Of a stretch of 29,392 nucleotides of DNA, positions 1 to 29,392 are shown one piece after another. Both the position numbers and the translations under genes were made by a program. The DNA lies in IMG/VR virus record IMGVR_UViG_3300017741_000032, positions 1 to 29,392 of that record. One strand, given 5' to 3'. Below the pieces are notes generated by a model. That model ran no database searches and had not been told where the DNA came from. It saw only the letters and a list, made by a program, of their open reading frames with translations. The stretch is from a virus. The stretch's first letter is position 1. The number at the start of each line of letters is the position of its first letter.

Positions 1-1
1 G

Positions 2-358
2 GAAGTCGCAGAAGAATTAAATGAAGAATCAACTGAAGAAGTAGCTGAGGTTGAAGCTGAAGAAGAAGTTGAATTGATGGAAGGTTATGTTACTGAAGAA
101 GATTTTAAATCTGCCATCTCTGCAATGAAGTCTGAACTTGATGCTCTTAAAGAAGCTGTTAAAGGCGAACTACAAGAGTACAAGAGTCAAAAAGAAGATT
201 TGTCTAAGCAATTAGAGAAGCTATCTGAAGAACCTGCTGCCGAACCAATCAAACATAGTCCAGAGGCAGACTCAAAAGGTAAGTTGGACATCAACCTAAA
301 CAACTCTAACAGACCCGTTAGTACTATGGGTAGAGTTTTAAGTAGAATTAATTCATAA
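2..358 (+). CDS. C-terminal part of prohead protease/scaffold-like protein (5' incomplete)
   Basis: The reading frame is open from base 2 with no stop, so the gene begins upstream of the window; the TTG and ATG at 74-79 are internal codons, not starts. The visible part begins with a very acidic Glu/Val/Ala stretch, followed by a coiled-coil-like segment rich in Glu, Leu and Lys (about bases 104-235) and a basic tail ending GRVLSRINS. Placed 26 bases before the major capsid gene, this fits the scaffold portion of a capsid maturation protease or a separate scaffold that is removed during head assembly. No catalytic region is visible here, so protease activity is inferred from position and composition only. 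Confidence 0.6.
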   Translation, partial: EVAEELNEESTEEVAEVEAEEEVELMEGYVTEEDFKSAISAMKSELDALKEAVKGELQEYKSQKEDLSKQLEKLSEEPAAEPIKHSPEADSKGKLDINLNNSNRPVSTMGRVLSRINS

Positions 359-384
359 ATAATAAATAACTAAAATCAATTAAA

Positions 385-1338
385 ATGGCAGGAGGCGAAA
401 GTTTAACCACACCGATAACCACTACTTATGCAGGGGAGTTTGCAGGAAAATATATTTCTGCTGCCCTATTGAGTGGTTCAACATTGGCTAATAATCTAAT
501 TACGATTAAACCCAATGTGAAATTTAAAGAAGTACTAAAGAAAGCTGTATCTGGCGATATCGTAGCTGATGCAACTTGTGACTTCACTAAATCAACAGGA
601 GTACTCGCTTTGAGTGAGAGAATCCTACAACCTGAAGAATTTCAAGTAAATTTGGAGCTTTGTAAAAAAGATTTTGTATCTGACTGGGAAGCGGTTCAGA
701 TGGGATATTCTGCTTACAGTGACCTACCCCCAAATTTCTCTGATTTCTTGATTGCTCATGTAGCTGACAAAGTAGCTCAAAAAGTAGAGCAAACTGTATG
801 GAATGGCACTAACGCAACTGCAGGAGAATTTGATGGGTTCCTTACTACTTTAGGAGCTGATTCAGACGTAAATGATGTTACGGCTACAAGTGGTGTAAGT
901 GCTATATCTGCCAGTAATGTAATCCAAGAAATTGGTCTTACTGCAGATTTAATTCCGTCTGCCGTATATGGAAAAGAAGACTTAACTATCTATGTTGCTT
1001 CTAACGTATATAGAGCTTATGTGAGAGCTTTAGGAGGCTTTTCAAGCCAAATTGGAGCAGCAGGTACTGACAACAAAGGTACTCAGTGGTTCAACGGAGG
1101 AGCATTGACATTTGATGGTATCAACGTAGAGTTGGCGCAAGGTCTACCAAGCAACAAAATGGTTGCTGCTGAGAAGTCTAACTTGTTCTTTGGAACTGGT
1201 CTACTATCTGACCATAACCAAGTTAAAGTTATTGATATGGCTGATATCGATGGGTCTCAAAACGTAAGAATCGTTATGAGATATACCGCAGGTATTCAAC
1301 ATGGAATTGGTGGAGATGTTGTACTTTACTCTATCTAA
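385..1338 (+). CDS. Major capsid protein, HK97-fold type
   Basis: A 317-residue protein that would form the icosahedral head shell. It follows the scaffold/protease gene and is followed by its own strong terminator, as expected for the most abundant virion protein. The segment SGDIVADATCDF followed by a conserved ERILQPEEFQVNLELC stretch matches, from memory, a capsid family common in Bacteroidota siphoviruses. It is Gly/Ala/Val-rich with few charged runs, as usual for this fold. The start at 385 follows an A-rich leader with no Shine-Dalgarno sequence, normal for Bacteroidota. The identification rests on family resemblance, length and context; a structure prediction would settle the fold. 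Confidence 0.85.
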   Translation: MAGGESLTTPITTTYAGEFAGKYISAALLSGSTLANNLITIKPNVKFKEVLKKAVSGDIVADATCDFTKSTGVLALSERILQPEEFQVNLELCKKDFVSDWEAVQMGYSAYSDLPPNFSDFLIAHVADKVAQKVEQTVWNGTNATAGEFDGFLTTLGADSDVNDVTATSGVSAISASNVIQEIGLTADLIPSAVYGKEDLTIYVASNVYRAYVRALGGFSSQIGAAGTDNKGTQWFNGGALTFDGINVELAQGLPSNKMVAAEKSNLFFGTGLLSDHNQVKVIDMADIDGSQNVRIVMRYTAGIQHGIGGDVVLYSI

Positions 1339-1358
1339 TAAATAATTAACCAAGAAAT

Positions 1359-1395
1359 AAGGGTGGGTAAGCCAAGTGCCTACCTACCCTTTTTT
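1359..1395 (+). terminator. Rho-independent terminator after the capsid gene
   Basis: The arms AAGGGTGGGTA (1359-1369) and TACCTACCCTT (1381-1391) pair over 11 positions, one of them a G-T wobble, around an 11-base loop, and run into a T tract ending at 1395. It lies 20 bases after the capsid stop and before the tube gene, so it probably makes a short abundant capsid message and lets only part of transcription through. Confidence 0.85.
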
Positions 1396-1413
1396 ATTTA
1401 AAACATAAAAGAT

Positions 1414-1965
1414 ATGAGTTGTGATTTAACTGGTGGGAGACTAAAACCATGTAAAGATGCTGTAGGTGGTATAAGAAAAATTCATTTTGTAGATTTCGGA
1501 GATTTAGGAGCTGTTACTGTTGGTTCTAATGATGAAGTTACAGATATGGGTGGTACTTTTACTTATCACACTTACGATGTTAAAGGTAATTCTTCCTTAG
1601 AGACAAATATTCAAAGTTCTTTAGAGAATGGAACAACATTCTTTGAACAAGTAGTAAATGTAACGCTACACAAACTAAGTAAAGAAGATAATAAGGAATT
1701 AAAGTTAATGGCATACGGAAGACCTCATGTTTTCCTAGAAACTTTTGACGGAAGCCTTCTTCTTGTAGGTAGAGAACATGGTGCTGAAGTAACTGGAGGT
1801 ACTATGGTTAGTGGAACTGCAATGGGAGACCTTCAGGGGTATACTCTGACTCTTACTGCAAACGAGACCACCATGCCTAATTTTGTTGATGGAGCTACTA
1901 CTGCTGACCCATTCGTAGGTATGACTTCTGCTACTGACACCCCTTCTACACAAAGGGCAGTGTAG
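1414..1965 (+). CDS. Major tail tube protein-like virion protein
   Basis: A 183-residue protein with the opening SCDLTGGRLKPCKDAVGG and later ENGTTFFEQVVNVTLHKL and GREHGAEVTGGTMVSGTAMG segments, which match a family I recall from flavobacterial phages as the tail tube or major tail protein. The sequence is beta-rich and ends in a Thr/Ser/Ala-rich tail. It is bracketed by two terminators (1359-1395 and 1989-2016), so it can be expressed at high level independently of the portal genes, which suits a protein needed in many copies per tail. Its place between capsid and portal is unusual. The alternative is another abundant virion protein such as a decoration protein. Confidence 0.7.
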   Translation: MSCDLTGGRLKPCKDAVGGIRKIHFVDFGDLGAVTVGSNDEVTDMGGTFTYHTYDVKGNSSLETNIQSSLENGTTFFEQVVNVTLHKLSKEDNKELKLMAYGRPHVFLETFDGSLLLVGREHGAEVTGGTMVSGTAMGDLQGYTLTLTANETTMPNFVDGATTADPFVGMTSATDTPSTQRAV

Positions 1966-1988
1966 TATTAGGAGTATAGTGTAGATTT

Positions 1989-2016
1989 AAAGAGGGGGCT
2001 TTATGCCCTCTTTTTT
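1989..2016 (+). terminator. Rho-independent terminator after the tube gene
   Basis: AAAGAGGG (1989-1996) pairs with CCCTCTTT (2006-2013), with possible inner G-C pairs, followed by T residues to 2016. It separates the tube gene from the portal cluster. Confidence 0.8.
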
Positions 2017-2055
2017 ATTATATAAAACAAAAATGCAGTTTTGCGTTACTTTAGT

Positions 2056-2391
2056 ATGGAGATTCTAACAACTTCGACATCAAATCAATCGCTCACGATT
2101 GTGCCGAGAATAGATGCCAGTTCGCCAACTTTATCCCTAACAGATAAATCCACAAGAACTACATCTACAGTAACCGTCTCAAAGACCTCACAAGGCGATT
2201 ACATGGTGCTTACAGGCACTTTCTCACTTAAAGAGGGTAATCAGTATACCTACAGGGTAAAAGATGGCTCTACGGAGATATATAGAGGTTTAATATTCTG
2301 CACTGACCAAACTGGTTTAGATAAGTATTTTGCTAATACTGGAGAATATGTAGAGGAAAATAGCTATGATAACGACTTCGTAATTATATAA
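2056..2391 (+). CDS. Small virion-associated protein of unknown role
   Basis: A 111-residue beta-rich protein that starts METILTTSTS-like (read here as MEILTTSTSNQSL) and ends with the acidic SYDNDFVII motif; I recall homologues in flavophages without assigned function. A TTG at 2041 lies in the same frame, but the ATG at 2056 gives the typical family start. Its stop overlaps the portal start in a TAATG junction (2389-2393), so the two are probably translationally coupled. Position next to the portal suggests a neck, connector or decoration role; this is inference. Confidence 0.6.
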   Translation: MEILTTSTSNQSLTIVPRIDASSPTLSLTDKSTRTTSTVTVSKTSQGDYMVLTGTFSLKEGNQYTYRVKDGSTEIYRGLIFCTDQTGLDKYFANTGEYVEENSYDNDFVII

Positions 2392-3644
2392 TGAGTAAGA
2401 ATAAATCAATCAAAATGGCAAGAAATAGAGCCAATGTAAACTCAATAGTAAAAAAGGTAGAACAATCTATCCATGTTATAGGATTGTCATCTTATAGTAG
2501 ACCAGAGGTCAGTGAGAATGGCAGGAATGATTGGGTTGAGTATGGAGATGAGAACGATTACTTTGACTATCTAATAGATAGGTATAATGGGTCTCCAACT
2601 AACAATGCTTCTGTAAATGGAATATCAGAAATGATATACGGTAAGGGATTAGATGCCACAGATAGTGAAGATAAACCTGCTGAGTATGCTGAGATGAAAA
2701 AGCTACTTAGGAAGGATTGTATGAAGAAAGTATGCTACGATTACAAGATGATGGGACAAGCTGCTGTTCAGGTAATATATAGTAAGGATAGAAGTAAAAT
2801 TGTTCAAGTAGAACACATGCCAATCGAAACATTGAGAGCTGAGAAGGTTTCTAATGATGGTGAGATAAAAGCGTACTACTATTCTTCTGATTGGATTAAC
2901 ATAAAACCGAGTGATAAACCTAAACGCATTCCTGCTTTTGGCACTTCAAACCAAGGCATAGAAATTCTATACATCAGACCCTACAGAGCAGGGTTTTACT
3001 ACTACTCTCCTGTAGATTATCAAGGAGGGTTACAGTATGCGGAACTTGAAGAAGAAATAGCAAACTACCATATAAACAACATTCAGAATGGTCTTGCACC
3101 ATCGATGCTTATCAACTTCAATAATGGAGTCCCAGATAAGGAGCAGAGAGATGAAATAGAAAGAGCTATATACAATAAATTTAGCGGCAGTTCAAACGCA
3201 GGTAAGTTTATCTTAGCTTTTAATGACAGTAAAGAATTAGCGGCTACTATAGAACCCGTACAACTTACGGATGCTCATCAACAATACCAGTTCCTTTCTG
3301 ATGAGTCCATGAAAAAGGTTATGGTGTCCCATAGGATTGTATCTCCAATGCTTGTAGGGATTAAAGATAATTCTGGTCTTGGTAATAACGCAGAGGAGCT
3401 TCAGACAGCATCAGTATTGATGGATAATACCGTTATACGACCAATGCAGGTTACTATTCTTGATGAATTGGAAAGAATACTTGAATACAACAATATAGAT
3501 TTAGATGTGTACTTTAAGACATTACAACCTCTTGAATTCACCGACTTAACTAACGCAGTTACCGAGTCTGAAATAGAGAAAGAAACTGGTGTTAAGAAGG
3601 ACTCTCAACAAACAGAAGTTGAACCCCAAACAGAAGAAGAATAA
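2391..3644 (+). CDS. Portal protein
   Basis: A 417-residue protein that would form the dodecameric ring at the capsid vertex through which DNA is packaged and ejected. Length and sequence features fit the phage portal family: an N-terminal region with a conserved YGDENDYFDYLIDRYNGSP segment, a Tyr-rich central part, an LSDESMKKVMVSHRIVSPMLVG helix-rich part typical of the stem/wing region, and an acidic Glu/Gln-rich C-terminal tail (EVEPQTEEE). The start overlaps the previous stop by one base; an internal ATG at 2415 (MARNRAN) is a possible alternative. It is followed by a one-base overlap with the adaptor gene. Unusually, it lies downstream of, not upstream of, the capsid gene. Confidence 0.85.
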   Translation: MSKNKSIKMARNRANVNSIVKKVEQSIHVIGLSSYSRPEVSENGRNDWVEYGDENDYFDYLIDRYNGSPTNNASVNGISEMIYGKGLDATDSEDKPAEYAEMKKLLRKDCMKKVCYDYKMMGQAAVQVIYSKDRSKIVQVEHMPIETLRAEKVSNDGEIKAYYYSSDWINIKPSDKPKRIPAFGTSNQGIEILYIRPYRAGFYYYSPVDYQGGLQYAELEEEIANYHINNIQNGLAPSMLINFNNGVPDKEQRDEIERAIYNKFSGSSNAGKFILAFNDSKELAATIEPVQLTDAHQQYQFLSDESMKKVMVSHRIVSPMLVGIKDNSGLGNNAEELQTASVLMDNTVIRPMQVTILDELERILEYNNIDLDVYFKTLQPLEFTDLTNAVTESEIEKETGVKKDSQQTEVEPQTEEE

Positions 3645-4147
3645 TGGCTACAGCTTTATTTATAAAACGTCAAGATTTAGTAAAGAATACAGCTCTTAGT
3701 GGTAATGTAGATACTGACAAGTTTATACAATTCATTAAACTAGCCCAAGAGATTCATGTTAGAAATTACCTTGGAACGGATTTATACAATAAGATTAGTG
3801 CTGATATAATTGCAGATACTTTGGCAGGAGACTATTTAAATTTAGTCAATGACTATATTCAGCCTATGTTAATCCATTTCGCAATGAGTGAATATCTTCC
3901 TTTTGCTGCCTATACAGTTGCTAATGGAGGTGTATACAAGCATACAAGTGAGAATAGTCAGTTAGCAGAAAAAACGGAGATTGATATATTGATAGCAAAG
4001 GAAAGAGATTATGCTGAGTACTATGCCAATAGATTTATAGATTACATGAGTTTTAACGCATCGTCTTTATTTCCTGAATACTACACTAACAATAACGAGG
4101 ATATATATCCAGATAAGGATGCACTCTTTAACGGTTGGGTGTTTTAA
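3644..4147 (+). CDS. Head-tail connector/adaptor protein (DUF6712-like)
   Basis: A 167-residue mostly helical protein starting MATALFIKRQDLVKNTALSG and ending with a conserved DIYPDKDALFNGWVF segment. From memory it belongs to a family common in Bacteroidota phages (DUF6712-like) with the gp6-type head-tail adaptor role, binding the underside of the portal ring. Supporting context: it starts in a TAATG overlap with the portal stop. The HTSENSQ and KERDYAEYYANRFIDYM helices are typical of this group. Function is from family resemblance and position, not from catalytic residues. Confidence 0.7.
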   Translation: MATALFIKRQDLVKNTALSGNVDTDKFIQFIKLAQEIHVRNYLGTDLYNKISADIIADTLAGDYLNLVNDYIQPMLIHFAMSEYLPFAAYTVANGGVYKHTSENSQLAEKTEIDILIAKERDYAEYYANRFIDYMSFNASSLFPEYYTNNNEDIYPDKDALFNGWVF

Positions 4148-4149
4148 TC

Positions 4150-4251
4150 ATGGGATATAAAAAAAAGAAGACTAAGGTTAAAACCACCTACAAGCCTAAA
4201 AAAGAAAACGAAATAAAGTTAAATAGTTATATTATAAAGGAAAAGATTTAA
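4150..4251 (+). CDS. Small lysine-rich protein, 33 residues
   Basis: An ATG at 4150, two bases after the adaptor stop, opens a 33-codon frame that ends at 4251, immediately before the next ATG. About 15 of 33 residues are Lys (MGYKKKKTKVKTTYKPKKE). It fills the gap exactly, which argues that it is real. A nucleic-acid-binding or DNA-neutralising role is conceivable but unsupported. Confidence 0.5.
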   Translation: MGYKKKKTKVKTTYKPKKENEIKLNSYIIKEKI

Positions 4252-4482
4252 ATGGCAAATTCGATAGGTTGGGGTAAGATTTACTGCTTTACAGAGTTCG
4301 GAAACGAAGATTTCACTGTAGCAGAGGCGATTCCTCATTTTTCATCTCCTGATTGCTTTTTAGATTCTTTACAGGGAGGACAAACAGAAACATTGGCACT
4401 AACAATAGATGACAACCAATTATACAGTGTAGATTCTATGGATTTAAGTGCTGACTTAACATTAGTAACATTATTCGAATAA
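4252..4482 (+). CDS. Conserved small virion-region protein
   Basis: A 76-residue protein starting MANSIGWGKIYCFTEFGNED; the N-terminal SIGWGKIYC pattern recurs, from memory, in small hypothetical proteins of flavophage structural clusters. It begins directly after the preceding stop and sits upstream of the fibre genes, so a minor structural role is likely. No membrane segment or catalytic motif is visible. Confidence 0.6.
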   Translation: MANSIGWGKIYCFTEFGNEDFTVAEAIPHFSSPDCFLDSLQGGQTETLALTIDDNQLYSVDSMDLSADLTLVTLFE

Positions 4483-4494
4483 AAAAAATAAATT

Positions 4495-5301
4495 ATGGCT
4501 TCACAAAATTTAAACGTATCAACAGCTAACAGCGGACAAGGAGATAAGCTCAGGGATGCTTTTGTAAAAGTTAGACAAATGTTCGCTGAAATGTATGGCA
4601 TAACATACAGCTCAGACACACAAAATTTAAGTGGCACAACTTTTAAGGTTGATGCAGACAGAGTAGAACTGACCAATACTGCTAATTCTGGTACAGATGG
4701 ACATGTATTAACCTATGACGATGCAACTGGAGGATTCACCTTAGAAGAAAAATTCGATGGGGATATAACCAGTATTGCAGCAGGGGATGGTCTTACTGGG
4801 ATAAATGAGAATACTGGTGCTGCTACTTTAAATGTAGTAGGTGGTGATGGTATAACTTCAACTGCTAATGAAATTGAGGTAACTGTAGATGGTTCTACAG
4901 TAGAACTTTCTGCAACTGATGGTACTGGAGCAATTAGAGTTAAAGATGATGGTGTAGACCATCAACAATTACATCCAAGTTATACAGAACTATCACCTCT
5001 AGGGACAGGAAGTGCTTTTGCTTTAAATTTTGATTCGGCAGCAACTTTCACAGCTACGATGGATAATAATTCAACATTTACATTGTCAAATGCTCAACAG
5101 GGACAGGTAATAGATTTGGTAGTAAGTGGTAATTATACCGTAACTTTTGCGGAAACAGGCTCTACCTTTAACAAGGTGGGTAGCACAAACTACGATGGCT
5201 CAAAGAATAATATAATCCAGATAATGTGTACTGATGATACAGCAGGAGCCAAAGTATATCACTTTGCAGTAGGAACTTATACATCTTCAACAACAGCATA
5301 A
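4495..5301 (+). CDS. Tail fibre-like protein
   Basis: A 268-residue protein built like a small phage fibre. The N-terminus (residues about 12-35: SGQGDKLRDAFVKVRQMFAE) resembles the GTGD-LR-AF-K-N-NF-ELY motif found at the virion-attachment end of many marine phage fibres. The middle is made of short Gly/Asp/Thr repeats (GDITSIAAGDGLTGI and similar) typical of beta-helical or trimeric shafts. The C-terminal third is beta-rich with YDGSKNNIIQIMC, also familiar from marine viruses. It lies in a fibre cluster with the next two genes. It probably contributes to receptor binding or links the larger adhesin to the virion. Confidence 0.65.
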   Translation: MASQNLNVSTANSGQGDKLRDAFVKVRQMFAEMYGITYSSDTQNLSGTTFKVDADRVELTNTANSGTDGHVLTYDDATGGFTLEEKFDGDITSIAAGDGLTGINENTGAATLNVVGGDGITSTANEIEVTVDGSTVELSATDGTGAIRVKDDGVDHQQLHPSYTELSPLGTGSAFALNFDSAATFTATMDNNSTFTLSNAQQGQVIDLVVSGNYTVTFAETGSTFNKVGSTNYDGSKNNIIQIMCTDDTAGAKVYHFAVGTYTSSTTA

Positions 5302-5303
5302 TT

Positions 5304-5861
5304 ATGAAAGCAAGAGTAAAAAACGGACAAGTACAGGTATACAAAACATTACCTTCTACATACACTAAGTCAGATGGAAGTGTAATACTAAACTTTAGAA
5401 AGGCATCTACAGAAGTGTTAGAATCGGCAGGATTCTACGATGTTGTAAAGCCAAGCTATGACCCACAAACCCAAACTAAAGGAGGTTTATATTTTGATGA
5501 GTCTAATTCAGTAGTAACTTATGATGTTACTGACATAGACTTTAGTCAGGAGTTTGATGTTATCGGAGAAGATGGAGAGCCAACAGGCGAAAAAGAAAAA
5601 AGGTATAAGATAGCCGACATCAAGGCGAGTAAAATCTCAGAGATAAAATCTAAAGCAGGTAGTTTGTTACAACCCACCGATTGGCAAATTATAAGAAAAG
5701 CAGAGAGGGATATTGCTATTAGTTCGGATGTTGCAACAGAAAGAGCAGGAATACTTACAGAAGCCGATAGGTTAGAAGCTGAGGTAAATGCTAAGAAGTC
5801 TTACAAGACTGCATTGCAATACAACGTACAATTTTTTCCTTCATCTGACGAAATAGAATAA
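5304..5861 (+). CDS. Fibre-associated protein, possible tail-fibre assembly factor
   Basis: A 185-residue protein between the fibre and the large adhesin, two bases after the former and one base before the latter. The N-terminal half is mixed; the C-terminal part, with LLQPTDWQIIRKAERDIAIS followed by an Ala/Glu-rich helix, resembles the LSPTDWYVIRKAE-type end of small phage tail-fibre-region proteins that act as fibre assembly chaperones or fibre ends. The order fibre, this gene, adhesin supports such a role. No enzyme motif is seen. A direct structural role is equally possible. Confidence 0.5.
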   Translation: MKARVKNGQVQVYKTLPSTYTKSDGSVILNFRKASTEVLESAGFYDVVKPSYDPQTQTKGGLYFDESNSVVTYDVTDIDFSQEFDVIGEDGEPTGEKEKRYKIADIKASKISEIKSKAGSLLQPTDWQIIRKAERDIAISSDVATERAGILTEADRLEAEVNAKKSYKTALQYNVQFFPSSDEIE

Positions 5862-5862
5862 T

Positions 5863-8800
5863 ATGAGTTTCAATAAGAAGTTTTTTACAACAGGAGGTAT
5901 AGTAGCTTCATCTGGTGATGCGGCTTGTAGTACTGATTCGGTACAAGCATTTGGTGCAGATAATGCATTCAGTAGCAACATAGCTTTATATCAGCTTGAT
6001 GGTAATGATGATGATACCACAGGTAATTATAATGGTACAATTGATACTGGTGTAACTTACTCGGCTACAGGTGCAAAGTTTGGACAGGCTGCCAATTTTA
6101 ATGGTAGTAGTGCTATTGTATTGCCAAATACTATTTTATCTTCAGACTGTTCAATATCTACTTGGTTTAATTTAAATAGTAGCGGCACCACAGATACCCT
6201 TTTTGAATTTGACCACGAAAATAGGATTTTATTTAGACCACAATCAGGTAGTCATTCAGCTTATATAGGAAATAGCGGTTATTTTGACCACGGACTTTCT
6301 TTTTCTACTGGTCAGTGGTATCATTTAGTAATTACTTTTAGTGCAGGTAATCCTTTTAAAATTTATGTAGATGGTGTGTTATCTTCATATACAAGTGGAA
6401 ACACAAGTGTTTATTCGTTAAATCATGATAATATTTTAGGTGCGGCAAATCCTTCAGGAGGGGCTGGATTAAATGGAAAAATAGACCAAGTAAGAATCTT
6501 TGACAAAGCTATAAGTGCAGAAGATGTAGCAACGCTTTACGCTGAAACAGAATCAACCGCATCCAATACCAATCCATTAAGCGAAGGTGCAGGTGTAGCT
6601 TTATATTCTTTGGACTACGATGCTTCGGAAGCAAGTGGATATTACGATGGCACACCTACCAACGTTGAGTTCGGAGTAGGAGGCAAGATAAACTATGGCG
6701 CAAGGTTTAATGCGACCAGTAGTAACATAAATATTGGGGGTAATGTAGTTAATAGTCTGACTAAATTATCGGTTTCTATGTGGGTGTATTGGGATGGCAC
6801 AACTAATTCAAATGATGATTATTTTATTGCATTAGGAAAAGCAAGTTCAGGAAAAATATTTTCTGCTGATATAACAAATAGTACAGGAATAATTGGCTTT
6901 TATGATGGGGCATCTGTTTTAAATTCTACAGGTGCGGTATCAGCAAACACTTGGACACATATTGTTCTTACTGCTGATGCTACTGTTTTAAAAATGTATT
7001 TAAATGGTAATTTAGATTCTACCCATACAATTTCATCATTAAATTTTGATAGTAGTGGGAACGCAGGATTTATTGGCTCTTGGATAACAGGAACTGATTA
7101 TGAATTTGATGGCTCAATAGACCAAGTGAGGCTATTCTCTAAAGCGTTAAATTCAACAGAAGTCAGTACCCTTTACGCAGAAACCGCTTGTGTATATGAT
7201 TCCACCACAGGCGATAACTATTTTCCTTTAGCAGATGGTAGTAGTGATGCAGTCGCTTATTATAAATTAGACAATTCAGCAGAGGATTCTGTAGGTACTA
7301 ACGATGGTACTGAATATAATATAGAATACAGGTTTGGTCGCTTTGGTCAAGCTGCGGTGTTTAATGGGAGTAATAGTGGTATATTTATTTCTTCAACAGG
7401 AACAAGCGTTACAGACTATGACCAAGATTTTTCTATCTCTTGTTGGTTTAGATTTGATGATGGTTCTACAGGTGGTAACAATAACTTTTTGTTTATGGGC
7501 GGTGGCACAGAAAATGTGCAAATGTGGGTAACTCTTGCTAATGGTGTTCGTTTTCAGTTATATAATAACCCAACTGTTTACAAAGTCGATACAGGAGCAA
7601 TAAGCGCAAGAGTTTTTTATCATGTTGTAGCTACAAGAAGCAAAACAGATGGACTAAAAATCTATTTAGATGGTGTTGAAAAAGACACAGATTCATATAT
7701 TGGAAATGCAAATCCTGCTTTAAGTGGTAAAGATTCAATAGGACAGTATTTTGATGGTACACGAAACAACTTTGAAGGACTTATAGACCAAGTACGCATC
7801 TATTCATCTGCCCTTTCAGACAGTCAAGTAACCGAACTATACAACGAAAAACCTGAAGTAGATACATCTAACTTTAAGGCGGTGTTGTATGAGGGGAATG
7901 GGGATACTTCTAATGACACCTACATTTCAAACGTTGGTATTGATTTAGAAACTAATGGTGGATTAGTGTGGGTTAAAGCAAGAACCAATTACAACCACCT
8001 ACTAATGGATTCTGTAAGAGGTACTGACTCATTAACCTCCAATGACACGACTACTGAAAGTGCTAATTACAATAGATTTAAAAGCTACGAGGCTAATGGA
8101 TTTATGATTAGAGCCAATAATGCTGCAGATTTGTACAAGATTAACAGGACAGGCAACGCTTATGTTTCGTGGGTATTTAAGGGCGGCGGAGAGGCAGTCA
8201 ATATCGGAGTAAATACAATTACAGGCTCTACTCCTTCTATTGCATCAGATGTTAGTGCGAATACTGATGCAGGGTTTAGTATTGTAAAATATACAGGTAA
8301 TTCAACAAGTGGTGCAACAGTTGGACACGGACTTTCATCTACTCCTGAAATAATAATAGTAAAAAATTTAGATGCTAATTCTACAAATTGGATAGTTAAG
8401 ATTCCTTCAGTTATGCCTAATGACGAAGATTATCTATATTTAAATGAGACAAACGAAGTTCAAACCGCAGGCTCAACAACCTTTATAAGAACCGTAAATT
8501 CAAGCATTTTTACTTTGGGAGGTAGCAGTCAGACAAATTCTACAGATGATTTTATTGCCTACTGTTGGCATTCAGTTGCAGGATATAGTAAGATAGGTAC
8601 TTATGAAGGAAACGGAAATACAGATGGCCCAACAATATATACAACTGATAATGGTGCATCAGATGGCAGTAATGGTTTTGAGCCATCTTGGTTAATGATT
8701 AAACAAACAAGTGGTACAAGTCAATGGCTTATAGTGGATAACACACGAAACCCATCTAATCCAGTAAATGCAAGGTTAAGGGCAGATAAAAATAATGCCG

Positions 8801-8913
8801 AAAGCACTTCGTATAATATTCTTAATTTTTTATCTAATGGCTTTAAAATAATTACTGCCGATAACGACCAAAACACAGACGAAGAAACCTACTTATATAT
8901 GGCATTTAAATAA
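5863..8913 (+). CDS. Large adhesin/tail spike with three LamG domains
   Basis: A 1016-residue protein, the largest in the window. Three tandem LamG/concanavalin-like lectin domains cover about residues 36-230, 243-440 and 463-662; each opens with an ALYQLD/ALYSLD/AYYKLD strand and closes with IDQVRIF-K-A-LYAET-type ends. Residues about 671-776 and 804-1016 contain YEGNG, FKGGG, GFSIVKYTGNST, GHGLSSTPEIIIVKN, AYCWHSVAGYSKIG and a C-terminal YLYMAFK: a domain type I recall as DUF7483 from marine phage tail proteins. The likely job is binding surface polysaccharide of the host. The N-terminus is short and lacks a signal peptide. The gene ends in a TAATG overlap with the lysis module. Confidence 0.8.
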   Translation: MSFNKKFFTTGGIVASSGDAACSTDSVQAFGADNAFSSNIALYQLDGNDDDTTGNYNGTIDTGVTYSATGAKFGQAANFNGSSAIVLPNTILSSDCSISTWFNLNSSGTTDTLFEFDHENRILFRPQSGSHSAYIGNSGYFDHGLSFSTGQWYHLVITFSAGNPFKIYVDGVLSSYTSGNTSVYSLNHDNILGAANPSGGAGLNGKIDQVRIFDKAISAEDVATLYAETESTASNTNPLSEGAGVALYSLDYDASEASGYYDGTPTNVEFGVGGKINYGARFNATSSNINIGGNVVNSLTKLSVSMWVYWDGTTNSNDDYFIALGKASSGKIFSADITNSTGIIGFYDGASVLNSTGAVSANTWTHIVLTADATVLKMYLNGNLDSTHTISSLNFDSSGNAGFIGSWITGTDYEFDGSIDQVRLFSKALNSTEVSTLYAETACVYDSTTGDNYFPLADGSSDAVAYYKLDNSAEDSVGTNDGTEYNIEYRFGRFGQAAVFNGSNSGIFISSTGTSVTDYDQDFSISCWFRFDDGSTGGNNNFLFMGGGTENVQMWVTLANGVRFQLYNNPTVYKVDTGAISARVFYHVVATRSKTDGLKIYLDGVEKDTDSYIGNANPALSGKDSIGQYFDGTRNNFEGLIDQVRIYSSALSDSQVTELYNEKPEVDTSNFKAVLYEGNGDTSNDTYISNVGIDLETNGGLVWVKARTNYNHLLMDSVRGTDSLTSNDTTTESANYNRFKSYEANGFMIRANNAADLYKINRTGNAYVSWVFKGGGEAVNIGVNTITGSTPSIASDVSANTDAGFSIVKYTGNSTSGATVGHGLSSTPEIIIVKNLDANSTNWIVKIPSVMPNDEDYLYLNETNEVQTAGSTTFIRTVNSSIFTLGGSSQTNSTDDFIAYCWHSVAGYSKIGTYEGNGNTDGPTIYTTDNGASDGSNGFEPSWLMIKQTSGTSQWLIVDNTRNPSNPVNARLRADKNNAESTSYNILNFLSNGFKIITADNDQNTDEETYLYMAFK

Positions 8914-9065
8914 TGGACGATTTGAAGATATTTGGCGTGTATGGTTTAAACATAGGTGCATTTGCAGTTAGTGTATCGGAAGTAAATCCTTTAATGCAAT
9001 TTTTCGTGTTAACTGCAACCCTTACGTTTACGGTTATTCAGATAATAAAAGCCCTGAAAAAATAA
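8913..9065 (+). CDS. Small membrane protein, 50 residues
   Basis: The ATG at 8913 overlaps the adhesin stop (TAATG), and the frame ends at 9065 in another TAATG. The 50-residue product has a hydrophobic stretch around residues 8-20 and a clear membrane segment at about 27-45 (LMQFFVLTATLTFTVIQII) followed by a basic end (KALKK). Its position at the head of the lysis module suggests a lysis-related or virion-membrane role, but nothing shows this directly. Confidence 0.55.
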   Translation: MDDLKIFGVYGLNIGAFAVSVSEVNPLMQFFVLTATLTFTVIQIIKALKK

Positions 9066-9166
9066 TGTACAACAGCATAAAACCTACCCAGAGCCAAATT
9101 GAAGGGATTAGAATTACCAAGATAAGACAAAGATTCAAACAACTATTTAGACCATTAAGCAGATGA
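9065..9166 (+). CDS. Small basic peptide, 33 residues
   Basis: ATG in the TAATG overlap at 9063-9067; ends with TGA at 9164-9166 in an ATGA overlap with the next start at 9163. The 33-residue product is Arg/Lys/Gln-rich ([17 protein letters not shown]) and probably an amphipathic helix. The exact fit between two coupled junctions supports that it is translated. Confidence 0.45.
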
Positions 9167-9573
9167 AAATGCCAACAAACGGAGTAGCGAAAGACATAAG
9201 ACACTTTGCAGGAAGTTTACTGGTATTTTTCTTGGTTGTTTTGATATTATTATATCTATCAAAGTATCAAATACCAAGTGAGAACGCACAAATAGTAAAT
9301 ACCCTTATAGGTATGATTGCGGCAAGTATAGCTATGGTCATTGCAAGTATTACTGGTAGAAACCCTGATGATTTAGATGCTGCTAAGAAGAAGATAAGCA
9401 ACTTGGAGATGAAGATAGAGATGCTTGTTCAGTCTAAAGATATGCTTGAGAATATGCTTATAAAAGTACAAGACGATACCATTGATAGACTACTATTAAA
9501 CAAGACACTTCAACACGATGACTGCAAAAGCGGTAAGTGTAAGTGTAAAAACCAATGTAAAAATGAGTCTTAA
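9163..9573 (+). CDS. Two-helix membrane protein, candidate holin
   Basis: A 136-residue protein with two membrane segments (about residues 16-35 and 46-63), a charged linker, a coiled-coil-like Met/Leu/Lys region (about 70-110) and a tail with five Cys among many Lys ([12 protein letters not shown]). It lies immediately upstream of, and overlaps by 11 bases, the peptidase gene, so a role as holin or other membrane partner of lysis is likely. The Cys-rich tail is not typical of holins and could bind metal or form disulphides. An alternative is a spanin-like or tail-associated membrane protein. Confidence 0.55.
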
Positions 9574-9922
9574 ATATTTTAAGTATGAAGAATTTGCGTC
9601 TCCAGATGTGCCTCATTCTGGTAACTATATGGATGATGATTTTCTTACAATGCTCGACAATGCTCGTGAGTTGGCAGGGATACCCTTTAAAATCAACTCA
9701 GGATATAGAACTATCGAACATAACGATAAAGTTGGAGGAAAACAGAACTCAAGCCATATTGTGGGAAAAGCAGTTGATATTTCAATACGCAATTCAAGAG
9801 AGAGATGGATTATACTTGATGCCCTTATGCAAGTTGGATTCAATAGATTCGGTTTGGCAAATACCTTCATCCATGTCGATTCAGACGATTACAAAGACGA
9901 AGACGTTATCTGGACATACTAA
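9563..9922 (+). CDS. M15-family peptidoglycan peptidase (endolysin)
   Basis: A 119-residue zinc peptidase that should cut peptidoglycan stem peptides to release progeny. The motifs fit the Peptidase_M15 group (M15_3-like): SGYRT near residue 48, [11 protein letters not shown] with zinc ligands His65 and Asp72, and a C-terminal IHVDSD with zinc ligand His104. The ATG at 9563 gives the family start [15 protein letters not shown]; the upstream in-frame ATG at 9518 would add 15 residues inside the previous gene and is less likely. No signal peptide is seen, so it needs a holin for export. It may alternatively be virion-carried. Confidence 0.85.
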
Positions 9923-9940
9923 TACAGTCGGTAGTACGCT

Positions 9941-10351
9941 ATGGCTAAAAAGAAGTTTAAAGATACAGCAGTAGGCTCTTTCCTACTTCAAAAGATACCT
10001 AAAGTGGTAGGTGCAATAGCACAAGACACTCCTGTAGGGAACGTAATAGAAGCTATTATAGGAGGTTCTGACATGAGTAGCGAGGATAAGGACATCGCAC
10101 TAGAGAAACTACGCTTAGAACGCTCTGAAATGGATGGTGTTACTCGAAGGTGGGTAGCTGATAGCAGAAGTGGGTGGTTAGCTCAAAATGTAAGACCACT
10201 AACCTTAGTATTCCTTACTATCTCTTATGTGGCAGGGTGGTACATGGGTTATCCTTTAGATTCAATAACAGGGTTACTTACTATAGTTATCGGTGGATAC
10301 TTCGGTTCAAGAGGTGTAGAAAAGGTATTTGGAAACAATAAACATAAATAA
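9941..10351 (+). CDS. Holin of the three-helix (GTA/3TM) type
   Basis: A 136-residue protein. An N-terminal basic and soluble region (residues 1-60) leads to an ERSEMDGVTRRWVADSRSG segment and then WLAQNVRPLTL, the junction typical of 3TM holins (GTA_holin_3TM-like), followed by membrane helices at about 88-105 and 108-122 with Gly-rich GGYFGSRG. It would make pores in the inner membrane that let the M15 enzyme reach the wall. It lies 18 bases after the peptidase and overlaps the next small gene by one base (TAATG). The assignment is from motif and context. Confidence 0.75.
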   Translation: MAKKKFKDTAVGSFLLQKIPKVVGAIAQDTPVGNVIEAIIGGSDMSSEDKDIALEKLRLERSEMDGVTRRWVADSRSGWLAQNVRPLTLVFLTISYVAGWYMGYPLDSITGLLTIVIGGYFGSRGVEKVFGNNKHK

Positions 10352-10488
10352 TGGCAAAACAACAAATATCCGTTCACTACAAAAAAAACAAAATAAAACG
10401 CAAAGGTGTTCATGCTAAATCTAAAAGCAGTGCGCTCAAGTCCTCCAAGAATTATATAAAAAAATATAGAGGACAAGGTAAAGTTTAA
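10351..10488 (+). CDS. Small highly basic conserved protein, 45 residues
   Basis: The ATG at 10351 overlaps the holin stop; 45 residues with a Lys/Ser-rich body (KGVHAKSKSSALKSSKNY) and a YRGQGK end. I recall near-identical short proteins at the same place in flavophages. It is the last gene before the terminator at 10560. Strong positive charge suggests nucleic acid binding, but no function is known to me. Confidence 0.6.
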   Translation: MAKQQISVHYKKNKIKRKGVHAKSKSSALKSSKNYIKKYRGQGKV

Positions 10489-10559
10489 GGTTAATGTTAT
10501 ATATTTGTGATGAGTTTATATCATATACTCGTATAGTTTTTTAATGGTTTATCCTTTTG

Positions 10560-10594
10560 AAAGTGGTTTGGTTTTTACTGAGCCACTTTTTTTT
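10560..10594 (+). terminator. Terminator closing the structural/lysis operon
   Basis: AAAGTGG (10560-10566) pairs with CCACTTT (10583-10589) across a 16-base loop and is followed by eight T residues. It ends the left operon; the T tract merges with the -33 box of the next promoter. Confidence 0.75.
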
Positions 10595-10623
10595 GGCAGT
10601 TAGAGATTTAATCGTTAGATTTG
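10593..10623 (+). promoter_or_regulatory. Bacteroidota-type promoter for the replication operon
   Basis: TTG (10593-10595), 20 bases, then TAGATTTG (10616-10623), an exact match to the known Bacteroidota -33/-7 pattern (TTG ... TAnnTTTG). Transcription would start near 10629, about 20 bases before the ATG at 10648. The host primary sigma factor should read it, which fits early expression. Confidence 0.8.
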
Positions 10624-10647
10624 TAGATAACTTAAAATTATACGTTT

Positions 10648-11040
10648 ATGAATAGAGATAAACTAGCAAAACTCTACAAGAAGTATGAGCTTAGTTCTGA
10701 TGAAATATTCAAGCATCAGCACTATATGATTATCACCAGAGCAGGTATCGACAAGATACAGGCTATAGAGGGTATCAACATCGAGTATGATGTCATTAAT
10801 TCTTTACCTAACTTTTCAGTGGTTAAAGCCAATGCTAATAAAGGGGAAAAGAATATAGAAACCTTTGGTTCTGCCTTAAAGGGAGAAACCCATAGGGATG
10901 GAAACTGCAACACTTGGTACGTCATGGAAATGGCTGAGAAAAGAGCTATGAGTAGAGCTGTACTAAAGATGACAGGATTCTATGAGTTAGGAGTCTTTGG
11001 AGAAGATGAATCTGAGGATTTCAAAAGAAAGAATATTTAA
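10648..11040 (+). CDS. Conserved protein with ERF/annealase-like C-terminal motif
   Basis: A 130-residue protein, first gene of the replication operon and directly ahead of SSB. The C-terminal NTWYVMEMAEKRAMSRAVLK segment resembles the A-ETRA--RALR-AG pattern of ERF/Rad52-type single-strand annealing proteins, and FGEDESEDF gives an acidic end. The protein is shorter than full ERF or RecT proteins (usually about 200-300 residues). I recall homologues in flavophages annotated only as hypothetical. A recombination role is inferred from the motif, the SSB neighbour and the DUF3799 nuclease further on; it is not proven. Confidence 0.55.
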   Translation: MNRDKLAKLYKKYELSSDEIFKHQHYMIITRAGIDKIQAIEGINIEYDVINSLPNFSVVKANANKGEKNIETFGSALKGETHRDGNCNTWYVMEMAEKRAMSRAVLKMTGFYELGVFGEDESEDFKRKNI

Positions 11041-11056
11041 CCTTTATTTTATAATT

Positions 11057-11362
11057 ATGAATAACAATTCACCAAAAAAGTACGTTGGAAACGGAAAACA
11101 AGTTGTAAATCAATCAACTGGAGAAAAGTACCGATTAGTAAACTTCTCTATTGCCATGAGCAAAGTGAGAGAGCATATCTACGAGTACAAAGGAGAGCAA
11201 TACCTAAGAATGACTATGGGTGCTAACAAGGATGGTGCTAATGAGTATGGTCAAACCCACAAGATTTGGATTGACGAATACAAACCAGATGCCAATGCTA
11301 ACGCTAATAACAACGCTCCGAAGAAGGAGGCTGTTAATTCAGGGGATGGGCTACCATTCTAA
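11057..11362 (+). CDS. Single-stranded DNA-binding protein
   Basis: A 101-residue OB-fold-like protein. The start MNNNSPKKYVGNGKQV at 11057 follows TAATTATG, whereas the longer frame from 10997 lies inside the upstream gene. The region YRLVNFSIAMSKVREHIYEYKGEQYLRM looks like SSB core strands, and the C-terminus SGDGLPF matches the acidic-hydrophobic tip (DDDIPF type) with which SSB recruits partner proteins. A low-complexity Asn/Ala linker (ANANANNN) precedes the tip, as in bacterial SSBs. It would coat single strands during phage replication and recombination. It is followed by a terminator. Confidence 0.8.
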   Translation: MNNNSPKKYVGNGKQVVNQSTGEKYRLVNFSIAMSKVREHIYEYKGEQYLRMTMGANKDGANEYGQTHKIWIDEYKPDANANANNNAPKKEAVNSGDGLPF

Positions 11363-11374
11363 TCAATAACTAAG

Positions 11375-11408
11375 ATGGGGGTAGGGCGATAGTTTTATCC
11401 CCATTTTT
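11375..11408 (+). terminator. Terminator after SSB gene
   Basis: ATGGGG (11375-11380) pairs with CCCCAT (11399-11404), loop of 18 bases with possible inner pairs, then T residues to 11408. It may attenuate transcription so that SSB exceeds the downstream replication enzymes. Confidence 0.65.
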
Positions 11409-11419
11409 ATTATATCAAT

Positions 11420-11716
11420 ATGAAAACTAGATTTATAAATATCAATGTTTCCTTCATGAATAAATCACTTAGTGTCACCGAAAGCGCATTGCTTTCTTTA
11501 ATAAAGGGATTGAGTAAGAAGAAAGGTTACTGTTTCGCTTCAAATAAGGCGATTTCCGACACTTTAAACATATCAGATAGGAACTTGTATAGGTTGCTTA
11601 ATAAACTCGAAGCACAGGGCTTTATAGAGCGTGATACTAAATCCACTGGACACTATGGAAAAGAGCGTAAGATTAGATTATCTCCAAGTGCCAATATGGC
11701 AGATTATAGTATATAG
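11420..11716 (+). CDS. Winged helix-turn-helix DNA-binding protein
   Basis: A 98-residue protein with a helix-turn-helix of the HTH_36/replication-protein type: LSVTESALLSLIKGLSKKKGYCFASNK forms the first helices, then ISDTLNISDRNLYRLLNKLEAQGFIER is the classical recognition helix followed by the wing. Phage and plasmid replication initiators (DnaD/O-like) carry such domains at the N-terminus; here the domain stands nearly alone. Located just before an AT-only stretch and the primase-helicase gene, it could bind a nearby origin or act as transcription regulator. The start MKTRFININVSF is the only good ATG. Confidence 0.65.
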   Translation: MKTRFININVSFMNKSLSVTESALLSLIKGLSKKKGYCFASNKAISDTLNISDRNLYRLLNKLEAQGFIERDTKSTGHYGKERKIRLSPSANMADYSI

Positions 11717-11776
11717 TTATATATATAAAAATAAAAAAAATATATATACCATGTTATATTTATATATTACAATATA
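11717..11776 (+). other. Nearly GC-free stretch upstream of primase-helicase
   Basis: From the HTH stop to the primase start the sequence is almost wholly A and T, with alternating TA runs and an A8 run; only CATG (11750) and one C near 11770 break it. It could be an easily melted DNA element of an origin or simply a promoter-like spacer. CATGTTATAT (11750-11759) recurs at 24313-24322. Confidence 0.35.
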
Positions 11777-13504
11777 ATGATTTTAGAACAGAGCTTCAGT
11801 AGTTTAGGCATAAGGGTAAAGAACAATGGTGTACAACAAAAAGTACAATGTCCTAATTGCATAAAACTGGGTAAAGAGAACTACAAGGATACTTGTCTAA
11901 GTATCAATTTAACAGAAGGATTATATAATTGCCATAAATGTGGATGGCATGGCGTATTGAAAACAAACAATTCATCAATGATAGAAACAAAGAAAAGCTA
12001 TAAGAAACCCCAAAAAAACAAATTAAAGAAACTTACGAAGCAAGGCAGAGCATTCCTTAATGCCAGAGGAATAACAAACGAGGTTATTAATAACAACAAG
12101 ATAGTATCATCTGTAGATAACAAGAGTATTGTTTTTCCTTATTTTGTAGATAACGATATAGTAAATTATAAAACACGAGGTATCGATGGCAAATTCTTTA
12201 CGCAATCTAAAGATGCCGAACCAGTAATATACAATTATGATAATTGTAAGGAGCAAGATACCATTGTAATATGCGAAGGTGAAATGGATTCATTATCTTG
12301 GGAAGTGGCAGGTATACCATTCCACACAAGTGTAAACATGGGTGCGCCTAATCCTAATGATAAAAACATCGACAAGAAGTTAGAATGTATCACTAACTGC
12401 TACAGTGTGTTTCAGAGTGCCAAAATAATCTATATAGCTACCGATAATGATGATAATGGAAGAAACCTTGAGAAAGAGCTTGTAAGGAGGTTTGGTGCTG
12501 ATAAATGTAAATTAGTAGATTTAAGACCGTTTAAAGATGCTAATGAGGTATTACTCCAAGAGGGTGTAGAAAGTCTAAGAGAACGTCTTAAAACGTCTCA
12601 CAGCCCTAAGTTAGAAGGCATCTTTTCAGTAGAAGATGTTAGTGATAGTATGTTAGATGGTTATCACAATGGTCAAGAAAGAGGTACTACAACTTACATA
12701 CCTGCTGTGGATAGTGCTTGGACTTGGAGAAACGGAGAGGTAAATATCTGGACAGGATATCAAAACGAAGGAAAGTCAATGTTCTTGAATCAATTGGCAA
12801 CAATCAAAGCGTATTATGATGGTTGGAAGTTTGGAGTGTTCTCTCCTGAGAATATGCCCATGAATGATTTCTTTAATGACATTATTGAAATGTATATGGG
12901 TAAGAGTGCCGACCCATTCTATAAAAGTCATCAGATGTCTCTTAGTGAATATAGGGATGCCATGGATTTTGTAAAGAAGCATTTCTTCTTAATATACCCC
13001 AAGAAAGATTTTACCCTTGATAACATTTTTCATCGAGCAAGTTATTTAGTTAAGACAAAAGGTATTAGAAGTTTAATCATAGACCCATACAACACAGTTC
13101 AACATAAGATGAACAGAGGTGAAAGAGAGGATTTATATATCTCCAGGTTTATGAGTGAGCTTAAAAGGTTTGCCTTGGATTACAACATTTCAATACATTT
13201 GGTGGCTCACCAAGTAACCCCATCAAAAGGTGATGATGGTAGGTATTTTAAACCAGATGTAAATAAGATTAAAGGTGGAGGTACATTTGCCGATAAAGCC
13301 GATAATGTGATGTTTATATGGAGACCAGAGAGAGCATTAGATTTCTCTAATACTGCTGTAATATTCGGCAGTCAAAAGATAAAGAAACAGAAGTTAGTTG
13401 GGATACCACAAGAAGTTCATGGGATTCACTTTGACGTTAAATCGCAAAGATATATGTTTAATAATTCAACACCGTTTACGGATATAGATGCCAAAAGAAG
13501 TTAA
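11777..13504 (+). CDS. DNA primase-helicase (T7 gp4-like)
   Basis: A 575-residue fused replication enzyme that unwinds DNA and lays primers. The N-terminal zinc finger has CPNC (Cys25, Cys28) and CHKC (Cys52, Cys55). The TOPRIM domain shows CEGEMDS (Glu167-Asp171) and a metal-binding ATDNDDNGR (Asp223, Asp225). The DnaB-type helicase domain has Walker A GYQNEGKS (327-334) and Walker B LIIDP (Asp436), with HLVAHQ after it as motif H3-like. Total length matches gp4-type fusions. It overlaps the RusA-like gene by 17 bases. No DNA polymerase is seen in the window, so the phage may use the host polymerase or encode one outside. Confidence 0.9.
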   Translation: MILEQSFSSLGIRVKNNGVQQKVQCPNCIKLGKENYKDTCLSINLTEGLYNCHKCGWHGVLKTNNSSMIETKKSYKKPQKNKLKKLTKQGRAFLNARGITNEVINNNKIVSSVDNKSIVFPYFVDNDIVNYKTRGIDGKFFTQSKDAEPVIYNYDNCKEQDTIVICEGEMDSLSWEVAGIPFHTSVNMGAPNPNDKNIDKKLECITNCYSVFQSAKIIYIATDNDDNGRNLEKELVRRFGADKCKLVDLRPFKDANEVLLQEGVESLRERLKTSHSPKLEGIFSVEDVSDSMLDGYHNGQERGTTTYIPAVDSAWTWRNGEVNIWTGYQNEGKSMFLNQLATIKAYYDGWKFGVFSPENMPMNDFFNDIIEMYMGKSADPFYKSHQMSLSEYRDAMDFVKKHFFLIYPKKDFTLDNIFHRASYLVKTKGIRSLIIDPYNTVQHKMNRGEREDLYISRFMSELKRFALDYNISIHLVAHQVTPSKGDDGRYFKPDVNKIKGGGTFADKADNVMFIWRPERALDFSNTAVIFGSQKIKKQKLVGIPQEVHGIHFDVKSQRYMFNNSTPFTDIDAKRS

Positions 13505-13871
13505 AATTATTTTACCGACTCATTCATTTAGTGGCAAAAAGAAACTGTATTTGAATCTTAATCAGTATAGGAATTGGCATCATTCTGTTAGTGGTAACGT
13601 CAAACGTAACTACTATTATTCAATACAGGATAAATTAGACTTTCAGTTTAGCGGCGAGGTATCTATTCATTATGAATACTATGCTCCTGATAAAAGAGTT
13701 AGAGATTTAATGAATGTAGTGAGTGTGGTAGATAAGTTCTTCCAAGACTCTATGGTAATGTGTGGTTGTATATTAGCAGATGACACAAGTATCGTTAAAA
13801 ATATAACAGCTAAGTATATGGGAATAGATACAGGTAATTCACGAATAGAAGCAACAATTAAATCAGTTTAA
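13488..13871 (+). CDS. RusA-like Holliday junction resolvase
   Basis: A 127-residue protein of the usual RusA size. The C-terminal half carries the family pattern PDKRVRDLMNVVSVVDKFFQDS then CILADDTSIV; Asp73, Asp82 and Asp98/Asp99 are the likely metal ligands that cut four-way DNA junctions. The N-terminal KKLYLNLNQYRNWHH segment is also common in this family. It starts inside the 3' end of the primase-helicase gene, showing co-expression with replication. It would resolve branched DNA before packaging. Confidence 0.8.
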   Translation: MPKEVKIILPTHSFSGKKKLYLNLNQYRNWHHSVSGNVKRNYYYSIQDKLDFQFSGEVSIHYEYYAPDKRVRDLMNVVSVVDKFFQDSMVMCGCILADDTSIVKNITAKYMGIDTGNSRIEATIKSV

Positions 13872-13872
13872 T

Positions 13873-14034
13873 ATGTATGTACAATTTTTCCCTATATATG
13901 GGGCGATGATAGGAATCAATTACTGGAATACAGAACTTGATACCGATGAAGATGTAGAGGAAATAGAACACCTCATACAATTTATGTTTTTTATAATAGG
14001 TATATCATTTCACTTTTGGAGAAAGAAAGACTAA
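13873..14034 (+). CDS. Small membrane protein, 53 residues
   Basis: An ATG one base after the resolvase stop opens a 53-codon frame. The product has an acidic middle (ELDTDEDVEEIEH) and one membrane segment at about residues 35-48 (LIQFMFFIIGISFHFW), ending with RKKD. Its last 19 bases overlap the next gene, whose TTG start lies inside. No function is recognised. Confidence 0.5.
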   Translation: MYVQFFPIYGAMIGINYWNTELDTDEDVEEIEHLIQFMFFIIGISFHFWRKKD

Positions 14035-14552
14035 TAGATTTACTGGCAAAGAGTCATAAAGATTGGGTCAACATGGCAAAATCTTTCGGATGCACAAAGG
14101 AGCAATCTCATGAGTTAGTTCAGGAGATGTATGTTAGGCTGAATAAATACATAGATAAAAAGGACAAGATTATGTATAATGAATCTGAAGTCAATACATA
14201 TTATGTCTACGTTACTTTAAGGAATTTGTTCTTGTCTGGGTTTCATAAGGGAATAGACAAGCATCACTTACCTTTGAACGATGCTGTAGATGTTGAATCG
14301 AGTGTTGTAAATTACGAGAATGAAGATACTTTTAATACGCTTGTAGATGAAATAGAAGGGGTTGTATCATCATGGTACTGGTATGACAAGAAGATATGGG
14401 ACATACATTTCTATAAGAAAATGAGCATGAGAGGGATAGCAAGAGAAACTAAGATAAGTTTAAGTTCAATTTTTAATACGCTTAGTAATGCTAAACAAAA
14501 AGTCAGGGAAAAAACCGAAGAATATTATGAAGAATACAGGCAAACCAAGTAG
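14016..14552 (+). CDS. Sigma-70-like factor of phage type
   Basis: A 178-residue protein resembling sigma-70-like proteins of flavophages. An N-terminal region with DLLAKSHKDWVNMAKSFGCTKEQSHELVQEMYVRLNKYI corresponds to a region-2-like helix set, and the C-terminal MRGIARETKISLSSIFNTLSNAKQKV is a region-4-like helix-turn-helix. It starts at a TTG (14016), which gives the expected family N-terminus; no ATG is available before residue 20. Likely role: directing host RNA polymerase to phage late promoters, which would explain why the structural modules lack the host consensus. The alternative is another HTH regulator. Confidence 0.6.
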   Translation: MEKERLIDLLAKSHKDWVNMAKSFGCTKEQSHELVQEMYVRLNKYIDKKDKIMYNESEVNTYYVYVTLRNLFLSGFHKGIDKHHLPLNDAVDVESSVVNYENEDTFNTLVDEIEGVVSSWYWYDKKIWDIHFYKKMSMRGIARETKISLSSIFNTLSNAKQKVREKTEEYYEEYRQTK

Positions 14553-14913
14553 GGGGTTAGGAGACACTATTGAGAAGATAACCACAGTTACTGGCATCAA
14601 GAAAGCAGTAGAATGGCTCTCCGATGGAAAAGACTGTGGATGCGACAGGAGGCGTGATTTTTTGAATAAGATGTTTCCTTATAAGAAAGTAGAATGTCTT
14701 TTAGAGCCAGAGTATGAGTTTTTAAACAAGTACTTTATAGCCAATAAGAATTCTATAACACAAAGCACTCAGAGGGATTTAATAAATATATTTAACAGGG
14801 TATTCAATGAAAAAGCAGTTCCTACAAGTTGTAGTCCTTGTTTTAAAAACAGAATCCATAACGAATTAAAAAAAGTGTATGAACAGTACAAGTCTGATAA
14901 AGAACAGAAATAA
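14527..14913 (+). CDS. Conserved Cys-containing protein of unknown function
   Basis: A 128-residue protein starting MKNTGKPSRGLGDTIEKIT at an ATG that overlaps the sigma-like gene by 26 bases; the frame upstream of 14527 is inside that gene. CGCD (near residue 38), a single Cys after YKKVE, and SCSPCFK near the C-terminus could together bind zinc. I recall similar proteins in flavophages directly after the sigma-like gene, without function. Its start motif, with Gly-Leu-Gly-Asp, is well conserved in that group. A partner of RNA polymerase or a DNA-binding role is speculative. Confidence 0.6.
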   Translation: MKNTGKPSRGLGDTIEKITTVTGIKKAVEWLSDGKDCGCDRRRDFLNKMFPYKKVECLLEPEYEFLNKYFIANKNSITQSTQRDLINIFNRVFNEKAVPTSCSPCFKNRIHNELKKVYEQYKSDKEQK

Positions 14914-15286
14914 AGTAAAGCAAGTTATAGACTTTACAGGAGTGCAGAATGGAAAGCTCCACCCATCAGATATTGATGGTGTACTCGAATTTGATAATAA
15001 GGTTTTGATTCTAATAGAGGTCAAACGTAAATTCAAACCTATACCTACTGGACAGAGGTTGCTATTGGAGAGAATTAGTGATAGTTGGCACACCAACGAG
15101 AAGTCTATCGTTTTAAAGGTAGAACATGAGTGTGATGATGAGAATATAGACATCCCTCTTGAGCAATGTAAAGTTACGAGAGTGTACTATAAAAAGCATT
15201 GGGTTACACTTCCAGAGCCACAAGGATTTGTAAACTACGTTAATAATTTAGGGAAAGAGTGGGATTGTAAAAAATGTAAATTTTAG
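14879..15286 (+). CDS. PD-(D/E)XK nuclease-like protein
   Basis: A 135-residue protein with the core pattern of the PD-(D/E)XK fold: HPSDIDGVLEF (Asp31, Asp33) followed by a hydrophobic strand and IEVKRK (Glu47, Lys49). The small size resembles Holliday-junction or VRR-type nucleases. The C-terminus ends with CKKCKF, a possible metal-binding pair. It overlaps the preceding gene by 35 bases. It could act in DNA repair or recombination or cut host DNA. The motif is clear, while the substrate cannot be read from the sequence. Confidence 0.65.
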   Translation: MNSTSLIKNRNKVKQVIDFTGVQNGKLHPSDIDGVLEFDNKVLILIEVKRKFKPIPTGQRLLLERISDSWHTNEKSIVLKVEHECDDENIDIPLEQCKVTRVYYKKHWVTLPEPQGFVNYVNNLGKEWDCKKCKF

Positions 15287-15290
15287 ATTT

Positions 15291-15557
15291 ATGGGAGATA
15301 GTATCTCAAGCTATTGGAATAGAAATGACACAAACGGTAAACCGACAAAAACAAAAAGACTCAAAGACGTTAGCGACCCTATAGTGGAAAGCGTAAAGAC
15401 GATGCTCACTGTTAGAAGTAAGATTGGTGTAGCAAAATACAACACCACCTTGTATGATAATGAGCTTACTACGACACAATGGTTACAGCATCTACAAGAG
15501 GAATTATTAGATGGAGCTTGTTATATAGAACGATTAAAGAAAGACTTAGAGCAGTGA
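15291..15557 (+). CDS. Small all-alpha phage protein, possibly MazG/NTP pyrophosphatase-like
   Basis: An 88-residue protein with the widely distributed phage pattern RSKIGVAKYNTTLYDNELTT followed by WLQHLQEELLDGACYIERLKK. The EELLDGACYIE helix recalls the metal-binding EExxE/ExxD helices of all-alpha NTP pyrophosphatases, but the second acidic helix is not obvious, so activity is unsure. The next gene's GTG overlaps its stop (GTGA, 15554-15557). Confidence 0.5.
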   Translation: MGDSISSYWNRNDTNGKPTKTKRLKDVSDPIVESVKTMLTVRSKIGVAKYNTTLYDNELTTTQWLQHLQEELLDGACYIERLKKDLEQ

Positions 15558-15673
15558 AAGAGACTACGCTTATAAATATGAGAAGGGAAATAAAAGAACT
15601 CCAGATATTCTGCGTAGCTCTATCCCGAAGACTAGACAAATTAGAACCAAGTAATAACGATAAAAAAGAATAA
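15554..15673 (+). CDS. Small helical protein, 39 residues
   Basis: The GTG at 15554 overlaps the preceding TGA; an ATG at 15578 would give 31 residues. The product is a single amphipathic, probably coiled-coil helix (REIKELQIFCVALSRRLDKLE) with a charged end. The longer in-frame stretch upstream lies inside the previous gene and is not used. No function recognised. Confidence 0.45.
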   Translation: MKETTLINMRREIKELQIFCVALSRRLDKLEPSNNDKKE

Positions 15674-15675
15674 TT

Positions 15676-15834
15676 ATGCCTTTAAACATGAAACCCAAGA
15701 AGTACGAGGAAAAAGCAGACTTCAATAAAAGATGTATGAATAATGCAAAGATGATTCAAGAATTCCCCGATAGAGAACAACGCTTTGCTGTATGCCAAAC
15801 TCATTGGAAAGGAAACTTTGACCCAAAACAATAA
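15676..15834 (+). CDS. Small conserved protein with paired Cys, 52 residues
   Basis: The start lies in TAATTATG two bases after the previous stop. The product contains CMNNAKMIQEFPDREQRFAV followed by CQTHW; the pattern C-(about 19 residues)-C-xx-HW recurs, to my memory, in small Bacteroidota phage proteins. It may bind metal. It is the last gene before a new promoter. Confidence 0.5.
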   Translation: MPLNMKPKKYEEKADFNKRCMNNAKMIQEFPDREQRFAVCQTHWKGNFDPKQ

Positions 15835-15847
15835 AATGTTAAAGTTC

Positions 15848-15878
15848 TTGTAGTTGTTTAAATTTTTGTATAGATTTG
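15848..15878 (+). promoter_or_regulatory. Bacteroidota-type promoter for the exonuclease-terminase operon
   Basis: TTG (15848-15850), 20 bases, TAGATTTG (15871-15878): identical in boxes and spacing to the promoters at 10593 and 19583. Start of transcription near 15884, 11 bases before the ATG at 15895. Confidence 0.8.
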
Positions 15879-15894
15879 CTTAAAACTATACGAT

Positions 15895-16068
15895 ATGAAA
15901 GTAATACTCAACTTACCCAAGTTATTTATTATATTCCTACTTTTAGCGTTCTTCTATATACTTGAAGTTATCGTGTATATAGTGTACTATCTGATAGAAT
16001 CCCCACTTAATTTTATAGGGAGTCGGATAGAAAAAATAATAAGGAAACTATTAAGTTACGTTAGATAA
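15895..16068 (+). CDS. Small membrane protein, 57 residues
   Basis: The first frame after the promoter at 15848. The product has a long hydrophobic segment at about residues 9-34 (LFIIFLLLAFFYILEVIVYI), a Pro break and a basic amphipathic C-terminus (SRIEKIIRKLL). It ends in a TAATG overlap with the next gene. It would sit in the inner membrane; the role is unknown, and being first in an early-type operon it could affect the host envelope or exclude other phages. Confidence 0.5.
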   Translation: MKVILNLPKLFIIFLLLAFFYILEVIVYIVYYLIESPLNFIGSRIEKIIRKLLSYVR

Positions 16069-16214
16069 TGGGAAAGACAAAAGAACTTATGGAACAAGAA
16101 TGGTTCTATGAATCACAAAGAGCAGAACTTCATTGGATGGAGCAAGAATACGAACAATCAAAACATAAATATGCAAGAAAGTATAACCACCTTAGACAAC
16201 AGAGTCTGGGATAA
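16068..16214 (+). CDS. Small charged protein, 48 residues
   Basis: TAATG-coupled to the gene before and overlapping the exonuclease start at 16171 by 44 bases in another frame. It is rich in Glu, Gln, Trp, Tyr and His (for example EQEWFYESQRAELHWMEQEY), suggesting one long helix. Nothing identifies a function. Confidence 0.45.
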   Translation: MGKTKELMEQEWFYESQRAELHWMEQEYEQSKHKYARKYNHLRQQSLG

Positions 16215-16950
16215 GAAAGAACTCCTTGATAAGATGATGGATGATGAATTCTATTATCATTATCTTGGAAGAAATGCTCTGTCGAGCAGTGCCATTAAAA
16301 AGCTTTTAGATTCTCCTAGAGCTTATGAGGATTCATTACTCTCAGGGTCTAAAACTAATCCTGCTTTTGAATTTGGATGGCTATTCCATACTGCTATACT
16401 TGAGCCTCATGTGTATGAGAAGCAGGTGTTTGTCGATGTAAAGAGTAGGAACACAAACGTATTTAGAGAGGCTTTAAGTGAGCATCCTAGACCATTCACT
16501 TGGAAGGAGAAGCATGATGTAGAAAGACTCGCAGAATCATTCTATAACAATCCTAAAGCTGTTGATATGATGCAACACACTAGAAAGGAAGTCCCTGCTA
16601 TTGGCAATCTATTTGGGATGCCATTTAGAGGCAAGGCAGATATCCTTGGAGATGGATATATTGTAGATTTAAAAACCACAGGAAACATAAGTAAATTTGA
16701 ATACTCTGCAAGGGAATATCTTTATAGATGTCAAGCCTTTATTTATTGTAAGTTATTCGATATAGATAGAGATGATTTTACTTTTATAGCTATAGATAAA
16801 TCTACTGGCACTATAGGATTCTATGGGGTTAGTGAGAGGTCTTTCAACGCAGGGAGATATGATGTGGAACAAGCTGTAGATATTTACAAGGAATACTTCA
16901 TAGAAAAGAATAAGGAAGTTTACGACTATGAATTAGAGGGGGATATATAA
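16171..16950 (+). CDS. RecB-type PD-(D/E)XK exonuclease (DUF3799-like)
   Basis: A 259-residue nuclease resembling the phage RecE/DUF3799 group. Key residues are visible: Glu140 in RKEVPA, Asp157 in GKADI, Asp166 and Lys168 in IVDLKTT, and the RecB-family QxxxY motif at Gln188-Tyr192 (YRCQAFIYC). It opens with a conserved part (LSSSAIKKLLDSPRAYE) typical of the family. The ATG at 16171 fits the family length; an upstream in-frame ATG at 16108 lies within the previous gene. It would chew double-stranded ends to give single strands for annealing, working with the ERF-like protein and SSB. It overlaps the SET gene by one base (TAATG). Confidence 0.75.
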   Translation: MQESITTLDNRVWDKKELLDKMMDDEFYYHYLGRNALSSSAIKKLLDSPRAYEDSLLSGSKTNPAFEFGWLFHTAILEPHVYEKQVFVDVKSRNTNVFREALSEHPRPFTWKEKHDVERLAESFYNNPKAVDMMQHTRKEVPAIGNLFGMPFRGKADILGDGYIVDLKTTGNISKFEYSAREYLYRCQAFIYCKLFDIDRDDFTFIAIDKSTGTIGFYGVSERSFNAGRYDVEQAVDIYKEYFIEKNKEVYDYELEGDI

Positions 16951-17228
16951 TGTATAGACCTTTGCCAGATTGTTTAGAAATAAAAGATAGTGAAATACAT
17001 GGGCAAGGTGTATTTGCTAAACAAGACATAATAGCAGGGCATAACCTAGGGATAACACACCTTGGACTGGTGGGTCAATACAGGACACCATTAGGAGGTT
17101 TTTTAAACCATAGTGATAACCCTAACTGCTTTATACATGATAATGAAGCACAGAGCTTCCTATACTCTGTTAGACCTATTAGTAGAGAAGAAGAATTAAC
17201 AGTATATTATAGAAAGTACGATGTATGA
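16950..17228 (+). CDS. Compact SET-domain protein, putative lysine methyltransferase
   Basis: A 92-residue protein that consists of little more than a SET domain. Visible motifs: EIHGQGVFAKQDIIAG (residues about 15-30), the usual SET opening; NHSDNPNC (Asn53-Cys60), corresponding to NHSCxPN that shapes the S-adenosylmethionine pocket; and EEELTVYYRKY (80-90), corresponding to GEELTxDY with the catalytic Tyr region. It lacks the SET-I insert and post-SET Cys of most eukaryotic enzymes, so it is smaller than usual (about 120-130). It is TAATG-coupled to the exonuclease. A target, host or phage, cannot be told; ribosomal or histone-like proteins are guesses. Confidence 0.8.
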   Translation: MYRPLPDCLEIKDSEIHGQGVFAKQDIIAGHNLGITHLGLVGQYRTPLGGFLNHSDNPNCFIHDNEAQSFLYSVRPISREEELTVYYRKYDV

Positions 17229-17295
17229 AACTATAACAATTTTTTACATAACAGCAATTGCGGTTTTATTGGTGGTTATGTTTTTAGACAAATAA
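17221..17295 (+). CDS. Single-helix membrane micropeptide, 24 residues
   Basis: An ATG at 17221, overlapping the SET stop by eight bases in another frame, opens a 24-codon frame that ends one base before the next start. The product is almost one membrane helix (ITIFYITAIAVLLVVMFL) with charged ends. It fills the gap precisely, which favours real translation, but the length makes it uncertain. Confidence 0.4.
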   Translation: MYETITIFYITAIAVLLVVMFLDK

Positions 17296-17296
17296 A

Positions 17297-17485
17297 ATGT
17301 ATTTAGACAAGAAAGAATGTTTTGACGATATCCTCCACTCTCTTAGATTGGGAATTCTTCATGAAGCGGATATAAGATACCTCTTAGACTTCTATAAGGA
17401 GACTGAGAATTATGAATGTTGTCAGGGTGTTGTAGATGCTTACGTTGAATTTAAAAGAGAAATAAGTGGAATTAAAACAAATTAG
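17297..17485 (+). CDS. Small acidic helical protein, 62 residues
   Basis: A 62-residue protein with three predicted helices, several Cys (KKECFDD, YECCQG) and mixed charge. It starts right after the micropeptide and overlaps the DnaA-like gene by 20 bases. Not recognised; no catalytic motif. Confidence 0.5.
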   Translation: MYLDKKECFDDILHSLRLGILHEADIRYLLDFYKETENYECCQGVVDAYVEFKREISGIKTN

Positions 17486-17894
17486 AGAATTAGTAGAATT
17501 AGAATTTAAAATAGATATATCTCAGGCAACAAGGATAAGGGAGGTTGTTTATGTTAGAAACTTATATTATAAGTTAGCAAGAGACTATACTTCGTTTGGG
17601 TATTCTGATATAGGTAAAGAGATAAATAAAAATCATGCAACGGTAATTCATGGGGTTAAAACTATGGAGGAGGTAGTGTTACTTTATGACTCTAAGTTTA
17701 TAAAGGCTTACTCTAAAATATCAAGAATACTTAACAAGCTGACAAATGACCCTAAGAAATATCTTGAGCCTGATAGTTACTACAGAGAGAAGTACAAAGA
17801 ATTGGTGTTTGAACATAGGAAGCTTATCCATATATTTAGAGATGTAGATAAGGAATTAAAGCGTGTTAAAGGACTGGAGGTTTGTTGTGAGTAG
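17466..17894 (+). CDS. DnaA domain IV-like DNA-binding protein
   Basis: A 142-residue protein starting at a GTG (17466). Its middle, ARDYTSFGYSDIGKEINKNH followed by ATVIHGVKTMEEV, matches the DnaA C-terminal domain signature (S-xx-EIG-x-F-xx-RDHTTVLHA-xx-KI) that reads DnaA boxes. The AAA+ ATPase of DnaA is absent, so this is a stand-alone DNA-binding unit with a helical C-terminal extension (EKYKELVFEHRKLIHIFRDV). It could bind the phage origin, compete with host DnaA or regulate transcription. It overlaps genes on one side and lies just before small terminase. Confidence 0.65.
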   Translation: MELKQIRELVELEFKIDISQATRIREVVYVRNLYYKLARDYTSFGYSDIGKEINKNHATVIHGVKTMEEVVLLYDSKFIKAYSKISRILNKLTNDPKKYLEPDSYYREKYKELVFEHRKLIHIFRDVDKELKRVKGLEVCCE

Positions 17895-17913
17895 TGAGGA
17901 TGGTAAAAGACCA

Positions 17914-18261
17914 ATGAAAAGAAAGGTTGATGGCAGACGTAATAACGGTGCTGTCAAAGGTGTCTCCAGAGGTCAAGGGAGACCTCGTAAGAATGCCGAT
18001 AAAGACATAGCAGGTATGACCCTCAATGCCATGAAGAAAGCTTTTGGTAGCGAGGAGAAGGCTTGGATAGAGGTTGCTAAACTAGCAAAGGATGGCTCAG
18101 TTCAACACATGAAGTGGCTCCTTGAATATCGTTATGGGAGACCGAAAGAACAACAGAACATAAACATAGACACTAAGGTTAATATACCAGTGATAGACTT
18201 TAGTCAACCCAAAACAATAGATATAACACCAGAAGAAGATGGCGAGAGCAAAACAGATTAG
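17914..18261 (+). CDS. Terminase small subunit-like protein
   Basis: A 115-residue protein with a basic N-terminus (MKRKVDGRRNNGAVKGVSRG) followed by QGRPRK, as in many small terminases, a helical centre (KAWIEVAKLAKDGSVQHMKWLLEYRYGRPKE) and a beta/acidic tail that could bind the large subunit. The position two genes before the large terminase supports this. The start at ATG 17914 is chosen because family members begin near the RRNNGA segment; a GTG at 17887 would add nine residues and overlap the previous gene by eight bases. It would recognise the packaging site. Confidence 0.65.
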   Translation: MKRKVDGRRNNGAVKGVSRGQGRPRKNADKDIAGMTLNAMKKAFGSEEKAWIEVAKLAKDGSVQHMKWLLEYRYGRPKEQQNINIDTKVNIPVIDFSQPKTIDITPEEDGESKTD

Positions 18262-18376
18262 AGACCCAAAGAATTTCCCACAGGACTTTTGGAATTACTT
18301 AGTGAATCCAATATTGGGATACTATGTGAAACCTGCATCGAAGGTTTGGGGTAAACGTAATAAGAAGGATGAATAA
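18239..18376 (+). CDS. Small protein between the terminase genes, 45 residues
   Basis: An ATG at 18239 inside the end of the small terminase gene opens a 45-codon frame that ends eight bases into the large terminase gene. The product, with RDPKNFPQDFWNYLVNPILG and a basic end (SKVWGKRNKKDE), has no membrane segment. The tight overlaps with both terminase genes suggest real coupling. The role is unknown; an accessory packaging factor is possible. Confidence 0.5.
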   Translation: MARAKQIRDPKNFPQDFWNYLVNPILGYYVKPASKVWGKRNKKDE

Positions 18377-19580
18377 AGTAAATCTAAATCCTAAATACCA
18401 ATCTCTGTTCGATTCGGATAGTAGATACAGTGTGATTACTGGAGGTAGGGGTTCAGGTAAATCTTTCGCAGTAACAGTGTTCTTAGTGTTGCTCACTTAC
18501 GAAAAGAACAATAAAATATTGTTTACTCGTTATACTATGAGTTCAGCGAGTATGAGTATTATCCCTGAATTCATTGAGAAGCTAGAATTGATGGGAGTCA
18601 TCGAACACTTCACTGTTACCAAATATGAGATTATAAACAATCTAACAGGCAGTTCTATATATTTCTCAGGAATTAGAACCGCAAGTGGAGACCAGACTGC
18701 CAAACTTAAATCTATCAGTGGGGTCAATACTTTTGTATTGGATGAAGCGGAGGAGCTTACTGATGAAGAAAGCTTTGATAAAATAGATTACTCTATTCGT
18801 GCTAAAGGTGTAAGGAATCGTTGTTTGTTAATTCTAAACCCCACCACAAAAGAACACTGGATATATCAGAGGTTCTACCAGAATAGAGATATACCAGATG
18901 GATTCAACGGAGAAAGGAATAACGTAAACTATATCCATACCACCTACCAAGATAACATTGAGAATTTAAGTGGGTCGTTCGTAAATCAATTAGAGGAGAT
19001 GAGGGTGCGCAGACCTGATAAATTCAGGCATCAGATAATGGGAGGTTGGCTACAGAAAGCAGAGGGTGTAATCTTCACTGACTGGCAGATTGGACAATTC
19101 AATGAGGGTGTAGATTTAAAGGCATGGGGCTTGGATTGGGGATTTTCTAGAGATGCCTCAGCTCTTGTAAAAGTTGCCATTGACAAAGATAGAAAAATAA
19201 TCTGGGCAAAAGAATATCTATATAAAAAAGGATTGGTTACCTCTAACCTGTATGATGAATGCGTAAGACACGCAGGAAAAGAACTAATTATCTGCGACAA
19301 CTCTGAGCCTAGGCTTATTGCTGAATTGTCCACCAGAGGATTAAATCTAAGCCCTACAATAAAAAAGAAAGGTAGTATCTTGTCTGGTATTGCACTCATG
19401 CAAGACTATACTATAAATATAGAAGGGGAGAACCTAATCAAAGAGTTCAATAACTATGCTTGGGCTGTAAATGGCATAAAACCTATTGATTCCTACAATC
19501 ACCTTATCGACTCATTACGTTATTGTGTGCAGTATATGTTGACTCGTTCAGTGCCGAAAGGAATGTATATTGTAAAATAA
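18369..19580 (+). CDS. terL: Terminase large subunit (ATPase-nuclease motor)
   Basis: A 403-residue DNA packaging motor. The ATPase part has Walker A TGGRGSGKS (residues 24-32) and Walker B FVLDEAEEL (Asp125-Glu126), with LILNPT as motif C-like after it. The RNase H-fold nuclease part shows GLDWGFSRDASAL (Asp256), IICDNSEPR (Asp310) and HLIDSLRYC (Asp381) as metal ligands. Length and motifs fit the Terminase_3/PBSX-like group. It is followed by an intergenic region with promoter and terminator. It lies about 14 kb from the portal gene and on the far side of the replication genes, unlike the common terminase-portal order. Confidence 0.92.
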   Translation: MNKVNLNPKYQSLFDSDSRYSVITGGRGSGKSFAVTVFLVLLTYEKNNKILFTRYTMSSASMSIIPEFIEKLELMGVIEHFTVTKYEIINNLTGSSIYFSGIRTASGDQTAKLKSISGVNTFVLDEAEELTDEESFDKIDYSIRAKGVRNRCLLILNPTTKEHWIYQRFYQNRDIPDGFNGERNNVNYIHTTYQDNIENLSGSFVNQLEEMRVRRPDKFRHQIMGGWLQKAEGVIFTDWQIGQFNEGVDLKAWGLDWGFSRDASALVKVAIDKDRKIIWAKEYLYKKGLVTSNLYDECVRHAGKELIICDNSEPRLIAELSTRGLNLSPTIKKKGSILSGIALMQDYTINIEGENLIKEFNNYAWAVNGIKPIDSYNHLIDSLRYCVQYMLTRSVPKGMYIVK

Positions 19581-19582
19581 AT

Positions 19583-19613
19583 TTGGTGGAGTCAAAAATA
19601 ATTTATAGATTTG
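19583..19613 (+). promoter_or_regulatory. Bacteroidota-type promoter after terL
   Basis: TTG (19583-19585), 20 bases, TAGATTTG (19606-19613): same boxes and spacing as at 10593 and 15848. The expected start near 19619 lies only about 70 bases before the terminator at 19687, with no gene in between. Confidence 0.7.
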
Positions 19614-19686
19614 AATATATTTAGTTGATAATAAAATTTAATACTTAGTTTTTCATTTGTTTTTTTAGTTAATTATGTTTGTTTAG

Positions 19687-19718
19687 AGAGCCACCTGTAA
19701 AAGGGTGGTTCTTTTTTT
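19687..19718 (+). terminator. Terminator after terL
   Basis: AGAGCCACC (19687-19695) pairs with GGTGGTTCT (19704-19712) with one G-T pair, eight-base loop, then seven T (19712-19718). It is a strong rho-independent signal. Confidence 0.85.
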
Positions 19719-19739
19719 GTTAAAGTTTTGTTAAAACAT

Positions 19740-19769
19740 TTGGCAGTTGGAAAATAATTACTATCTTGC
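19740..19769 (+). promoter_or_regulatory. Probable promoter for the accessory gene block
   Basis: TTG (19740-19742, in TTTGGCAGTTGG), 19 bases, TATCTTGC (19762-19769), close to TAnnTTTG. It lies directly behind a GTTAAAG-type element (19718-19736). Transcription would start near 19775, ahead of the ATG at 19799. Confidence 0.6.
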
Positions 19770-19798
19770 ACTCGGATTAACATTAAAACTATATTATT

Positions 19799-20092
19799 AT
19801 GAGTATTACATTAAAAGAAATTCTAGACAAAGTATCGAATGGCAAAGTATTCTCTGCCAAATTCGTTAAGAAAGATGGCTCTATTAGAACCATGAACTGT
19901 AGAACAGGTGTTGTAAAACACGTCAAAGGTAAGGGTAGAAACTTCGACCCAATCACAGCTAATCTTATCCCAGTATGTGATATGAATTTACTTGCTAAAG
20001 GAATGGAGGAAGATTCCTACAGGTTCATCAATTACAGTAAACTTATCTGGATTCAGATAGAAGGTAAAACGTTTAACTTTAAAAACAAATAA
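19799..20092 (+). CDS. Conserved small protein, SH3-like
   Basis: A 97-residue beta-rich protein. The core AKFVKKDGSIRTMNCRTGV followed by VKHVKGKGRNFDPITANLIPV and a YRFINYSKLIWIQIEGK end matches a family I recall in many marine and enteric phages, with a small barrel likely. Its position as first gene behind its own promoter suggests early or high expression. Function unknown; binding to nucleic acid or host protein is possible given the basic KHVKGKGR loop. Confidence 0.6.
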   Translation: MSITLKEILDKVSNGKVFSAKFVKKDGSIRTMNCRTGVVKHVKGKGRNFDPITANLIPVCDMNLLAKGMEEDSYRFINYSKLIWIQIEGKTFNFKNK

Positions 20093-20094
20093 TC

Positions 20095-20337
20095 ATGACT
20101 AAGAAATTTGAACAAGTAATAGACTTCTACAATACGACCACACCAGAACAATGGTGTTACTTTCTGAATCTGATTTCAGATAGGATTTCAATACCCACTC
20201 CCAAGAATGATAAAGATGGGAATAGCTATATAGATTGTGTTGGTATATCTCAAGAGGCTCCTGTATGTCCCAATGGAGCTACAATACAAATCAATACTGA
20301 AGACTTTGAGAATCACACTAACTTACTTGAATCATGA
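20095..20337 (+). CDS. Hypothetical protein, 80 residues
   Basis: An 80-residue soluble protein starting MTKKFEQVIDFYNTTTPEQW two bases after the previous stop. It has two Cys near the middle and an acidic C-terminus. It is ATGA-coupled to the next gene. It is not recognised. Confidence 0.55.
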   Translation: MTKKFEQVIDFYNTTTPEQWCYFLNLISDRISIPTPKNDKDGNSYIDCVGISQEAPVCPNGATIQINTEDFENHTNLLES

Positions 20338-20516
20338 AAACACCAACAATGAAAATAACACAGCGAAGCCCAGAGGCTTGTTATGTTACAATAGAAAACC
20401 AATTTGGTAAATACACATTCTACATTGATAACTCTACTGGAGAACAAATTATGAAATGTTGGAGTGAGGAAGAACAAGACCCAGTAAAAGTAATGCATGA
20501 TATCTGGAACGCATGA
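20334..20516 (+). CDS. Hypothetical protein, 60 residues
   Basis: A 60-residue protein starting in an ATGA overlap (20334-20337) and ending in another at 20513-20516. A beta-hairpin-like part (YVTIENQFGKYTFYIDN) is followed by a helix (GEQIMKCWSEEEQDPVKVMH). Not recognised. Confidence 0.55.
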   Translation: MKTPTMKITQRSPEACYVTIENQFGKYTFYIDNSTGEQIMKCWSEEEQDPVKVMHDIWNA

Positions 20517-20719
20517 TAGACCCAACAAACGACCCAGAAGGAGATATCTTTGAAGAAATAGTAGGAGATACCTTAGATTCTATAGAGAACAATCTATCGT
20601 TTATTATAGATGAATATCTTAATACCTCCGCAGTAAAGGGAGAATGGCATGAATGGTTTTATGACAATAGAAATGAAATCAAGGAAGCTATACTGGATAA
20701 GATTAAAATAGATTTATAA
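20513..20719 (+). CDS. Acidic hypothetical protein, 68 residues
   Basis: A 68-residue strongly acidic helical protein (many Asp and Glu, for example DPEGDIFEEIVGDTLDSIEN). It is coupled by ATGA to the gene before and by TAATG (20717-20721) to the next. Acidity is common in phage proteins that mimic DNA or inhibit host nucleases, but there is no direct sign of that here. Confidence 0.55.
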   Translation: MIDPTNDPEGDIFEEIVGDTLDSIENNLSFIIDEYLNTSAVKGEWHEWFYDNRNEIKEAILDKIKIDL

Positions 20720-20829
20720 TGGAACATTTAGTATCAGAATGCTGTGGTGCAACTCCATGGCTCGGAGAAACAGAAAGCGAAAGATGTGGAGACTGCAAAG
20801 AATGGACAGAATTTATACCAGAAGAATGA
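20719..20829 (+). CDS. Zinc-ribbon-like small protein, 36 residues
   Basis: A 36-residue protein starting in TAATG, with ECCGA and RCGDCKEW: two Cys pairs typical of a minimal zinc ribbon. I recall almost the same peptide in other phages. It ends in an ATGA overlap (20826-20829). It may bind nucleic acid or a protein partner. Confidence 0.6.
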   Translation: MEHLVSECCGATPWLGETESERCGDCKEWTEFIPEE

Positions 20830-21368
20830 GAGGTATAGATAAGTTGTGTAGATTTAACGAGCTTAGTAGGGGGTCTCAGATTGAGGCTCTCTACAATGAG
20901 CGTAATGCCACAATGAAAGCAGGTTATTATTATGCTGATGAATCTATCAACAGTTTATTTGAATTTGCCGAAATCGTAGGGAGCAAAGTAACCGACTTCA
21001 ATATCAATTTCTACGACGAAACAAAAGAAAGTTACTGTAAGTTCAGAACTGTTTGGAAGTATAAAAATATAGATTGGTATGAGATAATAGAAAACCTATC
21101 TAAGACCGATGGGCTGTTCACCGGATACTTTGCAGATGTCCACCTATTTAGATGCCTCAGAGAGTGCGTTTATGAGGACAAGGAGCTTAACCCTAACACA
21201 ATCCTTAAAGAGTGCTTTGGGGCTTGGCTGAGTGCCTGTAGGGAGGAAGCAAATGTGTATCTTAGTGAAGATTATCTACAAAATAAGTTTTTATCTGGAG
21301 ACTTCTTGTTTCTAGAGGATGGGACTTACTTTTCAAGAGGGGATAATCCCCTAAGTTATTTAGTTTAA
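20826..21368 (+). CDS. Conserved phage protein of unknown function, 180 residues
   Basis: The ATG at 20826, overlapping the zinc-ribbon stop, is preferred over the in-frame ATG at 20739 because the extra part lies inside that gene. The product opens with LCRFNELSRGSQIEALYNER, similar to a widespread phage family with an F-EL-x-x-x-Q-x-x-A start, then mixed alpha/beta with several Cys. Many relatives are annotated as hypothetical or antitoxin-like, but I see nothing here to support an activity. It ends shortly before the ParB-fold gene. Confidence 0.55.
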   Translation: MRGIDKLCRFNELSRGSQIEALYNERNATMKAGYYYADESINSLFEFAEIVGSKVTDFNINFYDETKESYCKFRTVWKYKNIDWYEIIENLSKTDGLFTGYFADVHLFRCLRECVYEDKELNPNTILKECFGAWLSACREEANVYLSEDYLQNKFLSGDFLFLEDGTYFSRGDNPLSYLV

Positions 21369-21385
21369 TTTAAAACAATAAGAAA

Positions 21386-22156
21386 ATGGAATCATTATTA
21401 AAACAACAACAAGAGAAACTTGCCAACATGGTGCAGTTTAAAACCCAGAACAAAAAGAAATTTGAGATGGGAGTAACAGACAACCATGATTCTTTTAAGT
21501 TCTTTAAGTACAACAGAGCTATTAATAAAGCTAATTTAAAGAATGTCAAGAAATCTCTCCAGAAGAGAGGTCAGATAATGCCAGTGCTGATAACCAAAGA
21601 CTTTAAAGTTATAGATGGTCAGCATAGGGTAGTAGCTCTACAGGAGCTTGGATTGCCAATTCATTACACTATATGCTTTGATTACATAACCAATGATGTG
21701 GAGGAGGTTAATAACGTAGGGAAGAACTGGGACATCAGAGCAAGGGTAAATAACTTAGCCGAGCATGGAGATGTAAATTATATTGAACTTTTAAATATGT
21801 ATAAAGAATGGGGTCATACATTTTCGGAAGGCACTATCAATGATGCTTTTTTTAAAACAGGTGTAAATTCATCTAAACCAATAAGAGAAAAATCATATAC
21901 TATACATAAAAATCTTGGAACTGAAGTTTTAGAAAATGCTATAATCATGAATGATATTGTGCCTAAAGCAACTCAAAATAAATTTGTGAGAGCGTTAAAA
22001 ACTGTTATGATAAGTAATACTAATTTCGATATAGATACTCTTAGATATAAAGCCGAGAACAGGAGATTAAATGTATATAACAATGAGGGTGAAATCAAAG
22101 ATGAAATCATTGAAGTTTATAATTACCGCACCAGAGAAGCTAAGAGAATAAAATAA
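21386..22156 (+). CDS. ParB/Srx-fold (ParB N-terminal domain-like) protein
   Basis: A 256-residue protein. Residues about 40-98 (LKNVKKSLQKRGQIMPVLIT then VIDGQHRVVALQELGLPI) form a ParB N-terminal/sulfiredoxin-like domain with the nucleotide-binding DGQHR box at 77-81. The remainder is helical and not recognisable as the ParB DNA-binding HTH, so it is not a normal partition protein. Phage proteins of this type act as CTP-dependent DNA binders, nucleases or transcription regulators. Spaced repeats start at its stop codon, suggesting it may bind there. It closes a run of co-oriented small genes. Confidence 0.7.
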   Translation: MESLLKQQQEKLANMVQFKTQNKKKFEMGVTDNHDSFKFFKYNRAINKANLKNVKKSLQKRGQIMPVLITKDFKVIDGQHRVVALQELGLPIHYTICFDYITNDVEEVNNVGKNWDIRARVNNLAEHGDVNYIELLNMYKEWGHTFSEGTINDAFFKTGVNSSKPIREKSYTIHKNLGTEVLENAIIMNDIVPKATQNKFVRALKTVMISNTNFDIDTLRYKAENRRLNVYNNEGEIKDEIIEVYNYRTREAKRIK

Positions 22157-22221
22157 ATTCAATAGGTGTAAATTCAATACCCTCAAATGTGAATTCAATA
22201 CCCCCCAATGTGAATTCAATA
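22156..22221 (+). repeat. Four AATTCAATA repeats, iteron-like
   Basis: AATTCAATA occurs at 22156, 22171, 22192 and 22213. The last two copies sit in 21-bp units of the form TGTGAATTCAATACCCCC; the third repeat interval matches two DNA helix turns. The stretch follows the ParB-fold gene and runs into a terminator. It may be a binding site for a DNA-binding protein. Confidence 0.7.
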
Positions 22222-22245
22222 CCCCCTTTTTTGGGGGTTTTTTTA
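22221..22245 (+). terminator. Terminator after the repeat cluster
   Basis: ACCCCC (22221-22226) pairs with GGGGGT (22233-22238) around TTTTTT and is followed by T residues to 22244. The 5' arm is also part of the last repeat unit. Confidence 0.8.
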
Positions 22246-22290
22246 TTGCCTATTTTACATAATTTTTAATATGTTAAAGTTTTGTTAAAA

Positions 22291-22320
22291 TTGCCAGAAT
22301 AGTTTTTTGGTTTACCTTTT
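22291..22320 (+). promoter_or_regulatory. Probable promoter for the 22374-23669 block
   Basis: TTG (22291-22293), 19 bases, TACCTTTT (22313-22320), close to TAnnTTTG; a second candidate -7 box TACTTTTA lies at 22325. Behind it is the same 19-base element as before the 19740 promoter (22272-22290). The leader to the ATG at 22374 is about 45 bases. Confidence 0.5.
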
Positions 22321-22373
22321 TTTCTACTTTTACGGGTGAAACATTAATTGAGTATTAACTAAAATTTAAAACG

Positions 22374-22529
22374 ATGCGAAAAAATTATTATGTATTTTAC
22401 AACAGTGAAACTCAAAAGTTTGAGGTTATAGACTGCACCCACCACCAAAACCAACCAGTGGTTAAATCTTTTAGCTATGAATCCTCAGCCTATAAATTCA
22501 TGAGTAAATTAAAATCAACTATTAACTAA
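22374..22529 (+). CDS. Hypothetical protein, 51 residues
   Basis: An ATG at 22374 after the promoter region opens a 51-codon frame. The product is rich in aromatic residues at the start (RKNYYVFYNSETQKFEVIDC) and has two His; the C-terminal half is Ser/Lys-rich. Not recognised. It is the first gene of a block of six small genes. Confidence 0.5.
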   Translation: MRKNYYVFYNSETQKFEVIDCTHHQNQPVVKSFSYESSAYKFMSKLKSTIN

Positions 22530-22541
22530 AATTATAAAACA

Positions 22542-22655
22542 ATGGAAAACACAAAACAACAAAACAAAGTAATTACAGTACTTGAAACAGTAAGCAAAAT
22601 TTTACTCACGCTTATTTTTTTAGCTTTATTTACATTAATAATAAAACATTCATAA
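22542..22655 (+). CDS. Small membrane protein, 37 residues
   Basis: A 37-residue product with a polar N-terminus and one membrane helix (ILLTLIFLALFTLIIK, about residues 20-35). The start follows AAAACA; the next gene starts two bases after its stop. Short but well placed between neighbours. Confidence 0.45.
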   Translation: MENTKQQNKVITVLETVSKILLTLIFLALFTLIIKHS

Positions 22656-22657
22656 AT

Positions 22658-23050
22658 ATGAAAACAACAAAACACATTAAAGAACTATCGAGGGAACTCA
22701 CAAAGAATGAAGAACCACAATATCGGGAAACATCAAAAGACTATATTTTGCAGGAACTCACCAGGATAAAAAATTCTCTTTTAAATGGTCGATTTTATGC
22801 GGGTGTTGTTTCTGTGAGTCGCTCTGGAATGAGCCGAAAAATAAAACTTGCCTACGTTTATAAAAATGAGCTTAGAACAATCAGAGACCCTCAAATTTTA
22901 AAACTCGCAGGGGTTAATAAAAATGGTAGTATTTCGGGCTGTGGTATGGATATGCTTTTTCATGCTCAATATACCCTATTTCATAACCTCCACACAAACT
23001 ATAAAAAAGCTAATTATCAGAACAGATTAAAACCCTATAAAAACTATTAA
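22658..23050 (+). CDS. Conserved phage protein with SGCGMDM motif
   Basis: A 130-residue protein. VVSVSRSGMSRKIKLAYVY in the middle and SISGCGMDMLFHAQYTLF near the C-terminus belong to a widespread phage family in which RSGMSR and SGCGMDM-FH are invariant. The function is unknown to me. The strict Arg/Ser/Gly and Cys/Asp/His conservation looks more like an enzyme or binding site than a structural part. The N-terminal 35 residues are charged and helical. It lies in an accessory block with its own promoter. Confidence 0.6.
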   Translation: MKTTKHIKELSRELTKNEEPQYRETSKDYILQELTRIKNSLLNGRFYAGVVSVSRSGMSRKIKLAYVYKNELRTIRDPQILKLAGVNKNGSISGCGMDMLFHAQYTLFHNLHTNYKKANYQNRLKPYKNY

Positions 23051-23051
23051 G

Positions 23052-23288
23052 ATGGAGCAAAGCAAAAAAGACAAAGTACTTAACCAGATTTTCAACAGTG
23101 ATATTGATGGCATATTGGAAATCAAAGAAAATAGATTTAGTAAGTCAATTACTTACACTATGAAAAATGGCAAATTAGTAACAGTTCAAAAAACGTTTAA
23201 TAATCTTTACCACTTTGATAACTACTATAATAGGTTATTAATGGCGGGGTGTGATATATTAAGCATGGAAAATAAATCATTAACTTAA
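23052..23288 (+). CDS. Hypothetical protein, 78 residues
   Basis: A 78-residue mixed alpha/beta protein starting MEQSKKDKVLNQIFNSDIDG one base after the previous stop. A beta-hairpin-like ITYTMKNGKLVTVQKTF part is followed by a Tyr/Asn-rich helix. Not recognised. Confidence 0.5.
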   Translation: MEQSKKDKVLNQIFNSDIDGILEIKENRFSKSITYTMKNGKLVTVQKTFNNLYHFDNYYNRLLMAGCDILSMENKSLT

Positions 23289-23299
23289 ATAAATAAATT

Positions 23300-23458
23300 A
23301 TGGATATATTTATAACAAAAGTAAATCATGGTTATTTTGAGTACTCAACTATACATAAAAATATATGTGTTCGGCATTTATATGATACCAATAATAAAGC
23401 AAGAAACAAAAAGCATTTTAGAGAATATGTAAAAACCTATACTGATTATGGCAAATAA
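23300..23458 (+). CDS. Hypothetical protein, 52 residues
   Basis: The start follows TAAATTATG. The product has His- and Tyr-rich beta-like segments and a Lys/Arg-rich helix (NNKARNKKHFREYVKTY). It overlaps the next gene by 11 bases in another frame. Not recognised. Confidence 0.5.
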   Translation: MDIFITKVNHGYFEYSTIHKNICVRHLYDTNNKARNKKHFREYVKTYTDYGK

Positions 23459-23669
23459 AATACAATTTGAACACAATAGAAAAAGTAAAAAGGAATTGAA
23501 AAAATTTATACTACTTGATAAAGTAGATGATGGATTTAATTATTTTTTAGATTACAGATTGGAAGAACTTAAATCAGATGACAAATATTATATAAAATCT
23601 TTTATGGATTATATAGAATGTTTAGAAACAAGAGTAGACAGATTATCAAAACAATTAAACAGTAAATAA
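23448..23669 (+). CDS. Hypothetical helical protein, 73 residues
   Basis: A 73-residue, Lys/Glu/Asp-rich protein with a coiled-coil-like C-terminal end (FMDYIECLETRVDRLSKQL). Last gene of the 22374-23669 block and followed by a terminator. Not recognised. Confidence 0.5.
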   Translation: MANKIQFEHNRKSKKELKKFILLDKVDDGFNYFLDYRLEELKSDDKYYIKSFMDYIECLETRVDRLSKQLNSK

Positions 23670-23700
23670 AATTAAACCTTAATACTAATTAATTAAATTT

Positions 23701-23726
23701 AAGCGCACATTTAGGGCGCTTTTTTT
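23701..23726 (+). terminator. Terminator after the accessory block
   Basis: AAGCGC (23701-23706) pairs with GCGCTT (23716-23721) with a nine-base loop and is followed by T residues to 23726. Confidence 0.75.
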
Positions 23727-23977
23727 ATACCCTATATTTAGGTAAATGGTTGTAAATCAATAAAAGAGAATTAAAAAGAGGGTGAATGGGTGGCTTCCTA
23801 TCCTCTCACACGCATTTTAAGGCACTTTTAAGAGCGTTTCACAATTAAATAAGGGTAAGATACCACTGAGATAATTTTAGAGCGTCTCAGAGCTTATTTT
23901 AGAGGACTCTGCCTATGTTTGACTTACTAGAGTATATTAGCCTACACTCTACACAAACAACAATCTCCAACTGCCAC
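23727..23977 (+). repeat. Non-coding stretch with TTTTAGAGC-type repeats
   Basis: About 250 bases without a credible gene on either strand. TTTTAAGGC or TTTTAAGAGC/TTTTAGAGC-like units begin at 23815, 23826, 23875 and 23897 (offsets 11, 49 and 22). CTGAG (23866-23870) and CTCAG (23886-23890) form an inverted pair around the third copy. It may be an origin, a packaging site or an operator. No tRNA fold was seen. Confidence 0.4.
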
Positions 23978-24008
23978 TTGGATTAGTCAGATACTTGTAT
24001 TATATTGC
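23978..24008 (+). promoter_or_regulatory. Probable promoter with very short leader
   Basis: TTG (23978-23980), 20 bases, TATATTGC (24001-24008), a near match to TAnnTTTG. The expected start, about six bases on, is next to the ATG at 24016, so the message may be almost leaderless. Confidence 0.5.
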
Positions 24009-24015
24009 AACGACT

Positions 24016-24279
24016 ATGGCAAGAAAGCGCAAGGAGATGTTTATCGGAATCTACAGGAGCGACCAATGGAAGTGTTGTTCATGGTGCTTAGAGAACAATA
24101 TAAAGGTGTCTTTAGTGCCGAAAAGATATAACCAAGAAGATTACCAAGTCGAAGTGAATTTATTTGGCGATATAACTAAAAGCGATATAAGATACTCACT
24201 TGAAGATGCACAAATGAAATATTGGGAGTTATATTGCTTTCTCCATGACAAATACAATCAAGATTCTCCACATGACTAA
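24016..24279 (+). CDS. Hypothetical protein, 87 residues
   Basis: The ATG at 24016 (MARKRKEMFIGIYRSDQW) is preferred over the in-frame TTG at 23995 because the latter lies within the predicted promoter. The protein is basic at the start, has KCCSWCLEN (three Cys, possible metal site), a central beta-rich part and a helical end. It stands alone between two control regions. Not recognised; a regulator of the adjacent tail operon is a guess based on place only. Confidence 0.5.
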   Translation: MARKRKEMFIGIYRSDQWKCCSWCLENNIKVSLVPKRYNQEDYQVEVNLFGDITKSDIRYSLEDAQMKYWELYCFLHDKYNQDSPHD

Positions 24280-24309
24280 TTGGCACTAATATATATATAG
24301 TTATTTTTT
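24280..24309 (+). promoter_or_regulatory. Possible promoter of the tail operon
   Basis: TTG (24280-24282, in TTGGCAC), 19 bases, TATTTTTT (24302-24309), a weak match to TAnnTTTG. The last T of the upstream gene's stop region overlaps the box. It is weaker than the three consensus promoters, as expected if a phage factor is needed. The leader to 24488 would be long (about 170 bases). Confidence 0.4.
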
Positions 24310-24331
24310 TATCATGTTATATAGCAAGATA

Positions 24332-24396
24332 TACAGTAACACTGTATTTCACATTGTAACTATGTGTATATACAGAGTTACGTTATATAATGTAAC
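24332..24396 (+). repeat. Cluster of GTAAC/GTTAC elements, candidate operators
   Basis: GTAAC at 24336, 24356 and 24392 and its complement GTTAC at 24377, spaced 20, 21 and 15 bases. ACAGT-AAC-ACTGT (24333-24345) is a palindrome and GTTAC...GTAAC (24377-24396) an inverted repeat. The region 24280-24487 has no gene and is highly AT-rich; this cluster could bind a regulator of the tail operon. Confidence 0.45.
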
Positions 24397-24487
24397 ACTA
24401 TAGATATATAACTATATATATTAATATGCCATTTAGGCAGGTGCGGATTATTAAGGTACGTTTTATTGATTTTTAATTATTATATAT

Positions 24488-25180
24488 ATGAGAAAAAAGA
24501 TTGAGTTAGAAGTTCCAACAACTCTAAATGATATTACTCTTGGGCAATACCAAAAGTACATTAAGGTATCAGATGAAAACGAGGGAGCAGATGAATTTCT
24601 AAATAAGAAGCTCATTGAAATATTCTGTAACATTACATTGCGTGATGTAGAACAGATACCGATGGTAGAAGCAGAGAAGGTTATAAATATCCTTGGAGAA
24701 GCATTTAAAGAAAAACCTAGTTTGATTAGGCACTTTAATCTTCTTGATGTTGAAATGGGGTTTATCCCTAAACTTGATGATATCTCACTTGGAGAATACA
24801 TAGACTTAGAAAATACTATTTCTGATTGGCAACAAATGCACAAAGCCATGGCAGTGCTTTTCCGACCAGTTAATTTCAAATCTAAGGATAAGTATACCAT
24901 TGCTCCTTACTCTCCAAATGAGGACATTCAGAATCTCATAAAAGAGATGCCGATGGATGTTGTAATGGGGGCGATGGTTTTTTTTTACGCTTTAGGGAAG
25001 GAGTTGTCTCTAGCTACCCTGAATTATATGGAGATGGAGATGCGGAAGAATCCACAGACCTCTCAGCTCAAGGAAACTTTAGCTCAAAGTGGGGTTGGTA
25101 TCAGTCGATTTACGCAATTGCTAAAGGAGATGTCCTCAAATTCGATGACGTTACCTCACAAGAGCTTTTCAAGTGTTTAA
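24488..25180 (+). CDS. Tail assembly chaperone, short form (gpG-like)
   Basis: A 230-residue protein that begins MRKKIELEVPTTLNDITLGQYQKY, a pattern I know from tail assembly chaperones of Bacteroidota phages, and contains FIPKLDDISLGEYIDLENTI then DWQQMHKAMAVLFRPV. Such proteins coat the tape-measure protein during tail assembly. A run of nine T at 24978-24986 lies at codons 164-167; the -1 frame from there is open to 25251. The C-terminal QSGVGISRFTQLLKEM also looks family-like. First gene of the tail operon; no tape measure follows in the window. Confidence 0.75.
   Translation: MRKKIELEVPTTLNDITLGQYQKYIKVSDENEGADEFLNKKLIEIFCNITLRDVEQIPMVEAEKVINILGEAFKEKPSLIRHFNLLDVEMGFIPKLDDISLGEYIDLENTISDWQQMHKAMAVLFRPVNFKSKDKYTIAPYSPNEDIQNLIKEMPMDVVMGAMVFFYALGKELSLATLNYMEMEMRKNPQTSQLKETLAQSGVGISRFTQLLKEMSSNSMTLPHKSFSSV
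24979..25020 (+). other. Probable -1 frameshift site and stimulatory hairpin
   Basis: Slippery heptamer T_TTT_TTT at 24979-24985 (zero frame GTT TTT TTT TAC). After an eight-base spacer, AGGG (24994-24997) can pair with CCCT (25017-25020), with GGAG/CTCT pairing inside. This is the usual architecture of a -1 signal in tail chaperone genes. RNA polymerase slippage on the nine-T run is an alternative with the same outcome. Confidence 0.65.
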
Positions 25181-25251
25181 ACTATTTAGTGTTTGAAAAG
25201 GAGAAGAATCAATTAGAAGCTCAGATGATTAAAAAAGCTTATAAGAAATAA
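24985..25251 (+). CDS. T-part of tail chaperone, made as -1 frameshift fusion (gpGT-like)
   Basis: In the -1 frame 88 codons are open from the slippery site to TAA 25249-25251, with no ATG, GTG or TTG until a GTG close to the end, so independent initiation is unlikely. The product has SKWGWYQSIYAIAKGDVLKF, the W-x-W...LA-x-GD pattern of the T domain in many tail chaperones, and ends EKEKNQLEAQMIKKAYKK. Fused to the first 166 residues it gives a protein of about 254 residues. The stop overlaps the next start in TAATG. The T part normally recruits tail tube subunits. Confidence 0.7.
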   Translation, partial: LRFREGVVSSYPELYGDGDAEESTDLSAQGNFSSKWGWYQSIYAIAKGDVLKFDDVTSQELFKCLNYLVFEKEKNQLEAQMIKKAYKK

Positions 25252-25742
25252 TGAAGACATATTACAACCTTATTGACAATATCTACAATTATTTAATTGG
25301 AAACAATAATATCAATACCGTAACATTCGGTGATATAATGGAGGTAGACTTGTCCAAACAGACAATATTCCCACTTGCCCATGTTAATGTAAACGATGTC
25401 ACTTTCGATGAATTTAAGATGACCTTTTCGATGAATGTTATAGTGATGGATATTGTAGATGAAGATAAAGACGATAAACAAGGGGTGGCAAAACCTCACT
25501 TGGGATTGGATAACAAACAAGATATTCTTAATTCAATGCTTACTGTTGTTAATGGATTGCAAAGCTCACTTCGTAGAGGTGGCATGGAAACGAATGACTT
25601 TGAACTTAATGAAGCTGCAACTGCGAGTTTGTTCGAGGATAGGTTCGAGAATCTGCTCACTGGTTGGTCAATGGTTATCAATATAGAAGTCCCCAATAAT
25701 GATATGGCACTAATTAACGCTGATGGTACGTCATGTCTATAG
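25251..25742 (+). CDS. Tail terminator/neck-type protein
   Basis: A 163-residue protein starting in a TAATG overlap with the frameshift product. A helical N-terminus (YYNLIDNIYNYLIGN) is followed by beta strands (FPLAHVNVNDVTFDEFKMTFS) and a conserved LFEDRFENLLTGWSMVINIE part, reminiscent of tail terminator or neck proteins in flavophages. Such a protein would cap the tail tube and join it to the head. The next gene begins inside its last ten bases. Assigned by fold-like pattern and neighbours only. Confidence 0.55.
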   Translation: MKTYYNLIDNIYNYLIGNNNINTVTFGDIMEVDLSKQTIFPLAHVNVNDVTFDEFKMTFSMNVIVMDIVDEDKDDKQGVAKPHLGLDNKQDILNSMLTVVNGLQSSLRRGGMETNDFELNEAATASLFEDRFENLLTGWSMVINIEVPNNDMALINADGTSCL

Positions 25743-26305
25743 TTGCTAAATTCAAAAATACAGATGCCTACATGAAATCATTCTCTAAGAGATTGGTTGA
25801 GCTTCTGCGTATTGAATTAGAGCGTAACAGAACAAGAAGCGGTTCAAGAGGCAGTTATAGTGGAAAAATTAATGATACAGGAGAATTAGCAAGAAGTCTT
25901 AAATCAATGTATCAAAAAACGGATTCAGGATTTTCATATGATATTCGAGGATTGGAATATGGTAAGGCAGTTGATGAAGGTAGAAAAGGTGGTAGACCTC
26001 CTTCTACAGATGTATTAATACCTTGGATACAAAGCAAACCTATAAGGTTAAAAGATGCAACTGGTAAGTTTGCTAAGGTTAAAGATAAACAGTATAGAAT
26101 AAAGCAATTAGCATTTGCTATACAAAAGAAAATAAGAAGGGAAGGAATACGCCCTACAAATTTTATAGGGGATGCTATAGAGATTGCGATGCAACAAATA
26201 AATTCTATAGCAGAACCAATAGAAAAAGATATACACCTCAACTTAGATGAGATATTCAAAAGGGCAGGTTACACTAAAAAAGGAGACGATTATATAATAG
26301 AATAA
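25733..26305 (+). CDS. HK97 gp10-like tail completion/neck protein
   Basis: A 190-residue basic protein. The core SGKINDTGELARSLKSMYQK followed by RGLEYGKAVDEGRKGGRPPS and IPWIQSKPI corresponds to the L--SI-----...YA-YVD-GR-PG...P---W pattern of HK97 gp10/neck proteins. The C-terminal half is helical and charged. It overlaps the previous gene by ten bases. It should complete the head-tail joint or tail end. Confidence is moderate because the family is diverse. Confidence 0.6.
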   Translation: MSIVAKFKNTDAYMKSFSKRLVELLRIELERNRTRSGSRGSYSGKINDTGELARSLKSMYQKTDSGFSYDIRGLEYGKAVDEGRKGGRPPSTDVLIPWIQSKPIRLKDATGKFAKVKDKQYRIKQLAFAIQKKIRREGIRPTNFIGDAIEIAMQQINSIAEPIEKDIHLNLDEIFKRAGYTKKGDDYIIE

Positions 26306-26307
26306 TT

Positions 26308-27465
26308 ATGGCAACATCAACAGGCGAAGTAGAAAAAATAAATGTTAGGAGTCCGTATTACTTGACTGTAGACTCTCAAGGGTCACCATCTAGCGGAGAG
26401 CCAACACCTCCAGAATACGACCCTCCTGCAACAATAACTCAACCATTGGGGTGTGGAGAACAAATTAACATAGGAGAGGACGTAGGTATTCGAGTCTACG
26501 AAGTAGATGTAACTAATAGAAGTGGTTCTTTCACTGTAAATTTCACCATCAACATCCCTGTAAAAATCACACATCAATTAACAGAAGATTCGTCTCCCAC
26601 AGTTGTAGGATATAAGGGTAATAATCAATATGAGCAACAGCTTCTTGATATGGAGATACCTGCTTCTGAATTAACTGGATTGAGTAGCGGAACAGCACAA
26701 GGTGGAATTCCAATTACAAGAAGTACAGATTCAGCTTCTACACTTACTATAACAGTAGAAGCTCCTCTGGCTACTGATGATTATCAGTTAATAATGAGTT
26801 GCCCTGACGAAACAGCAGCACCAGTATCTACATTTTCATTGCCTAGTTCAATACCTACTAATACTAATTTATTGAATGGCTCACAAACTCTTGGGATAGT
26901 CTTTCGTGGTAATTACACACATAGTTTCCTATCATCAGTATCTTTAAAGGTTTATATTAGTGGCTCTCTTGTAGAGACCATTAGCCCTGCTTCACTTGAC
27001 ATGGGAGGTGGCGATAATCCAACAATCATATTTAGTAATATCTCTGGATTAGATTGGGCTACAGGTTCTTTCCCTGACAATCCCAATTTTCAGACTCCAC
27101 TAATTATAGATAATTCATCATTTATCTCTGGTGATAATAAGATAGAATTAGAGTTTAACTGGGATACGAGCTTGTGGAATAGTAATTTTCTTTTAGATTT
27201 AACATCTTTTTATAGAACAGGAATATTCAGAAATACAACCGCTAACGCATATCAGTTTGCGTATCCTTATTATCAAAATCAATTTAGTTTTTATGGAGCT
27301 ACAGATAGATTCACTACAGAGGTTAGACAAAAGGCTATCGATAGGTTCTTTTACTACAGTTCTGGCGTAAGATATAGTTTTATTTATAACACAACAACAG
27401 GGAGAGTTTCTAATTCAACAGATACTAATAGATTAGATATTTTTGAACAAGATAATGCATTTTAA
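26308..27465 (+). CDS. Tail structural protein with beta-rich domains
   Basis: A 385-residue protein starting MATSTGEVEKINVRSPYYLT; the KINVRSPYYL start recurs in large virion proteins of flavophages. The rest is Ser/Thr/Asn-rich and beta-rich, with a conserved Tyr/Phe-rich end. One Gly/Pro/Glu-rich linker lies at about residues 22-45. No catalytic motif. Together with the next two genes it forms a set that I recall in the tail region of related phages. It may be a baseplate-near or tail-tip protein. Confidence 0.55.
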   Translation: MATSTGEVEKINVRSPYYLTVDSQGSPSSGEPTPPEYDPPATITQPLGCGEQINIGEDVGIRVYEVDVTNRSGSFTVNFTINIPVKITHQLTEDSSPTVVGYKGNNQYEQQLLDMEIPASELTGLSSGTAQGGIPITRSTDSASTLTITVEAPLATDDYQLIMSCPDETAAPVSTFSLPSSIPTNTNLLNGSQTLGIVFRGNYTHSFLSSVSLKVYISGSLVETISPASLDMGGGDNPTIIFSNISGLDWATGSFPDNPNFQTPLIIDNSSFISGDNKIELEFNWDTSLWNSNFLLDLTSFYRTGIFRNTTANAYQFAYPYYQNQFSFYGATDRFTTEVRQKAIDRFFYYSSGVRYSFIYNTTTGRVSNSTDTNRLDIFEQDNAF

Positions 27466-27493
27466 AAGAATAGAGTTTAGATAAAAAATAATC

Positions 27494-28588
27494 ATGGCAA
27501 CAATATCAAAAGCTAAATTAGAAATATATATATACACTGGCGTAGCAGGGGAAAGACCAAGCGACCCTCAATATACTCTAGAAAAAAGTCTAATTCCAGA
27601 TGAGGAAATTATAGTTTTTGAGGTAGCTGAATTGGTGAAAGATTATATAGACGTTTACTTCAATGGGGATTATAGTTCTATAAAACAAACTGCATGGGTA
27701 GATTTTGTCATTACAAGAACTTTTAATGATGGTTCTGTAGATGCAATTCCTTTAGAGAAGAGGTCTTTAGCATTTCTTGGATACGGTGAATTTGAAGATG
27801 GAATAAATCCAACATTAAGTAAGGGTTTTTTGGCATCAAACACATATTTCTACGTTAAATGTGGAGAGAGAGCTTTTATACCAGTCTATGTATCTACAGA
27901 TGGTGTTTATGAAGTTGAGTATCTAATAGAAGGAACGTCTATATCTAAATATGTTATTGGAGGGTCTGTTACAAATACAACAATAGATACGGATGAAAAA
28001 AGAATAAGCACAATAGACGATAATTATAGAATAAGCGAAGTTAGTGTAAGGACAGCCGATTCAGAAGGATTTCAAGAGCAAACGGAAGTGCCGCTAAATG
28101 CTGATGAAGTAAAAGTAACGCATCCTGACGGGACTGTAGAAACAAGATATATAAGATGTCTAGACGAATGTAAATACACTCCTCATAGAGTATCCTTCTT
28201 GAATAAATTTGGAGTGATGCAAGATTTGTGGTTCTTTAAACGTAGAGATGATTCTTTCGAAGCTGAAAGAGATGATTACAAACGTTCAATACTAAATATA
28301 GGGTCTACAGGGGTTTCTTATAGCCAGTATGACCATTCAAAACAAGCTACAGATGTTAGAGCATCAGAAATGCTTAAAATGAACACAGGATTCATTACAG
28401 AAGACCACAATGAAGTTATAAAACAACTCATGGTGACTGAACATTGTTGGATTCACCAAGATGGAGACATCACACCTGTAGTTCCCAAAACCACTTCATT
28501 CCAAGAGAAAAAAGAAGTGAATGAGAAGCTCATAAACTTTACAGTAGAATTCACTGTAGCAAACAACTATATCCAAGATATTAGATGA
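27494..28588 (+). CDS. Tail structural protein, 364 residues
   Basis: It starts MATISKAKLEIYIYTGVAGE in an A/T-rich leader 28 bases after the preceding gene. It is beta-rich at the start and includes CKYTPHRVSFLNKFGVMQDL followed by WFFKRRDD, a segment I recognise from flavophage virion proteins. The end shows TVEFTVANNYIQDIR. It is coupled by ATGA (28585-28588) to the next gene. Probably part of the tail tip or baseplate; no enzymatic signature was seen. Confidence 0.55.
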   Translation: MATISKAKLEIYIYTGVAGERPSDPQYTLEKSLIPDEEIIVFEVAELVKDYIDVYFNGDYSSIKQTAWVDFVITRTFNDGSVDAIPLEKRSLAFLGYGEFEDGINPTLSKGFLASNTYFYVKCGERAFIPVYVSTDGVYEVEYLIEGTSISKYVIGGSVTNTTIDTDEKRISTIDDNYRISEVSVRTADSEGFQEQTEVPLNADEVKVTHPDGTVETRYIRCLDECKYTPHRVSFLNKFGVMQDLWFFKRRDDSFEAERDDYKRSILNIGSTGVSYSQYDHSKQATDVRASEMLKMNTGFITEDHNEVIKQLMVTEHCWIHQDGDITPVVPKTTSFQEKKEVNEKLINFTVEFTVANNYIQDIR

Positions 28589-29392
28589 TAGACGTACAGT
28601 TATATATTGACAAGAGTAGTGACGATAATCAAGAATATGCTAGGGTTGATTTATTCGAGGATGAATCTATGACGTTGATTTCTTCTATACAAGATATAAA
28701 AGACTTCTCTAAGATATTCGCTGACTACTCAAGAACATTTAAGATTCCTGCTAACGATAGGAACAATAAACTGTTTAAGCATTTCTATAACCCAGATGTC
28801 AAAGGATTCAATGGTGCTACTAAAAAATTAGCTAAAATACATTTGAATTATATGCCTTTTAGGGAGGGTTACATATACCTACAGTCCACAGAGATGAAAA
28901 ATAACAAGGCGGCTAGTTATACTATTATATTCTATGGAGGTCTTATTAAACTAAGAGAGGCTTTAAAGGAAGAGAAATTAACCGCATTGGTTTCTAATTT
29001 AGATTCAGACTTAGAGAGGCTAACTTATAACAGTGCAACTGTAAAGGAAGGACTTACTAACGGTTTGTTTGGTGGGGATATTATATACCCTCTCATAACA
29101 TCAGAAAAAAGACTATATCACGACTCTTCTTCTGCATCCCCTAATTATGATGGCAATATATATCACGATTCCTCATCACCAGATTCGACAAGAGGGGTTG
29201 CTTACACAGACCTAAAACCTGCAATAAAAGTAACTAAACTAATAGAGGCTATAGAATCTAAATATACCTTATCGTTCACAGGATTCTTCGATACTACACC
29301 ACTGGATAATCTATATCTTTGGTTATCAAGAGAGAGTGGAGAGATAATAAATTATGGCACATCAGGAGAAATATCCAACAGCAAATCTATAA
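28585..29392 (+). CDS. Tail structural protein (3' incomplete)
   Basis: The ATG at 28585 overlaps the previous TGA; the frame is open to the last base, 269 codons and more, so the gene continues beyond the window. The N-terminal part (VDLFEDESMTLISSIQDIKD then FSKIFADYSRTFKIPANDRN and NKLFKHFYNPDV) is a well-known pattern in Bacteroidota phage and prophage structural proteins. It probably belongs to the tail tip. Two YHDSSS repeats occur at about 29116 and 29161. Confidence 0.65.
   Translation, partial: MIDVQLYIDKSSDDNQEYARVDLFEDESMTLISSIQDIKDFSKIFADYSRTFKIPANDRNNKLFKHFYNPDVKGFNGATKKLAKIHLNYMPFREGYIYLQSTEMKNNKAASYTIIFYGGLIKLREALKEEKLTALVSNLDSDLERLTYNSATVKEGLTNGLFGGDIIYPLITSEKRLYHDSSSASPNYDGNIYHDSSSPDSTRGVAYTDLKPAIKVTKLIEAIESKYTLSFTGFFDTTPLDNLYLWLSRESGEIINYGTSGEISNSKSI

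Follow-up and report, generated by a model that had tools for sequence, protein, structure and literature searches.

The repeat array behind the ParB-fold gene

The window, by which we mean the whole stretch analyzed here, an IMG/VR virus record of 29,392 nucleotides, contains an open reading frame on the plus strand at 21386-22156 that encodes a protein with a ParB-like N-terminal domain (phrog_12305, E 3e-22, residues 22-153). A word search located AATTCAATA four times on the same strand at the end of this gene, at 22156-22164 (TAAATTCAATAGG), 22171-22179 (TGTAAATTCAATACCC), 22192-22200 (TGTGAATTCAATACCCCCC) and 22213-22221 (TGTGAATTCAATACCCCC), with start-to-start spacings of 15, 21 and 21 bp. 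The TAA stop codon of the gene (22154-22156) overlaps the first site by one base, the last base of the codon being the first base of the site. This confirmed an earlier sequence-only reading, which had described four copies that start at the stop of the ParB-fold gene, the last three 21 bp apart. Chance is excluded as the source of the cluster. Three copies within 100 bp on one strand occurred in none of 400 order-1 resampled sequences, and the Poisson expectation for four copies in 66 bp is about 2e-10 per window. A search for further copies elsewhere had been suggested, and one more exact copy was present in the window, on the minus strand at 25810, within a gene. Under a looser pattern, the window contains five same-strand sites.

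The array leads into an intrinsic terminator (22221-22244, plus strand) predicted from the sequence and the RNA fold. Its layout is CCCCC (22222-22226), TTTTTT, GGGGG (22233-22237) and TTTTTTT, i.e., a GC hairpin followed by a T-run, as expected for this class of terminators. In the predicted fold (-12.1 kcal/mol, z -1.46), A22221 and the following C-run pair with 22233-22238. The last repeat unit had been thought to supply the 5' arm. This is correct for its final base, A22221, but the rest of the arm is mainly the C-run past the last copy, because the fold uses only this A of the unit. The broader suggestion was supported in that the repeats look like functional sites tied to the terminator, and they are conserved in relatives.

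A single variant site, AATTTAATA followed by C, is located at 19635-19643 (plus strand), past the gene for the terminase large subunit (18369-19580, plus strand). The site is weak by itself. It is flanked by a promoter-like TTG-N20-TAGATTTG (from 19583) and by a terminator-like hairpin, and in several relatives site clusters were found shortly past the terminase gene.

Protein searches with the ParB-fold sequence led to six loci, one of which ends inside the gene. All of the other five, which have an intact 3' end, keep the array. The spacing was conserved in part: L004 retains 15, 21 and 21 bp, and the other four differ (15, 21 and 17 bp in three, and six units in one if variants are counted). 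L001, L002, L003 and L005 have a different terminator-like hairpin (GGGGTTGTTCC...GGTTCAATCCC), the 5' arm of which starts right past the last unit, as in the window.

For broader comparisons, we used 27 contigs, namely the window and 26 of 30 array-bearing IMG/VR records, which are related fragments and were not weighted. Open reading frame calls in this set were crude (longest first, mostly ATG starts). A terminase was found in 24 of the 27 contigs including the window, the other 23 being 69-99% identical to that of the window; judged by this protein, the array contigs belong to one phage group.

The sequence-only reading had also raised the possibility that the ParB-fold protein binds the repeats, either as a parS-like partition site or as a ParB-regulated site. 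The gene does adjoin the array in the window and in the five relatives with intact 3' ends. However, it is present in only 2 of the 27 array-bearing contigs, and the proposed link therefore falls. The 35 arrays with at least three sites in these contigs stand behind 25 gene families according to the crude ORF calls, and the ParB family accounts for two of them. Of 580 terminase loci, the best 80 were searched for the gene, and one gave a ParB match, although many of the 80 end short of that region. We rejected the ParB-fold protein as the binder on this gene distribution. Unlike a ParB-parS pair, moreover, the site here is not palindromic: it is asymmetric outside TGAATTCA, and its position weight matrix did not reveal an inverted repeat. 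A Pfam search of the protein returned no match, no helix-turn-helix was recognised, and the structure model was of low confidence (pLDDT 49.5). Altogether, a ParB-parS system at this locus appears extremely improbable.

Two other elements lie close to the array. GTTAAAGTTTTGTTAAA (22273-22289, plus strand), placed 3' of the terminator and 5' of the next genes, consists of two near-direct repeats about one helix turn apart and recurs at 19719-19735, directly past a terminator and before the next genes. The related pattern GTTAAA[AG]TTTTGTTAAA has 16 same-strand copies and one opposite copy in the 27 contigs, and distant relatives have CTTAACATT repeats at a similar place. TATTAACTAAAATT occurs shortly 5' of two ATG codons in the window (22353 and 22520), and a similar sequence precedes ATG codons of relatives; it is perhaps a shared 5' leader.

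The site and its variants in related phages

When viral contigs were scanned for three copies of the pattern, at least 119 stretches emerged, and these 119 were all inspected. By eye, most were arrays of the same kind, many of them directly past a stop codon and behind different genes, and a minority were plain tandem repeats. Tandem repeats and other contexts were left out by eye (L015, L046, L062, L067, L072, L096, L123 and L128-L132), which gave a motif set of 71 non-redundant arrays with 270 sites. One scan of bacterial genomes returned 4 stretches, by eye tandem repeats in other contexts. Two of these stretches, in L129 (a Phycisphaeraceae MAG) and L132 (a gammaproteobacterial MAG), do contain tandem AATTCAATAGG units.

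The consensus of the 270 sites was TRTV-AATTYAATA-SS, with T at frequencies of.76 at the first and.81 at the third position, T at 0.00 at the V position, and G (.53) or C (.42) straight after the word. Arrays comprise 2-7 sites at operon boundaries, and the word stays the same while spacers and preceding genes differ. Spacings in the 71 arrays were 15 bp (35 cases), 16 (24), 17 (49), 18 (5), 19 (24), 21 (33), 27 (8) and 31 (6), with a few others from 11 to 32 and none at 20. Since spacings vary across arrays, the 21-bp phasing that had been noted in the window is no rule; the commonest values (15, 16, 17, 19 and 21 in the non-redundant arrays) do not fit helical phasing. The repeat also does not appear to be translated. 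The units are open in one frame in the window (by eye), but the spacings of 16, 17 and 19 bp in relatives break the frame.

The terminase large subunit served as a motif-blind anchor for relatives. The window protein is 52% identical to that of the Nonlabens phages P12024L/S (from seawater), its best named matches, and the phage group, which is uncultured, is by this criterion nearest to marine flavobacterial siphophages among named phages. The best 80 of 580 terminase loci were divided into 44 close (at least 68% identity) and 36 distant ones (at most 61%), and the 4 kb past the terminase gene were examined wherever at least 2.5 kb were available. Among the close relatives so examined, 20 of 21 had arrays of the A word (TVAATTYAATA), and in the exception, L195, the looser pattern revealed a cluster of two sites at +2012. 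Among the distant relatives, 15 of 19 had B arrays (TTAAACGCAGTA or TTAAACATAGTA, with close variants) and two had C arrays (TTTAATATRATG followed by G); inspection of the remaining two, L242 and L245, revealed the related words TGTTTAATATGGAGGGG and TCCGTCTTTGTTATGG. Within these best 80 loci, the distant relatives had no A arrays and the close relatives had neither B nor C arrays, and past the terminase gene none of the three array types was found on the opposite strand.

The B and C words emerged from a de novo analysis of intergenic k-mers in the 36 distant loci, in which TTAAACGCAG has 80 copies in 19 loci and none on the opposite strand. Spacings in the distant arrays range from 17 to 44 bp and are often 17 or 21, and a site includes the stop codon of the terminase gene in 9 of these 36 loci. 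Aligned by eye at the G/C run, the A word, the B word TAAACGCAGTA and the B2 word TAAACATAGTA have TVAAYNYARTA in common. This alignment suggests one architecture with words exchanged between sister lineages, each word change being counted as one or few events. The more distant named phages P12024L and Harreka_1 did not have a comparable enriched word (1 and 2 exact copies, 1 and 5 copies under the looser pattern), nor did they show such an array, which for P12024L refers to the intergenic regions that were inspected.

These patterns also bear on whether the arrays might be functionless products of neutral repeat expansion at a terminator. The variable unit number and spacers would fit such an origin. 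The word, however, is constant across divergent spacers, genes and terminators, other lineages have other words in the same region, and the sites have a single orientation (see below), so that we regard neutral expansion as very unlikely.

The position following the word deserves separate mention. Among the loci selected by terminase, 128 of 153 array sites of the A word have G or C directly behind the word, 24 have T and one has A; the B word is followed by G or C in 117 of 118 sites, and the C word by G in all 14. In unit 2 of the array, a G-run in one of the close relatives L039 and L040 is swapped for a C-run in the other (AATAGGTAAATG versus AATACCTAAATA). Mini-hairpins formed in the RNA by alternating G- and C-runs were considered and rejected: adjacent runs were opposite in 75 cases and the same in 80, with a shuffled expectation of 74.5 +/- 4.4 for opposite runs, and the 71 arrays did not fold better than after random G/C flips (mean z 0.09). 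Readout of duplex DNA through the minor groove or through its shape could account for G and C being interchangeable in the absence of pairing.

Orientation, promoters and a putative regulator

In intergenic regions of at least 70 bp of the 27 contigs, 165 sites were on the coding strand and none on the opposite strand. With exact words and another ORF call, the intergenic count was 120 to 1, the exception being G020 21412. Inside open reading frames of the same contigs, the exact word occurred 93 times on the same and 13 times on the opposite strand. Because nearly all genes are on one strand, orientation with respect to transcription is inseparable from orientation with respect to replication or packaging. 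Many first sites are close to the end of a gene, overlapping the stop codon in 11 of 60 site-bearing regions and lying at most 15 nt from it in 23 of 60. Between two and four site clusters were counted in 15 of the 27 contigs, and one in the remaining 12, including the window.

Bacteroidota-type promoters have the consensus TTG-N20-TAnnTTTG. The TAnnTTTG element was found in 38 of 60 site-bearing regions and in 33 of 154 others (odds ratio 6.3, p 1.4e-8, related contigs unweighted). Site-bearing regions are longer than others, and we therefore compared regions with and without sites by length: the element was present in 3/6 versus 7/82 regions of 70-120 bp, 7/9 versus 13/41 of 120-200 bp, 19/33 versus 8/24 of 200-400 bp, and 9/12 versus 5/7 of greater length. 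By these counts, short regions have a clear excess of the promoter element, which fades in the longest class. Of 274 sites, seven fall within the spacer of a TTG-N18-21-TAnnTT[TC]G element, versus about 0.6 expected for a uniform distribution (G019 8137, G011 496, G015 19699, G028 16481, G027 2885, and one each in G024 and G026). The sites in G019, G011, G015, G024 and G026 are in the region ahead of a gene that we take to be Erf-type. Downstream of G028 16481 and G027 2885, a gene of family 8 begins 11 bp past the first base of the last site in the cluster.

Some of these regions show additional structure. In G011 (467-640), G015 (19670-19850), G024 and G019 (8114-8287), a terminator-like hairpin lies roughly 60-100 nt past the site-bearing TATATTTG, with a second TAnnTTTG located between this hairpin and the Erf-type gene. 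The first promoter in these four contigs could yield a short RNA. In the window, the promoter-like TATATTTG ahead of the open reading frame at 10648 (window 10500-10540) is followed by an imperfect inverted repeat, GAGTTTATATCATATACTC, which is possibly a different operator. This promoter region contains no sites, unlike its counterpart in G009 and G023.

The same sites are thus present in arrays beside operon-end terminators and, in several relatives, in or around Bacteroidota-type promoters. The motif, the arrays, their single orientation, intergenic placement and promoter enrichment, and the lineage-specific replacement of the word lead us to propose that the arrays are putative binding sites of a sequence-specific DNA-binding regulator at operon boundaries, with a probability of roughly 0.5. 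The asymmetric TRTV-AATTYAATA-SS sites would be recognised by a regulator of this phage group, presumably as double-stranded DNA. A site that overlaps a promoter, between -33 and -7 or just after -7, would be placed to repress initiation. An array that precedes a terminator would act on elongation or read-through, stopping or tuning RNA polymerase as it passes from one operon towards the next. If the bound protein has to meet RNA polymerase from one side, a single orientation is expected.

The sites might instead act in the RNA, with AAUUCAAUA repeats in the 3' end of the mRNA recruiting an RNA-binding protein with control over termination, read-through or decay. The strict sense orientation, the proximity to stop codons described above and the many arrays that lead into terminator-like hairpins all agree with this, and even the site-bearing promoter regions of the Erf-type gene are located between a stop codon and a terminator-like hairpin. 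An RNA element would not be expected, however, between promoter elements, where the 7 sites mentioned above are found, some just before a start codon. It would also fit poorly with the interchangeable G- and C-runs in A arrays and with the lack of selected pairing between runs. An Rfam search gave nothing at gathering score; three matches under that score were taken as chance. Action at the RNA level therefore appears rather unlikely. Tandem phage promoters were also considered and rejected, because the window array runs straight into the terminator and transcripts would be about 20 nt long.

If the sites are bound by a DNA-binding regulator, it is most likely encoded by the phage. The leading candidate in this clade, judged from its sequence and gene order, is a stand-alone winged-helix protein of 98 aa (11420-11716, plus strand; HTH_36, E 2e-9), for which AlphaFold produced a model with pLDDT 71.8 and pTM 0.63. 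Residues invariant in eight relatives are mostly in its recognition helix and wing, and gene order places its gene downstream of a promoter region in which several relatives have sites. Among the best 80 of 580 terminase loci, the gene was seen in 18 of the 44 close ones, and these comprise every one of the 16 that extend at least 7 kb upstream. It was seen in none of the 36 distant loci, 19 of which extend as far. It is missing from 8 of the 27 contigs, none of which holds both flanking genes. The winged-helix gene and the A word follow one and the same clade split, and their association is therefore confounded by ancestry. In the distant clade, a search with the winged-helix protein gave matches of E 0.03-0.13 only, at 3 of 20 loci, and a comparison with a phage collection gave no match at E 0.01. 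As the distant clade has arrays and no clear relative of the protein, another protein must bind there.

The structural matches of the winged-helix model may also point in a different direction. Its best PDB titles were a DNA binding protein N-terminal domain and an initiator (E 3e-4 and 9e-4), followed by MarR-type regulators, TubR and a Rep-DNA complex. These matches are weak and generic, an E of 0.001 or better being reached by 2 of 1768. Plasmid and phage origins have iterons, which are direct repeats of similar length and spacing near AT-rich DNA, and the arrays resemble them in all of these respects. The winged-helix protein, whose gene adjoins that of a primase-helicase, might accordingly be an initiator that binds the repeats at a replication origin. 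In all 10 contigs examined, the maximum of the mean-corrected cumulative GC skew was located between 3.1 kb before and 0.25 kb after the array. This turn may, however, simply reflect that gene content changes where two operons meet, and a common turn of the AT skew was absent. Iterons should also be confined to a single locus, whereas the sites form two to four clusters in more than half of the contigs, some of them on promoters. The distant clade, which keeps the arrays, had a clear helicase match at 1 of 20 loci, in addition to having no clear winged-helix relative. We consider an iteron function unlikely.

Another potential binder, a DnaA domain IV-like protein (17466-17894, plus strand, GTG start), appears unlikely. 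The protein has 142 aa, of which residues 5-66 only are covered by the Pfam match (PF08299, E 6e-11). It is very variable, and most phages of the group encode it, its gene lying next to those of the terminase on one side and to a conserved small gene on the other. It occurs in both clades and varies strongly inside the A clade, including the recognition region, although an H-[AST]-T core is kept there. It was not detected in two array-bearing phages, L198/L232 (which show the same proteins) and L213, both of which have site clusters. A further candidate, a protein at 14073-14552 that we presumed to be sigma-like, is also present in both clades. It had no Pfam match, and its profile weakly matched (E 0.0014) a P12024L region annotated as sigma-70 region 2.

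Comparison with known systems

The sites share some features with DnaA boxes. They are asymmetric, these phages encode the DnaA domain IV-like protein, and TGTGAAT resembles the reverse of TTATNCACA. In contrast to DnaA boxes, the TGTG part is the variable part of the site here, and two array-bearing phages are without a detectable DnaA domain IV-like protein. By raw count, no contig has more than 3 copies of TGTGNATAA itself.

To our knowledge, little is known about gene control in marine flavobacterial phages. Searches of the open-licence literature for the site string, for flavophage repeats or promoters, for asymmetric repeats of short length, and for stoperators of Bacteroidetes phages returned nothing on this element, and the accessible part of PMC11267871 holds no mention of such sites.

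The closest parallel that we found is with the operators and stoperators of Cluster A mycobacteriophages (L5 gp71, Bxb1 gp69). According to the accessible parts of the respective papers, these are asymmetric sites of about 13 bp that are mostly intergenic or at gene ends, have one orientation to transcription, and are also found at promoters (PMC3029335, PMC9283540). In the part of PMC3029335 available, their consensus differs between subclusters with some positions invariant, and there are 23-36 sites per genome. The sites described here are likewise asymmetric, of about 13 bp and intergenic, with one orientation (165 to 0, in contigs that have nearly all genes on one strand). Judging from sequence, some are located at promoters, as in the seven promoter spacers of relatives. 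Their consensus likewise changes from one related phage group to another while some positions stay the same. Unlike Cluster A stoperators, they are grouped in arrays of 2-7, often beside terminators. The contigs contain 4-23 same-strand sites each, and one of the 27 has more than 20, in counts that use the looser pattern, include coding copies and refer to fragments. The presumed hosts are Bacteroidota, and the temperate lifestyle and HTH repressor of the Cluster A system did not find a counterpart. The PF00589 integrase and the PF01381 repressor, the two families searched for, were found in none of the 30 records, some of which may be fragments, and lysogeny is doubtful for this reason.

On this basis, we tentatively entertain a more far-reaching possibility. 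Probably lytic phages of marine Bacteroidota might have a stoperator-like layer of orientation-locked, lineage-specific arrays that are fused to terminators and promoters at major operon boundaries. Each lineage would have replaced the word (AATTCAATA, TTAAACGCAGTA, TTAAACATAGTA or TTTAATATRATG) throughout its genome together with its binder, resulting in a private transcription code between co-infecting phages. Independently of this possibility, a conserved and directly recognisable site marks operon borders in these phages, and the alignable variants of sister lineages provide a ready-made code with which to trace the regulator and the shifts in its specificity.

We do not claim that the arrays are members of the Cluster A family, but by analogy they may work like its operators and stoperators. 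If they do halt RNA polymerase in one direction, the stoperator principle would apply to an unrelated group of phages as well, and perhaps within a lytic programme.
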